A DNA stretch of 64,000 nt, taken from the NCBI RefSeq assembly GCF_001787335.1, contig NZ_CP014674.1, positions 1,444,501 to 1,508,500 of the forward strand. The letters run 5' to 3'. Made by a program: the position numbers and the translations under genes. Position 1 is the first letter of the stretch. Each line of letters begins with the position of its first letter. Below, one piece after another: positions 1 through 64,000 of the stretch. Under the pieces are notes generated by a model. It ran no database searches. It saw only the letters and a list, made by a program, of their open reading frames with translations, and was not told the DNA's origin. Source of the DNA: Kozakia baliensis. Its GTDB lineage: Bacteria; Pseudomonadota; Alphaproteobacteria; Acetobacterales; Acetobacteraceae.

Positions 1-1082
<1,082 letters not shown>

Positions 1083-1146
1083 TCACAAGGAGACGGCGCG
1101 AGCATTCTGTCAACCGTCGAAATGCATGTGAAAAGGACGCTATTAC

Positions 1147-1635
1147 GTGAAACGTCTTCCCCTTCTAGCCATTGTGCTGAGCGTCGCAGGTTTGTTACCT
1201 TTTCTGGGGCTAGCCTTCGCAATTCTATTTTTGGGCACAGTAGGGCCAGTCCCGCGTTTGGGCGTGGCATTGTTAAGCTACGGTGCTGTCATTCTATCTT
1301 TTCTTGGCGCCGTGCATTGGGGCTTCGCGCTCGAACAACCTGCGATCATCACGAAATCGGGAACGGATCAACTGGATCGACAAAGGCTGGCATTTGGCGT
1401 CTGTCCAGCGCTTTGGGCCTGGGCAGCGCTCTATGTCGGCTTGGTCTGGTCGCCACGCGGCGGGGTTTTACTGGAAATCATCGGCTTTCTCGTCACCTGG
1501 GCGATTGAGCGCGCCGCTTATCGTCGCGGGGCCTTGCCGCCTGGCTATTTGATGCTGCGCACCGTGCTCACCACCGTTGCGGTGCTTTGCCTCGCCGTGG
1601 CGCTGATTTCGCCGCTACAAGATTATATGATCTGA
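1147..1635 (+). CDS. DUF3429 family membrane protein
   Basis: A 162-residue inner-membrane protein with four or five hydrophobic segments (roughly residues 5-30, 38-60, 85-105, 110-125 and 137-157). The GAVHWGF motif in the second segment, together with size and hydrophobic layout, matches the DUF3429 family, whose function is unknown. The start is GTG, with AAGGA about 10 bases before it. The 3' end overlaps the converging OsmC-like gene by 13 bases. Nothing in the neighbourhood suggests a role. Confidence 0.8.
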   Translation: MKRLPLLAIVLSVAGLLPFLGLAFAILFLGTVGPVPRLGVALLSYGAVILSFLGAVHWGFALEQPAIITKSGTDQLDRQRLAFGVCPALWAWAALYVGLVWSPRGGVLLEIIGFLVTWAIERAAYRRGALPPGYLMLRTVLTTVAVLCLAVALISPLQDYMI

Positions 1636-2088
1636 AAAGCAGGTTCGCAGGTAATGGGAAAATTCACCGAGCGTGCAATGAAACAATGCGCGTGGGCCTG
1701 CTCATGCAAAGCCGCCGCGCGCTGAAGATCGCTTCCTCCGGCCAGTGTGATTCGCGGATGCAGCGTAACGCTGAGAAATTCTCCTGCGCCGTTGCCCGAT
1801 TCGGTCATCACGCCTTCCGCATCGTCCTCGTAGGACGTGACGATAATACCCGCGCCCGCACAGAGGCCGAGATACCAAAGTTTATGACAGGCGCTGAGAG
1901 ACGCCAGTAATAGCTCCTCCGGATTCCAACGCGTTGGGTCTCCGTGGAAACTGGGGTCAGCAGAGCCGGAAATGTCCGGCTTGCCTTCGGTTTTTATATC
2001 GTGATTGCGACTATACTCGTGCCACGACTTCGTGCCTTGACCGTGATTGCCGGTCCAGACGGTCGTAACGCGATAAATATGCCGCTTG

Positions 2089-2096
<8 letters not shown>
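1623..2096 (-). CDS. OsmC-family protein (putative peroxiredoxin)
   Basis: A 157-residue OsmC/Ohr-fold protein. These proteins reduce organic hydroperoxides with a pair of cysteines. The sequence shows [19 protein letters not shown], carrying the family's first cysteine at the start of the central helix, and a second cysteine in the C-terminal strand region ([11 protein letters not shown]). That arrangement fits the YhfA/OsmC-like branch, so the substrate is uncertain. The ATG at 2096 overlaps the kdsA stop by 8 bases (ATGCCTGA), suggesting translational coupling to kdsA. A longer in-frame start at 2123 exists but lies deep inside kdsA and is less likely. Confidence 0.85.
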
Positions 2097-4933
<2,837 letters not shown>

Positions 4934-4962
4934 GACGGGCTTTCAGAAGCGTTGAGGGCCGA

Positions 4963-5730
4963 TCAGGCCGTTGTCGCCAACGCCGCGCGTGCGATTCCCA
5001 GAAAGGATTCCGCCGACAGGCTGGCGCCACCAACCAGAACGCCGCCGACCGCGGGGATCGAGAGGATCGAGGCGGCGTCACGGGCCGTGACGGACCCGCC
5101 ATACAGGATCGACACGGATTTGTCATCCACATCGAGATGACGCCCGATAACATCGTGCAAATGAGAGATCGTCTCGTCGATTTCTTTAACAGAGGCGCTG
5201 CGCCCACTGCCGATGGCCCAGATCGGCTCATATGCCACAACGCCAGAGAAATCCTTGGGAAGGGATTTGGATATCTGCTCCCCAAGCGTCTCCAACGTAT
5301 GGCCTTCATCACGTTGCTGCGCCGTCTCGCCCACGCACACGATGGGGGTTAGACCCGCTTTCTCGGCGGCCTTGACCTTTGCCTGCACCAATCCATCGGT
5401 TTCATGATGATGCTGCCGTCTTTCCGAATGGCCGAGAATGACGAACCCAACATCGAGATCCACAAGCATGTCGGCGGAGATATCGCCCGTATGCGCGCCG
5501 GAAGGAGATTGATGGCAATCCTGAGCGCCTAACTGGACTTTACTGCCCTCCAGCGCCTTGGCCACGGCGGCAAGCTGCGTGAAAGGCGGACAGATGACGA
5601 GGCGAGCGGCGGGGCCTACATCACGCGCGCCTTCCGCTACGGCTTTGGCAAGCTCGAGCGATCCGGCACTCAGGCCGTTCATCTTCCAGTTGCCGACAAT
5701 TAGATGCCGTCGCGACGACGCTTGCTGCAT
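4963..5730 (-). CDS. tpiA: triosephosphate isomerase
   Basis: TpiA interconverts dihydroxyacetone phosphate and glyceraldehyde 3-phosphate. With the ATG at 5730 the protein is 255 residues, the family length, and the substrate-binding GNWKMN motif (Lys16) falls at the expected place. His101 in ILGHSERR and Glu168 in AYEPIWAIG are the catalytic pair, and LYGGSV near the C-terminus binds phosphate. AGAGG lies about 10 bases before this start. The open frame continues upstream to 5925 without family similarity, so longer starts are rejected. It is divergent from the PpiD-like gene, with about 240 bases between the two starts. Confidence 0.95.
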   Translation of the reverse strand: MQQASSRRHLIVGNWKMNGLSAGSLELAKAVAEGARDVGPAARLVICPPFTQLAAVAKALEGSKVQLGAQDCHQSPSGAHTGDISADMLVDLDVGFVILGHSERRQHHHETDGLVQAKVKAAEKAGLTPIVCVGETAQQRDEGHTLETLGEQISKSLPKDFSGVVAYEPIWAIGSGRSASVKEIDETISHLHDVIGRHLDVDDKSVSILYGGSVTARDAASILSIPAVGGVLVGGASLSAESFLGIARAALATTA

Positions 5731-5971
5731 CTCAGCTTTTCCTCTGTTTAGAACCATCATCAGATATTCGATACGATCATCAAGCATCGCCAATCCGATT
5801 GGCTCCTTTCGGATCGCGATAATTCCGTGCCATCGGGCACGTCCGTATTCAAGCGATGAAACGTTTCCGACACGCATAGTTGACGAGCGTGCACTCGGGT
5901 CCTGGTCAATCCGAAACGCTCCCATTATGGTGCGCGCCGATTATTGACCGATTTCCGGACCTATAGCTCGT

Positions 5972-7897
5972 ATGATTTCTGCCCTGCGTCACGTGTTTGT
6001 CGATTCCTGGCTCGGACGCATCCTTGCCTTACTGATCTTCTTTGCCTTCATCGGATGGGGCGTAGGCGACATCTTCGGCAATCTCGGCGGTTCCGACGCC
6101 AACACGGTCGTCAAGATCGGAGACCGGCGCATCACGGCGGAAGATCTGGATCGCGGCATCCGTTCGGAACTGCCGCAGGTGGCCAAGCAGATGGGCGTAA
6201 CGGACCCGTCGCAACTGCCCCCCTCGGCCCGCAGACAAGCCGCCCAAGCTGTTTTGCAACGCTTGGTCTCCCAAAGCGAGATTCTCGCCCTGGCGACACG
6301 TAACGGCATGCAAGTGCCCGACAGCTTGGTCCGCGAGGAAGTATTCGCCCTTCCTTACTTTCATGGAACGGACGGAAAATTCGACCGCAAGCTGTTCGAC
6401 CAGCGCATGGCGCAGGCGGGTATGAGTGAAAAGCAATTGCTTCAGATGGTGCGCGACGACATCACCGTGCGTAGCCTGATCGAGGGGCTGGGCGATACCA
6501 TGCAGGTGCCTTCCTCGCTGTTGCAGCGCTTGCTGGATTACGACGCGCAAGAGCATGTTCTGGACATCGTTCGCGTCAATGCCGGCACCATGACGCCGCC
6601 CGCGGCTCCGACCGAGGGGCAGCTACACCGTTATTATGACAATCATCCCTGGAATTACCGCACGACGGAGTTTCGCCACGCCAAAATCGTGGAGCTTTCG
6701 GCAGAAGGCGTCGCCAAATCGATCGTTATTCCAGAAGCCGATCTGAAGCGCTTTTACGAATTCCAGTCGCAACGCTACCACGTGCCGGAAACGCGCAGCC
6801 TGGAAGTGCTGACGTTCCAGGATCAGGCAGCGGCCAATAAAATTGCGGAAAGCTGGAAGGGCGGCGCAAGCTGGGAGGTGATCCAAGCGCAGGCATCCAA
6901 TGCGGCGGCCGTGTCTTTCCCCGATACACGCGCCTCTGACGTTCCCAGCCCCGAATTGGCCAAGGCTGCCTTCGCTGCGCCTGTGAATGCTATCCAAGGA
7001 CCTTTGAAAACGGAAACAGGCTGGGTTGTTTTCCGCGTCAAAGACATCAAGCCGCCGCATAACGTCGATTTCGACCATGCGAAGGATGATCTGCGCGATG
7101 AAATCACCCGCGCTCAGGCGCCGCAGCTTTTGCAGTCACGACTGCCGCGTTTCCAAGATGCCGTAGCCGGAAGCACGGATCTCGAGCATATCCCCACCGA
7201 TCTCGGCGCGATTCCGGCGCAAGGTTCGCTGGACGCTCAGGGGATGACTAAGGATGGCGAACCTGCGCCGCTGCCCGGCGACCCGGAACTGCGTCAGGCG
7301 ATCATTGCGCGCATTTTCTCACAGGCGGAAGGCGTAAAGCCGAGCGTCGTCAACGGGCCCAAGGGCGGGGCTTTCGCGGTGCTGGTGGATCATATCGAGC
7401 CGGGCGCGCTTAAGCCTTTCGATAGCGTGCGCGATCAAGTCGTGCATGACTGGACCGAGGCGCAGCGCCGTCACGCGGCGGACGAACGCGCTACCGCCAT
7501 TTTCGATAAGGCAAAGCAACAGGGCGGCGTCGCCAAAGCCGTTGCGGGAACGACGGATGCCTCCTCCATGCAAGGCGGTATGGCGGTCTCGCGCATCAAG
7601 CCGGTGCCTTTGCCCCAGCCTTTGCTGCCGCTCATCTTCGGCACGCCGGTCGGTCAATCGGCCATGCTCAATGTGAACGACGATTATTTCGTCGTGACCG
7701 TAACGGGACTGCGTGACGGCGACCCGGCAACGATGAAAGAATTGTCGTCCCGCTTGCGTCCGCAATTGGAAGAATCGCTTCGTGGCGATATCCCGACGAC
7801 CGTGGTGCATAGCCTGGAAGACAAACTGAAACCGGTGCCGAACGTGCAACTCATGCAGCGCGTGATTGATGCTTCGGGTGGCGGGGAAAGCCAATGA
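5972..7897 (+). CDS. PpiD/SurA-like peptidyl-prolyl isomerase, membrane anchored
   Basis: A 641-residue periplasmic foldase of the PpiD type. One N-terminal transmembrane helix (about residues 13-33, LGRILALLIFFAFIGWGVG) anchors it with the bulk outside. A SurA_N-like chaperone segment follows (VVKIGDRRITAEDLDRGI, then VLQRLVSQSEILALA), then a degenerate parvulin-type PPIase region around residues 260-370 (ETGWVVFRVKDIKPP). PpiD helps newly exported proteins leave the Sec translocon. Its stop overlaps the trpE start in ATGA, so it is probably the first gene of the trpE operon, an arrangement with no obvious functional logic. Confidence 0.88.
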   Translation: MISALRHVFVDSWLGRILALLIFFAFIGWGVGDIFGNLGGSDANTVVKIGDRRITAEDLDRGIRSELPQVAKQMGVTDPSQLPPSARRQAAQAVLQRLVSQSEILALATRNGMQVPDSLVREEVFALPYFHGTDGKFDRKLFDQRMAQAGMSEKQLLQMVRDDITVRSLIEGLGDTMQVPSSLLQRLLDYDAQEHVLDIVRVNAGTMTPPAAPTEGQLHRYYDNHPWNYRTTEFRHAKIVELSAEGVAKSIVIPEADLKRFYEFQSQRYHVPETRSLEVLTFQDQAAANKIAESWKGGASWEVIQAQASNAAAVSFPDTRASDVPSPELAKAAFAAPVNAIQGPLKTETGWVVFRVKDIKPPHNVDFDHAKDDLRDEITRAQAPQLLQSRLPRFQDAVAGSTDLEHIPTDLGAIPAQGSLDAQGMTKDGEPAPLPGDPELRQAIIARIFSQAEGVKPSVVNGPKGGAFAVLVDHIEPGALKPFDSVRDQVVHDWTEAQRRHAADERATAIFDKAKQQGGVAKAVAGTTDASSMQGGMAVSRIKPVPLPQPLLPLIFGTPVGQSAMLNVNDDYFVVTVTGLRDGDPATMKELSSRLRPQLEESLRGDIPTTVVHSLEDKLKPVPNVQLMQRVIDASGGGESQ

Positions 7898-9366
7898 CGG
7901 AAGAAATCGTCTATTCCGTCGAAGCGGCGGATCTTCTCACGCCGGTTGGTGCGTTTATGCGCCTCTCCACGCTCATCCCCGAACAGGATGGCAAGCGGCC
8001 CTATCGTCTTTTGCTCGAAAGTGTGGAAGGCGGTGCAGCCAGGGGGCGTTATTCCGTTATCGCCTTGATGCCCGATTTGGTCTGGCGCTGCCAGCATGGG
8101 AAAGCGGAACTGAATCGCCATCCAGGTCAGCCGGATTCTCGTTTCGAGCCAGTTGAGAATGCGCCATTAGCCTCTTTGCGCGCTTTGATCGCTGAAAGCC
8201 GCATGGCATTGCCGCACGGCCTGCCACCGATGATCGCCGGATTATTCGGTTATCTCGGCTATGATATGGTTCGCCTGATGGAGGTTCTGCCTCACGCGCC
8301 GACGGACGATCTGCATCTGCCGGAAGGCGTCTTGATGCGTCCCGGCCTGTTCGCCGTGTTCGATTCCGTGCGAGATGAGTTGTTTCTGGCCGTACCGCTG
8401 CGAAAAGACGGGGCGGGACGAGAGGCTGCCGAGGCTCTGCTTGCCCGTGCGCGTCAGGCGTTGACCACAGCGCCTCTGGACAACCCCACGACGCTACCGC
8501 CCGACACCCATCTCAACGCCCTGCGCTCGAACATGACGCCGGAAGACTTCATGAACGGCGTTCGCAAAGCCCAGGATTATATCGCCGCTGGCGACGCCTT
8601 CCAGATTGTGCCGAGCCAGCGTTTCGAAACGGAATTCCCGCTTCCGCCTCTGGCATTATATCGCTCGTTGCGCCGCATCAATCCAGCGCCGTTCTTGTTT
8701 TTGGTTGAAATGGACGGCTTTTCGCTGGTCGGTTCCTCTCCGGAAATTCTGGTGCGATTGCGACAAGGTGTCGTGACGGTGCGCCCTCTGGCTGGGACGC
8801 GCCCACGTGGCGCAACGCTGGAAGAGGATCAGCGCCTTGAGGAAGAATTGCTCGCCGACGAAAAGGAGCGGGCCGAACATTTGATGTTGATCGATCTCGG
8901 TCGCAACGATGCTGGGCGCGTCTCGGAACTCGGTTCGGTCACGGTGCCCGCGCGATTCGTGATCGAGCGTTATAGCCACGTCATGCACATCTCCTCGACA
9001 GTAGAGGGGCGTATTCGCCCCGAATGCGATGCCGTGGATGCGCTGATCGCCGCTTTCCCGGCAGGAACGCTCAGTGGCGCGCCCAAGATTCGCGCCATGC
9101 AGATCATCGATGAACTGGAGCCGACACGCCGTGGGCCTTATGCCGGTTGCGTCGGTTATTTCGGCGCGGATGGCGAGATGGATACGTGTATCGGCCTGCG
9201 CATGGCCATCCTGCGAGACGGGAAAATGTATGTCCAGGCAGGATGCGGCGTCGTAGCCGATAGCGTGCCGGAGGCTGAGGAACAGGAAACGCGGCATAAG
9301 GCACGCGCTCTTTTCCGGGCGGCCGAAGCTGCGGTGGAACAGGCGCGTACGCGTGCCGTCACGTAA
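7894..9366 (+). CDS. trpE: anthranilate synthase component I
   Basis: TrpE converts chorismate to anthranilate with ammonia supplied by TrpG, the first step of tryptophan synthesis. The 490 residues have the N-terminal half that includes the tryptophan-feedback segment (LLESVEGGAARGRYSVI) and the chorismate-binding C-terminal half (AFQIVPSQRFE, PLAGTRPRGAT, LSGAPKIRAMQIIDELE, YAGCVGYF). The start overlaps the preceding foldase gene by 4 bases, and trpG follows after 41 bases. I saw no tryptophan-rich leader peptide upstream; the coupling to the foldase gene leaves little room for one. Confidence 0.96.
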   Translation: MTEEIVYSVEAADLLTPVGAFMRLSTLIPEQDGKRPYRLLLESVEGGAARGRYSVIALMPDLVWRCQHGKAELNRHPGQPDSRFEPVENAPLASLRALIAESRMALPHGLPPMIAGLFGYLGYDMVRLMEVLPHAPTDDLHLPEGVLMRPGLFAVFDSVRDELFLAVPLRKDGAGREAAEALLARARQALTTAPLDNPTTLPPDTHLNALRSNMTPEDFMNGVRKAQDYIAAGDAFQIVPSQRFETEFPLPPLALYRSLRRINPAPFLFLVEMDGFSLVGSSPEILVRLRQGVVTVRPLAGTRPRGATLEEDQRLEEELLADEKERAEHLMLIDLGRNDAGRVSELGSVTVPARFVIERYSHVMHISSTVEGRIRPECDAVDALIAAFPAGTLSGAPKIRAMQIIDELEPTRRGPYAGCVGYFGADGEMDTCIGLRMAILRDGKMYVQAGCGVVADSVPEAEEQETRHKARALFRAAEAAVEQARTRAVT

Positions 9367-9407
9367 CGATATTTGACGTAAGCGCCTGAGAGCGCCATTT
9401 TGCGGCC

Positions 9408-10004
9408 ATGATTCTGCTGATCGACAACTACGACAGCTTCACGTTCAACCTTGTGCATCATTTCGGCACATTGGGAGAGCGATGCGATGTGCGTCGCAAC
9501 GACGCATTGAGCGTGGATGAAGCGTTGGCGCTTCGCCCTGAAGCGATTGTGATTTCTCCTGGTCCTTGTTCGCCGAACGAGGCGGGAATTTGCTGCGACC
9601 TCATCAAACAGGCCGCGCCGCATGTGCCGATTCTTGGCGTTTGCCTCGGTCATCAGGCCATCGGGCAGGTATTCGGCGCCAAAGTCGTGCGCGCACCTGT
9701 CCCGATGCATGGCAAAGTCGATGCGATGTACCATGACGGAACTGGCGTGTTCCAAGGTCTTCCCAACCCGGTGGAGGCGACGCGTTATCACAGCCTGACG
9801 CTCGCGCCCGAGACAATTCCCGAAACGCTAATCGTCAATGCACGCAGCGCTGACGGTATTGTGATGGGTGTCCGGCATCGCGACTTGCCAATCCATGGCG
9901 TGCAATTTCACCCTGAAAGCATCGCTTCCACGCAAGGGCGAAATATGCTCGGCAATTTCCTTGCCCTAGCACGCACGCATCGTACGCCGGATTTGGTGGC
10001 CTAA
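9408..10004 (+). CDS. trpG: anthranilate synthase component II (glutamine amidotransferase)
   Basis: TrpG is the glutaminase that feeds ammonia to TrpE. The 198 residues are a single class I amidotransferase domain: oxyanion motif ISPGPCSP, nucleophile Cys79 in GVCLGHQ, and the His-Glu pair in GVQFHPES. It starts MILLIDNYDSFTFN, the family's usual opening. In many bacteria the same subunit also serves PabB in folate synthesis, and no separate PabA is visible in this window. trpD follows 6 bases after the stop. Confidence 0.96.
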   Translation: MILLIDNYDSFTFNLVHHFGTLGERCDVRRNDALSVDEALALRPEAIVISPGPCSPNEAGICCDLIKQAAPHVPILGVCLGHQAIGQVFGAKVVRAPVPMHGKVDAMYHDGTGVFQGLPNPVEATRYHSLTLAPETIPETLIVNARSADGIVMGVRHRDLPIHGVQFHPESIASTQGRNMLGNFLALARTHRTPDLVA

Positions 10005-10010
10005 GCCGGA

Positions 10011-11123
10011 ATGAAGGACGCGAACCTTCCTTACTTGCTTCTACGCCTCTCGAAAGGTGAGCGGTTAAGCGCGACGGAAACGGAGAACGTTTTCGCCGAT
10101 ATCATGTCCGGCAAAGTCGATCCCGTGCATTTGGCCGCGATTCTAACGGCCATGAGCGTGCGTGGTGAAAGCGCGGAAGAACTGCGCGGCGCGGTTAGCG
10201 CGGTCCGTCGGCACATGTTGCGCCTGCCGGACGTGCCGGAAGGAGCGATCGACGTATGCGGCACGGGTGGCGATGGCCACGGCACACTCAACGTCTCGAC
10301 GGCGACTGCCTTTATTCTCGCAGGCCTAGGTGTTCCCGTTGCCAAGCATGGCAATCGCGCGCTCTCCTCGAAGGCCGGCGCCACGGATACGCTCTTGGCG
10401 CTCGGCATTCCGCCCTGTGACGATCTGACCATCCAAGCCACCCGGCTGCGCGAGGATTGTCTCGCGTTCCTGTCCGCGCCTGTGCATCATCCCGCCATGC
10501 GGCATGCAGGCGAGGTAAGGCGATCGCTCGGCTTTCGGACTTTGTTCAATCTGATCGGGCCATTGTGCAATCCGGCGCAGGTCCGCCATCAAATGATCGG
10601 CATTTTCGACGCCCGTTGGCTTCTTCCCGTGATCGAAACGCTGGGGCTTCTGGGCGCTCAGCGCGTATGGGCCGTGCACGGCGAAACCGATCGCGGCGGC
10701 ACGGACGAAATTACGCTTTCCGGCCCGACGCAGATTGCGGCCTGGGAAAATGGCGAAATTCAAAGCCATTCCTTGTCTCCCGACATCACGGGACTACCTT
10801 CTTATCCGATTTCCGCCATTGTCGGCGGAGACGCCGCGCATAATGCCCAAGCACTCCGCGCATTACTGGACGGAGAAAAAGGCGCGTATCGCGATACGGT
10901 CTTGCTGAACGCAGCTGTCGCCCTGCATGTGGCAGGGAAAAGTGACATCCTTGTTAATGGACGTATCGCACCCAATCTGCTTCGGCAGAATATCAACGAA
11001 GCCGCACGCGCGATCGATACTGGCCTTGCCGGCGCGGCGCTTGAAAAGGCGAGGCGGCCCCTGACGGGAACGTCGGCCGCCGAAAAAACGAATTCCTTGA
11101 CGCAGCAATCAGGACAGCCATGA
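10011..11123 (+). CDS. trpD: anthranilate phosphoribosyltransferase
   Basis: TrpD joins anthranilate and phosphoribosyl pyrophosphate. Of its 370 residues the core shows the PRPP-binding CGTGGDGHGTLNVST, AKHGNRALSSKAGATD and VHHPAMRH with LGFRTLFNLIGPLCNP. A C-terminal tail of about 25 residues (after LAGAALEKAR) is not part of the usual fold. The stop overlaps the trpC start by 4 bases (11120-11123), so the two are translationally coupled. Confidence 0.96.
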   Translation: MKDANLPYLLLRLSKGERLSATETENVFADIMSGKVDPVHLAAILTAMSVRGESAEELRGAVSAVRRHMLRLPDVPEGAIDVCGTGGDGHGTLNVSTATAFILAGLGVPVAKHGNRALSSKAGATDTLLALGIPPCDDLTIQATRLREDCLAFLSAPVHHPAMRHAGEVRRSLGFRTLFNLIGPLCNPAQVRHQMIGIFDARWLLPVIETLGLLGAQRVWAVHGETDRGGTDEITLSGPTQIAAWENGEIQSHSLSPDITGLPSYPISAIVGGDAAHNAQALRALLDGEKGAYRDTVLLNAAVALHVAGKSDILVNGRIAPNLLRQNINEAARAIDTGLAGAALEKARRPLTGTSAAEKTNSLTQQSGQP

Positions 11124-12034
11124 CCGAACCGTCATCTCAGCCGACCGCGCCTGACATCACGAAGGGCTTTCCGGATGACAAAGTGCCCGGCAGCATCGAT
11201 GAGAAACGTGTTCACGTTCCTCTCAATACGACCGACATGCCCGATGTTCTCGCCCGCATCTGCGCGCGCACCCGGGTGGATGTAGAGCAACGCTCGCAGA
11301 TCATGCCGCTTAAGGAGATTACGGCCCGAGCACGGGAAATCGATATTCCCACGCGGGGCTTCGGCCAAGCTCTGAAGCAAATGGCGGCGGACCGCCAAGT
11401 CGGACTCATCGCCGAAATCAAAAAAGCCTCTCCTTCCGCTGGGGTGCTCCGTCCGAATTACGATCCGGTGGCTATCGCGCAATCTTATCAGGCGGCGGGG
11501 GCGATTTGCCTTTCGGTTCTGACGGAAGGCTCATGCTTCCACGGCAGCATCGACGATCTCAAAGCCGTTAAGGAGCAATGCTCGCTCCCGATTTTGCGGA
11601 AGGATTTCATCCTCGATCCTTGGCAGGTTCATGAGAGCCGCCTGATCGGAGCGGATTGCATTTTGTTGATCATGTCCTGCCTGACCGATACGGAGGCCGC
11701 CGATTTGATCGGTCTGGCACGCGGCCTGGACATGGATGTGTTGTGCGAAATTCACGATGAAGCCGAACTCAACCGCGCGCTCGCCTTGGATACGTCGCTA
11801 ATCGGCATCAACAACCGCAATCTACGCACCCTTAAAACCGACATTCAGACAACGCTGGATCTGGCGCCGCTTGTGCCGCCCGACCGCATTCTGGTCTCCG
11901 AAAGCGGTATTCGCACGCAAGACGACGTGCATCGTGTGGGTGAAGTCGGAGCGAGCGGCGTTCTGGTAGGCGAAAGCCTTTTACGCGAACCCGATCCCGG
12001 CCTCGCGGCGCGCCGTCTGCTCGGCTTTCTCTAA
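11120..12034 (+). CDS. trpC: indole-3-glycerol phosphate synthase
   Basis: TrpC closes the indole ring from the anthranilate-derived ribulotide. The (beta/alpha)8 core is clear: LIAEIKKASPSAGVL with the catalytic lysine, LRKDFILDPWQV, IGINNRNLRTL and VSESGIRT. There is no fused TrpF domain. The first ~39 residues (polar, SSQPTAPDITKG...) extend beyond the usual N-terminus. An internal ATG at 11237 would give a standard-length protein but lacks a good ribosome site, whereas the ATG at 11120 is coupled to trpD, so the longer form is kept. trpF, trpB and trpA are not in this window. Confidence 0.93.
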   Translation: MTEPSSQPTAPDITKGFPDDKVPGSIDEKRVHVPLNTTDMPDVLARICARTRVDVEQRSQIMPLKEITARAREIDIPTRGFGQALKQMAADRQVGLIAEIKKASPSAGVLRPNYDPVAIAQSYQAAGAICLSVLTEGSCFHGSIDDLKAVKEQCSLPILRKDFILDPWQVHESRLIGADCILLIMSCLTDTEAADLIGLARGLDMDVLCEIHDEAELNRALALDTSLIGINNRNLRTLKTDIQTTLDLAPLVPPDRILVSESGIRTQDDVHRVGEVGASGVLVGESLLREPDPGLAARRLLGFL

Positions 12035-12135
12035 AAACAAGAAACCGTGTCGCGGTGGACAGACGCTTCTTGATGAGCGACATACCCGCGTAACCAAGCG
12101 ATTTTTCGCGCCGCAAGGCTCAGGAGACTTTTCGC

Positions 12136-13155
12136 ATGTCCGATTCAAGCAAGAAAGGGGCGGTTCAGCCTCTCGCGGATCATAACGGTCCGATCCTTCC
12201 AACCGAAGTCACACGCAAGGCATTCCGAGACATGCTGCTTCTGCGCCGCTTCGAAGAGAAGGCAGGACAGCTTTACGGCATGGGCCTCGTCGGCGGTTTC
12301 TGCCATCTCTATATCGGGCAGGAAGCTGTGATCGTCGGTATGTCCTTGGCAATGAAACCAGGCGATAAAATCGTGACATCCTATCGCGATCACGCCCATA
12401 TGCTGATGATGGGCATGACACCGCGCGGGGTTATGGCGGAACTCACCGGGCGCTCAGGCGGCTATTCGCACGGCAAGGGCGGTTCCATGCACATGTTCTC
12501 GCGCGAGAAGAATTTCTACGGCGGCCATGGTATCGTCGGTGCGCAGGTTGCGATCGGAACAGGCTTGGCTTTCGCCAACAAATATCGCGGGACGGACGAA
12601 GTCGGCGTTGCCTATTTTGGTGAAGGCGCATCGCAGCAAGGCCAGGTTTACGAGAGCTTCAATCTGGCCGCGCTGCATAAGCTGCCTTGCATCTATGTGA
12701 TCGAAAACAACCGCTACGGCATGGGCACCAATGTCGAACGCGCCACCGCCGCGACCGATCTTTCGCGTCTAGGCGCGCCTTGGCATATTCCTAGCCGCAA
12801 AGTCGATGGCATGGATCTCTTCGCCGTTCATGAAGCGGCGCAAGAGGCCGTCGCGCATTGCCGCGCGGGGAAGGGGCCGTATCTGCTCGAAATGGAAACC
12901 TATCGTTATCGCGGTCATTCCATGTCCGATCCTGCGCGCTATCGCGACCGTGCTGAAGTCGAGGAGATGCGCCGCACTCGTGATCCCATCGAAGCGCTAC
13001 GCCGTGTCTTGACCGAAGCCGGCACCAGCGAAGAAGAATTTAAATCCATCGAAAAAGACGTGAAAGCCGTTGTCGAGGACGCCGTGGAATTCGCGCAGAC
13101 TAGCCCGGAACCCGATCCGTCCGAACTTTGGACCGACGTTCTGGTAGAGGCATAA
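12136..13155 (+). CDS. pdhA: pyruvate dehydrogenase E1 component, alpha subunit
   Basis: With PdhB this forms the thiamine-diphosphate-dependent E1 that decarboxylates pyruvate and acetylates E2. The 339 residues match the heterotetrameric E1-alpha family: [47 protein letters not shown], and the cofactor motif [19 protein letters not shown]...NN. The ATG has AGGAGA about 8 bases upstream. It opens the pdhA-pdhB-pdhC-lpd-lipA run; the 101 bases after trpC probably hold its promoter. Confidence 0.96.
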
Positions 13156-13160
13156 TAAAC

Positions 13161-14519
13161 ATGGCCGCCCCTATTCTCATGCCTGCTCTCTCTCCCACCA
13201 TGACGGAGGGCACGCTTGCCCGTTGGGTGCGCAAAGCTGGCGATAAAGTTCAATCCGGCGACGTCATCGCGGAAATCGAGACCGACAAGGCCACCATGGA
13301 GGTCGAAGCGGTCGATACGGGCGTGATTGGCCGTTTGCTAATCGAAGAAGGCGCGGAAAACGTGCCGGTGAATACGCCGATCGCCATCCTTCTTGAAGAA
13401 GGCGAGGATGAAAGCGCGCTGGAGAATATCAATCTTCACGCTCCGGAAACGCGCGCGAAAGAAACCGCTATCGAAACACCCAGTGCGCCCGCGGTTACGA
13501 CAATCAACCCGCCGGCACAAAGCGAAGAACGAGATTGGGGCGAGACCGCACCGATCACCGTGCGCGAGGCGCTGCGTGACGCCATGGCGTCGGAACTACG
13601 TCGCGATCAAGACGTGTTCCTGATCGGCGAGGAAGTCGCCCAATATCGAGGCGCTTACAAGATCAGCCAGGGTCTGCTGGACGAATTCGGTGCGAAACGC
13701 GTGATCGATACGCCGATCACCGAGCACGGCTTCACGGGTATGGCGGTCGGCGCGGCGCTGACGGGTCTTAAGCCCATCGTCGAGTTCATGACGATGAACT
13801 TCGCCATGCAGGCGATCGATCATATCATCAATTCAGCCGCCAAAACGCTTTATATGTCCGGCGGCCAGATGGGATGTCCGATCGTCTTTCGTGGCCCCAA
13901 CGGCGCGGCGGCGCGCGTCGGCGCACAGCACTCTCAATGTTACGCCAGTTGGTATGCGCATGTGCCGGGCCTGAAGGTGGTAGCGCCTTGGTCGTCCGAA
14001 GATGCCAAAGGCCTTCTGCGCGCCGCTATTCGCGATCCCAATCCGGTCATCGTGTTGGAAAATGAAATCCTTTACGGGCAAAAATTCCCATGCCCGGTCG
14101 ATGAAGATTTCATCCTTCCGATCGGCAAAGCCAAGATCGAGCGTGAAGGCAAGGACGTGACGCTGGTCGCGTTCTCAATCATGGTCGGCGTGGCATTGGA
14201 AGCGGCTGCCAAGCTGGCTGAGCAGGGAATTGAGGCGGAAGTCATCAACCTACGCTCACTGCGCCCGCTCGATACGGAAACCATCGTTGCCAGCGTTAAA
14301 AAGACGAGCCGCGTGGTTTCGGTGGAAGAAGGTTGGCCGGTTGCCGGAATTGGCGCGGAAATCTGCGCCGTCGCGTGTGAGCAGGCGTTCGATTATCTCG
14401 ATGCGCCGCCCGCGCGGGTTTGTGGCCTCGATATTCCGTTGCCCTATGCCGCCAATCTCGAAAAGCTGGCCCTGCCGCAGCCTGACTGGGTTGTGGACGC
14501 CGTGCGCAAATTGTTCTGA
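13161..14519 (+). CDS. pdhB: pyruvate dehydrogenase E1 beta subunit with N-terminal lipoyl domain
   Basis: E1-beta partner of PdhA. The first ~80 residues are a complete biotinyl/lipoyl domain ([14 protein letters not shown], lipoyl lysine Lys43 in [10 protein letters not shown]), followed by a Pro/Ala-rich linker and the E1-beta body from about residue 130 ([50 protein letters not shown]). This fused lipoyl domain is known in alphaproteobacteria such as Zymomonas and Sinorhizobium. The ATG at 13161 is chosen because the domain begins directly there; an earlier in-frame start at 13128 would overlap pdhA. Confidence 0.95.
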
Positions 14520-14530
14520 GGGCATCCTTC

Positions 14531-15781
14531 ATGGCTACCGATATTTTGATGCCTGCACTTTCGCCAACAATGACGGAAGGCACCTTGGCACGATGGCTCA
14601 AGAAAGAAGGCGATCAGATCAAGTCCGGCGATCTTATCGCGGAGATCGAAACCGATAAGGCCACCATGGAGGTCGAAGCGGTCGATGAAGGTATCTTAGG
14701 CCGGATTTTGGTGCCGGAAGGCACGGAGGGCGTAGCGGTCAATAAACCGATCGCCGTCTTGGTCGAAGAGGGCGAGACCGTTCCCGAGGGGCCTTCCTCC
14801 GGTAGCGCCGCCGCGAAACCGGCACCCACGCCTGCGGTGGCTCCGGCCGCCGCTCAGCAAACCTCTCGTGCCGCACCGCAGGTGGCAGAAAAAGGGACGC
14901 GCGTTTTCGCTTCTCCTTTGGCGCGGCGCATTGCGAAAAACAAAGGCGTAGAACTCTCCACCATCAAAGGCACAGGCCCCAACGGGCGCATTCTGCGCCG
15001 AGACGTGGAAGAGGCCCAGGCACAACCTGCGGCGGCCCCAAGCGCACCGAAAGCACCGACTGCCCAGACGCTGCCGACCGGCGAAAACGTTACCCGTGTG
15101 CCCAATTCCTCAATGCGCAAGGTGATCGCCCGTCGCCTTACGGAATCGAAGCAGAATGTTCCGCATTTCTATGTTTCCATCGATGTGGAATTGGACGCAT
15201 TACTGGCCTTACGCAGCCAGTTAAATGCTGCGTCGCCGAGCGAAGGCGAAGGGCAGTTCAAGCTTTCGGTTAACGATATGCTGATCAAAGCTGCGGCTCT
15301 TGCATTACGCGCCGTGCCGAGCGTCAATGTCAGCTATGCCGATCATGAGACGATCCAGCATCATGACGTCGATATTTCGGTCGCGGTGTCGATCCCCGAT
15401 GGGCTGATCACGCCGATCGTTCGCCAAGCCGATAAGAAATCGTTGCGCGAAATCAGCAGCGAGGCGCGCGATCTCATCAAGCGCGCCCGAACCGGAAAAC
15501 TGAAACCCGAAGAGTTTCAGGGCGGCAGTTTCTCGATCTCGAACATGGGTATGTTCGGGGTGAAAGAATTCGCGGCGATCATCAATCCGCCCCAGGCGGG
15601 TATCCTGGCCATCGCGGCAGGGGAAAAGCGAGCGGTCGTAAAAGACGATCAGCTTGCGATCGCGACCGTTATGACCGCGACGCTTTCGGTCGATCATCGC
15701 GTGGTCGATGGCGCGCTCGGCGCCGAGTGGATCAACGCCTTCCGCGACATCGTACAAAATCCTTATCGTCTGGTGGTCTGA
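14531..15781 (+). CDS. pdhC: dihydrolipoyllysine acetyltransferase (pyruvate dehydrogenase E2)
   Basis: E2 is the core of the complex: its swinging lipoyl arm collects acetyl groups from E1 and passes them to CoA. In 416 residues there is one lipoyl domain (Lys43 in [10 protein letters not shown]), an Ala/Pro-rich linker, a peripheral-subunit-binding domain (about 119-155, [18 protein letters not shown]), a second linker, and the catalytic domain ending in [13 protein letters not shown], which holds the active His and Asp. The lipoyl domain resembles that of PdhB closely at both protein and DNA level, suggesting a duplication origin. Confidence 0.96.
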
Positions 15782-15784
15782 CCC

Positions 15785-17188
15785 ATGGAGCAGTTTGATC
15801 TTATCGTCGTGGGTGGCGGTCCGGGTGGTTATGTGGCGGCCCTGCGTGCTGCGCAGCTCGGTATTAATGTCGCCGTCGTGGAGAGCACGCATCTCGGGGG
15901 CATCTGCCTGAATTGGGGCTGCATCCCGACCAAGGCGTTGCTCCGTGCTTCCGAAATCAACCACATGCTGCACGATCTCGGCACGTTCGGTTTCGCGGCG
16001 GACAATGTGCGCTTCGATTTGGACAAGGTTGTCGGGCGTTCTCGCGCCGTTTCGAAGCAGCTCTCTCGTGGCGTCGCACACTTGCTCAAAAAGGCCAAAA
16101 TCAAGGTTTTCGATGGTCGTGCCAAACTTGTGGGCAAGCAGGGTGACGCGCATCGCCTGAGCGTTACGAAAGACGGCAAGGAAATCGCACAAGTCGCCGC
16201 TAAAAACGTCATTCTGGCAACGGGGGCGCGTGCACGCTATTTCCCTGGGCTGGAGCCTGACGGAGATTTAGTTTGGACCTATCGCGAGGCGATGGTTCCC
16301 AAGGAAATGCCTAAACGCCTTCTAGTCGTCGGATCGGGTGCGATCGGCGTGGAATTCGCTTCATTCTACCGCAACATGGGCGCGGAAGTGACGATTGCCG
16401 AAGTCGCGGATCGTATTCTGATTGCGGAAGATGCCGAAATCAGCGCGATGGCGCAAAAAGCGTTCGAGAAGCAGGGCATCAAAATCCTGACCAGCGCGAA
16501 GGTGGGTCCGCTCAACAAAAAGGACGGCACGGTTTCCACGACAATCGAAACGCCATCCGGCAAAACGGAACTGACGGTCGATAAGGTCATTCTTGCGGTT
16601 GGCATCATCGGAAACGTGGAAGATCTGGGGCTGGAAAACACCAAAGTGAAGGTGGATCGCACGCACATTCTCACCGATGAATTCTGCCATACCGACGAAG
16701 CGGGCATTTGGGCGATCGGAGATGTGGCGGGTGCGCCTTGGCTTGCTCACAAAGCCAGCCATGAAGGCGTTATTTGCGTCGAGAAAATTGCCGGCAAAAG
16801 CCCGCAACCGCTTCATCCGCTAAACATTCCGGGCTGCACCTATAGCCGCCCGCAAGTGGCTTCCGTCGGGATGAATGAGGAGAAAGCGAAGGCCAGCGGC
16901 CGTAAGCTGAAAATCGGCCGTTTTCCTTTCGTCGGCAATGGCAAGGCACTGGCGATGGGCGAGCCGGACGGCATGACGAAAACGATTTTCGACGCCGAAA
17001 CCGGGGAATTGCTCGGCGCGCATATGATCGGCGCCGAAGTGACGGAAATGATCCAAGGTTACGTCATTGCGCGTACTTCGGAGCTCACTGAAGCAGAATT
17101 GAAGGAAACGGTCTTCCCGCATCCGACAATTTCCGAAACGATGCACGAATCCGTGTTGGCAGCTTGGGGCGAAGCGCTCCATATCTAG
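15785..17188 (+). CDS. lpd: dihydrolipoamide dehydrogenase (E3)
   Basis: E3 reoxidises the dihydrolipoyl arm, passing electrons through a redox disulfide and FAD to NAD+. The 467 residues show the FAD site [13 protein letters not shown], redox cysteines Cys41 and Cys46 in [13 protein letters not shown], the NAD site [27 protein letters not shown], and the interface His-Glu in [10 protein letters not shown]. It starts 3 bases after pdhC, so this copy is dedicated to the pyruvate dehydrogenase complex; another complex could share it. Confidence 0.96.
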
Positions 17189-17195
17189 GGCCATT

Positions 17196-18173
17196 ATGCA
17201 GCGCATCACCATCGATCATCGCGAACGCGCCGCTCTGCGGCATCCTGAAAAGGCCAAGCGCCCGGACAGCCCTATTCAGCGAAAGCCGGAATGGATCCGT
17301 GTGCGTGCGCCGAATAGTCCTGTTTATCAGGAAACGCAGGCGCTTATGCGCGAGAACAAGCTCGTCACGGTATGTGAGGAGGCGGCCTGCCCGAATATCG
17401 GCGAATGCTGGTCTCAACGCCATGCGACCATGATGATCATGGGTGAAATCTGCACACGCGCCTGCGCTTTTTGCAATGTCACCACGGGTTTGCCGAAAGC
17501 GTTGGACGATGACGAACCCGCACGCGTGGCGGAAGCCGTCGCCACGTTGGGACTACGGCACGTCGTTATCACATCGGTCGATCGGGACGATCTGGAGGAT
17601 GGCGGTGCGCGTCACTTCGCGCGCACCATCACACGCATACGCGAGGCGTCTCCGTCCACCACGATCGAAATTCTGACGCCTGACTTCTTACGCAAGCCAG
17701 GCGCGCTGCCGATCGTGGTGGAAGCCCGGCCAGACGTATTCAATCACAATATCGAGACAATTCCTCGTCTCTATCCCACAATCCGTCCAGGTGCACGATA
17801 CTATCAATCCGTACGCCTTCTCGATGACGTCAAACGTCTCGATCCCGCCATTTTCACCAAATCCGGCCTCATGTTGGGGTTGGGGGAGGAGAAAATGGAG
17901 GTGGCGCAAGTCATGGATGATTTTCGGATTGCAGATGTGGATTTTCTCACTCTTGGACAATATCTCCAGCCAACTCCCAAACACGCGGCAATCGCCAAAT
18001 TCGTAACGCCGGATGAGTTTAAAGATTACGCTACGACAGCCCGCGCCAAAGGCTTTCTCCAAGTAAGCGCCAGTCCGCTGACGCGTTCTTCCTATCATGC
18101 CGATTCCGATTTTGCTGCGTTACGCGAAGCACGTGCGCGTAAATTAGGGTTTGCCCCGGCGGAGACCAATTAA
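17196..18173 (+). CDS. lipA: lipoyl synthase
   Basis: LipA inserts two sulfurs into protein-bound octanoate. Both iron-sulfur sites are visible in the 325 residues: the auxiliary cluster cysteines at 60, 65 and 71 ([12 protein letters not shown]) and the radical-SAM cysteines at 86, 90 and 93 (CTRACAFC). The C-terminus has the family's conserved serine region ([12 protein letters not shown]). Placement 7 bases after lpd means the cofactor-making enzyme is probably made together with the lipoyl proteins that need it (the lipoyl domains of PdhB and PdhC). Confidence 0.96.
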
Positions 18174-18661
18174 TGCCGACTCATGCTGAGCAACGTTTGA
18201 TTGCTTACAGTCCTGAACAGCTTTTCGATCTCGTGGCGGATGTCGGTAAATATCCCCAGTTCCTACCTTGGTGCGTGCGGTCGGTCGTCAAATCTCAGTC
18301 GGAACACGAATTGGTGGCGGATCTGACGGTAGGTTTCGGGCCATTCCGGGAAAGCTTCACCAGCCGCGTTTCACTGGAGCGCCCCTCGCGCATTCGCGTG
18401 CGTTACGAGAAAGGGCCATTCCGTTACCTCAATAACGTTTGGACTTTCACGCCCGATCCACGTGGATGCCGCGTCGATTTCTTTGTCGATTTCGAGTTCC
18501 GGTCACGCCTGCTTCAAAATGCCATCGGTGTTGTTTTCAATGAAGGCGTTCGCTTGATGGTATCAGCTTTCATCAAACGAGCACGCGATATGTATGGCCG
18601 CCCTACTACGCAGGAAATTCAGCAGAATTCACGCGCAACGCCACGAACAGATCATGGCTGA
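18173..18661 (+). CDS. COQ10/RatA-like START-domain protein
   Basis: A 162-residue single-domain SRPBCC (START-like) protein of the family that includes mitochondrial COQ10, a ubiquinone-binding protein, and bacterial RatA. Typical features are AYSPEQLFDLVADVGKYPQFLPWC near the start, and VDFEFRSRLLQNAIGVVF with the long C-terminal helix. It overlaps the lipA stop by one base (TAATG). In this bacterium a role in ubiquinone handling is more plausible than toxicity, but that is inference from family and context. Confidence 0.85.
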   Translation: MPTHAEQRLIAYSPEQLFDLVADVGKYPQFLPWCVRSVVKSQSEHELVADLTVGFGPFRESFTSRVSLERPSRIRVRYEKGPFRYLNNVWTFTPDPRGCRVDFFVDFEFRSRLLQNAIGVVFNEGVRLMVSAFIKRARDMYGRPTTQEIQQNSRATPRTDHG

Positions 18662-18808
18662 ATAGGCGTTAATTTTTATCATCAATTTTTTTGTTGCCCT
18701 TATAGAACCAAGACGGTGACGATACGTTTCACTTCTGTCTTTATGGATGGCGCCGATTTGCTTTTGAGTGCTCGCGCTGTGCAAATCGGTTGCAAGAAAG
18801 GAAATAAG

Positions 18809-19198
18809 ATGAAGAAATTCTCAATCGGCGCCGTTGCTTTGGCTGCAACCATGGCTGTTTCCGCTCCGGCTCTGGCAAAACATCAAAGCCATCATCACAA
18901 GGGCCACGAAAAGGCTCATGCGGCTCATCAGCAGGCTGACAAAGGCTCGGCCAGCACGGAAGATCTGAACGCCCGCAGCCTTCAGCAGGCTCAAACGCCG
19001 GTTCCAGCCACGGCTCCGAGCGCCGCGCCGAATGCAGTCCCGACCGCCCCGACGGCGCCCGGCGCGATGCCAGCAATGCCGAACGCACCGACGACAACGG
19101 TTCCGACCACGCCTGGCGCAGCGCCGTCCGTTCCGATGAATACCCCTTCGTCGACGCTTCCCGCAAACGCTCCGCAGCCCCCGACCACGAACCAGTAA
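18809..19198 (+). CDS. small secreted Ala/Pro/Thr-rich protein
   Basis: I do not recognise a family. The 129-residue product has a clear Sec signal peptide (MKKFSIGAVALAATMAVSAPALA, likely cut after ALA), then a short Lys/His-rich stretch (KHQSHHHKGHEKAHAAHQQ) that could bind metal, then about 80 residues of low-complexity Pro, Ala and Thr (APNAVPTAPTAPGAMPAM). It looks disordered and extracytoplasmic. AAGGAA lies 8 bases before the ATG at 18809; a longer frame from 18716 has no support. A strong terminator follows. Confidence 0.75.
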   Translation: MKKFSIGAVALAATMAVSAPALAKHQSHHHKGHEKAHAAHQQADKGSASTEDLNARSLQQAQTPVPATAPSAAPNAVPTAPTAPGAMPAMPNAPTTTVPTTPGAAPSVPMNTPSSTLPANAPQPPTTNQ

Positions 19199-19224
19199 AA
19201 ATTCGTGGCCTCTAGGCTTCATGA

Positions 19225-19254
19225 CGGCTCTCCCTCAAGGAGAGCCGTTTTTTT
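19225..19254 (+). terminator. rho-independent terminator
   Basis: A perfect 9-bp stem (CGGCTCTCC with GGAGAGCCG) and a 5-base loop, followed by seven T residues on the plus strand. It lies 26 bases after the secreted Ala/Pro/Thr-rich gene. It also reads into the end of the converging cinA gene, whose stop codon lies at the T-run, so it may separate the two convergent units. Confidence 0.85.
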
Positions 19255-19735
19255 ATTCGAACAGAAGTTCCAACGCGCGCTGAACGGTCGCGGCGCGAAC
19301 AGCCGCACGATCTCCCTGAAAGAGTTTGGTTTCGACGTAAGGCGTGCCATCGCCAAATTGCCGAGCGAGACAAACAGTTCCGACCGGCTTTTCCACTGAG
19401 CCACCATCCGGCCCCGCAATACCTGTAACGGCCACCGAAATTCTGGCGTTTTCGGCTGCCGTCAAAGCGCCCATCGCCATTTCGACAGCCACGGCCTCGC
19501 TAACAGCGCCGCATTTCGCCAAACTTCGCGTAGAGACATCCAAAACCGTCTCTTTTAAAATATTCGAGTAAGTGACGAAGCCACCTTCCACGACATCGGA
19601 CGATCCGGCGACATGTGTGAGCGCCGCCGCGATCAATCCCCCCGTGCAACTCTCTGCCGTCACCACGCGCAGACCCCGTGCGCGCAATGACTCCACGACC
19701 TTCGCAGCCAAGGAAAGTGTTGCGTCACTAAGCAT
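19253..19735 (-). CDS. CinA-family nicotinamide-nucleotide amidohydrolase domain protein
   Basis: A 160-residue protein equal to the C-terminal amidohydrolase domain of CinA (the PncC type), which deamidates nicotinamide mononucleotide in NAD salvage. The nucleophile is Ser29 in TAESCTGGLIAAALT. VVEGGFVTYSN and VAVTGIAGPDGGS are further family motifs. The N-terminal molybdopterin-binding domain of full CinA is absent, which is normal for stand-alone PncC. The start overlaps the 3' end of the lytic transglycosylase gene by 8 bases. Confidence 0.9.
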   Translation of the reverse strand: MLSDATLSLAAKVVESLRARGLRVVTAESCTGGLIAAALTHVAGSSDVVEGGFVTYSNILKETVLDVSTRSLAKCGAVSEAVAVEMAMGALTAAENARISVAVTGIAGPDGGSVEKPVGTVCLARQFGDGTPYVETKLFQGDRAAVRAATVQRALELLFE

Positions 19736-21656
19736 GAGAGGATTCCTTCAGGCGGTAGAGATTGAGGCTTTCTTCGATCCGCTCGATGTATGATCGCGTT
19801 TCCTCGTAGGGCAGGGACTCGATCCAATCCACGAGGTCAATTTGCGTCGGGATCGTGGGCGGAGGGTCGGCTTGCAACCATTGGTCGGTCCGATGTGGAC
19901 CGGCGTTGTAAGCCGAAAGCGCCATGGGAAGCACTTGGTTGTAGCGATCCAGCAACTGAGAAAGATAAGCACGCCCGAGCGTGAGGTTCGTCTGTGGGTC
20001 GCGCAATCCGGAAATGCTGGTATCCAGACCTATCAACCCCGCGCGGCGCGCCACATCCTGGGCCGTTCCGGTTTGAAGTTGCATAAGGCCGATGGCCTGT
20101 GCGGGACTTTGCGCATGCGGATCGAAGCTGCTTTCCTGTCGCGCCACGGCTAGGGCCAGACTTTCAGGAAGGCCTACGCTCTCTTCTCGTATGTCGGACA
20201 GGCTCGGCCACCCTTGCGGATAAAGGGCGACACCTTTTTTCCCTGCTGCCCGCGTTGCAAATACGGCAGGTTCTGCAACGCCCAGTTGCAAGGAGAACTG
20301 CGCCAAAGCCGCTTGGCCCGCCACATCGCGCGTTTGCACGTAAAGCATCATCAGGAATTCACGCGCATGGTCTTGATCTTGCATGCCCACCAGTTCTTGC
20401 GCGGCTTGAGCAAGATCGGGCCGCGCGAGCGTGCCAGTCGCGACGATCGGCAATGCGTTCAGCGCTTCGGCAAGATGCGGCACGGGAGCGCCTTGCGGCG
20501 GTAGAGTTGCGACATCGCCATTGAGCGCACTGAGGGCCATTTGCCCGTAGAAGGTCGTAGGCATTGCCGCGGCTTGTCGATAGGAAGCCTGGGCAGCCTC
20601 TTTCTGCCCGGCAGCTTCCTGGGCGCGGCCGATCCAGTAATAACCGCGGCTACGCGTGATCAGACTGGGCTGCGTCGTCAAGGGTAGGAAATAAGCTTCC
20701 GCTCGCTGCGCATCGTGTAGCCGACGCAACGCGATCCAACCGCTGAGGAATTGGGCCTCCAGGCGGTTGGCGTTCGTCAAAGGCAGCGTTCGGTCATCGG
20801 CGAGAATGATCGCATCCTGAGGCGAACCCGCCGAAAGCAAAGCACGCGCTAGTCCAGCACGCTCAACGGACCATGCCGAACTTGGTGCTGACTGTTGCGC
20901 CGCGAGACCTGCCGCATTCCATAAGGCTAACGCATCGCCGAGTTGATCCGCCCTGCGTAGATGATGCAACCGGGCAAACGTCAAAGCTGGATCGCGCTGG
21001 TCCGTTGGAGAAAGGCCCGTGAATAAAGCGTCCGCTTCTGGCGATGTCGTGCGATAGGCCAAGAATGCACGCGCCAGGGCCTGTTTCGAGAGAGCAAGAC
21101 GAGAAATCTGGTGAGACGCCGCTGTATATTGATGCGTGGCCTCTAGATGTTCGAAGCGCGTCCAGTGATCGGCCGAGGAGAATGCCTGACCGAAACGCGC
21201 CAGAAAAGGCGTTTCGTCCGACAATGAAATCCCGCCGTTCATCCATAGTCGCCGCGCCTGGACCGGAGCATCCGCGATACGATCGGCGCATTTTAGAAGC
21301 GCTTGAGCCTGTGTAAGCGGAAAAAGCGGGCAAAGTGACGACAACTCGCCATCATCGGTACGGGTAACGAGCGCGTGCTGGAAACGCGCCAACATGACGG
21401 CGCGCCCCGGCCAGGCGGGCTGTTCCTGTAGAAACACAGCATAGTCCCGCGCTGGAATGGTCGGGTCAGGTTGGGTGAGCCGCAACCAATTCGCCAACCG
21501 CGCGCTGATAGCTGGATTTTCGCTGAAATTCGACGTGGACGCACCCGAGACGGGGATCGACGCTACCGGTTCAGCGTTGGGTGCTGAACCGGCCTGATGA
21601 GAGCAGCACGATAGCAGCAGCAGTCCGACATATGAAAAGCGCTTAAGCCGCGACAT
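19728..21656 (-). CDS. soluble-type lytic murein transglycosylase, lipoprotein signal
   Basis: A 642-residue peptidoglycan-cleaving enzyme of the Slt70 type. A long helical superhelix (residues ~60-450, with FLSGWIALRRL and YYWIGRAQEAAGQK) precedes the C-terminal SLT domain, with catalytic Glu in VARQESSFDPHAQSPAQAIGLMQL and the AYNAGPHR motif. The N-terminus MSRLKRFSYVGLLLLSCCSH looks like a lipoprotein signal, which would tether it to a membrane. The ATG at 21656 is preferred over a GTG at 21677 because it opens directly into the signal. It overlaps the upstream TerC gene by 14 bases. Confidence 0.9.
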   Translation of the reverse strand: MSRLKRFSYVGLLLLSCCSHQAGSAPNAEPVASIPVSGASTSNFSENPAISARLANWLRLTQPDPTIPARDYAVFLQEQPAWPGRAVMLARFQHALVTRTDDGELSSLCPLFPLTQAQALLKCADRIADAPVQARRLWMNGGISLSDETPFLARFGQAFSSADHWTRFEHLEATHQYTAASHQISRLALSKQALARAFLAYRTTSPEADALFTGLSPTDQRDPALTFARLHHLRRADQLGDALALWNAAGLAAQQSAPSSAWSVERAGLARALLSAGSPQDAIILADDRTLPLTNANRLEAQFLSGWIALRRLHDAQRAEAYFLPLTTQPSLITRSRGYYWIGRAQEAAGQKEAAQASYRQAAAMPTTFYGQMALSALNGDVATLPPQGAPVPHLAEALNALPIVATGTLARPDLAQAAQELVGMQDQDHAREFLMMLYVQTRDVAGQAALAQFSLQLGVAEPAVFATRAAGKKGVALYPQGWPSLSDIREESVGLPESLALAVARQESSFDPHAQSPAQAIGLMQLQTGTAQDVARRAGLIGLDTSISGLRDPQTNLTLGRAYLSQLLDRYNQVLPMALSAYNAGPHRTDQWLQADPPPTIPTQIDLVDWIESLPYEETRSYIERIEESLNLYRLKESSHA

Positions 21657-22239
21657 GATGCCAGACTTCTCCGCCACCTTTCACGATCAACTCGACCGCG
21701 ACGAACGCGACAATGGCAAGCCCGAGCCACGCGATCCAATGATAGCGCTCCAGCAGACGTGCAATAAAGGAAGCCGCGAGCCCCATTAGAAGCACCGAGA
21801 TCGCCAAACCGGCCACCAAAACATAAGGATGCCCCATGGAAGCACCGGCAACCGCCAGCACATTGTCCAGGCTCATGGAGATATCGGCGATGATGATACG
21901 CGTAATCGACTTCCATAGGCTGGTCGGGACGGGTGCCTTATCCTCCTGTTTGGAATGCCGGAGTTCCTGATACATCTTCCAGCAAACCCAAAGCAGTAGC
22001 AGGCCGCCTGCAAGCGTCAGACCGATAACGGCCAAGAGTTTTGAAGCCACGAAAGCCAACGCAATCCGCATCACCGCAGCCGCGATGACGCCTATAAGGA
22101 TTGCCGTTCGTTGCTGACGCGCCGGTAATCCCCGGACAGCCAATCCGATGACGACTGCATTATCGCCTGCCAGCGTAATATCGATCAGTACAACCTGAGC
22201 GAGAGCAACGATAACGTGCCAGGAAAGATCGAAAGGCAT
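21643..22239 (-). CDS. TerC family integral membrane protein
   Basis: A 198-residue inner-membrane protein with about seven hydrophobic segments. ALAQVVLIDITLAGDNAVVIGLA and ADISMSLDNVLAVAGA carry the acidic residues characteristic of the TerC/Alx family, whose members export metal ions such as manganese in some species. The start at 22239 has GGAG about 8 bases upstream; a TTG-initiated form from 22296 is less likely. I looked for a yybP-ykoY manganese riboswitch upstream and did not find a convincing one. The substrate here is unknown. Confidence 0.87.
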   Translation of the reverse strand: MPFDLSWHVIVALAQVVLIDITLAGDNAVVIGLAVRGLPARQQRTAILIGVIAAAVMRIALAFVASKLLAVIGLTLAGGLLLLWVCWKMYQELRHSKQEDKAPVPTSLWKSITRIIIADISMSLDNVLAVAGASMGHPYVLVAGLAISVLLMGLAASFIARLLERYHWIAWLGLAIVAFVAVELIVKGGGEVWHHVAA

Positions 22240-22400
22240 TAAGGCTCCGGTGAGAATCAAAAGAAAAGGGTTAGAGAACGCTTTGCTTTCACGCAAATCG
22301 CATTGGTAGTGATTGGATGGGCAAAGCCTGTGTTCGTCAACGCCCGGATAGGCTAAGAGGCATGACGCAAATCGGAAACCCCTCTTGAGGAACTGCCTTT

Positions 22401-23744
22401 ATGGTCCCGCGCTATAGTCGTCCAGCCATGACCGCCATCTGGTCCCCCACCAACCGCTACCGCATCTGGTTCGAAATCGAGGCGCTGGCTTGTGAAGCGA
22501 TGGCCGAATATGGCGATGTGCGGAAGGAAGCCGCTGCTATCATTCGCGAGCGCGGCGATGCGGCTATGGCAGCTTTTTCGGATGCCGATCTTGCCCGAAT
22601 TGACGAAATCGAAGCCGAGACGCGACATGACGTTATCGCGTTCCTGACTTGGCTGGCGGAAAAAATCGGGCCTGAAAGCCGTTTCGTCCATCTGGGCATG
22701 ACCTCATCGGACGTGCTGGACACCTGCCTTTCCGTGCAGCTTGTTCAGGCGAGTGATTTATTATTGCAAGACCTCGATGCAGTGCTGAAATCCCTGCGAG
22801 ATCAAGCATTCAAACACAAAGACACCGTCATGATCGGCCGTAGCCATGGTATTCACGCCGAGCCGACAAGCTTTGGCCTGAAAATCGCCGGTCATTATGC
22901 CGAATTCAAACGCAACCGTGAGCGTCTGCTGGCCGCACGCCGGGAAATCGCGGTCTGCGCCATTTCCGGCGCCGTCGGAACCTACGCCCATGTCGATCCG
23001 CGCGTTGAATCCTATGTTGCCGACAAGCTCGGACTGTATGCGGAAGACGTCTCCACGCAGGTGATCCCGCGTGATCGGCATGCAGCGTTTTTCTGCGCCC
23101 TGGCCGTGATCGCAAGCGGCATCGAACGTTTGGCGACCGAAGTGCGCCACTTACAACGCTCCGAAGTGCGCGAGGCGGAGGAATTCTTCCACCCGGGCCA
23201 GAAGGGCAGTTCGGCCATGCCGCACAAGCGCAATCCGGTCCTTTCGGAAAACCTGACCGGCCTGGCGCGGCTTATCCGTTCTCACGTCATTCCGGCATTG
23301 GAGAACGTGGCGCTTTGGCATGAACGCGACATCAGCCATTCTTCGGTGGAGCGCAACATCGGTCCAGACGCCACGATCGGCCTTGATTTCGCGCTGATGC
23401 GTCTTGCCGGCATGATGGAAAAGCTTGTGGTCTATCCAGATCGGATGGTGGCCAATCTCGAATCGCTTGGCGGCGTCGTTCATTCAGGTGAAGTGCTTTT
23501 GGCCCTAGCGCGCGCCGGAATCTCGCGTGAGGATGCGTATCGCATCGTTCAGCGCAACGCGATGGCGACCTGGACGAAGCTGGGCGAGCCGGATGGCCGC
23601 ACGTTCCGAGAAAATCTTGAGCAGGACCCTGAAGTTGTCGGCAAGATCGACGCAAAAATTCTTGATGACGCCATGGATAGCGCGCGCCATCTTTCCGCAG
23701 TGAATGCCGTATACGATAAGGTTTTCGGGCGTCACGACGCCTGA
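22401..23744 (+). CDS. purB: adenylosuccinate lyase
   Basis: PurB removes fumarate from SAICAR and from adenylosuccinate in purine synthesis. The 447 residues show IGRSHGIHAEPTSFG (a catalytic histidine) and the signature GSSAMPHKRNPVLSENLTG with the flexible catalytic serine loop. GAGGA lies 11 bases before the ATG at 22401. An internal ATG at 22428 would give a start (MTAIWSPTNRYRIW) typical of some homologues. Not in the purC-L cluster, but only about 1.6 kb upstream of it. Confidence 0.95.
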   Translation: MVPRYSRPAMTAIWSPTNRYRIWFEIEALACEAMAEYGDVRKEAAAIIRERGDAAMAAFSDADLARIDEIEAETRHDVIAFLTWLAEKIGPESRFVHLGMTSSDVLDTCLSVQLVQASDLLLQDLDAVLKSLRDQAFKHKDTVMIGRSHGIHAEPTSFGLKIAGHYAEFKRNRERLLAARREIAVCAISGAVGTYAHVDPRVESYVADKLGLYAEDVSTQVIPRDRHAAFFCALAVIASGIERLATEVRHLQRSEVREAEEFFHPGQKGSSAMPHKRNPVLSENLTGLARLIRSHVIPALENVALWHERDISHSSVERNIGPDATIGLDFALMRLAGMMEKLVVYPDRMVANLESLGGVVHSGEVLLALARAGISREDAYRIVQRNAMATWTKLGEPDGRTFRENLEQDPEVVGKIDAKILDDAMDSARHLSAVNAVYDKVFGRHDA

Positions 23745-23868
23745 TGAGCGAGAGACTTATTCGTCATAAATGTTCGGAAACGCGCTCAATTACATTCTCG
23801 TGATGGAAATATGACCATCGATTAATGCTAGGTAGTCCCAAGGTTAATAAAAACGGGACTCCGCCTTT

Positions 23869-25254
23869 ATGTCTTCGAGCGCACGCCCTCGTGGCCATGT
23901 TCTAACGAACTTCATCGCTATTATCGCAGCGACGGGCGGCCTCCTGTTCGGGTACGATACGGGAATCATTTCGGCCGCCCTGCTTCAATTAACCCGAGAT
24001 TTCCATCTCACCACATTGAGCGCGGAGGTCGTCACAGCCGCGATCATTGCAGGCGCGTTGGCGGGATGTATCATCGCCGCGCCGCTTTCGGACCGCTTTG
24101 GCCGTCGGCGTACCGTCATGACGGCAGCCGCGCTGTTTCTGATCGGCACCGTCATCGTTACGCTCGCCCATTCCGTTGCCGTGTTGGTGCTCGCGCGCCT
24201 CATCCTCGGGTTGGCGATCGGCGCGGCATCGCAAATCGTCCCGATTTATATTGCGGAAATTTCCCCGCCTGAACGTCGCGGCACGTTGGTGGTCGCTTTC
24301 CAATTGGCGGTCGTCATCGGTATCACCATCTCGTTCTTCACCGGCTATCTGCTGCGTGAAAGTTCGTGGCGGCTGATGTTCGGCCTGGGCATGATCCCGG
24401 CTTTGATCCTGTTCATCGGTATGGCCTTTCTGCCCAACAGCCCGCGCTGGACGGCCATGCAAGGCGAGATAGAAACCGCACGCTCTATTCTGCGCCGTGT
24501 TCGCCCAACCGACGCTAAAGCAGATCGCGAACTTCAGGAGATCATCGACGCACATGACGAACAAGCGCCGATCTCCGAATTGTTCAAACCCTGGGTGCGT
24601 CCAGCACTGGTGGCATCGGTCGGCATCGCGCTTTTGTGCCAACTGACGGGCATCAACGCCGTCATGTACTACGCGCCGACGATCTTCTCGAATGCCGGTT
24701 TCGGCGAAGGCGCTGCGTTGCTGACCTCCGTCGCCGTGGGCATCGCCATGACGCTCGCGACCCTGTTCGGCGGCTGGGCCGTTGACGCTTGGGGACGCCG
24801 CACGCTCATGCTGCGCTTGCTGCCTGGCGCGGTCATCTCTCTTATCGTGCTCGGCAGCATGTTCGCCATTGGCGCCACTCACGGCATCGGCGCGTGGATC
24901 ACCGTAATCGCCATCATCGGCTATACGGTATTCAACGTCGGCAGCCTTTCCGTCGCCGTGTGGCTTGTGGGTGCTGAAGTCTATCCGCTGTCCTGCCGTG
25001 GCAAAGGCATGAGCTTGGTGGCGGCGAGCCATTGGGGTGCGGATCTGATCATTTCGCTAACGACGCTGAGCCTCGTGAATGCGTTGGGGGCAGGCGGCAC
25101 GTTCTGGCTGTTCGCCGGCATCAACGCTTTGGCCTTCTTCTTCGTCCTGCGCTACGTGCCCGAAACGCGCGGTCGCTCTTTGGAGGAACTGGAAGCAAGC
25201 CTCAAAAACGGCACTTTCGCGCCAGCGGACCGCAAAGCCGTTAGCGCGGAATAA
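23869..25254 (+). CDS. sugar porter family MFS transporter
   Basis: A 461-residue, 12-helix transporter of the sugar porter family (GalP, AraE, XylE). It has GGLLFGYDTGIISAAL in helix 1, the loop DRFGRRRT between helices 2 and 3, PPERRGTLV after helix 4, a long central loop (about 205-245), QLTGINAVMYYAP in helix 7 and PETRGRSLEELE after helix 12. These are the family's fingerprints for proton-coupled hexose or pentose uptake, though the precise sugar cannot be read. It stands alone between purB and purC, with a 124-base upstream gap and a weak ribosome site. Confidence 0.9.
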   Translation: MSSSARPRGHVLTNFIAIIAATGGLLFGYDTGIISAALLQLTRDFHLTTLSAEVVTAAIIAGALAGCIIAAPLSDRFGRRRTVMTAAALFLIGTVIVTLAHSVAVLVLARLILGLAIGAASQIVPIYIAEISPPERRGTLVVAFQLAVVIGITISFFTGYLLRESSWRLMFGLGMIPALILFIGMAFLPNSPRWTAMQGEIETARSILRRVRPTDAKADRELQEIIDAHDEQAPISELFKPWVRPALVASVGIALLCQLTGINAVMYYAPTIFSNAGFGEGAALLTSVAVGIAMTLATLFGGWAVDAWGRRTLMLRLLPGAVISLIVLGSMFAIGATHGIGAWITVIAIIGYTVFNVGSLSVAVWLVGAEVYPLSCRGKGMSLVAASHWGADLIISLTTLSLVNALGAGGTFWLFAGINALAFFFVLRYVPETRGRSLEELEASLKNGTFAPADRKAVSAE

Positions 25255-25341
25255 CGCCTTAGCCGATCAATGGGTATGAACGACGGTGCGTCACTGCTAT
25301 ATGCAGCCGAAACGTCGTCCTTATGCTAGTGAAAGATCGTT

Positions 25342-26106
25342 ATGGCCCGCCGTCGCCAGCTCTATGAAGGAAAAGCTAAAATTCTGTTCGAGGGGCCCGA
25401 ACCTGGCACGCTCGTGCAGTATTTCAAGGACGATGCGTCCGCCGGAAATGGCGTCAAGAAAGGCGTCATTACCGGTAAGGGAGTGCTGAACAACCGGATC
25501 AGCGAATATCTCATGCTCAAACTGCATGATATCGGCATTCCAACGCATTTCGTACGTCGCCTCAACATGCGCGAGCAACTGATTCGCGAGGTGGAGATCA
25601 TTCCGCTGGAAGTCGTGATCCGCAACGTTGCCGCAGGGTCGATTTCCAAGCGCCTGGGCATTCCCGAAGGCACCCGTCTGCCGCGGTCGATCCTCGAATA
25701 TTACTACAAGAACGATGCTCTGAACGATCCGATGGTATCGGAAGAACACATCACCGCGTTCGACTGGGCCGCTCCGCAGGATCTGGACGACATCAACGCG
25801 CTGGCGTTGCGCACCAACGATTTTCTCTCTGGCATTTTCCAGGGTATCGGCATTCAACTTGTCGATTTCAAACTGGAATTCGGCCGCTTGTGGGAAGGCG
25901 AGGAAATGCGCATCGTCCTGGCCGACGAGATTTCACCGGATAATTGCCGTCTATGGGACGCCAAGACGAGCGAAAAGCTGGATAAAGACCGTTTCAGACG
26001 CGATATGGGTCGCGTTGAAGAAGCATATCAGGAAGTGGCGCGTCGCCTGGGAATCCTGCCGGAAGCAGGCAATGGCGACCTTAAAGGACCGGAGGTCATG
26101 CAATGA
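25342..26106 (+). CDS. purC: phosphoribosylaminoimidazole-succinocarboxamide synthase
   Basis: PurC joins aspartate to CAIR using ATP in purine synthesis. The 254 residues open with the family's [16 protein letters not shown] and contain [38 protein letters not shown] and [10 protein letters not shown]. It starts the cluster purC-purS-X-purQ-purL-bolA-grxD. Its stop overlaps the purS start by 4 bases (ATGA). Confidence 0.96.
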
Positions 26107-26345
26107 AGGTTCGTGTCAACGTCGTATTGAAGGAAGGCGTGCTCGACCCGCAGGGCAAAGCCATCGGTCACGCGCTGGACGTGCTGGGCTTTCACGGCCT
26201 GGGTGAAGTTCGCGTCGGCAAGACGATCGAAGTGGACGTCCCGACGGAAAACGAAGAGGCCGCCGTTGCCCAGGGCGAAGCCATGGCGCGCGCGCTGCTC
26301 GCCAATCTGGTTATCGAAGATTTCAGCGCCGAGGTGGTGGCATGA
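26103..26345 (+). CDS. purS: phosphoribosylformylglycinamidine synthase subunit PurS
   Basis: PurS is the small bridging subunit of the three-part FGAM synthase (PurS, PurQ, PurL), helping pass ammonia from PurQ to PurL. The 80 residues match the family: [19 protein letters not shown] and the [15 protein letters not shown] strand. It overlaps purC upstream by 4 bases and the Rap1a-like gene downstream by 4 bases. Confidence 0.95.
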
Positions 26346-26713
26346 TCCGTCGTCTTTCCCTGATCGCCGTTTTGGCCTGTTCTACATTCACCATTGCGCA
26401 CGCACAGCGTCTCTCCTCCATGCAAGCGGGCCGTTTCGGGCAAATTTGCTCCCGTCCAGCAGGCAAGGCGGTTTGTGATGCTTATATCGCAGGTGTTGCG
26501 GATGCTGGCGCGCTCTCTCGCCTCAATTCGAAAGGAGAGGGTGATGCCGACGCCGTTGCCGGTTTCTGCATCCCTGACAGCGAGACGACGGACGCCATGC
26601 GTAATCATGTCGTCTCTTGGCTCCGTGCTCATAAGGACGTGCTGAACCAGCCGGTCGGCAAGTCCGTCTTTGCTGCATTGCACGATTCTTACGCCTGCGG
26701 GGGCGGCAAATAA
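26342..26713 (+). CDS. secreted Rap1a/Tai-like protein inside the pur cluster
   Basis: A 123-residue protein with a Sec signal peptide ([19 protein letters not shown], cut near residue 21) and four cysteines at 36, 45, 76 and 119, spaced as in the Rap1a/Tai domain ([18 protein letters not shown]). Characterised members bind and neutralise type VI amidase effectors in the periplasm, but many others sit far from any secretion gene and have no known role. It is coupled on both sides: a 4-base overlap with purS and a 1-base overlap (TAATG) with purQ. It therefore lies between two subunits of one cytosolic enzyme. The family assignment is by pattern and not certain. Confidence 0.7.
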
Positions 26714-27414
26714 TGAAAGCGGGCGTTGTCGTCTTCCCAGGGACGAATCGAGAGCGCGATATGGTGCAGGCGTTGCGCCTTGTCAGCGGCAAGGAGCCTG
26801 CGCTGCTTTGGCATCGCGATACTTCCCTGCCTTCGCTTGATCTGATCGTCCTGCCAGGTGGTTTTAGCTTCGGCGATTATCTGCGCTCCGGCGCAATGGG
26901 CGCACATTCTCCCATCATGCGCGAGATCAAGACGTTTGCCGAACGCGGGGGCCATGTGCTGGGCGTCTGCAATGGCTTTCAAATCCTGACGGAGGCGCAT
27001 CTGCTACCCGGTGCGCTTTTGCGTAATGCGGGAATGCGCTTTTTGGCGCAGGATGGCTTTCTGCGCGTGGAAAACAACGCCACCGCTTTTACGCGCGGCT
27101 GGAAAGAAGGCGCCGTCTTCCGCGCGCCTCTGGCCCATGGCGACGGCAATTACACCGCGGCGCCGGAAGAGCTTGATCGTCTGGAGGATGAAGGACGCGT
27201 GGCGTTCCGCTATGCCAGCGCGGCGGGGCAGGTCGATGCCAATAATCGCCTAAGCAACCCCAATGGCAGCCAACGCTCCATCGCCGGTGTGTTGAGCGCC
27301 AATAAGCGCGTTTGCGGCCTAATGCCCCACCCGGAAAACCTCGTTGATCCCGATCTGGGCGCGACCGATGGCGTGCCTCTATTCACCGGTCTGCTGGAGA
27401 GTTTGGTCGCATGA
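26713..27414 (+). CDS. purQ: phosphoribosylformylglycinamidine synthase subunit PurQ
   Basis: PurQ is the glutaminase subunit of FGAM synthase. The 233 residues are a class I amidotransferase: [16 protein letters not shown], nucleophile Cys86 in GVCNGFQIL, and the His-Glu pair in GLMPHPEN. It overlaps purL by 4 bases and the preceding Rap1a-like gene by 1 base, so expression of the three-subunit enzyme passes through that gene. Confidence 0.96.
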
Positions 27415-29609
27415 GCATGACCGTCGATGCCGCATTGGCGAAACGTTTCGGCCTGACCGCCGAAGAGTATGATAAAGTCCTGGCCATCATGGGCCGCACG
27501 CCGAGCCTGACGGAGCTTGGCATCTTTTCCGTGATGTGGTCGGAGCATTGCTCCTACAAATCCTCCCGCGTCCATCTCAAGACGCTGCCGACCAAAGCGC
27601 CATGGGTTATCCATGGCCCTGGCGAGAATGCGGGCGTGGTCGATATCGGGGACGGGCTGGCGGCCATCTTCAAGATGGAAAGCCACAATCACCCTTCCTT
27701 TATCGAACCGTATCAAGGCGCAGCCACCGGCGTCGGTGGCATCCTGCGTGATGTCTTCACCATGGGCGCGCGCCCCGTCGCCAATCTCAACGCGCTGCGC
27801 TTCGGCAATCCGAAGCTGCCGGTCACCCAGCGCGTCATTGATGGCGTCGTGCGCGGCATCGGCGGCTACGGTAACTGCGTCGGCGTGCCTACGGTCGGCG
27901 GAGAAGTGAATTTTCATTCGTCCTATGACGGCAATCCGCTCGTAAACGCCATGACGGTCGGCGTCGCGCGTCAGGATCGGATTTTCCTCTCCGCCGCGGC
28001 AGGCGTTGGCAATCCGGTCGTCTATGTCGGCTCCAAGACAGGACGCGACGGCATCCACGGCGCAACCATGTCCTCGGCGGAGTTTGACGAGCACGCTGCT
28101 TCCAAACGCCCAACGGTCCAGGTCGGCGATCCGTTTACGGAAAAGCTGCTGATCGAAGCTTGTCTGGAACTGATGGCGACGGATGCAATCGTTGCTATTC
28201 AGGATATGGGCGCGGCCGGTTTAACTTCCTCGGCCGTGGAAATGGCCGGGAAGGGCGGTGTTGGCATCGAACTCGACCTCGATCGGGTGCCGCAACGCGA
28301 AACCGGCATGACCGCCTATGAAATGATGTTGTCCGAAAGCCAGGAGCGCATGCTCATGGTGCTCAAGCCGGAACGCACGGAAGTCGCGCGCGCCATCTTC
28401 GAGAAATGGGAGTTGGATTTCGCCATCGTCGGCCATCTGACCGATACCGCGCGCATCACCATCAAGCATCAGGGCCAGACCGAAGCAGACATCCCGCTTG
28501 CCCCCCTGGCGGATGAAGCCCCGCTTTATCACCGCCCGATGACGCATGCGAAGCCGCCTGCGCGTCTTGGCCCCGTCGCCGATCCTGAAGGGATCGAGCA
28601 CGCGCTTCTGCATCTGCTGGCCAGCCCCGATCTCGCGTCGCGCGCTTGGATCTGGAACCAATACGATAGCGGCGTTGGCGGGCAAACGGCGCGTCGCCCC
28701 GGCACGGCAGACGCTGCTCTGGTGCGCGTCGAAGGCACCAAGCGCGGCTTGGCTGTCACGACGGATTGCACACCACGCTACTGCCAGGCCGATGCGCGCA
28801 TGGGCGGCGCTCAGGCTGTAGCGGAAGCATGGCGCAACATCACCGCAACAGGCGCCAAGCCTTTGGCAGTGACGGATAATCTGAATTTCGGCAATCCTGA
28901 GAAGCCGGAAATCATGGGGCAGTTCGCCGATGCGATCAAAGGCATGGGCGAAGCCTGCCGCGCATTGGATTTCCCCGTGGTAAGCGGCAACGTGTCGCTC
29001 TACAACCAGACCTCCCATCCAAACGGATTGAGTGTTTCCATTCTGCCGACGCCCGCCATTGGCGGTTTGGGCGTGATTGAAGACATTACCAAGGCTGTCG
29101 GTTACGGCATGCCGGATCAATCCGAACTCGTTCTTATCGGCGAGATTCGGGGTGAACTTGGCCAGTCGCTTTGGCTGCGTGAAATTTGCCATCGCGAAGA
29201 AGGTGCGCCACCGGTGGTGGATCTCGTGGCGGAACGCCGCAACGGCGATTTCGTGCGTGAGCATATCCAATCCGGCGCGATTACAGCCTGCCACGATATT
29301 GCCGATGGCGGGTTGCTGATTGCCGTAGCCGAAATGGTCATGGCGAGCGGCGTAGGCTGCGAACTTCTCGCGCCTAAACATGGCATCAGTCTGCACGCCT
29401 ATTATTTCGGCGAGGACCAAGCTTGCTATATCGCAGCGACGAATGATGCGGCGGCTCTTATCGAAGCCGCAGAGAAAGCCCATGTGCCAGCACGCCGCCT
29501 GGGCCGCACGGGAGGCGATCACCTCAAGCTGGCCGATGGCGTTTCGCTTTCCGCGCAACGTCTGCGGGACGTGAACGAGGCTTTCTTCCCTCAATTGATG
29601 GAACGTTAA
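27411..29609 (+). CDS. purL: phosphoribosylformylglycinamidine synthase subunit PurL
   Basis: PurL is the synthetase subunit that turns FGAR into FGAM with ATP. At 732 residues it is the small type that needs PurS and PurQ. Motifs include [52 protein letters not shown] and the second-half YNQTSHPNG. It ends 3 bases before bolA. Confidence 0.96.
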
Positions 29610-29612
29610 ATC

Positions 29613-29843
29613 ATGCCGATGACTGCAGGCGAAATCGAACGCACAATTAAGGCCGCGCTTCCTGACGCGAACATCACTATCGAAGATCTCGCAGGTGATG
29701 GCGATCACTATGCCTGCACCGTCACGAGCGAGGCGTTTCACGGTCTGACGCGGGTGCGTCAACATAAACTTGTCTATGATGCTTTCGGCGACCGGATGGG
29801 CACCGAATTGCATGCAATGGCTTTAAAAACACAGACCCCCTGA
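29613..29843 (+). CDS. BolA family protein
   Basis: A 76-residue single BolA domain (IKAALPDANITIEDLAGDGDHYACTV, then LTRVRQHKLVYDAF). Proteins of this kind partner with CGFS monothiol glutaredoxins to carry [2Fe-2S] clusters, and such a glutaredoxin is the next gene, 60 bases on. The pair attached to the pur cluster is common in alphaproteobacteria. The conserved histidine in RQHKLVY would be the cluster ligand. Confidence 0.92.
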   Translation: MPMTAGEIERTIKAALPDANITIEDLAGDGDHYACTVTSEAFHGLTRVRQHKLVYDAFGDRMGTELHAMALKTQTP

Positions 29844-29903
29844 CAATAAGGGTCAAGCAGGTCCATATTGTCTGCTAGCCCTTGAACGCGGAGGAAAATA
29901 TTT

Positions 29904-30239
29904 ATGTCACAGTCGATCTCTCAGCATATTCAGCATCAAATCGATACGCATCCTGTCATGCTCTTCATGAAGGGCGACAAGCTTTTCCCGCAATGCGGTT
30001 TCTCCGCACGCGTCGTGCAGATTCTCAATCATCTGGGCGTCGATTTTGAAACCGAGAATGTGCTTGCCAGCGCGGAATTGCGCCAAGGCATTAAGGATTT
30101 CTCGCAGTGGCCGACCGTGCCGCAGCTTTATGTCAAAGGTGAATTCATCGGCGGGTGCGACATCGTGACCGACATGTATCAGAGCGGCGAACTCGAATCG
30201 CTTTTGACCGAAAAGGGCATTGCCAAAAAGGTCGCTTGA
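29904..30239 (+). CDS. grxD: monothiol glutaredoxin, CGFS type
   Basis: A 111-residue Grx4-type protein that binds a glutathione-ligated [2Fe-2S] cluster and passes it on, in partnership with BolA. The active cysteine is Cys31 in PQCGFSARVVQ. WPTVPQLYVKGEFIGGCDI is the glutathione-binding region. A clear ribosome site (GGAGGA) precedes the ATG. A hairpin that may end the unit lies just downstream. Confidence 0.95.
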   Translation: MSQSISQHIQHQIDTHPVMLFMKGDKLFPQCGFSARVVQILNHLGVDFETENVLASAELRQGIKDFSQWPTVPQLYVKGEFIGGCDIVTDMYQSGELESLLTEKGIAKKVA

Positions 30240-30250
30240 ACGCCATCTTC

Positions 30251-30278
30251 TGCCCTGATTTCGACAAGAAACAGGGCA
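30251..30278 (+). terminator. possible terminator after grxD
   Basis: A 7-bp stem (TGCCCTG with CAGGGCA) around a 14-base loop, followed by a T-rich but interrupted tract (TTGCCTTCCTTTTGCC). It sits 12 bases after the grxD stop. The long loop and broken T-run make it a weak candidate. Confidence 0.35.
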
Positions 30279-30414
30279 GTTGCCTTCCTTTTGCCTCAAA
30301 CTGAGTTATTTTTACAACAGTCCATACAAAACTAAAAAATAACTTTGGGCGGCTCTTGTTGCCTTGAAGGAACACCGCTTAGCATCCCTTCAGATCGAAA
30401 CAGGGAAAATTGCG

Positions 30415-30726
30415 ATGCGGCGTCAACTGGGATTTAAGTTAACCGGCACGGTTCTGCTGGCAGGTTTGGGATTTAGCAGCCAAGCACATGCCGCACGCGT
30501 TATTAGCGATTATGAAGCCAGCAAGCTTACTTTAGACGCTCTAACGGCCACTCCGGTTTATCATCGCCCTGTTGTTCGTCACGTAGCTTACCGCCACGCT
30601 GCTACCCATCACGACATTTATGCCATGAACCGTAGCCACGGCCTTTCCCGTCATGCTCTGGTCCATACGGTTGTCTACCATCCGCATACGAGCCTGGCGC
30701 ATCACTACAACCGCCGTCGCGGCTAA
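30415..30726 (+). CDS. small secreted His-rich protein
   Basis: No family recognised. The 103-residue product has a Sec signal (RRQLGFKLTGTVLLAGLGF...QAHA, likely cut near residue 27), then a mature part of about 75 residues with many histidines and tyrosines (YHRPVVRHVAYRHAATHHD) that is strongly basic. It could bind metal or the cell surface; nothing supports either directly. AGGGA lies 9 bases before the ATG at 30415. It is converging with yraN, only 7 bases apart. Confidence 0.65.
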   Translation: MRRQLGFKLTGTVLLAGLGFSSQAHAARVISDYEASKLTLDALTATPVYHRPVVRHVAYRHAATHHDIYAMNRSHGLSRHALVHTVVYHPHTSLAHHYNRRRG

Positions 30727-30733
30727 TATCCGC

Positions 30734-33560
<2,827 letters not shown>

Positions 33561-33683
33561 ATAGTCATCCTTAAACATCAATGCCGCGACGCAATCTCTT
33601 TGCGAGTCCGGCTATTCTGCGATATTGCCCCAACCGATACGACATTTTCGGCCGCCGCGCGCCCCTTAGGAGACAGGAATCCG

Positions 33684-34991
33684 ATGACGGATCTCAACAG
33701 CCAGCCCGATCTGCACCGTTTTTTCCATGGCGAGCTTCGCCAGGCCGATGCGGAAGTCGCTGAAATCCTCAATGATGAACTCCACCGCCAACAAGACGGC
33801 ATCGAACTCATCGCGTCGGAAAACATTACATCCTTCGCGGTGTTAGAAGCTCAGGGGTCCGTCCTCACCAACAAATATGCCGAAGGCCTGCCAGGCAAGC
33901 GCTATTACGGCGGCTGCGTGGATGTCGATCGCGTCGAAATCCTTGCCATCGAGCGCGTGAAGAAAATTTTTGGCGCGGCATTCGCCAATGTGCAGCCGCA
34001 CTCAGGCGCGAACGCCAACCAGGCGGCCTTTATGGCGCTCGGCAAACCCGGCGATACAGTGCTGGGCATGAGCCTGGCCGCTGGTGGCCATCTCACGCAT
34101 GGCGCTGCCCCGAACTATTCCGGCAAATGGTTCCATGCCGTGCAGTATGGCGTCCGCGCGGAAGACGGCTATCTCGATTACGAGGAAATGGAACGTCTGG
34201 CGCGCGAGCATAAGCCCCGCATCATCGTCGCGGGCGGTTCCGCCTATCCGCGTGAGATCGATTTCGCGCGCTTTCGCCGCATCGCCGATGAAGTCGGCGC
34301 GTCTTTGATGGTTGACATGGCCCATTTCGCCGGTTTGGTGGCGGCCGGGCTTTACCCCAACCCAATGCCGCATGCGCACATTGTCACTAGCACCACGCAC
34401 AAAACACTGCGCGGACCACGTGGTGGCGTCGTGCTGACCAACGACTCGGAATTGGCCAAAAAAGTCAATTCTGCCGTTTTCCCCGGCCTGCAGGGCGGTC
34501 CGCTGATGCATGTCATCGCCGGTAAAGCCGTCGCTTTCGGTGAGGCGCTGACCTCTGCGTTCCAGACCTATCAGAAAGCGGTGTTCGACAATGCGCGCGC
34601 ACTGGCGGACGAACTGAAAAATCGTGGCTTCGACATCGTCACCGGCGGCACCGATTGCCATCTTATTCTGGTCGATCTGCGCCCGAAGAAAGTCACGGGG
34701 AAAGTCGCTGAAGCGGCGCTGGAGCGCGCTGGCATCACGGCGAATAAAAACGCCATTCCGTTCGATCCGGAGAAGCCTTTCGTCACCTCCGGCATCCGCC
34801 TCGGCAGCCCTGCTGCAACGACGCGCGGCTTCGGCGAAGAGGAGTTCCGCATGGTTGGACGCATGATCGACGAAGTGCTGAGCGCATTCGGTACCGATCA
34901 GCAGGACGCCGTCGAACAACGCGTGCATGAGGAAGTCAAAACCCTATGCCGCCGCTTCCCGATCTACAGCGTCGCCTATCCCGGCGCCTGA
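33684..34991 (+). CDS. glyA: serine hydroxymethyltransferase
   Basis: GlyA transfers the serine hydroxymethyl group to tetrahydrofolate, giving glycine and one-carbon units (used by the pur genes upstream). The 435 residues have the PLP lysine Lys240 in [13 protein letters not shown], plus [26 protein letters not shown] and [13 protein letters not shown]. The ATG at 33684 has TTAGGAG upstream; the frame open from 33513 adds no family sequence. The 3' end overlaps the converging aspartoacylase-like gene by 16 bases. Confidence 0.96.
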
Positions 34992-36025
34992 TCGTTTCGC
35001 AGAAGTTGCGCCAAACGCACGGCGAGTTGTCCTCGCCGTGCGTGCAGGTTGGGCATGACCAAAAGGCAGCGATCGTAAGGGGTGCAAATCTCGTCTTCGC
35101 CATCCTGCGCGATGATCGTGCCAGCACGGTGAATGACTTCCCCACCCCGGTAGGGATGCCGGAACGTAAAGCCCGCGCTCCGCGCCATAACATTATCCGT
35201 CACGATGGCCTGTTCCAGCCCTTGCGCGCCCGCAATATCGTCAGAAAAATGGATCGTCTCCGCCTGTTCGATCAGGCGGCGTGCTACCTTCAAGCTAGTG
35301 TCGGTGGTTTCGCTGCGCCAATGCTGACCAGCTTCCAATAAAACACTTCTTGCTGGGCCACTCTCCGACAAAAAAACGGATTGTTCGATTAAACGCGCAC
35401 CGCCGAGATGCCCCAAATCGGTCAACATCAACCGTGGGGTGCCGAGATGTCCTGCCAGCGCCATGGCGAGCGCCTGGGAACGTTGCGTGACTGGCGAGAT
35501 CAGTAACGGCTCCGATTCCCAAAGCATGGAATGCAGATCGAGCAATAGGTCGGCGCTTTGAATGACCGGAAGAAGTTCTCGCGCTCGTGTCAGTTCGACG
35601 CTATTTTGTGTGCTGTTAAGGCGCCCAGGGTCCCAAAGCCGGTTCATATCTTCATCGACGAAGCGCGCTGCAGTAGGGTTGTCGGCATCGAAACGGCGAT
35701 AAGCGTCTAAATTAGCGAAAACGACACTGACGGCGCCGCTTTTCGGTTGAATGCCTTCGCGAAGCAAGCGGTCCAGCGCGGCGGCTCCGGCATATTCGTT
35801 GCCATGAATAAGCGATACCAACACAACGTGAGGACCGCTCCGGCGCGCTTTAATATGCATGACGCCACGGATGCCGTTATTGCCTTCGATCCAATCCGAA
35901 AGATCGGGCGGTGCGATCTGGACATCGAACCGGGGCAGGGCGCGTGGCAGCAGTAAGCTATTGGAGAGGCGGCGACGCCTGACGCGAATCGGATGATGAT
36001 CGCGGGGCGATGCGCCACAACTCAT
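34976..36025 (-). CDS. succinylglutamate desuccinylase/aspartoacylase family protein
   Basis: A 349-residue zinc carboxypeptidase-fold (M14-like) deacylase. Metal ligands are visible as His and Glu in LIHGNEYAG and His in LLDLHSM, with [13 protein letters not shown]...VDEDMNRLW between. Members remove acyl groups from amino acids, but the exact substrate cannot be read. The start overlaps the argE stop in ATGA, so both deacylases are probably made together; a related acyl-amino acid substrate is a fair guess. A longer frame to 36100 lies inside argE and is not preferred. Confidence 0.85.
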
Positions 36026-37197
36026 GACAAAACGCAGATCCGCCGCACCATTTCCTGCAAGAAATCGTCGCAGCGTTCGAGTTGAGAGGTGGCGATCCAT
36101 TCATCCGGCTTGTGCGCCTGAGCGATATCGCCTGGCCCGCAGACAATGGAAGCCATGCCTGCTTGCTGATAAATGCCCGCTTCAGTGCCGTAGGACACAA
36201 ACCCTGCCTGATTGCTTCCCGTCACTTGCCTCACGAGTTCGGTCAAGGGGTGATCTTGCGACAGAGCCAACGGCGGCAAATCGACGAGCGGCTCGTAGAA
36301 GAAGCCGCATTCCGGTCCATGTTGGCGCAATGCCTCGTCAAACGGCTCGAAGAAATGCTGAAGTCGCGCCAATTCTTGGGAAGCTTTATCTCCTGGCACG
36401 CAACGCCACTCTACGTCGAAGGACGCCTTTTCCGGCACGATATTGAGGATTGCTCCGCCAGACGCCAGCCCAGCCTGCATGGTGGTGTAAGGTGGAGAGA
36501 AACCATCGACCCGCAGCCCCTCGCGCGCGAAACGCTCCGCTTCATCGGCTACGATGGCGATAGCGCGCCCCATGGCATGAACGGCATTCGCACCTTGTTC
36601 AGGGTGCGATGAGTGCGCCGCACGCCCGACGATATTGACCCGCAACGCCAATCGGCCTTTGTGCGCGATGACAGGCGTCATCATCGTCGGTTCGCCCACG
36701 ACGCATAATTCGGGCCGCAAACCGCGCCCGATAATATCGTCCATCAGATAGCGTGCGCCGTTGCAGGTAATCTCTTCGTCGAAAGTGATGAGGAGATGGA
36801 CAGGCTTATCGAGCCTTTGCCGACGCCAGCGCGGAATGGCCGCCAGCATCGCGGCGACAAAGCCTTTCATATCCGCGGCACCACGACCGTAGAGCTTGCC
36901 GTCCTGTTCCCGTAAAGTGAATGGATCGCTCGACCAGTTCTGTCCATCTACCGGCACGCAATCGACATGTCCAGAAAATGCAAGGCCACCAGCGCCTTGC
37001 GTTCCAAGAATGGCATGAAGATTCCATTTGCCATCCTCCGGTCCCCGGCTGAGCGTGAAGGGCACGCCGTGCGCTTTAAGATAGTCCCCGATCCATTCGA
37101 TAAGCGGCGCATTAGGATGGCGGCTGGTGGTGTCGAACGACACCAACTTTCGCAAAATTTCGATCGTCGAAGCGACAGGCTGGGCGGGTTGGTTCAT
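36022..37197 (-). CDS. argE: acetylornithine deacetylase (M20 family)
   Basis: ArgE hydrolyses N-acetylornithine to ornithine and acetate. The 391 residues have the M20 zinc motifs: His77 in FSGHVDCVPV, Asp109 in GRGAADMKGF, and the Glu pair in FDEEITCNGA. The dimerisation domain follows (KGRLALRVNIVGRAAHSSHP). Length and motifs fit the ArgE type better than DapE, but other M20 amidases remain possible. The start is the ATG at 37197; a GTG six bases earlier is an alternative, and neither has a strong ribosome site. Confidence 0.88.
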   Translation of the reverse strand: MNQPAQPVASTIEILRKLVSFDTTSRHPNAPLIEWIGDYLKAHGVPFTLSRGPEDGKWNLHAILGTQGAGGLAFSGHVDCVPVDGQNWSSDPFTLREQDGKLYGRGAADMKGFVAAMLAAIPRWRRQRLDKPVHLLITFDEEITCNGARYLMDDIIGRGLRPELCVVGEPTMMTPVIAHKGRLALRVNIVGRAAHSSHPEQGANAVHAMGRAIAIVADEAERFAREGLRVDGFSPPYTTMQAGLASGGAILNIVPEKASFDVEWRCVPGDKASQELARLQHFFEPFDEALRQHGPECGFFYEPLVDLPPLALSQDHPLTELVRQVTGSNQAGFVSYGTEAGIYQQAGMASIVCGPGDIAQAHKPDEWIATSQLERCDDFLQEMVRRICVLS

Positions 37198-37272
37198 TTT
37201 CACAGTCTAGCGGGTTCGACGCCTACCGCTCAAGGAAAGCCGCGCACAACCTAGTGAATCGCAGCCGCTATT

Positions 37273-38415
37273 TTACACCTTCAGATTATCCATCGTCATG
37301 GCTTTGATGTGATAGCCAATCGTTTTTTCGATTTGCCGCAGGATTGCGCGCTCGTCGATATCGCATAACGTGATGGCGGCTCCACGCTTTCCCGCACGCG
37401 CAGTGCGCCCGATTCGATGAACGTAGTTCTCGGCTTTGTCCGGCAGATCGTAATTGATCACCAAAACGACGTCGTTGATATCGAGACCACGCGCCGCGAT
37501 ATCGGTGGTGATCAGCACCTGCACCTCTCCACGACGCAGCGCCTCAAGCGCCTTATTGCGTGCGCCCTGCGTGCGGTCGCCATGCAGGGTATCGAGTTTG
37601 ATGCCTGATTTGCGCAGTGTTTTCGCTAGCTTCTCGACGTTGGCCTTGGTGCGGACGAAAACGATAATCCGCCCCTCGACCTGCTGCACCAGAGTGGCAA
37701 TACATCCAGGCTTTTCAACTGCTTCCACGAACACGACGCTCTGCTTGATCCGCTTTGGCGTTACCGTCTCGATCGGCAATTCCACGATCTCGGGCTTGTA
37801 GAGCAGGCGGCGCGACAATTCTTTAACGCCGTCCGGCATTGTCGCGGAGCACAGAACCGTCTGCCTTGGGCGCGGTAAATCCTTATCCAACCGCGCCATC
37901 GCCAACAGAAAATCCTCGTCCAACATCTGATCGGCTTCGTCCAACACAAGAATTTTGATCGCATCCAGACGAAGATGACCGCCATCCAGCAGATCGATCA
38001 GGCGACCGGGCGTCGCCACCAAAATATCGACCCCTTCCTTCAGCGCCGCGATTTGCGGCTCCCGCGCCATGCCGCCACAGGCGATTCGCGACCGGAGCGA
38101 TAGCTGCCGCCCCAACTGACGGCAAACACTGGCAATCTGCGTGACGAGCTCCCGCGTAGGAGCAAGGATTAAAGCATGCGGCAGGCCCGGCTCACGCGTT
38201 TCGTTCGCCTGCGCCAAGCGTTGCAGGATCGGCAATGCGTAAGCAGCCGTTTTTCCGGAGCCCGTTTGCGCAACGGCCAGAGCATCCCGCCCTTCCAGCA
38301 AAACGGGCAATACCGCTGCCTGAATAGGGCTTGGGCGTTTATGGCCGCTTTGGGCCAGAGTGGCCAAAAGGGGCGCGATGAGGTGAAAAGTTTCGAACGA
38401 AGCAGCGTCAGTCAT
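37273..38415 (-). CDS. DEAD-box RNA helicase
   Basis: A 380-residue ATP-dependent RNA helicase with the two RecA-like domains and little else. Motifs in order: Q-motif region KRPSPIQAAVLP, Walker A AQTGSGKT (49-56), APTRELV, GG, TPGRL, DEAD in VLDEADQML, SAT, then FVRTK, TTDIAARGLDI and HRIGRTARAG. It lacks the long basic C-terminal tail of RhlE or DeaD, so it is a minimal form; target RNA is unknown. It is divergent from the ELM1-like gene, with the two starts 45 bases apart. Confidence 0.93.
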   Translation of the reverse strand: MTDAASFETFHLIAPLLATLAQSGHKRPSPIQAAVLPVLLEGRDALAVAQTGSGKTAAYALPILQRLAQANETREPGLPHALILAPTRELVTQIASVCRQLGRQLSLRSRIACGGMAREPQIAALKEGVDILVATPGRLIDLLDGGHLRLDAIKILVLDEADQMLDEDFLLAMARLDKDLPRPRQTVLCSATMPDGVKELSRRLLYKPEIVELPIETVTPKRIKQSVVFVEAVEKPGCIATLVQQVEGRIIVFVRTKANVEKLAKTLRKSGIKLDTLHGDRTQGARNKALEALRRGEVQVLITTDIAARGLDINDVVLVINYDLPDKAENYVHRIGRTARAGKRGAAITLCDIDERAILRQIEKTIGYHIKAMTMDNLKV

Positions 38416-38459
38416 AAGCGCTTCTTGCCAAACTTCGGAGGTTTGGGGAAATAGCGCTT

Positions 38460-39389
38460 ATGAGTGTCGCCATTATCGCCGAAGATTTCGCTGGCATGCG
38501 TGCCCAAGCCAGTGGATTGGCGGAAAGAGCCGGGCTGGATTGGCATTTCCATGCTGTGAAGATGCGCGGCCCTTGGGCAAAGCTTCCCGCGCGCTTTTGC
38601 CCTAATCCTCTGGCCGCTATGGACCGGATCGATCTTCCGCCGACGACGACGTTGCTGATGAGCGTCGGCGGTACGGGCGGCGTGGCGGCAGCGGCTTTGA
38701 AACGGCGCACAGGGCTGAAACTCGTGCAGATTCAAAACCCGCGCATGAGCTTCAACCGCTTCGATTTGATCGTCGCCAATTGCCATGACGGCATTTCCGG
38801 CCCCAATGTCGTTCTTTGTCGCAATGCGCTCCATGGCATGACGCCGGAAAAACTTGCACCGGAGCGATCGAAATGGTCGCCGATTTTGCGCAGACCAGAG
38901 CGTAAGTTGGTCTCGGTCCTCATCGGCGGCGCGAACGGGCGTTTTCGCTTCGGCGTCGATGAAGCCGCCACACTGGCGGATGGCCTTGCCGCGATGATGA
39001 CACGCGATGGCGTGCAGATTGCGCTGACACCCTCTCGGCGCACTGATCCTCAAGCGCTGGCGGTGCTGCGCACCGTGCTTTCTCCATTGGGCGCATTCAT
39101 CTGGGGCGGGGAGGGTGACAATCCTTATCGCGGCCTTCTTGCCTGCGCCGATCTGATCGTTGTGACGATGGACAGCGTTTCCATGGTGTCGGAAGCCGTT
39201 TCGACAATAGCGCCCGTCATGATCGTCGAACTTCCAGGGCGTTCCAAACGTATTTCCGCTTTCATTCGCACGCTACAAGAAGCAGGTCGCGTTAAACCAT
39301 TCATACCGCGCTGGGCGTTCTGGCCAGTGACGCCGCTTGACGACACCCCGATGGCGGCAGGAGAAATGCGACGCCGCCTTGCGATCTAA
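38460..39389 (+). CDS. ELM1-like (DUF1022) family protein
   Basis: A 309-residue protein of the family named for plant mitochondrial fission factor ELM1, common in alphaproteobacteria with unknown function. Recognisable pieces are LVQIQNPRMSFNRFDLIV, VLIGGANGRFRFG, ALTPSRRT, and ADLIVVTMDSVSMVSEAVST. The last has the look of the nucleotide-sugar site of a GT-B fold, so a glycosyltransferase-like activity is possible. The start is 45 bases from the DEAD-box start in the other direction. The next gene begins 37 bases on in the same direction and may be a partner. Confidence 0.82.
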   Translation: MSVAIIAEDFAGMRAQASGLAERAGLDWHFHAVKMRGPWAKLPARFCPNPLAAMDRIDLPPTTTLLMSVGGTGGVAAAALKRRTGLKLVQIQNPRMSFNRFDLIVANCHDGISGPNVVLCRNALHGMTPEKLAPERSKWSPILRRPERKLVSVLIGGANGRFRFGVDEAATLADGLAAMMTRDGVQIALTPSRRTDPQALAVLRTVLSPLGAFIWGGEGDNPYRGLLACADLIVVTMDSVSMVSEAVSTIAPVMIVELPGRSKRISAFIRTLQEAGRVKPFIPRWAFWPVTPLDDTPMAAGEMRRRLAI

Positions 39390-39426
39390 CGTAAGGCGTG
39401 GCTCCGCAAACCGGACTAGGAAAACG

Positions 39427-41313
39427 ATGCTCGATATCCGCACATTCGACGCCAAGGGCGGCGGCAACGTGCTCTACAAAGCGCTCGCTCATCCTCTCGC
39501 AAGCGCCGCGTTGCGCGGACTGGAGGAAACACTGAGTGCAAAGGGCGGTCTTGCCCTTTACGATCCCGATGGCGCGGCTGCAACGCTGGTTGCGCTTTAT
39601 CCCGGTTTGCGGCCGACTGCCGGGCTTTATACGCATGATAGCGAGCAGGTAGGCCAGCCCGATAGTTTCGGTGGCTCTAAGAGAGCACTGGTCGATCTGG
39701 GAGAAGGCGAGGCGCTTCATGTGCTCGCGCTCTCATTCGAACATGAAAAAATGCGTGCTCGGCTACAGCGCGTCGTGCGGGAAAATCAGAATATATTGTC
39801 GCTGGCTTCTGCAAGGCTGCCGGATGCAATGCTCAGCAATCCGCGCAATTATCTCGACAAGCTGAATTTCGCGACCAATTTCGCCTTTTTCCGTGACGAC
39901 GCACATTTTTCGACCCGGCTCGTCACCGCGAATTACTGGTGCAATTACGATGCGACCAATGTGCGTTATTGGTGCCGCCTTTATGACGACGCCGGCGCCG
40001 TTCTTGCCGAGTGGGAAGAACCGGTTGCGGACAATCCTGCGGGCATCATCATCGATAGTAGCGAGGTTCGCGCGCGCTTCCAGCTTCCTGCTTTCACCGG
40101 GCAGATGTTCATCCACGTGATCGGCGCGCGCGGCCACGATGTCGTGAAATACGCGCTCGATACCTATGGCAAACCTGGCAACTCTAGCTTGTCTGTGACG
40201 CATGACGCCAATGCTTGGCCATCGCCACGGTATGCCACGCTGCCCGCGCCGAACGATGGCGAGAAGATCGTACTATGGATCCAAAATAGCCACGCATCGC
40301 CGATTCCGGCGGGAGCGATTACGCTTAATCCGATGGGCGTGGAAGAGCATCATTCCGTTGAGGTAGAAATCGCTCCTTTCGCGACATATGGCGTCGATAT
40401 CGGCACGCTTATTCCTGACCTGCGATGGCCCGCGCAGTTGGAACTCCGGTCCGGTAATCATGTCGTGCGTCCACGCTACGAAATCACGGAAGGCGCGCTG
40501 ACGCGTATTGCGCATCTGAACGTCGAACGTAGTGATTTGAAGCCTGAACCGGCTTTGCGGCATCTTTCTCCCGCTTTGGGACGTGGTTTCGTTCTACCAT
40601 TCCCTATTCTCGATCCAACGAAGTTCACCAGCATCGTTCAGCCCAACCCGATGTCGGAACAGATCGAGAGCCTCCCACTACGTCTCGATATTTTTGACGA
40701 AGCTGGCCTGCTGAAAACCCAGAAATTTCTCGGCAATCTTCCGCGTGCACATCACACTGCTATTGCCCTGCATGAATTGACGGACGTGCCCGGCCATGCC
40801 GATTTGGTATACGATTTCCGTGATGGCGGGGATGGCGATGGCTGGCTTCACGCCATGATGCGGTATCGGAACAAGGAAAACGGTCACACTGCGGAAACCA
40901 GCTTCGGTAGCCATATCTTCAATACACTGATGACATGGCGCTCCGAGCCGCAATCCTATGCAGGGCCGCCCCCTGGCCTTACGACAAGGCTTTTCCTCAA
41001 ACTAGGCCAAGGCGACCGTCAAAGCTTCTCTTGCCTGATTTATCCTGCTTCCATCGAAGGCCTGTATCCCTCAGTCACGGAGTTACATCTCTATTCGGCC
41101 CAGGGAGAACAGGTCGGGCAGCAAACGATCCACATCGCGCCCTCCGGCTCCTTCATACTCTGGCCGCATGAAGTCTTTACCGCCCAAGAAATAGATACAG
41201 CAGGCGAGGGCGGTTATGTGCTGATACGCGATCTAACATGCCGTCTATTCGGCTATCACGGTCAGCGTAACGCCGAAGGTGGATTTTCTCTGGACCATAT
41301 GTTCGGTTTTTAA
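39427..41313 (+). CDS. uncharacterised 628-residue protein downstream of the ELM1-like gene
   Basis: I do not recognise this family. There is no signal peptide or transmembrane segment. The sequence alternates hydrophobic and polar residues as in beta-sheet proteins, with several blocks that could be immunoglobulin-like sandwiches (for example NASPIPAG-type turns around residue 300, and the C-terminal SFILWPHEVFTAQEI). It ends in FGYHGQRNAEGGFSLDHMFGF. The start at 39427 has AGGAAA five bases upstream; the open frame begins 90 bases earlier, inside the ELM1-like gene. Codon use resembles the neighbours, so it is not obviously foreign. Co-transcription with the ELM1-like gene is likely. Confidence 0.8.
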   Translation: MLDIRTFDAKGGGNVLYKALAHPLASAALRGLEETLSAKGGLALYDPDGAAATLVALYPGLRPTAGLYTHDSEQVGQPDSFGGSKRALVDLGEGEALHVLALSFEHEKMRARLQRVVRENQNILSLASARLPDAMLSNPRNYLDKLNFATNFAFFRDDAHFSTRLVTANYWCNYDATNVRYWCRLYDDAGAVLAEWEEPVADNPAGIIIDSSEVRARFQLPAFTGQMFIHVIGARGHDVVKYALDTYGKPGNSSLSVTHDANAWPSPRYATLPAPNDGEKIVLWIQNSHASPIPAGAITLNPMGVEEHHSVEVEIAPFATYGVDIGTLIPDLRWPAQLELRSGNHVVRPRYEITEGALTRIAHLNVERSDLKPEPALRHLSPALGRGFVLPFPILDPTKFTSIVQPNPMSEQIESLPLRLDIFDEAGLLKTQKFLGNLPRAHHTAIALHELTDVPGHADLVYDFRDGGDGDGWLHAMMRYRNKENGHTAETSFGSHIFNTLMTWRSEPQSYAGPPPGLTTRLFLKLGQGDRQSFSCLIYPASIEGLYPSVTELHLYSAQGEQVGQQTIHIAPSGSFILWPHEVFTAQEIDTAGEGGYVLIRDLTCRLFGYHGQRNAEGGFSLDHMFGF

Positions 41314-41378
41314 GGATTATGAAAAAAGCGGCTTGTCGCGCCTCTCCAAACTTGGTAGAGACGCGCCACCGCAAGGAT

Positions 41379-41453
41379 GGGTGCGTAGCTCAGCGGTAGA
41401 GCACTGCCTTCACACGGCAGGGGTCACAGGTTCAATCCCTGTCGCACCCACCA
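41379..41453 (+). tRNA. tRNA-Val (anticodon CAC)
   Basis: A full cloverleaf. Acceptor stem GGGTGCG pairs with CGCACCC, the anticodon stem CTGCC/GGCAG holds loop TTCACAC, the T loop is TTCAATC, and CCA is encoded. The leader AAGGAT (41373-41378) is complementary to ATCCTT starting at the CCA (41453-41458), extending the acceptor helix by six pairs across the ACC. Confidence 0.97.
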
Positions 41454-41776
41454 TCCTTTCCCGCAGAGAACTACTAATTATCGCGCCTTAGTCTGTGTGA
41501 TCTATGGAATATGCGCCAAACACAGACGGTTGTGTGCAAAAATTCGCACAGTTCCTGTCACATCTTATGGCGTCAGCTTTCGAGCATAAAGATAGAGAAA
41601 GAAAGTCTTATACGACACCGCGATAGCTAGAATTTAGTAGCCAGAAGCATCACAATCTGCCCAATATCACAAATAAGTGATTTTCCTAACCATTTTGAAA
41701 CCTCGCTAAGAGCCGGAGGTTTGCTTTGCGGCGGGCCAAATAATGACCGTCTTATATCAGCAAAAGGAACGGGAAA
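41454..41776. other. non-coding stretch after tRNA-Val(CAC)
   Basis: About 320 bases with no open frame that looks real on either strand. It should hold the tRNA trailer and the promoter of the KGG-repeat gene, but I cannot point to a convincing -35/-10 pair. Base composition shifts to AT-rich here compared with the preceding 41 kb. Confidence 0.5.
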
Positions 41777-42055
41777 ATGGCAAATCAAGGCGGCAGCCAT
41801 GAGCAGCATGTCAAAGCTGGCGAGCAAAGCCATAAGAACACCGGCACCTCGCACAGTGGAAAAAACGAAGAAAAGCATGAATCAGGCACCCGGGGTGGTA
41901 GCCATGAGCAACATGTCAAAGCCGGGGAGCAAAGCCACAAAAATACCGGCGCCTCACATAGCGGAAAAAACGAAGGAAAAGATGAATCAGGCACTCGGGG
42001 TGGCAGTCATGAACAGCATGTCAAGGCTGGTCGGCAGAGCCACAAGAATACCTGA
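41777..42055 (+). CDS. KGG-repeat stress-type hydrophilic protein
   Basis: A 92-residue, extremely hydrophilic protein made of two full copies and a partial third of a 35-residue unit (GGSHEQHVKAGEQSHKNTG, then SHSGKNE...ESGTR). The unit resembles the KGG/GsiB-like general stress family, proteins of which are induced by starvation or desiccation and resemble plant LEA proteins. There are no hydrophobic segments. The ATG has AGGAA 9 bases upstream. The three copies differ at scattered third positions, so duplication is not brand new. Confidence 0.75.
   Translation: MANQGGSHEQHVKAGEQSHKNTGTSHSGKNEEKHESGTRGGSHEQHVKAGEQSHKNTGASHSGKNEGKDESGTRGGSHEQHVKAGRQSHKNT
41789..42055 (+). repeat. tandem 105-bp repeat within the KGG gene
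   Basis: Copy 1 is 41789-41893, copy 2 is 41894-41998, and a partial third copy (57 bases) is 41999-42055, ending in the stop codon. The period of 105 keeps the frame, so copy number can change without breaking the gene. Confidence 0.9.
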
Positions 42056-42658
42056 TCCGTCAGATAAAGGGGCATTAGCAATATATGCTAATGCCTCCAG
42101 AAATTTAAGAATACGTTTGAAGCTGCGCTGTGCAATGACCACTCTTATTATTCTATAATGAAGTTTATATTTCTATTTTAGATAATATACGTTCATATTT
42201 AATTGATTGCCTAACCAATAATGTATTTAGATGGTAAGCGTCCAGCATTTCTCCTGCAAATCGTGCAGGCAACGTCAGTCCCCCTCTTTGAGATGAATAA
42301 AGTCTTCGGGCAAATGAATAGTCTTACGTCTGCTAGGAACAGATCGTTGGAAAGTTCGAATATTAGCGAACATTTATTTTAGCATTAATCAGCATATCAT
42401 CCAGCCCATCGTTACAGACGGTGGCTCATCTCAATGTTTGGATTGAGCTGGGATATGTGACTATCCGCCTAGCGGAAAGGTCATACGACCGTTTAACTAG
42501 AGAAAGAGCATAAAACGCATAAGTCTGTTCTCAGCTCTTCTGCCATACTAAGAGTAACGTTTGAAAGATACTGTTAGTATGGCCACGGAGCGCCAATGTT
42601 AGCGTGAGCGCTTTATCTCAAAGCGCTTAGCAGCAGACATCCCCAAAAGGGCGCAACA
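42056..42658. other. AT-rich non-coding stretch
   Basis: About 600 bases without a credible gene. A short stretch near 42418-42510 can be read as a 30-residue open frame (GTG GCT CAT...), but it has no ribosome site or similarity I recognise. An imperfect inverted repeat around AGCGTGAGCGCTTTATCTCAAAGCGCTTA (two AGCGCT copies) lies at 42601-42629, just before the possible 38-residue ORF. Confidence 0.4.
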
Positions 42659-42775
42659 ATGATGGCGCTCCAAAATATTCCGGATAGGCAGGAATGGCCC
42701 GGCGATGATTTCACGGTGTCGGAGAAGTTTGCTGCTGTGGTGTACATTGCTTTTATGTCGTTACTAGAATGGTGA
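42659..42775 (+). CDS. possible 38-residue small protein
   Basis: A short open frame with AAGGG about 9 bases before tandem ATG codons. It encodes a polar first half (LQNIPDRQEWPGDDFTVSEK) and a short hydrophobic helix (FAAVVYIAFMSLLEW) at the end. It could be a small membrane-associated protein or a remnant of a larger gene. No family is recognised, and the surrounding kilobase has no other gene. Confidence 0.3.
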   Translation: MMALQNIPDRQEWPGDDFTVSEKFAAVVYIAFMSLLEW

Positions 42776-43056
42776 GGCAGTTCCTCTAGGGCTTACCAGA
42801 CCGGACATACAATTAAATAATCTACCTTAACGATTCGATAGCTTATTTTTAACGTTTGCATGATTGAAATCACAATAATCGTTAAAAATATCACATGAAC
42901 CTCTTCACCGATTGCTTATCAGCCTGGTCGCGCTGGCCGTCTCGATCTAAGACTATGGTCCGTGTGAGATCGGCTAATGTCTCACAAACAGCTGGCATAG
43001 CAACGTTTAGGAACACCAGGACGATATTCGGACATTCTCATTTAGCTCACTCGAAT

Positions 43057-43375
43057 CTAAGCGGCAGGTTTTTGTTCGATATCCTGTGATTTCTTCCAAA
43101 ATGCTATCATCGCTCGTGAGACATTCGGGGAGCATTTTCTAGCGAAAAGCGCTCCGCTATTTTGGATTGCTCCGACATCCTCAGCGCTTAAGCGTCGCAA
43201 ATCGATCGGCTCCAGCAATTTTTGCTTAATCGTTCGAGACGCTGGAACCCGTTTCGTGATGAAATGAGTGCCTTGCTCACGAGAGTTCGGATCTGCAAAT
43301 CGAACATTTTCCCCGTGCTCGCGCATAAAGCGCACAAACAGGGTATTGAAATAAATCTCATCAGGAGCAAGAGCG
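43057..43375 (-). pseudogene. GT14-type glycosyltransferase, 3' part (split by IS66)
   Basis: C-terminal third of a glycosyltransferase gene whose 5' part is 46716-47367. The reading frame from the target duplication onward gives APDEIYFNTLFVRFMREHGEN and, near the end, GALFARKCSPNV. These match the 'PDE-x-F/Y-x-T' and 'LFARK' landmarks of core-2/I-branching type (GT14) enzymes. In the present sequence the frame is fused to 38 bases of IS66 terminal sequence and opens at 43413 with no good ribosome site, so it is probably not translated. The last residues (KKSQDIEQKPAA) end at 43057. Confidence 0.85.
43368..43375 (+). repeat. IS66 target site duplication, left copy
   Basis: CAAGAGCG directly before the left inverted repeat; the identical octamer follows the right inverted repeat at 46716-46723. 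Eight bases is the usual IS66 target duplication. Confidence 0.95.
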
Positions 43376-43396
43376 GTAAGCGTGAGCTTGTCCCCA
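43376..43396 (+). repeat. IS66 left terminal inverted repeat
   Basis: A 21-base terminus beginning GTAAGCGTGAGCTTG. It matches the reverse complement of 46695-46715 at 19 of 21 positions; the two differences are at positions 14 and 15. GTAAGCG is the typical IS66 tip. Confidence 0.95.
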
Positions 43397-43431
43397 CGCT
43401 TGCATTCCATCATTCTATGGGCTGGATTGGC

Positions 43432-44100
43432 TCAGTTCATACCGCAGCACTTCTTGTATTTTTTGCCGGAGCCACAAGGGCAGGGCTCGTTTCTGCCGAC
43501 CTTTGTCGATTGTGCTGGTGCGTTCGAGAACTGGTCCATGTCGTTTGACAGGCGCTCGGCATGGAGTGTCTGCACCCAGTCGGGGATGATATCCGGCGCG
43601 GTCTGCGTCAGCAGGGCGCCGAGTTCATCGCTGCTGTCGGGCGGGGCATCGGTCATGGCGACGAGCTTGCGTAGACCGACAAGGGCCCGGAGCACCGCCT
43701 CGTCGGGATCGAGCAAAAAGCTATCCCACGCTTCAGGCCGCAGCGCCATGGCGCGCTCGAACCCCTCGATCCACAGTTCCCAGAGCACCTCGCCATGCCT
43801 TGTGTCGATATCGAACAGAGGCGCGTAACGCCCGCGATCGAGGTCCCGTAGCACGGTGTTGTAATGGCGCAGGATCAACCGGGCATCGTTCTCGTGTTCG
43901 AGAACGAGATCCCCCTCCTCGTCGGGATCGAGCGCCACGGGCAGCCATTCGGAGGGCAGGATCATCTCGGGGCAGACGACGACGCCGGCGAGGAACCCGT
44001 CCAGTTCGCTCAACAGCATGGCTGTCTCGAGCCGTGCGAGGACGCGTTCGAGTTGACGCAGATAGGGAGGGAGTTTTGTCTGTGGCGGCATGCTGCGCAT
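43432..44100 (-). CDS. UPF0149 (YecA-like) protein with C-terminal SEC-C motif, IS66 passenger
   Basis: A 222-residue protein. The body is a helical UPF0149/YecA-type domain ([22 protein letters not shown], then an acidic helical stretch), and the tail is a SEC-C zinc motif, [19 protein letters not shown]. In SecA the same motif binds SecB and ribosomes; in stand-alone proteins its role is unclear. It lies inside the IS66 inverted repeats, 35 bases after tnpC in the same direction, so it moves with the element. Whether it affects transposition or the host is unknown. An ATG at 44091 is an alternative start. Confidence 0.88.
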
Positions 44101-44135
44101 AGCGCAGCACTCTCGGCTGCCAGAATCAAGCTTTT

Positions 44136-45752
44136 TCAGGCGGGTTGCTGCTTTGCTTGTGGCGACCAGTTCCAGGGAAGAAGTTCGTCGATCCGGTTGA
44201 TCGGATGCCCACGCGCGAGGCGATCGATGACATCGGCCAGCCAGCGTTCCGGGTTCAGCCCGTTGAGGGCGGCCGTGGTCAGCAAGGTATAGAAGATCGC
44301 CGCCCGCTCGCCGCCCCGGTCCGATCCCAGGAACAGGAAATTCTTCCGCGTCACGGCAATGTTTCTCAGGCAGCGTTCGGAGAAATTATTGTCGATGGAG
44401 AGACGGCCGTCGAGCGTATAGGCGCACAGACGATCCCAGCGCGCCAGCGCGTAACGGAATGCGCGGCCCAGGGCGTATTTGCCGGAGACCCGTGCTTTCT
44501 GGGCCGTCGCCCAGTTATGGAAATCTTTCAGGATGGGAACCGCCCGCGCCTGCCGGACAGCCAAGCGCTGTTCCGGCGGCAGGCCCCTGATCTCGCGTTC
44601 GATGTCATAAAGCTCGCCGATCCGGGCTACGGCCTCTTCGGCCAGAGGGACCGGCTGTGTGGCGTAGACATCGAAAAAGTAGCGGCGCGCATGGGCCATG
44701 CATGCCACCGGCCGGATTGGTGACGACTTGCCATCCTTGTTACCAAACAGTTTTTCGTATCCCACATAGGCGTCCGAGTGCAGCCAGCCGGCATAATGCT
44801 CAAGATGGGTTCGAGGCCGCTCACCTTTGCGGTCGGCGCTGTAGCAATACAACATCGCCGGCGGCTCGTTGCTTCCCCAGGTGGCGGGATCGTGGCCGTA
44901 GCACCAGATGCGGGCTTCTTTCGTCTTACCCCGCCCCGGCGCCAGCACCTTGATGGGGGTGTCGTCCGTCCACAGGACATCGCGGCTCATGACGTAGGCC
45001 TGGATGCGATCCCGCAGCGGTTCCAGCCACCACGCGCCGTGTCCGATCCAGTCGGCGAGCGTGCTGCGATCGATCTCCACGCCGTCGCGTGCGAGGATCG
45101 CCGACTGACGATGCAGTGGCAGCCCATCCCAGTATTTGGCGACAATCACGCTCGCGATCAGGCTGGCGGAGGCGCGCCCTTTCTCGATCGGTAAATCCGG
45201 CACAGGCGCCTGAAAAATCTTTTCGCACGAGCGGCAGGCTACGCGGGGGCGGACATAGCGCAAAACCTTCAGCGGCGCCGTGATCTTCTCCAGCACTTCC
45301 GTCACGTCCTCGCCGATACGCACCAGGCGCTCGGGGTCACATCGTCCACAGTCGCACACGACCGTCGGCGCCAGTTCGATCACTTCGCGCGGCAGATGCT
45401 CGGGCAGCGGGCGGCGGATGGCTTTGCGGCGTGGCCTGGGTGCTTCACCCTTTTCGCGCTCCCGGGCAGACCGCTCGGCACTGGCCTCTGCCAGCGTCTC
45501 CTCGAGTTCGTCGAGCACCAGTTCGAGCTGGTCCATCTCCTTCTGGTGACGCTCGGATTTCTGCCCGTATTTCTGCCGCCGCATCAGGGCCAGTTGTTCG
45601 CGGGTCCGCTCGATCTGCACTTGCAAAAACACACACCGCTCTTCCGCGCGCGACAGCTTGTCTTCCGCGGACGTCAAAGCCTCGCGGGTCGCCGCCAGTT
45701 CAGCACGCAACGCGGCCAGTTCTTCAGCAGGATCTGTCGTGGGGTCGGACAT
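44136..45752 (-). CDS. tnpC: IS66 transposase TnpC
   Basis: The 538-residue DDE transposase of IS66. An N-terminal coiled-coil (about 8-105) leads to a basic linker and a zinc-ribbon-like region ([10 protein letters not shown] at 132-141, CRSCEKIF at 173-180), then the catalytic core with Asp263 or Asp264 ([11 protein letters not shown]), Asp327 ([10 protein letters not shown]) and Glu459 ([12 protein letters not shown]), followed by the family's C-terminal segment ([14 protein letters not shown]). Length is normal and there is no frameshift. The ATG at 45752 is chosen because the coiled-coil begins directly after it. Confidence 0.96.
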
Positions 45753-45801
45753 GACCCGATCGTAAGGGAGGCAAGGGATCAGTACAAGAAAAACCGCATC
45801 A

Positions 45802-46149
45802 TCACCCCACCACTTGCGGCCTTGCTGTCCAGGCCGTGGCACGCCAGTCGATGGCTTCAACGAGCATCGCCATTTGACCCGTCGTCAGGGATACCGAGCC
45901 ATCTTTGGCCTGAGGCCATACAAACTTCCCGGATTCAAGGCGTTTCATCGCAAGGCACATACCCTGACGATCCCAGAACAGGACTTTTATCGTGTCGCCT
46001 TTGCGCCCACGGAAAATGTAGATCGACCCATCGTGAGGATCCCGGCCCAATGTCGTCTGCACCTGCAACGCCAGGGAGTTGATCCCGCGTCTCATGTCTG
46101 TCACCCCGCAGGCCAGCCAGATCCTGACCTCTCCCGATGGCCAGATCAT
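45802..46149 (-). CDS. tnpB: IS66 accessory protein TnpB
   Basis: A 115-residue IS66 Orf2-type protein needed for transposition in studied IS66 elements; its biochemical role is not settled. Family motifs are WLACGVTDMRRGINSLALQV, IYIFRGRKGDTIKVLFWD and GKFVWPQ. The ATG at 46149 overlaps the tnpA stop in ATGA, so it is translationally coupled to tnpA, as is usual in IS66. Confidence 0.95.
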   Translation of the reverse strand: MIWPSGEVRIWLACGVTDMRRGINSLALQVQTTLGRDPHDGSIYIFRGRKGDTIKVLFWDRQGMCLAMKRLESGKFVWPQAKDGSVSLTTGQMAMLVEAIDWRATAWTARPQVVG

Positions 46150-46634
46150 GGCCGTCCCAGGCCAAGAACCAGCCGACACACCACGTCGGGATCAAACGTC
46201 GTGGCCGTCCGGATGCTGATGCCGTTCGGCAGAACAATCTCGACAGGCGCCCCGGACGACGACGCGCCCGCCTGCCGTGCCTTCATCGCCAAGCCCCCGA
46301 CATGAACCGGCATGAATCCCTCGTCGGCAGGAAACATCATCAATTGCTTGCGCCAGATATAAAGCTGGGCTTGCGCGATCCCATACTGTTCCGCGACAGC
46401 CCTACGGCTTGCTCCCGGCGCAAAGGCCTCTTCGATGATACGAACCTTTTCCTGATCGCTCCAGCGACGACGACGGATGACGCGGCGCCGGATTTCAATT
46501 TCCTCGCGCGGTCCAGCCCCGTAAGAACCGGTCATATGACTGTCACTACGACCCGTCATATGACTATCAATAATACCAGTGGTCGTTGAAATATCTGGCG
46601 CGAAACCATCGTTGCCCAAATCATCGTGTGTCAT
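46146..46634 (-). CDS. tnpA: IS66 protein TnpA
   Basis: A 162-residue protein of the IS3/IS911-type TnpA fold. The helix-turn-helix is at about residues 57-100 (RRRWSDQEKVRIIEEAFAPG, then AVAEQYGIAQAQLYIWRKQL). It probably binds element DNA. A 24-base direct repeat near the 5' end encodes DSHMTG twice. The ATG at 46634 has AGGGGG 9 bases upstream; an ATG at 46664 is also possible. Confidence 0.92.
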   Translation of the reverse strand: MTHDDLGNDGFAPDISTTTGIIDSHMTGRSDSHMTGSYGAGPREEIEIRRRVIRRRRWSDQEKVRIIEEAFAPGASRRAVAEQYGIAQAQLYIWRKQLMMFPADEGFMPVHVGGLAMKARQAGASSSGAPVEIVLPNGISIRTATTFDPDVVCRLVLGLGRP

Positions 46635-46694
46635 GACCGTCGCCCCCCTGCGGAACGACAGCATCATCCGCCCAGCACCAGGGCAAATGCTATG

Positions 46695-46715
46695 TGGGGA
46701 TCAGCTCACGCTTAC
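46695..46715 (-). repeat. IS66 right terminal inverted repeat
   Basis: The reverse complement begins GTAAGCGTGAGCTGA and matches the left end at 19 of 21 positions. It is the upstream end relative to tnpA. Confidence 0.95.
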
Positions 46716-46723
46716 CAAGAGCG
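46716..46723 (+). repeat. IS66 target site duplication, right copy
   Basis: CAAGAGCG directly after the right inverted repeat, identical to 43368-43375. Confidence 0.95.
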
Positions 46724-47367
46724 TATTTAAGTGTTCTGACTAATTCAGGATGGGGCTGAGCCAGAAATTCGGCAACATTGCGCGATGCGACAAAAAACTG
46801 GGACCCTTTCCATAAATCTTCAATGGAAACCCTGCGCTCAAGCGGGAGATTACCAAGGAGATTTTTGTAAAGCTTCCAGCCGCGCTCAAAGAAAATGCCA
46901 CGTTTTGGATTAATTCGTTCCCAATCATAGGGATGGAATTTAGAAACGACATAGCGCCCATGGCCTTCGTTTGATCGAAGGTCAGGGTCAATGGGACCCC
47001 AAATCGAAAAAAGTCCCGTCGAGATATTTTCAATTTTATCGTTGGTGATTTTTGGAGAGGAAATAGGAAAACACGCTGCGCTAATCAGGACGAAATGAGT
47101 ATGCCGTTGATTTTGTAATGCAGTGCGCAACAACCTAAGCGTGGCATCTACCACCGAATATCCGCCCCAGTTAACACGGCGTCTATCGGCGATGAACGTA
47201 TTGCGTAGGAGCTTATCTTCTGCGCCTTTAATCGGACCGTTTACTTCAGTTTTTTCATCAAGATGAACATAAACATGGGAACGTGGGTCTTCGGTTAGCG
47301 TATCTAATAAGATATCAAGTTGTTCATCTACAGAATGACACAAAACTAGATACGCAACCGAATCCAT
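46716..47367 (-). pseudogene. GT14-type glycosyltransferase, 5' part (split by IS66)
   Basis: The first two thirds of a core-2/I-branching type glycosyltransferase. It opens with DSVAYLVLCHSVDEQLDILL, the family's N-terminal strand and helix, followed by VYVHLDEKT, RRVNWGGYSVVDATLRLL, FVLISAACFPISS and the acceptor-site region EDLWKGSQFFVASRNVAEFL. A strong ribosome site (GAGGAAG) precedes the ATG at 47367. The frame now runs 26 bases into IS66 and stops at 46690, giving a 225-residue product without the C-terminal catalytic part. Joined to 43057-43367 across one target copy it gives 963 bases, an intact frame of 320 residues. Confidence 0.9.
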
Positions 47368-47860
47368 AACTACTTCCTCTTGAGCGCTATTGTTCTTGAA
47401 TATATTATATCAGCATACTATCGAAATAAGACAGGTCTCTATGAGATAAATTGTCTTTCATGACAACTGCCACTTCAACCGGCATGACCACGAGCAGCAC
47501 TGCTTCGTTCAAAATAGCGGAATTAAACAGCGCTAGCGCAGCTCTCTCATATGAACATGGTTAGTGTCATGATCCGGGACACAGTCAGGCATGTCAGTGT
47601 GTTATTAAGAAATAACAATAAAACACAACACGCCCAAAAAAAATTGTTCCTGAAAATATAACTTCCAAATCGATTAATTCCATTTTCGACATTGGTAAAC
47701 TTAATAAATCAATTTTAATTTATAAACCCAGGCTATACTTATTATAAAATATCTGATCTTCTTAAGTGTTTTAAGTTATATATTCCTGCTGCGTATTTCA
47801 GCAGAAAAGAGATTTCCTCTTAAGGAAACACGCGCAAGGGTCATATCGCAATCGCAGCCT
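47368..47860. other. AT-rich non-coding stretch
   Basis: About 490 bases with no credible open frame. It includes long A/T runs and short palindromic pieces such as GTGTCATGATCCGGGACAC (47565-47583). It should contain the promoter of the disrupted glycosyltransferase gene near its right boundary at 47368. Composition is far from the housekeeping region and suggests acquired or degraded DNA. Confidence 0.5.
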
Positions 47861-47992
47861 CTACGGCACCAATTCAATTGCAGGTCCAGCATTAGCAAAT
47901 GCCGCAATTATCACAAGGCCAATAAAGGAACCCAACGCCGAGATTATAAGGATGGCTTTCCAGTCGATAAGATCATCTTCACCGTTCGTCAT
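47861..47992 (-). CDS. 43-residue single-pass membrane protein
   Basis: A small gene with a clear ribosome site (AAGGG, 9 bases before ATG). The protein has an acidic N-terminus (TNGEDDLIDWK), one hydrophobic helix (AILIISALGSFIGLVIIAAFA) and a short tail (NAGPAIELVP). It looks like a genuine small inner-membrane protein. No family is recognised. Just upstream, a 15-residue open frame (FLTKRIVQRMVLEG) ends at the ribosome site and could be a leader peptide. Confidence 0.6.
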   Translation of the reverse strand: MTNGEDDLIDWKAILIISALGSFIGLVIIAAFANAGPAIELVP

Positions 47993-48079
47993 AATCTTAC
48001 CCTTCGAGCACCATGCGTTGGACAATTCTCTTAGTAAGAAACATGGCTTTCTGGCAAGAATGAACCTACGGCAGCCCGC

Positions 48080-48253
48080 TCACTGCGCTCCTGAAAAACC
48101 ACCTCCCAAGCCGCCATAGCCACCGCTAAGTCCCCCTTGATGATAATGATATTGCACAGGACGCGCATCATTATTATCTGGATGGTAATTGTCGCATGAG
48201 GCCAAGATAGAAAAAGAGAGAATAGTAAGAAGGGATAATTTCTTTTTCCTCAT
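48080..48253 (-). CDS. 57-residue Gly-rich lipoprotein
   Basis: A short gene with an excellent ribosome site (AGGAGGG, 6 bases before ATG at 48253). The product has a lipoprotein signal (KKKLSLLTILSFSILASC, lipobox ILASC) and a mature part of about 38 residues ending in Gly-rich repeats (GGLSGGYGGLGGGFSGAQ). It is probably surface- or periplasm-anchored. No family is recognised. The longer open frame to 48523 runs through another gene and is spurious. Confidence 0.65.
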   Translation of the reverse strand: MRKKKLSLLTILSFSILASCDNYHPDNNDARPVQYHYHQGGLSGGYGGLGGGFSGAQ

Positions 48254-48294
48254 ATCTTCCCTCCTTTTGTTCTCAAACATCCGGCGGATAGCAA

Positions 48295-48320
48295 AAAGAG
48301 CGACAAATATGTCGCTCTTT
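48295..48320 (-). terminator. terminator after the DUF3309 gene
   Basis: On the minus strand an 11-bp perfect stem (AAAGAGCGACA with TGTCGCTCTTT) around a 4-base loop, ending in five T residues. It lies 35 bases after the DUF3309 stop and 42 bases before the lipoprotein start, so the two small genes are probably separate units. Confidence 0.75.
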
Positions 48321-48354
48321 AAGTATTGCTTTATTTTTCTAGCGTACGCCCGTT

Positions 48355-48507
48355 TTATAAACGACCCATCAATATCAGAACGATTACAATAACGAGAAGT
48401 AGCCCCAGTCCTCCTGATGGGAAGTAACCCCAGCTTGCGCTGTAAGGCCAAGCTGGAAATGCGCCTATTAGTAATAAAATCAATATAATAAGAAGAATTG
48501 TACCCAT
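48355..48507 (-). CDS. DUF3309 family small membrane protein
   Basis: A 50-residue protein: hydrophobic helix (GTILLIILILLLIGAFP), a short aromatic turn with the family's PAWPYSASWGYFPSGG motif, and a second helix (LGLLLVIVIVLILMG). This is the DUF3309 pattern, found widely in alpha- and betaproteobacteria, with no known function. GAGGGA precedes the ATG at 48507 by about 8 bases. A good terminator follows. Confidence 0.85.
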   Translation of the reverse strand: MGTILLIILILLLIGAFPAWPYSASWGYFPSGGLGLLLVIVIVLILMGRL

Positions 48508-48573
48508 GACATACGTCCCTCATTATGTGAGCAAAATGACAACGTTATGTAATGTGGAAAGTTCGACATTAAA

Positions 48574-49446
48574 TTATCGGGCTACAGCCTGAGCAAGAAG
48601 AGCGATGAACTCATTCATTTTCGACTGAAAGGCCCAAAAATTTTCATGAAGGGTAAGGTTCGCCTCATTCATATAGAGTGAGCGCGCTATCTCCATTTGT
48701 ACAACATGCACATTGCTGGCGGGCTTACCGTAAGCTTCCGTCACGTACCCGCCTGCATAAGGGTTATTGCGCGTTACGCTAAACCCCTCGTTTTGCAAAA
48801 AACTTTGTATGAAGCTCATTATTTCCGGTGCACAAGAAGTGCCGTGCCGATCTCCTAAAACAATGTCAGGCGATTGATACCGAGAGAGACGAGGCATGGA
48901 ATGCACATCCAAAACCACACAGCAACCAAAGCTTGCCATAGCCTCCTTCATAAGTGCCTGCAGATTTTCATGGTATGGCTGCCAGCAATTCTCGATACGC
49001 GAATAGGCTTCATCTACCGTTAGCCTTTCTCGGTAGATACTCTTTCCAGCCATCGCCACACGCGGAATCATACCTAACCCGGCACGCACCTTTGCTGTTG
49101 TTGTCCTGCTCTCCAACGGCAGGCGACCACTAAACATTCCCGGATCAAGCTCCCAGGCCGCGCGATTCACGTCGCAATAAACTCGCGGAAAATGAGCCTG
49201 CAAAAGCGGACCGCCAAATTGAGGCGTGGCGTGAAAAATTTCATCGACATACGCATCTTCACAACGACGCAATGCCGCAAGATCAAGGCGAGATTGCTTT
49301 AGAAACGCTGGCGAATAATCACGTCCAGCATGAGGGCAGGCCACGACAAGCGGTGTTTTCAATACAGACGGGCGCAGCACCGAAACACTCGGCTGAGACA
49401 TGGCCAAAGCGTCGGATAATGCGAAGGCATCCATAATATTTTTCAT
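48574..49446 (-). CDS. N-formylglutamate amidohydrolase family protein
   Basis: A 290-residue member of the N-formylglutamate amidohydrolase (HutG-type) family, which releases formate from N-formylglutamate in histidine breakdown. Recognisable motifs are VVACPHAGRDYSPAF, CEDAYVDEIF, CDVNRAAWELDPGMF, VLDVHSMPR and GDRHGTSC. No other histidine-degradation gene is nearby, so the true substrate may differ. The ATG at 49446 is chosen; an ATG at 49434 is also possible and neither has a strong ribosome site. Confidence 0.85.
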   Translation of the reverse strand: MKNIMDAFALSDALAMSQPSVSVLRPSVLKTPLVVACPHAGRDYSPAFLKQSRLDLAALRRCEDAYVDEIFHATPQFGGPLLQAHFPRVYCDVNRAAWELDPGMFSGRLPLESRTTTAKVRAGLGMIPRVAMAGKSIYRERLTVDEAYSRIENCWQPYHENLQALMKEAMASFGCCVVLDVHSMPRLSRYQSPDIVLGDRHGTSCAPEIMSFIQSFLQNEGFSVTRNNPYAGGYVTEAYGKPASNVHVVQMEIARSLYMNEANLTLHENFWAFQSKMNEFIALLAQAVAR

Positions 49447-49519
49447 TCCGCTATTTTTTTCTAAAACCAGTCTTGCCAGCCATGCCAACCAACGCTAAAA
49501 GCGCGCCCACGGACCGGAT

Positions 49520-49594
49520 GGGCGCATAGCTCAGCGGTAGAGCACTACCTTGACATGGTAGGGGTCACAGGTTCAATCCCTGTTGCGCCCACCA
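49520..49594 (+). tRNA. tRNA-Val (anticodon GAC)
   Basis: A full cloverleaf. Acceptor stem GGGCGCA pairs with TGCGCCC, anticodon stem CTACC/GGTAG holds loop TTGACAT, and CCA is encoded. Leader GGACCGGAT (49511-49519) is fully complementary to ATCCGGTCC (49594-49602, starting at the CCA's last base), adding nine pairs to the acceptor helix around the ACC. It shares a 23-base block (GGGGTCACAGGTTCAATCCCTGT begins it) with tRNA-Val(CAC). Confidence 0.97.
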
Positions 49595-49791
49595 TCCGGT
49601 CCGTAGAAAAACTCCCATAAAAAAGAAGCCTTATTCACATCTAGTCGTGCTTTTTGCTGGCCAAGTTGGAATATGCAAAGCTTCGTTGCGATCAGATAAC
49701 GGTTATGGCAGGTTGGTCTCCTGTCAAAACTTGCTTTGTCTCTTTACGCGCCCGTAAGGGGTTTCTCCTTATTTGAAGGCGATAGGATTAG

Positions 49792-49983
49792 ATGAGTAAC
49801 CCTGATGACTGGTTGGATGCGGATGTTGACGCCAGCCGGATAGAGAATGAATTGGGCATTCCAGAAGCCAGACCAGGAAAAGGCGGACTTTTTGGCACGG
49901 TCGTTATGCCAACCATTATTGTCGGTATCGCCCTTATCGCGGGCTTATGGTTCATCATTGAGAAATTTCAGTTGTTAGGCTGA
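49792..49983 (+). CDS. 63-residue single-pass membrane protein
   Basis: No family recognised. An acidic N-terminal half (SNPDDWLDADVDASRIENELG) is followed by one helix (VVMPTIIVGIALIAGLWFII) near the C-terminus, so it is a tail-anchored-like small membrane protein. AGGAT lies 7 bases before the ATG. It stands alone, downstream of tRNA-Val(GAC). Confidence 0.6.
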   Translation: MSNPDDWLDADVDASRIENELGIPEARPGKGGLFGTVVMPTIIVGIALIAGLWFIIEKFQLLG

Positions 49984-50084
49984 GTTTTCGTAATGACATT
50001 GCAAAAACTGCAGAATTGGCGGTTGCTTATAATACTCCTGTCATAAAATATTATAAGATAAACACATTCCAAACATAATTTGTG

Positions 50085-50108
50085 CGTTCTCCACGATGAA
50101 GGAGAACG
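50085..50108 (+). promoter_or_regulatory. hairpin that would hide a ribosome binding site
   Basis: A perfect 8-bp inverted repeat (CGTTCTCC with GGAGAACG) around an 8-base loop. The right arm contains the GGAG that lies five bases before an ATG at 50110, so the folded RNA would block initiation. It could be a thermosensor-like or ligand-controlled switch, or simply a coincidence. Confidence 0.35.
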
Positions 50109-50109
50109 A

Positions 50110-50181
50110 ATGACTATTTTTGAAGAAGAGTGGAACGTTTTGACGTGCTGGTTTTATCACTTTAAGGGACAATTTTCTTGA
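50110..50181 (+). CDS. possible 23-residue leader or small protein
   Basis: A short frame (TIFEEEWNVLTCWFYHFKGQ...) with a strong ribosome site (AAGGAGA) inside the preceding hairpin. It is rich in aromatic residues, including two tryptophans. It may be a leader peptide for the lipoprotein gene 117 bases on. There is no independent evidence that it is translated. Confidence 0.25.
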   Translation: MTIFEEEWNVLTCWFYHFKGQFS

Positions 50182-50298
50182 CCTCAGAAAACCTATAGTC
50201 TCCTCCCCCAAAACAAACTGGCTTTATTTCGAGTGGAAATTGAAACTTTTCGACCTTCGCCGTGTTTCAGGCTGATCTCAGTTTCAAGGAAGAAATTC

Positions 50299-50469
50299 AT
50301 GCGCAAATATGTGATCCCAGCCATGGCAATGCTCATCTGCGCAGGTTCGCTCACAGCCTGCGCACACCATCACCGCACTTTCGGTGAGAAAGTGCAGGAC
50401 ACGCTGGATCCACCACAGGGTCCCGCAGAAAAGGCTGGCCGCTCTATCGATCGCGCCACCAGCGACTAA
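50299..50469 (+). CDS. 56-residue lipoprotein
   Basis: A small lipoprotein: signal RKYVIPAMAMLICAGSLTAC with lipobox LTAC, then a short polar part (AHHHRTFGEKVQDTLDPPQGP...KAGRSIDRATSD). The mature segment, with its Asp-Pro-Pro and Lys-Ala-Gly-Arg-Ser-Ile-Asp pattern, resembles entericidin-like and similar small stress lipoproteins, but I do not claim the family. AAGGA lies 10 bases before the ATG at 50299. A hairpin follows. Confidence 0.7.
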   Translation: MRKYVIPAMAMLICAGSLTACAHHHRTFGEKVQDTLDPPQGPAEKAGRSIDRATSD

Positions 50470-50476
50470 TACAGAC

Positions 50477-50511
50477 AAATGGCCATCGTCCTTAACCGGG
50501 GGTGGCCATTT
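50477..50511. terminator. hairpin between the small lipoprotein gene and ruvX
   Basis: A 9-bp stem (AAATGGCCA with TGGCCATTT) with a 17-base loop between two converging genes. There is no T-run beyond the stem itself. It may serve as a weak bidirectional terminator. Confidence 0.4.
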
Positions 50512-50513
50512 CG

Positions 50514-50984
50514 CTATTCGGTTATTATCGTAGCATCCAGCCAAGCCTGCAGCATATACGCCGCTGCCATCTTATCCACGACTTCCGCACGCCGCTTTCG
50601 CGTCATGTCCGCATCCTGAATAAGAAAACGATTCACCGCGCTGGAAGAAAGACGCTCATCCCAGCAGCAAGCCGGCAAATCTAACCGATTCGAAATTTCG
50701 CCGATCCAATCTTGCGCTGCCCGTGCCGCCGGACCGAAACTTCCATCCAAAGACAATGGCAATCCGGTCACCAGCGCGCCGACATTCTGCTGTCGGACGA
50801 TCTTCCCTAAATCCACGACAACTTCGCTCATTTTCCGCCGCTTCACCGAGCCATAAGGCGATGCCAGCATGAGCGAAACATCCGTCAACGCAAGGCCGAT
50901 GGTCTTGCTGCCCGGATCGACGCCAAGCACACGTTTGTCGAAGGGAAGGGTGGCGCGAAGCTCGCGCGGATTGAATAGAGGCAT
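50514..50984 (-). CDS. ruvX: putative pre-16S rRNA nuclease / Holliday junction resolvase YqgF
   Basis: A 156-residue RNase H-fold protein (RuvX/YqgF family). In E. coli it helps mature the 5' end of 16S rRNA; a resolvase role was first proposed from the fold. The catalytic acidic residues are in RVLGVDPGSKTIGLALTD and in the later WDERLSSSAV and VVDKMAAAYMLQ segments. It is divergent from gatC, with starts 77 bases apart. Confidence 0.93.
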   Translation of the reverse strand: MPLFNPRELRATLPFDKRVLGVDPGSKTIGLALTDVSLMLASPYGSVKRRKMSEVVVDLGKIVRQQNVGALVTGLPLSLDGSFGPAARAAQDWIGEISNRLDLPACCWDERLSSSAVNRFLIQDADMTRKRRAEVVDKMAAAYMLQAWLDATIITE

Positions 50985-51060
50985 GGGAACGCGTTATGAT
51001 CGCATTAAGCCCTGCATTGCCAGGATTATCAGCTTAAAACTTAGGAAAGTTGGCTATTTC

Positions 51061-51348
51061 ATGTCGTTGGACACGCGCACGGTCAGGCGTATCGCCAAAC
51101 TGGCCAGAATTGGCCTCGATGAACAAGAATGCGAGGCGATGCGCCAAGAGTTGGATGGCATTCTCGGCTGGGTCGAGCAGCTTAACGAAGTCGATATCAC
51201 CGACGTACCGCCCATGATCGGCACCGGCCTCGCCAAACCGCGCCTGCGCCAAGATGCCGTTACCGATGGTGATAAACGCGACGCCATCTTATCCAACGCG
51301 CCCGATCGCGAAGGTGCCTTCTTCACCGTGCCGAAAGTGGTCGAATAA
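51061..51348 (+). CDS. gatC: aspartyl/glutamyl-tRNA amidotransferase subunit C
   Basis: GatC stabilises the GatCAB complex, which converts Glu-tRNA(Gln) and/or Asp-tRNA(Asn) to the amide form. The 95 residues match the family: [39 protein letters not shown] and the C-terminal [13 protein letters not shown]. The start at 51061 has AGGAAAG upstream; the frame open from 50869 adds only non-family sequence. The stop overlaps gatA by one base (TAATG). Confidence 0.95.
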
Positions 51349-52826
51349 TGCATGACATGACATTAGCCGCCGCGCGTAAAGCGTTGAGCGAGCGTAAAAT
51401 CTCCGCGCGGGAACTGGTCGATCACCACCTCTCCGCCATCGAAAAACTGGATGGCGAAATCAACTCCTATATTGTCACAACGCCGGAAAAAGCACGCGAA
51501 GCCGCTCAGGCCGCCGACGCGAAGCTGGCGAAAGGCGAGGGCGGAGCACTTTGCGGCATTCCGCTCGGCATCAAGGATCTGTTCTGCACCGACGGGGTTC
51601 AGACGACGGCCGCCAGCAATATCCTGCGTCAGTTCGTTCCGCCTTACGAAAGCACCGTCACGCATAATCTTCTGCGCGATGACGCCGTTTTCCTTGGAAA
51701 AACCAATCTCGACGAATTCGCTATGGGTTCGACGAACATGACCTCCGCCTTCGGTGCCGTCACTAATCCATGGCAACGCGACGGTTCGTCCACAAAACTC
51801 GTTCCCGGCGGCTCGTCCGGCGGCTCCGCCGCCGCTGTCGCTGCAGGCCTCGCCTTGGGCGCTACCGGAACGGATACGGGCGGCTCTATTCGTCAGCCTG
51901 CCGCGTTCTGCGGAATTGCCGGCGTAAAGCCTACCTACGGCCGCTGCTCCCGCTTCGGCACCATCGCCTTCGCCAGTTCGCTCGACCAGGCAGGCCCCAT
52001 GGCACGCAATCTCGAAGATTGCGCCATTCTGCTCGGCTCCATGGCAGGTTTCGATCCAAAAGACAGCACCTGCGTCGATCGTCCGGTCCCGCGCTATGAG
52101 GATGCACTGAACCGCGGCGTCAAAGGCATGCGGGTTGGCATTCCGAAAGAATATCGCCCGGATAATCTTCCTGCCGAGATCGCGGCGCTTTGGGATCAAG
52201 GCATCGCTTGGCTGCGCGAAGCCGGGGCAGAGCCGGTCGAAACTTCGCTGCCCCACACGAAATACGGCCTGCCGACCTATTATATCGTCGCACTTGCCGA
52301 AGCATCATCCAATCTCGCCCGCTATGACGGCGTGCGTTTCGGCGAACGCGTACCAGCCGATAGCCTAGATGCGCTTTACGAAGCCACTCGCCATGCCGGG
52401 TTCGGAGAAGAAGTACGCCGTCGTATTCTTATGGGCACCTACGTGCTCTCCTCCGGCTATTATGACGCCTACTATTTGCGTGCGCAGAAAGTCCGTACGC
52501 TTATTCAGCGCGACTTCCTGAATGCCTTCGAAAATGTGGACGTCATCCTCACCCCGACCGCGCCATCAGCCGCTTTCGCGCATAATGAACGCCCAACCGA
52601 CCCGGTCCAAGTTTATTTGAACGACGTGTTCACGGTTCCGGCAAGCATGGCGGGCGTTCCCGCTCTTTCGCTTCCGGCAGGCCTGGATCATGCCGGGCTT
52701 CCGCTCGGCCTTCAGCTGATCGGCCGGTATTTCGATGAAGAAACGCTGTTCGCAGCAGGTCATGTTATGGAAAAGGCAGCGGGTTTTGCCAAGCGTCCCG
52801 CTCTACATGCGGGGAATGTCGCGTGA
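51348..52826 (+). CDS. gatA: aspartyl/glutamyl-tRNA amidotransferase subunit A
   Basis: GatA releases ammonia from glutamine or asparagine for the GatB reaction. The amidase triad is visible in the 492 residues: Lys76 in [12 protein letters not shown], cis-Ser156 and nucleophile Ser180 in [14 protein letters not shown]...[12 protein letters not shown], with the expected 24-residue spacing between the serines. It is coupled to gatC by a 1-base overlap and to gatB by a 4-base GTGA overlap. Confidence 0.96.
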
Positions 52827-54277
52827 GCTATCGTATTGAAGGCGCCACCGGCGCATGGGAGATCGTCGTCGGCCTGGAAGTCCACGCTCAGGTTATCAGC
52901 AATGCCAAGCTGTTCTCCGGCGCATCCGCTGCCTATGGCGGCGAGCCGAACACGCATGTCAGCCTGATCGACGCCGGTTTTCCGGGCATGTTGCCGGTCA
53001 TCAATGAGGAATGCGTCGCACAGGCCGTCCGCACCGGACTTGGCCTGAATGCGCAAATCCATCTCGAAAGCCGGTTCGACCGCAAGAATTATTTCTATGC
53101 CGATCTGCCGCAAGGCTATCAGATCAGCCAGTTCGCCCATCCCATCGTCGGGGAAGGGCAGGTGGAAATCGAACTGGGCGATGGGACCACGCGCCATATC
53201 GGCATTACACGCCTGCATCTTGAACAGGATGCAGGCAAATCGATGCACGATCAGGACCCAACGCGCTCCTATATCGACCTCAATCGTGCCGGCGTCGCGC
53301 TGATGGAGATCGTCAGCGAGCCGGATATCCGTTCACCGGAAGAAGCAGGCGCCTATTTACGCAAACTACGCCAGATCCTGCGCTATCTTGGTACATGCGA
53401 CGGCAATATGGAGGAAGGTTCCATGCGCGCCGACGTCAACGTCTCCGTACGCAAAGCCGGAGAACCGTTCCGCACACGCTGCGAGATCAAGAACGTCAAT
53501 TCAATCCGCTACGTCATGCAATCCATCGAGATCGAAGCGCAACGCCAGGTCGAGATTTGGGAAGCTGGCGGCACAGTCGATCAGGAAACCCGTCTGTTCG
53601 ACCATGCCCGCGGCGAAACACGTTCTCTCCGCAATAAGGAAGACGCGCACGATTATCGCTATTTCCCAGACCCGGATCTGCTTCCGCTCGTTATCGAACG
53701 CGATTGGGTAGACGGTCTCCGCGCTGCGCTGCCCGAATTGCCTGAAGCCAAACGCGATCGCCTGGAGAAAGAATATCAGGTCTCGCGCTACGAATCGGGC
53801 ATTCTGACCGCAGAACAGGCAATCGCCGATTTCTACGAGACCGTCGCAAAAGACCGCGACCCGCGTCTCGCCGCGAACTGGATGCTGGGAGATTTCTTCG
53901 GCGCGCTCAATCGCACGGGTCGTTCCATCGAAAACAGCCCTGTTAGCGCCGAGGCATTGCGCGAGCTATTGGCTCTAATCTCCGATTCGACGATCAACGG
54001 CAAAATCGCCAAGGAAGTGCTCGAAGACATGGTGGAGACGGGCGATTCTCCGTCCGTCATCGTCGAGCGCAAAGGGCTTCGTCAAGTTACCGATACCAGC
54101 GCCATCGAAGCCAGCATCCGCGCAATCCTGGATGCGAATTCCGATAAGGTAACAGAATACCGCAGCGGCAAGGATAAGCTCTTCGGTTTCTTTGTCGGCC
54201 AGACCATGAAAGCCATGAAAGGGAAGGCAAACCCCGCCATGGTCAACGACTTGCTCAAAAAGCTGCTCTCAGAATGA
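52823..54277 (+). CDS. gatB: aspartyl/glutamyl-tRNA amidotransferase subunit B
   Basis: GatB is the kinase/transamidase subunit that activates the misacylated tRNA with ATP and attaches ammonia. The 484 residues show [49 protein letters not shown] and the C-terminal tRNA-binding YqeY-like domain. The start is a GTG overlapping the gatA stop (GTGA). A large imperfect inverted repeat follows the stop (54288-54330) without a T-run. Confidence 0.96.
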
Positions 54278-54365
54278 ATTAAAAGCGTTTTAGGGGTTTG
54301 ACGGCCAAGCCGTTCCCCCCTAAAAGCGTGCTTGCAAACGCCGTGTAAACTGCGTCCCTCAAGGC

Positions 54366-54458
54366 GGAGGGGTGGCCGAGAGGCTGAAGGCGGCGGTTTG
54401 CTAAACCGTTATACGATGTCAAGTCGTATCGTGGGTTCGAATCCCATCCCCTCCGCCA
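54366..54458 (+). tRNA. tRNA-Ser (anticodon GCT)
   Basis: A class II tRNA with the long variable arm. Acceptor stem GGAGGGG pairs with CCCCTCC, the anticodon loop TTGCTAA reads AGC/AGT codons, the variable arm pairs ATACGA with TCGTAT, the T loop is TTCGAAT, and CCA is encoded. Prophage genes begin about 90 bases downstream, so its 3' end is a likely integration site. Confidence 0.97.
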
Positions 54459-54545
54459 GCTATCCTAAAAAAAGGTTGATAAGCCTAGGTTTTGCCAAAG
54501 AGGAATAAATCTTGTCCCTCACTTGGTCCCACACCTAGCTAAGCA

Positions 54546-54995
54546 TTATTCCTTATCCGGATCCGCTTCGGCTGGCGTCGGTTCCGGGGTCTGGACCGCT
54601 TCATTTTCTGTTGAGGGACCAGCTTCTTCCGGCGTTTCCACATGATCGGTCGAAGCTTCGACGGGAGTCGGCCGTTGCTCCGCATCGGTCGAAGCCGCAG
54701 CTTTCGGAATCGTATTTTCATCGACCTTCGACACTTGTCCAATCCCCGATGGGCCAGAGATCTGCGGTTTGCCGTCATGAACGCGAGGCGCAGTGAGCGC
54801 TGCATTCGCGGCTTGGCGATCCCGCACATCGGAAGAGATGAGACGATGAAGCCGTTCATATTCGTCGGCGTCCGGAGACCGGCCAGAAATGATCGCCGGT
54901 CCGATCAAGGGCCAGACATCGGCGAAACGCGCCGGTCCACGCGCCAGGCACGAGACAACATCCCGGAAGGATGAATCGGATGCAAAGTTATACAT
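54546..54995 (-). CDS. uncharacterised prophage protein with acidic Pro-rich tail
   Basis: No family recognised. The 149 residues comprise a folded-looking N-terminal part (YNFASDSSFRDVVSCLARGP, then WPLIGPAIISGR) and a tail of about 70 residues rich in Pro, Glu, Thr and Ser (PTPVEASTDHVETPEEAGPS). It is the last gene of the prophage before tRNA-Ser and follows the spanin-like pair. Confidence 0.6.
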   Translation of the reverse strand: MYNFASDSSFRDVVSCLARGPARFADVWPLIGPAIISGRSPDADEYERLHRLISSDVRDRQAANAALTAPRVHDGKPQISGPSGIGQVSKVDENTIPKAAASTDAEQRPTPVEASTDHVETPEEAGPSTENEAVQTPEPTPAEADPDKE

Positions 54996-55007
54996 TCGCG
55001 TTGTTCC

Positions 55008-55274
55008 TTACTTTACTAACGACAGTTGAGGGCAGCCAGCGCGTACTTGGTCTCTGAGCGAAACATCGTTGGCGATCCAACGTGCCACTTCGACCAGATC
55101 TGGATGAGCACGCAGTTCAGCAGCGAGCGCCCTCTGGTCCTGCGCTGAATAGGTGACGAGGGTAGGGCAGAGGGGTTGGACTTTGGTCGCCGCGCAGCCC
55201 GACAGTGCCCAACACAAAAAGAGCATGAACCAGATAGGAGCGCCGCCGATCGCGGTTCGGCAGATGCTACGCAT
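55008..55274 (-). CDS. o-spanin-like (Rz1-type) phage lipoprotein
   Basis: An 88-residue lipoprotein: signal RTAIGGAPIWFMLFLCWALSGC with lipobox LSGC, then TKVQPLCPTLVTYSAQDQRAL and a helical tail ending RAGCPQLSLVK. This matches small phage lipoproteins annotated as Rz1-like outer spanins, which join the outer membrane to the inner spanin during lysis. The ATG at 55274 overlaps the 3' end of the preceding gene by 8 bases, the kind of overlap typical of spanin pairs. Confidence 0.7.
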   Translation of the reverse strand: MRSICRTAIGGAPIWFMLFLCWALSGCAATKVQPLCPTLVTYSAQDQRALAAELRAHPDLVEVARWIANDVSLRDQVRAGCPQLSLVK

Positions 55275-55500
55275 TGCCTTTATCCAGTCGATCAAGCAGT
55301 TGCGACTCGGTTTGGGGGCCGCTTGCCTGCGCGTGAGCCATGGCTTGGACCGCATCGGTTGCAGCGTTCGCCTCCACGACATCCTGCTTGGACGTGCTGA
55401 CGCTTGCACTATTCTTGCCGGCGCGATCGGCGAACCAGACAAGGCTCGCAAGGCCGCCTACAATGGTGAGAAGAACGCCAGCCGCCAGATAATCCTTCAT
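55267..55500 (-). CDS. small membrane protein, possible inner spanin
   Basis: A 77-residue protein with one N-terminal helix (YLAAGVLLTIVGGLASLVWFA) and a polar helical tail (DAVQAMAHAQASGPQTESQLL). The topology and the 8-base overlap with the Rz1-like lipoprotein fit an inner-membrane spanin, although it is short for an Rz protein. Confidence in the lysis role is moderate. Confidence 0.55.
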   Translation of the reverse strand: MKDYLAAGVLLTIVGGLASLVWFADRAGKNSASVSTSKQDVVEANAATDAVQAMAHAQASGPQTESQLLDRLDKGNA

Positions 55501-55529
55501 GATTCGTGCCCCTGAGTTTTACTGGATGC

Positions 55530-55901
55530 TTAGGCGCCCGTAGTCGCACTACCGCTGCCACCACCACCCGACACGGGGGTAGCTTCTGTCGCGGTCGAGC
55601 TAGGAGCAGGCGTCTCAGGAGTCGTGCTCGACGTCGCGGCTGCAACCTTCGTCTTGGCGGCAACGATCGCCTCATCGATTCCTTCGAGCGTTTTCGTCGC
55701 GCCCGTGAAAACGCCCTCGATGTCGAAGGAAACCTTTTGTTGAGCCTGCGGGAACAGGCCGTCAAAGAGGCTGGTGATCCCGTTGCTGATCTTCTGTCCG
55801 TTCTCGGAGAGCGCCCTCCCGGCGATCGTGCCGTAGAGCGCCTCGCCCGACTGGACGAGATCCGTGATGGCCTGGGAATTAGTTGCGGTAACGGTCGGCA
55901 T
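55530..55901 (-). CDS. uncharacterised prophage protein
   Basis: No family recognised. The 123 residues from the ATG at 55901 (AAGGAA 9 bases upstream) form a helical N-terminal part (ATNSQAITDLVQSGEALYG, SLFDGLFPQAQQ) and a Ser/Thr/Pro/Gly-rich tail (TSSTTPETPAPSSTATEAT, GGGGSGSATTGA). There is no hydrophobic segment. It lies between the holin-like and spanin-like genes. Confidence 0.55.
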   Translation of the reverse strand: MPTVTATNSQAITDLVQSGEALYGTIAGRALSENGQKISNGITSLFDGLFPQAQQKVSFDIEGVFTGATKTLEGIDEAIVAAKTKVAAATSSTTPETPAPSSTATEATPVSGGGGSGSATTGA

Positions 55902-55946
55902 AATGCTGATTCCTTCATTCAATAAGGAAGCGGGGGTGCCCCGCAG

Positions 55947-56234
55947 TCACGTCGGCTTTTTAGTCTCGACGCTCTCGACAGCTTCGGCTGCGACGGTCGC
56001 CGCAGCTTCGGCTGATCTCTCTTTCGCCAGCGCGTGAATGGCGGTTGTAGAAAGGATGCTCAGTTCATGCTGCGCTGTCGTGTTGTCTGGAACGAGGAGC
56101 GGGATCGCGATCGTCGCCATAGTGCCCGCCACCGCTTCGCCAAGGCCGAAATAGGCCGAAGCTGCTGCGCCGAGCAGAAGGGCGATCCCCTGGAGCGTGG
56201 TCGGCTGGCGGAGCCATGAGACAATCTTGTTCAT
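55947..56234 (-). CDS. holin-like phage membrane protein
   Basis: A 95-residue protein with two hydrophobic segments (about 16-30 and 34-50), a short positively charged N-terminus (NKIVSWLRQP) and an Ala-rich helical C-terminus (AEAAATVAAEAVESVETKK). Size and topology fit a holin, which would let the lysozyme reach the wall. It overlaps the lysozyme-like gene by 4 bases (ATGA). The call rests on topology and position, not on a family match. Confidence 0.6.
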   Translation of the reverse strand: MNKIVSWLRQPTTLQGIALLLGAAASAYFGLGEAVAGTMATIAIPLLVPDNTTAQHELSILSTTAIHALAKERSAEAAATVAAEAVESVETKKPT

Positions 56235-56719
56235 GCGTTGATCGCCTGTTGAGAAAGCGCGATACGGTCTGCGGTGACAGATCCGGCTCCAAGCGCTGAA
56301 TTATAATTATCCTTCCAGTAGCCGGTGATGCCGCGCGCATCGTTCCAGACAGGAAGAGATGGTTTCGCCCGCAGGAGTTTGATCCTGGCCATGGCGCAGC
56401 CGTAATAAGCATTGCCTTCCATCAGGTCGGCTGTCGGCGCGTCCGTCCCGGCAATTTCCCGTATCGAGGCCGCAAGCTTCGGATTGAAGGCAAGGAAGTT
56501 CGTCCAGCAGTCATCGTGCGTGAATGACTCCATTTGCCAGAAGCCACGCGCCACGCCGTATCCAGAATTCGTGGTTTGCCGGATGGCGCGGTAACCCGTC
56601 TCCAAATTACCTACGGCGGTGACGAGATTAATCGCAGCAAGGGCGCCATATTGCGTTCCAAGCTGAGCCAGTGTTGGCAGCACAACGAATTGTTTGATTT
56701 GGGATACAAGCCCGTTCAT
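56231..56719 (-). CDS. lysozyme-like phage endolysin
   Basis: A 162-residue protein of the lysozyme-like superfamily found in many tailed phages. The likely catalytic Glu40 is in AVGNLETGYRAIRQ, followed by YGVARGFWQMESFTHDDCW, whose 'G-x-x-Q-x-E' and 'THDDxW' pieces are typical. There is no signal peptide, so release should depend on the neighbouring holin-like protein. It shares a 4-base overlap with the preceding coiled-coil gene and another with the holin-like gene. Confidence 0.7.
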   Translation of the reverse strand: MNGLVSQIKQFVVLPTLAQLGTQYGALAAINLVTAVGNLETGYRAIRQTTNSGYGVARGFWQMESFTHDDCWTNFLAFNPKLAASIREIAGTDAPTADLMEGNAYYGCAMARIKLLRAKPSLPVWNDARGITGYWKDNYNSALGAGSVTADRIALSQQAINA

Positions 56720-57096
56720 ACGACTTCCTCCACAAACGGAGGCAATTCCGGCACCGCGGGAAGGATGAGAGGATCAATTCCAACCCTCTTTTCGTACAGT
56801 CGATAAGCCTGCCGATCATCAATACGCGCTAGACGTTGATCGTGAGCGCGGCCGTGCCAAAGACGTGCATTATCTCGCTGCCGGTCATACTCTGTTTCCG
56901 CGCGTTCGAGGTCACTTCGCGCCTGGGCCAGATCCGCCATAAGCTTCCCGGTCTCCACACGCTGATAGTTCACGAAGGCAGTATTGTCGGCGATCTGGTT
57001 TTTGCGCAGGTAGACAGCGACAGACACAAAAAGAAGAAATAAGACGCCAGGCATACCAAGAGGAGCCAAGAAGCCTATGAGTTGCCCCAACGACAT
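56716..57096 (-). CDS. phage membrane protein with coiled coil (lysis region)
   Basis: A 126-residue protein with one N-terminal helix (IGFLAPLGMPGVLFLLFVSVAVYL) and a heptad-like helical region at about 45-85 (KLMADLAQARSDLERAETEYDRQ). The layout is that of an Rz-type inner spanin, but the lipoprotein partner is several genes away, so it may be a second spanin-like protein or an antiholin. GGAG lies 7 bases before the ATG at 57096. It ends PELPPFVEEVV and overlaps the lysozyme-like gene by 4 bases. Confidence 0.6.
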   Translation of the reverse strand: MSLGQLIGFLAPLGMPGVLFLLFVSVAVYLRKNQIADNTAFVNYQRVETGKLMADLAQARSDLERAETEYDRQRDNARLWHGRAHDQRLARIDDRQAYRLYEKRVGIDPLILPAVPELPPFVEEVV

Positions 57097-57097
57097 T

Positions 57098-57490
57098 TTA
57101 CGGCTCCAGGATCGCAAGGCACACGAGCCCTTCGAGAAAAGCCCAACCGCCCCAACTAATATGACCGGTGCGGGTCTCTATGTTCCAAGCGAGCGAAAGA
57201 TAGACGAGCAGCCCGGTATAGGCGAATATTCTTCGTGCTTTTTTCCAATGAAGATGAGCGGATATTAACTGTCCCGCACCTGCCGCCAAGGCAACGACCG
57301 CGACAGGATGAACCAGATACCAGAGCGAGAAAAATTTACTTGTTGTGACGATTTGACGCCAGTCGAGAAATGCTTGCATCGCCCAAAGCACTTCGATCAG
57401 ACCAAGAATATAGTCGATCCAGGGCCAGCGGCGCAAAAATTCTCGGGTCTCAAGCCACGTCAAAAACGCGATGTGGAGGCGACGCTTCAT
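57098..57490 (-). CDS. phage-region integral membrane protein
   Basis: No family recognised. The 130 residues show about four hydrophobic segments (roughly 25-42, 55-72, 85-103 and 113-128) with several tryptophans. It is the first gene of the lysis-like cluster, following a 260-base gap after the tail fibre genes, and is directly followed by the coiled-coil membrane protein. It could be a holin of a less common type or a lysogenic conversion protein. Confidence 0.55.
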   Translation of the reverse strand: MKRRLHIAFLTWLETREFLRRWPWIDYILGLIEVLWAMQAFLDWRQIVTTSKFFSLWYLVHPVAVVALAAGAGQLISAHLHWKKARRIFAYTGLLVYLSLAWNIETRTGHISWGGWAFLEGLVCLAILEP

Positions 57491-57750
57491 AGGGCTGCGT
57501 CAAGTTTAATGCTGGAGAATATCGAGAATTTTGTCTGTGCGAAATTTTGCATTTTACCCGGCTCGACCATTTGTCATGCTATGAATGCAATTATTGAAGA
57601 GGCGTGCATCTCCCATCTTTGAAAGAGTTCGGAAATACAAAATTTTTAAGGAAATCCAGGCTAGCTGGCAGCCTTGACAGCTTCTGCGCACAAATGCTCG
57701 CGTCGTATAAGCTTTTGCAAATAGGCGCGGATGCACCGAGACGCTTCCCG

Positions 57751-57975
57751 CTATCCAGCAGCCAGCGCCGGAGCGTCCACCCAGCCAGGTAGATTGCTCG
57801 CGTCTTTCCCGCGCGTCTGCCCAGGAGGCGCGGGAGATGCTCCAAATTGCTGGAAGACGCTGTCGTCGACCAACTGTATATCTGCGGGAAGAGTTCCCGC
57901 CGACTTGTAAGCGGATGCCATGCTCACCGGGTAAAATGAGACCTTCGACGGGCTCCAGTAATAATTTTGTGCCAT
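57751..57975 (-). CDS. short tail fibre assembly-like protein
   Basis: A 74-residue protein that resembles the start and middle of tail fibre assembly chaperones: AQNYYWSPSKVSFYPVS opens it, and APPGQTRGKDASNLPGWVDAP recalls the usual 'PPG...G-D-x-x-G-x-P-x-W' turn. It stops in TAG soon after, where typical family members continue for 50-100 residues, so it may be truncated or a short class. It starts one base after the tail fibre gene's stop. Confidence 0.6.
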   Translation of the reverse strand: MAQNYYWSPSKVSFYPVSMASAYKSAGTLPADIQLVDDSVFQQFGASPAPPGQTRGKDASNLPGWVDAPALAAG

Positions 57976-57976
57976 A

Positions 57977-58561
57977 TCAGTATCCAATCGCGAACCAACT
58001 CACGGGAACGGTTTGATCGAAATTCACGACGTTGGACTGCCCGCCGGATAGCGTGTCGCCGATCAAATTGAAGGTGCCGGCCGCAAGCGTCGCCGTGGTA
58101 ATCGAAGGGTAATAGCCGTGCGCGCTACTTGCGGCACGGCCAGCATTGCCGATGGCCACCGCGCATGCATTGGGGAATGCAACCGGGAGAGAAACCGATG
58201 CGGTGGAAATCGTCGCCGACGCTACCGGTAGCGTTGCTTGGCCCCATTGCAGAATTAGCCCAAACGGCAGCTTCACCCATCCCGTCGCCCCCAAAGACCC
58301 GGCGAACGACGCGACCACGCCAGTTCCGATCAGACTTTTAATCGCGGCGAGGAGTTGATGAGGATTCGTCTTATCCAGCGTCCCGCCGGTTTCCTCGATA
58401 GGAGCGGCAATTTCCTCTTGAACGATGTTGAGCCAGTCGCCGCTTACAATCGTCGCCGCTTCTCCTGCAGCGGGGTTTCCCTCCGAGAAATAGCCTGGCG
58501 TTCCCGCAGCTGCCGGCGCCGGCATATTGGCGACGGCCGAGCTGTTATCGATACGAAACAT
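57977..58561 (-). CDS. phage tail fibre protein
   Basis: A 194-residue tail fibre of the short type. The N-terminus (PAPAAAGTPGYFSEGNPAAG, then ATIVSGDWLNIVQEEI) is the tail-attachment module common in Mu-like and lambdoid phages. The C-terminus (GWVKLPFGLILQWGQA ... VPVSWFAIGY) is the gp53-like receptor-binding fold. The collagen-like or beta-prism middle of longer fibres is missing, so the fibre is small. It lies just after the spike gene. Confidence 0.8.
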   Translation of the reverse strand: MFRIDNSSAVANMPAPAAAGTPGYFSEGNPAAGEAATIVSGDWLNIVQEEIAAPIEETGGTLDKTNPHQLLAAIKSLIGTGVVASFAGSLGATGWVKLPFGLILQWGQATLPVASATISTASVSLPVAFPNACAVAIGNAGRAASSAHGYYPSITTATLAAGTFNLIGDTLSGGQSNVVNFDQTVPVSWFAIGY

Positions 58562-58573
58562 CTTCTCTGTCCT

Positions 58574-60151
58574 TCAATTCGTCGCTTGCTTGCCACTGAG
58601 TTGGGATGCCCAGTAGGACGACCCGCCACTGGACGCGGCAGCACTGCAAAAAGCCGGTCCGCCTGTTCCGCTTCCCGCGCTTTCTCCGGGTTTCGTCATG
58701 TCGCTGAGATAGGCGCGCGCGCCGACCGCCGCGCTCGCCCCACAGGCGGGAACCGTCGCGAGGGTATAGGTCGGCGTGCTCGGGTTGGAGAGCGCAGGCG
58801 GCACGACATTGGGGCCGTAGCTTCCGCCGACATTGCCGAAGAGCTGACCGATGGAGAGCACTTTCGACCAAGCGAATTCGGCGTTGACGCCAAATTCGCC
58901 ATTGGCTGTGATCAAGGTCTGCGGCGCTACCGCCAAAATGGCCGATCCATCGGCGCTGCGGATGCCATCGCGCTTGGCCGCCGTCACATAAGGAGATGAC
59001 ACGACTAATTCGCAGCCGGGGAAAGACTTCACGTAGATATTGTCATACGTCTTCGCGGCGGTGACCGGCCCGGCGACTTCCACGATGCCGTAATTGGCCA
59101 AGCTACACTTGGCGTCGTTGATGTAATAATTCCATTGAATTGCCTGATCGGTCACCACATGTTTGCCGAGGAAAATTTCCTGGTTCTTCTGGGCAACGAG
59201 CGCATTGTCGTCGAGCACGTTGATGGCGTTGGTGGTGATCTCGGTATTGTCGGCATGGACATTGTCTATACCACCGGCAACGTGCATCCCCACGGCGCTT
59301 TCCGACAGCTTCCCATTATTGAGAAACACATCATATTGGTAAGGCGTGCCGATGCCGAGCGCGCTGATCACCAGCGCGTCGTTCTGCGCCTGGAAGTAAT
59401 ATCCATCGACCGAGACGAAATTCGGTTGGTCGATATAAAGACCGTTCCACAGTGTGTTTTGCGACGTATTCAAGTAGGTCGCCACCACGTCCTTGAGCCA
59501 TCCATAGCTCGTCTGGGAAATATGGATCGCAGCCCCGGCCGTCATCTTGGTCTGGCTCCAGACCGAGAACCCTTGCACGACCGGATTGTAACCGCCGGGA
59601 ACGTCGATCAGGTCGATATTCGTCTTTAGACCCGTATAGACGAACTGGGTCGCCTGAGAGCCGCCGCCAACAACTGAGGAAGAGTTCAAGTTAAAGGTCA
59701 GCGTGCCGCTGAACAGACAGGTGCCAGCAGGAAAGACGACGCGCTTGCGCTGAATGCGCGCGACGAAGATCGCATTGATCGCCGCCGTGTCGTCAGTCTG
59801 TCCGTCGCACTTTACGCCTTGGTCACGCACATTGATGTAATCGGCGAAGCGGTCGGAGAATAGGCGAGAGGTGGTGCCGCCATTTGCAAGGGCCAGTCCA
59901 GCGGAGAGGTCCGCCTCGGAAATCGATCCGCCGGTGATCGTCAGGTTCTGGGCTTTACCGCCGTTGACGTCGAGCTTGAGACCGAACCACGTATTCCATT
60001 GCAATGCACCGACGATATCGGCCACTTTTCCGGTTTCGGCATACGACCTCCAGTTGGGATTGCTTTGAGCGCAGGCGCTTCCCATAGCATTAGAGACGGC
60101 AAGCGCGGCCCCCATCGACAGTAGCTGGCGCAAAGAACGGTGTTTTTTCAT
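58574..60151 (-). CDS. beta-helix tail spike with apparent signal peptide
   Basis: A 525-residue protein with a pectate-lyase-like (right-handed beta-helix) body. It carries the family's opening motif FADYINVRDQGVKCDGQTDDTAAINAIF followed by VVFPAGTCLFSG, as in tail spikes that bind or cut surface polysaccharide. Unusually, it starts with what looks like a Sec signal (KKHRSLRQLLSMGAALAVS...ACAQS), and NPNWRSYAETG follows. The start lies 1 base after the gp48 stop. Either the signal is real and the protein is exported, or it marks capture of a host exopolysaccharide enzyme by the phage. Confidence 0.8.
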   Translation of the reverse strand: MKKHRSLRQLLSMGAALAVSNAMGSACAQSNPNWRSYAETGKVADIVGALQWNTWFGLKLDVNGGKAQNLTITGGSISEADLSAGLALANGGTTSRLFSDRFADYINVRDQGVKCDGQTDDTAAINAIFVARIQRKRVVFPAGTCLFSGTLTFNLNSSSVVGGGSQATQFVYTGLKTNIDLIDVPGGYNPVVQGFSVWSQTKMTAGAAIHISQTSYGWLKDVVATYLNTSQNTLWNGLYIDQPNFVSVDGYYFQAQNDALVISALGIGTPYQYDVFLNNGKLSESAVGMHVAGGIDNVHADNTEITTNAINVLDDNALVAQKNQEIFLGKHVVTDQAIQWNYYINDAKCSLANYGIVEVAGPVTAAKTYDNIYVKSFPGCELVVSSPYVTAAKRDGIRSADGSAILAVAPQTLITANGEFGVNAEFAWSKVLSIGQLFGNVGGSYGPNVVPPALSNPSTPTYTLATVPACGASAAVGARAYLSDMTKPGESAGSGTGGPAFCSAAASSGGSSYWASQLSGKQATN

Positions 60152-60152
60152 C

Positions 60153-60797
60153 TCAGTAGACCATCAATTCTGAGTCGCCACCGGAATCGTTTAAGAAAGG
60201 TGCGACATAGCCAAACCGAACGACCGTGTGCGCCGGAGCGCGTGCGGTGATCTCGCATTTCAACACGTCGTTTCCCCACGTCTGAAGCGGCTCCCCGGCG
60301 CATGACTGGCCGGCGCGAAACGCAACCGGCGTGTAACCCGGCGCGGAGACCGTCCAAGCGTAAACCCAGGCTTCGCCGCGCACCGGCTCACCGGCACGCA
60401 TCAATCCAGCGCGAGCGGGAGCATATTCCGTTATTGCGATCGGATATCCGAGCGACAGCGCGAACCCGCTGTAGTATGCGATCGACGAGCCACCGCTATC
60501 GGTTAGACGCGCCACCACTTGGCTGCGCCTTTGCTCCAGGGTTGGGCTCCGACCAGCGCACGGATCCGGTAGGCCAAGCGTGCTTTCCCATTCGGAGAGC
60601 ATGGACACCGTAGAGGCGGGGAAAACGTCGCCGATAAATATCTTCCCCGTCGATATTACCTTGACGGAAGCAGGCGTGAAAATCGCTATGATTTTCGAGA
60701 TTGCCGTATCCAAACCACGTGGCCACGCCCTGCCAGTGGGCATTGTTCGCTTGATGCCAGCCGAGAATTGCTCAGTCGAATAGGTTGGAACTGGCAT
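60153..60797 (-). CDS. phage baseplate protein, gp48/YmfQ (DUF2313) family
   Basis: A 214-residue protein like Mu gp48, found at the baseplate centre next to gp47. Markers are LLPRGRAWPR-type KRTMPTGRAWPRGLD near the start, STVSMLSEWESTLGLPDPCA, and TLEQRRSQVVARLTDSGG. It overlaps gp47's stop by one base. Confidence 0.88.
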   Translation of the reverse strand: MPVPTYSTEQFSAGIKRTMPTGRAWPRGLDTAISKIIAIFTPASVKVISTGKIFIGDVFPASTVSMLSEWESTLGLPDPCAGRSPTLEQRRSQVVARLTDSGGSSIAYYSGFALSLGYPIAITEYAPARAGLMRAGEPVRGEAWVYAWTVSAPGYTPVAFRAGQSCAGEPLQTWGNDVLKCEITARAPAHTVVRFGYVAPFLNDSGGDSELMVY

Positions 60798-61906
60798 TAT
60801 TGAATGTCCAGTTTACCAACGGTAGGCAAGCTACCAACGGGAACAACGACAGGGGAAATCGGATTTTTGAGTGTGAAGGTAGACGCACCAGTTGAAAGGA
60901 TTGCCGCCTCGATCGCGGCTGGCGACAGCGTCATTCCAAGCGGCGTGCCTTTCCGCAGAAAGAGATCGGCGAGTGCAGCAGTGATTGCAGCGGCCGTTAC
61001 ACCGGTCGACAAATCGGAAAGAGCCACGTCGATCGGGTATGCGGCCGGCGAACAAACGATCACTAGAGCAGTAACAGGCTGTTCTGGACGAACCGTATCA
61101 GCGACAAAAAGCTGATCGCCAATTGCTACGGGGTATCGGGTTTCATCCGATGCGCTTCCATCCGTTCCTTGTGGGAAACCATTTTCTGCGGCACGCACAT
61201 CATCGAGCATCGGATAGACAACAACGGTGCCAGCACCGAAGCCGTTCGGATTACACCAAGCGCGCGTTACTCCCGTTGCGCTAAGCGCCCACTCCACATA
61301 ATCGACCGCTCTCCCGCCGCCGTCACGGCTGGCGTACGCCTCCATGATGCGAGTTCGGAGTTCGTCATCGCTTTCCTGATCGGCACCCAAGGCGACCGTG
61401 CCAGTGGAGGTGAAGCTTGCGTTGATGCCTGCGATCGCAGTTGCAAGGGTAAAGCCCGTGCCAGGATCGCAATTTCCATCGGCTCCTGCATCGGAGCATT
61501 GCACTTGACAAACGACGCTGCCGGTCGCGTCGGTCTCAACGCCGGATACCACCGTGTAACCCAACCCGTCGGCTCGATTTATAGCCGTTCCAGCCGGTAG
61601 GGGGATAAGTGGTGATCCCCCAGACGAAACCAGTGTCAGCGTTGCGGTCTCCGCATCCTTTCGAACAACTTTGCGCATCGCGCCCCAGGCATCGAGCGCC
61701 TCGTCTTCCGCCGTCCAGGGCACCGCCTGTCGATAACAATAGGAAAGATAATCGTAATTGCCCCAAACCAGATTGGCGAACATCCATGTCAGAACGCGCA
61801 GGATCGAACGTGGCAGCAGCGATCGACCGGCTGTGACGTTGCTGGCGACAACATCATTCAGCCCCTGATTGAACAGATCAGAAAGGGTCGGCTGTTGATA
61901 GGGCAT
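60797..61906 (-). CDS. phage baseplate protein J / gp47 family
   Basis: A 369-residue baseplate wedge protein of the Mu gp47 (P2 gpJ-like) family. It opens QQPTLSDLFNQGLNDV, has VVRKDAETATLTLVSSGGS...LPAGTAINRADG early and RTRIMEAYASRDGGGRAVDYVEWAL centrally, the latter being the family's most conserved block. AGGA precedes the ATG at 61906. The frame open to 61954 overlaps gp46 further and is not preferred; even so there is a 29-base overlap with gp46. Confidence 0.9.
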   Translation of the reverse strand: MPYQQPTLSDLFNQGLNDVVASNVTAGRSLLPRSILRVLTWMFANLVWGNYDYLSYCYRQAVPWTAEDEALDAWGAMRKVVRKDAETATLTLVSSGGSPLIPLPAGTAINRADGLGYTVVSGVETDATGSVVCQVQCSDAGADGNCDPGTGFTLATAIAGINASFTSTGTVALGADQESDDELRTRIMEAYASRDGGGRAVDYVEWALSATGVTRAWCNPNGFGAGTVVVYPMLDDVRAAENGFPQGTDGSASDETRYPVAIGDQLFVADTVRPEQPVTALVIVCSPAAYPIDVALSDLSTGVTAAAITAALADLFLRKGTPLGMTLSPAAIEAAILSTGASTFTLKNPISPVVVPVGSLPTVGKLDIQ

Positions 61907-62351
61907 TTTGGTCCTTCCATGCCCACGCATACTGGAAGGACGTATCGGTCCCATCGGGCGCAGTCAGAACAATGCCAATATTTAAGGTTGAACCGTTCAG
62001 CCACGATGTCGTGACGGAAACCTTACCAACAATTCCGTCATCGATCATCCATTGCAGCGCATTTTCGCAAATGGTGCGCGCGTGGGTGAGAAGACTGTTG
62101 CCAATTTTCTTGCTGCCCTCGATCGTCCACAGAAGGGAGCCCATCGAATAACCTTCGTAAAAATCGATCCAGCACCCGCGCAGATCCGTCGATCCGTTCG
62201 GCGGCACCGTCCCATCAGGTGCACGGGCATCGGTAAACAGACTCAGCAGCACCGCCGTTTCGAGATCTCCCGTTGTGTCGAGATCTCCGTCTGTGATGAC
62301 CCAATCGCAGTGGCCTTTGGTATTGTCATAGACGAGACGAATATCAGTCAT
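61878..62351 (-). CDS. phage baseplate protein, gp46 family
   Basis: A 157-residue protein of the Mu gp46 family, a small baseplate component. It starts TDIRLVYDNTKGHCDWVITDGDL and has DLETAVLLSLFTDARA and RGCWIDFYEGYSMGSLLWTI, as in other family members. It overlaps gp45 upstream by 4 bases (ATGA). Confidence 0.9.
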   Translation of the reverse strand: MTDIRLVYDNTKGHCDWVITDGDLDTTGDLETAVLLSLFTDARAPDGTVPPNGSTDLRGCWIDFYEGYSMGSLLWTIEGSKKIGNSLLTHARTICENALQWMIDDGIVGKVSVTTSWLNGSTLNIGIVLTAPDGTDTSFQYAWAWKDQNALSTADPF

Positions 62352-62830
62352 GGCTCGACTGGCCCCTGTGTCTTGCTCGATCCCGATTGCACGCCAGGAT
62401 GAACGTGGTCACTCAGTTTGATGCCTGCCGATGTCTGAAAATCGTCGGCAATAATCGTCGCACCTTCAGCAATGATCTTCGCGCCCGGCATCTTGATAAT
62501 GAGCGTGCCGTCTTCCGCTAGAAGAACCGAAGATCCTGCCACGGGATTGGCGAGGCCGCTTTCGCCAGGTTTCGCGCCTTTGAAGCGGTATTGCTGATGA
62601 TTGTGTCCAATCACGACACTGTTCGTGCGTTCGTTCGACAGGCACGCCAACAAGACATCACTCCCGACAGGCGGCGAACTGATGAGGCCATACGTGCCCA
62701 TCACCATACGATGATCGAGGGTCTCATACTGCGATAATTTAACCTGGATTTTCTGGACAGCACCTGTGTCATCGGCTGCGGTTGTGGTTTTCCCTAGTCC
62801 AAATAGCGTGGCGAAGAGACGGCGCATCAT
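62348..62830 (-). CDS. phage baseplate spike protein, gp45 / V family
   Basis: A 160-residue central spike like Mu gp45, the needle that contacts the host membrane. An N-terminal OB-like part (ALDHRMVMGTYGLIS-type, here YETLDHRMVMGTYG) leads to a beta-helix (LANPVAGSSVLLAEDGTLII). The tip carries His142 and His144 in SDHVHPGVQSG, the HxH motif that holds an iron ion in Mu and P2 spikes. It overlaps gp44 and gp46 by 4 bases each. Confidence 0.9.
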   Translation of the reverse strand: MMRRLFATLFGLGKTTTAADDTGAVQKIQVKLSQYETLDHRMVMGTYGLISSPPVGSDVLLACLSNERTNSVVIGHNHQQYRFKGAKPGESGLANPVAGSSVLLAEDGTLIIKMPGAKIIAEGATIIADDFQTSAGIKLSDHVHPGVQSGSSKTQGPVEP

Positions 62831-63978
62831 GGCGTTTGTCCCTGGGCTAAGGCCTGCGCCACCTGGTAATCGAATGCCATGGGAAACGCCGGCTCGACCG
62901 TCATCGCCTCGGGTGGCATGAGCGTGATTTCAGCTCCCGTTCCACGAGCTTCGCCAGAAAACAAGGTCACTTCCGTGATAAGCCATGTCTTATTCGGCAG
63001 TTTTAATGTCGGCAAATTGACTGGCGCTAGGCGGTTGGGTTGCCATATCTGGCCGGCACTGTCGTACCAAGAGTCTACCACCAGCCGCACAACCTGCGAA
63101 CGGCCGCGACGCCGTTGGAGTTCCCAGGCGGCGCGTTGCTGAGCGAGCGACTTATCGTTGTAATACTGCTCGCTTACGACGAAGAACGGGCGATAGCGCG
63201 GAACTCCTGGATCTTTCAGGGGCGTGAACTGATTCCCGACATTCCCGCCAGCAAAGTCATTCATTGTCTGAGCACTAAAAAGCACGGGATAATAGGTGCT
63301 CATCCGCTCATCCATCCGGAACGACACACCAGCGCCCTGGACGTTCACGCCCTCACTGAAACCGCTGGCATGTTTTTGCGTGCTTACTGGGCTAAGGACA
63401 AGGTTGCCATCAGGGCCATCGTAAACGAGCAGGGCATAATAGCGGCAATTCACTTCTATGATTTCGAATGGTGTCATACCCAACGTAACATTGAAGACTG
63501 GAAGGACGCTTTCTTGAGGATCGACCGGCAGCGTCACGGACGAGGAATCGACCACAATTCCGTATGGCGCGGCCAATTGCTCCGCGAGCGTTCGGATCGT
63601 GCAGTTTCCAAGTTGGCCGTTTGGGACGATCGCGTGCGTGTCGACGAGGTCCTGGCATTTGGAGCGGCCGCCAATTCGAACGCCGTGATTGATGGCGTCA
63701 TATTCGCCACCATAGAGATCGATATAGCCGGTAATTAGAGGCTGCTTCCCAGCCTTCAAAACGCATGTCTGTCCCGGCTGGACGTCGATCTGAGTAGCAT
63801 CGGAGAATTTCTCGGTGACGCCGATATCGAAATCGCCTGGGCACCGCTCGCATCCGCGCGTGATGCGAATTTCTTGCCATCCTCGCCATTCTATCCCGCC
63901 AACGGTGAGCGAAATATCCGTGTCGATCTCGGGCAGCTTAATGCCAAGAGCATCGCGCAGTGACGAAACGATGCTCAT
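62827..63978 (-). CDS. phage baseplate hub protein, gp44 / P family
   Basis: A 383-residue hub protein like Mu gpP (related to T4 gp27 and P2 gpD). It shows ISLTVGGIEWRGWQEIRITRG near the start, KAGKQPLITGYIDLYGGEYD, and QQRAAWELQRRRGRSQVVRL in the second half. It connects the tail tube to the gp45 spike. Its start overlaps the preceding gene's stop in ATGA. Confidence 0.9.
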   Translation of the reverse strand: MSIVSSLRDALGIKLPEIDTDISLTVGGIEWRGWQEIRITRGCERCPGDFDIGVTEKFSDATQIDVQPGQTCVLKAGKQPLITGYIDLYGGEYDAINHGVRIGGRSKCQDLVDTHAIVPNGQLGNCTIRTLAEQLAAPYGIVVDSSSVTLPVDPQESVLPVFNVTLGMTPFEIIEVNCRYYALLVYDGPDGNLVLSPVSTQKHASGFSEGVNVQGAGVSFRMDERMSTYYPVLFSAQTMNDFAGGNVGNQFTPLKDPGVPRYRPFFVVSEQYYNDKSLAQQRAAWELQRRRGRSQVVRLVVDSWYDSAGQIWQPNRLAPVNLPTLKLPNKTWLITEVTLFSGEARGTGAEITLMPPEAMTVEPAFPMAFDYQVAQALAQGQTP

Positions 63979-64000
63979 GCGTCGAGCGCCTGGAATGTCT
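63975..64000 (-). CDS. 3' end of the gene before gp44 (probably gpN/gp43-like)
   Basis: Only the last eight codons are visible (TFQALDA then TGA); the gene continues beyond the window. The stop overlaps the gp44 start in ATGA. From Mu gene order it should be the gp43/N-type DNA circularisation or tail protein, but the sequence here is too short to show that. Confidence 0.5.

Follow-up and report, generated by a model that had tools for sequence, protein, structure and literature searches.

Virion tail spikes such as CBA120 TSP3, HK620 and Depo32 are synthesized and assembled in the cytoplasm and carry no signal peptides. An exported tailspike-like beta-helix is known from Pantoea stewartii, where WceF acts on the exopolysaccharide and its mutation leads to longer stewartan chains (PMC7949094). 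Late phage proteins can be exported by the Sec pathway before lysis, as described for exported endolysins (Lys44 of fOg44) and for SAR endolysins (PMC6116005). Phage-fibre-like proteins with signal peptides have been reported as the MAT fibres of Bdellovibrio (PMC10769870), and the polysaccharide lyase RbmB of Vibrio cholerae is a matrix-degrading beta-helix enzyme encoded by a host biofilm-dispersal gene (PMC11637428). No description of signal-bearing tail spikes as a class was found in the open-access literature searched.

The window, i.e. the whole stretch of 64,000 nucleotides that was analysed, ends with the tail module of a Mu-like prophage, encoded on the minus strand (Acetobacteraceae; relatives in the same family include Gluconacetobacter and Asaia). 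One gene of this module encodes a spike-like protein that resembles virion tail spikes and depolymerases in its beta-helix, in PHROG tail-spike similarity at residues 95-180 and in its tail-module location, with gp48 and a gp53-like fibre on either side. Unlike virion spikes, which are made without an export signal, it has a Sec-type N-terminus and a cysteine pair that is missing from its cytoplasmic homologue L148. WceF is encoded in a host exopolysaccharide cluster and carries a Tat signal, whereas the present gene belongs to the tail operon of a prophage and specifies a Sec-type signal; the products of its homologues L033 and L051, signal-bearing and encoded in host polysaccharide clusters, are comparable to WceF. 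Lys44 and the SAR endolysins target peptidoglycan, unlike the spike-type glycan-binding or glycan-cutting fold encoded in this tail operon, and the MAT fibres belong to a cellular predator, whereas the spike-like protein is phage-encoded. RbmB is among its structural matches; sequence similarity between the two is not established.

The spike gene and its predicted product

The module runs in the order gp44-like hub, gp45, gp46, Baseplate J, gp48, spike gene, gp53-like fibre and probable lysis genes (Table 1), and the same prophage is also present in IMG/VR as a 37.4-kb contig. The ATG of the spike gene lies 1 bp past the TGA of gp48, an arrangement as in translational coupling, and 12 bp separate the end of the gene from the ATG of the fibre. 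Moron or lysogenic-conversion genes have their own promoter and terminator; a scan found no promoter-like site upstream of the spike gene, and the counts of such sites did not rise above chance level.

Table 1. Features of the spike gene and its neighbours (positions in the window)
Feature	Position	Strand	Basis or remark
Spike-like protein of 525 aa (Sec signal peptide, beta-helix)	58574..60151	-	ORF, Pfam, PHROG, AF2
Signal peptide, residues 1-28, predicted cut between SACA and QS	60068..60151	-	Sequence; rule score 4.89
N-terminal module, residues 31-75 (NPNWRSYAETGKVADIV...KLDVNGGKAQNL)	59927..60061	-	Recurs in further prophage spike genes, whether or not these encode a signal peptide
Right-handed beta-helix, residues 100-430	58862..59854	-	Pfam, AF2, Foldseek
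Segment from Cys115 (KCDG) to Cys145 (GTC)	59717..59809	-	Pair accompanying signal peptides
C-terminal part, residues 447-506	58634..58813	-	Resembles parts of other large family ORFs (matches spanning only 445-523)
gp48 (baseplate wedge)	60153..60797	-	Stop 1 bp ahead of spike ATG
Baseplate J (gp47)	60797..61954	-	
gp53-like tail fibre	57977..58561	-	Conventional cytoplasmic N-terminus

The N-terminus of the protein reads MKKHRSLRQLLSMGAALAVSNAMGSACAQS followed by NPNW. It contains the elements of a Sec/SPI signal, namely a basic n-region (KKHRSLR, with K2, K3, R5 and R8), an Ala-rich core without charge (LLSMGAALAVSNAMG) and the SACA site, in which A26 and A28 form the A-x-A motif. Signals were called with a simple home-made Sec rule. 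When residues 2-35 of the protein were shuffled 5000 times, 10 of the shuffled versions reached its score of 4.89. Core genes of Mu-like tails served as a control and gave a call in 1 of 165 cases; among beta-helix spikes of cytoplasmic type the rule called 7 of 105. Inspection of residues 1-28 revealed no RR and hence no Tat twin-arginine motif, and a lipobox is absent from the protein (GSAC, without L, V or I at -3). Within the family, the signal ranks with the weaker ones, its Ala/Gly-rich core having a mean Kyte-Doolittle value of 1.99; no clear Shine-Dalgarno sequence precedes the ATG, and a codon-based start caller favoured the internal M13. Because of this weak signal, the lack of an evident ribosome-binding site and the M13 call, the case was not built on the window sequence alone.

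The body of the protein matches Pfam PF12708 (Pect-lyase_RHGA_epim) at residues 105-315 with 39.3 bits against a cut-off of 27. An AlphaFold2 monomer model, computed from a 26-sequence alignment, is highly confident for most of residues ~100-420, whereas confidence is low towards either terminus. Its Foldseek matches, with modest TM-scores of 0.2-0.45, comprise alginate C5-epimerases, polygalacturonases, the lyase RbmB, GH87, depolymerase tailspikes and PfbA, and further matches are phage 'pectate lyase superfamily' proteins. The model supports a glycan-active or glycan-binding beta-helix, whose substrate is not fixed by the structure matches, and no catalytic residues were identified in the protein. 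The first-pass annotation, which had described a Sec-type N-terminus and a beta-helix body on an ORF between gp48 and the tail fibre, is thereby borne out.

Signal-bearing relatives and the cysteine pair

A family-wide search found matches to the protein in 92 of 397 genomes, many of them with signal peptides at their N-termini. The nearest N-terminal relatives, L034 and L035 of Asaia bogorensis and L040, have the module 'TPxWKSYxxTGNPADIV...' directly after the cut site. Their mature N-terminus is conserved, and their signals have diverged in length and sequence while keeping the KR-hydrophobic-AxA properties. The N-terminal module also occurs without a signal (L037, L049, L056-L059), which makes the signal an optional part of a shared spike design. 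An internal start conserved among relatives was looked for and did not emerge: relatives own full signal peptides, though some homologues of the N-terminal module have none.

Related prophages had been singled out for comparison, and signal-bearing spike genes do recur in several unrelated prophage types. Of the 51 gp48 modules of the family that are followed by sufficient DNA, 11 encode a signal-bearing product of 300 aa or longer; ten of these signals are credible and one is a membrane segment. Among core tail genes the figure is 1 of 165. Such genes are found in Mu-like tail modules (L038, L055, L062, L095, L102, L108), in other myovirus modules (L040, L048) and in P22-like prophages (L045, phiAX1), where they lie between the adaptor Ad3 and the head closure Hc3 and no additional spike was seen in the stretch read. 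The stretches read of phiAP1, phiKM1, phiKX1 and phiKX2 contain no signal-bearing spike of at least 300 aa. Scans of genome and viral contigs with the single window protein matched only its own prophage. In phage records, the matches obtained by tblastn were short, came from Vibrio phages only and were limited to the N-cap. Plasmids gave no match to the protein, and the N-terminal module was not found in phage records. A paralogue in the host genome was not found either, the family search giving one match in G000.

Among these phages, phiAX1 (L142, LC644973.1) is inducible by mitomycin (PMC8566455). Two adjacent signal-bearing genes occupy its Ad3-Hc3 slot, the second being a GH66 protein of the dextranase/CITase type (E 2.9e-84). 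The deposited start of this tail-module gene (27387-29312) is 27492 and removes the Sec signal peptide; the upstream in-frame ATG at 27387 adds MKKIIILALLLLAPCVHA. The gene beside it in phiAX1, at 26418-27383, encodes a signal-bearing protein of 321 aa that belongs to no known family and whose N-terminus resembles that of the Asaia prunellae spike L045.

The signal is accompanied by a cysteine pair. The mature window protein has exactly six cysteines (115/145, 349/380 and 470/502), and signal-bearing beta-helices mostly read GxKCDGxxDD with a second cysteine about 30 residues further on; cytoplasmic ones mostly read GAKGDG. Counted as signal and pair, signal only, pair only and neither, the family set gives 12/5/0/11 (Fisher p 3e-4) and relatives from IMG/VR and GTDB give 10/2/1/47 (p 9e-9). 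As the searches for relatives began from cysteine-bearing seeds, two sets were drawn from IMG/VR by DNA pattern alone. Here, a signal was called in 42 of 72 KCDG spikes versus 7 of 105 KGDG spikes (p 4e-14); the sequences are related, and this kinship is partly corrected through clustering, which leaves p 4e-11 when each 60%-identity cluster is counted once, p 0.008 at 50% (19 of 26 versus 1 of 7) and p 0.06 at 45%, where few clusters remain. About one third of the cysteine-pair spikes (22 of 62) have no called signal. Head closure, adaptor, baseplate and tail-fibre families are among the neighbours of the signal-bearing KCDG set, which indicates that it consists at least partly of phage contigs, although IMG/VR contigs may contain host DNA.

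The most telling comparison for the link between signal and cysteines is L146/L148, which share the window body at 31% identity over residues 88-335 (E 1e-29) and have a conventional cytoplasmic phage N-terminus; neither cysteine of the 115/145 pair is present in them. The association with the cysteine pair supports use of the signal independently of the signal sequence itself, and the Sec signal of the window protein is very probably in actual use. In the products of two Sphingomonas beta-helix genes (L233, L234), the N-terminus is Tat-like (SRRDALM) and the cysteine pair is missing, a combination that would fit export as a folded protein.

Relatives also reside in host loci. The signal-bearing L033 of Gluconacetobacter dulcium lies amid glycosyltransferases and an ABC transporter. 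Around L051, which is signal-bearing too, there are genes for a nucleotidyl transferase, for a protein of the GDP-mannose dehydratase type and for an ABC transporter. Such proteins thus have two settings, the capsule-export loci of hosts and the tail modules of phages. Of the earlier proposal that the gene was captured from a host exopolysaccharide gene, the existence of host-cluster homologues stands; only L033 and L051 have that location, the window gene being part of a prophage tail operon, and since an equally close body is found in the cytoplasmic phage spike L146/L148, transfer may have gone in either direction. Within its host polysaccharide cluster, L051 (9653-10942) encodes a signal-bearing protein that has the prophage N-terminal module.

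Possible roles of the probably exported spike

Phages with these genes probably export a spike-like enzyme, either in place of its use on the virion or ahead of it. The favoured explanation, to which we assign a rough probability of 0.5, is that of a Sec-exported glycan depolymerase, expressed with the late genes, that would act on host surface polysaccharide before and at lysis. A beta-helix depolymerase of tail-spike type would leave via Sec to the periplasm, where the signal would be cut at A28 and disulfides would form. Produced together with the late tail genes, it could build up in the envelope shortly before lysis and be released alongside the virions, whose own fibre would be the conventional gp53-like one. 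The exported enzyme would most likely trim host surface polysaccharide or exopolysaccharide, so that progeny are not trapped on receptor-bearing debris and matrix. The sequences themselves show the architecture of the signal peptide, the place in the operon, the recurrence in further prophages, the link with the cysteine pair and the predicted fold. From these we infer that the protein is exported, forms disulfides and cuts a glycan, and likewise its substrate, its timing and the benefit to the phage; the enzymatic part draws on the signal-bearing GH66 in the phiAX1 slot and on the enzymes among the Foldseek matches. Since lysis alone frees a cytoplasmic enzyme, the gain from export must be sought in action before lysis or in disulfide-dependent folding, and with modest confidence we place it in pre-lysis action on periplasmic polysaccharide or on the cell's own surface.

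Points against depolymerase export are the weakness of the window signal relative to the family, the third of cysteine-pair spikes that have no called signal, the failure to identify catalytic residues and the modest TM-scores. The N-terminal module, common to cytoplasmic spikes, also speaks against it because it fits attachment to a virion as well. This module feeds the main rival, in which a genuine virion spike would leave through Sec, acquire its fold and its disulfides in the periplasm and, once the cell has lysed, dock by means of the module. P22 spikes can attach in vitro to spikeless particles. The mature protein retains the module seen at the start of cytoplasmic spike-like tail-module genes (L037, L056-L059), and in the P22-like Ad3-Hc3 slot the signal-bearing genes have no other spike beside them. 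However, the window prophage has a conventional fibre gene and no precedent was found, which makes post-lysis docking unlikely on balance. Its broader form, a widespread class of tailed phages whose Sec-exported spikes fold with disulfides in the periplasm and join virions at lysis outside the cytoplasm, is more doubtful still.

A small chance is left for the view, raised as a 'relic' in the first-pass annotation, that the segment is a remnant of capture or an unused signal, with translation starting at M13 or the segment serving as a signal-anchor-release or virion peptide. The ATG without Shine-Dalgarno sequence, the caller's choice of M13, the weakly hydrophobic core and the absence of the signal from some relatives all agree with it. 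The recurrence of signals that keep their properties despite sequence divergence, their clear AxA sites and their association with the cysteine pair nevertheless argue against it. Production by lysogens, also proposed earlier, would make the protein a secreted enzyme or surface protein for lysogenic conversion or superinfection exclusion. An export signal would suit this role, and the capsule-cluster homologues L033 and L051 presumably serve the cell; placement in a late tail operon with 1-bp and 12-bp spacing and no promoter above chance reduces it to a slim prospect. Slimmer yet is the case for an exported, non-enzymatic adhesin or decoy for host glycan: pure-adhesin beta-helices exist, PfbA is among the Foldseek matches, and further signal-bearing products of these modules are rich in Gly or lack a known domain, but the same slot of phiAX1 holds a clear glycosidase.

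Implications and further signal-bearing genes

If the favoured explanation of an exported depolymerase is correct, many temperate phages have exported versions of spikes that can be recognized by a signal peptide together with a KCDG...C pair. Annotation would change, as such genes are now called virion spikes or lose the signal through a late start, as in phiAX1. They would also represent a source of already secreted depolymerases and hint at how phages exit cells wrapped in exopolysaccharide, and an exchange of beta-helix enzymes between the capsule loci of hosts and the tails of phages becomes testable.

Other genes with signals or shared N-termini were encountered in these stretches. In acetic acid bacteria, prophage tail modules encode long signal-bearing proteins (545-760 aa) in which the signal core SAAFFV recurs (L048 5907-7544, L136 3735-6017, L081 5371-7359), and a Pfam scan of L048 and L136 gave no match. 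Tandem signal-bearing proteins, Gly-rich or uncharacterised, lie downstream of tail fibres in L110 (1111-2381) and L129 (1-3448). On the viral contig L146 (5514-11020), three neighbouring fibre genes have a common N-terminus (MSGDELLLP) and differ in their bodies.
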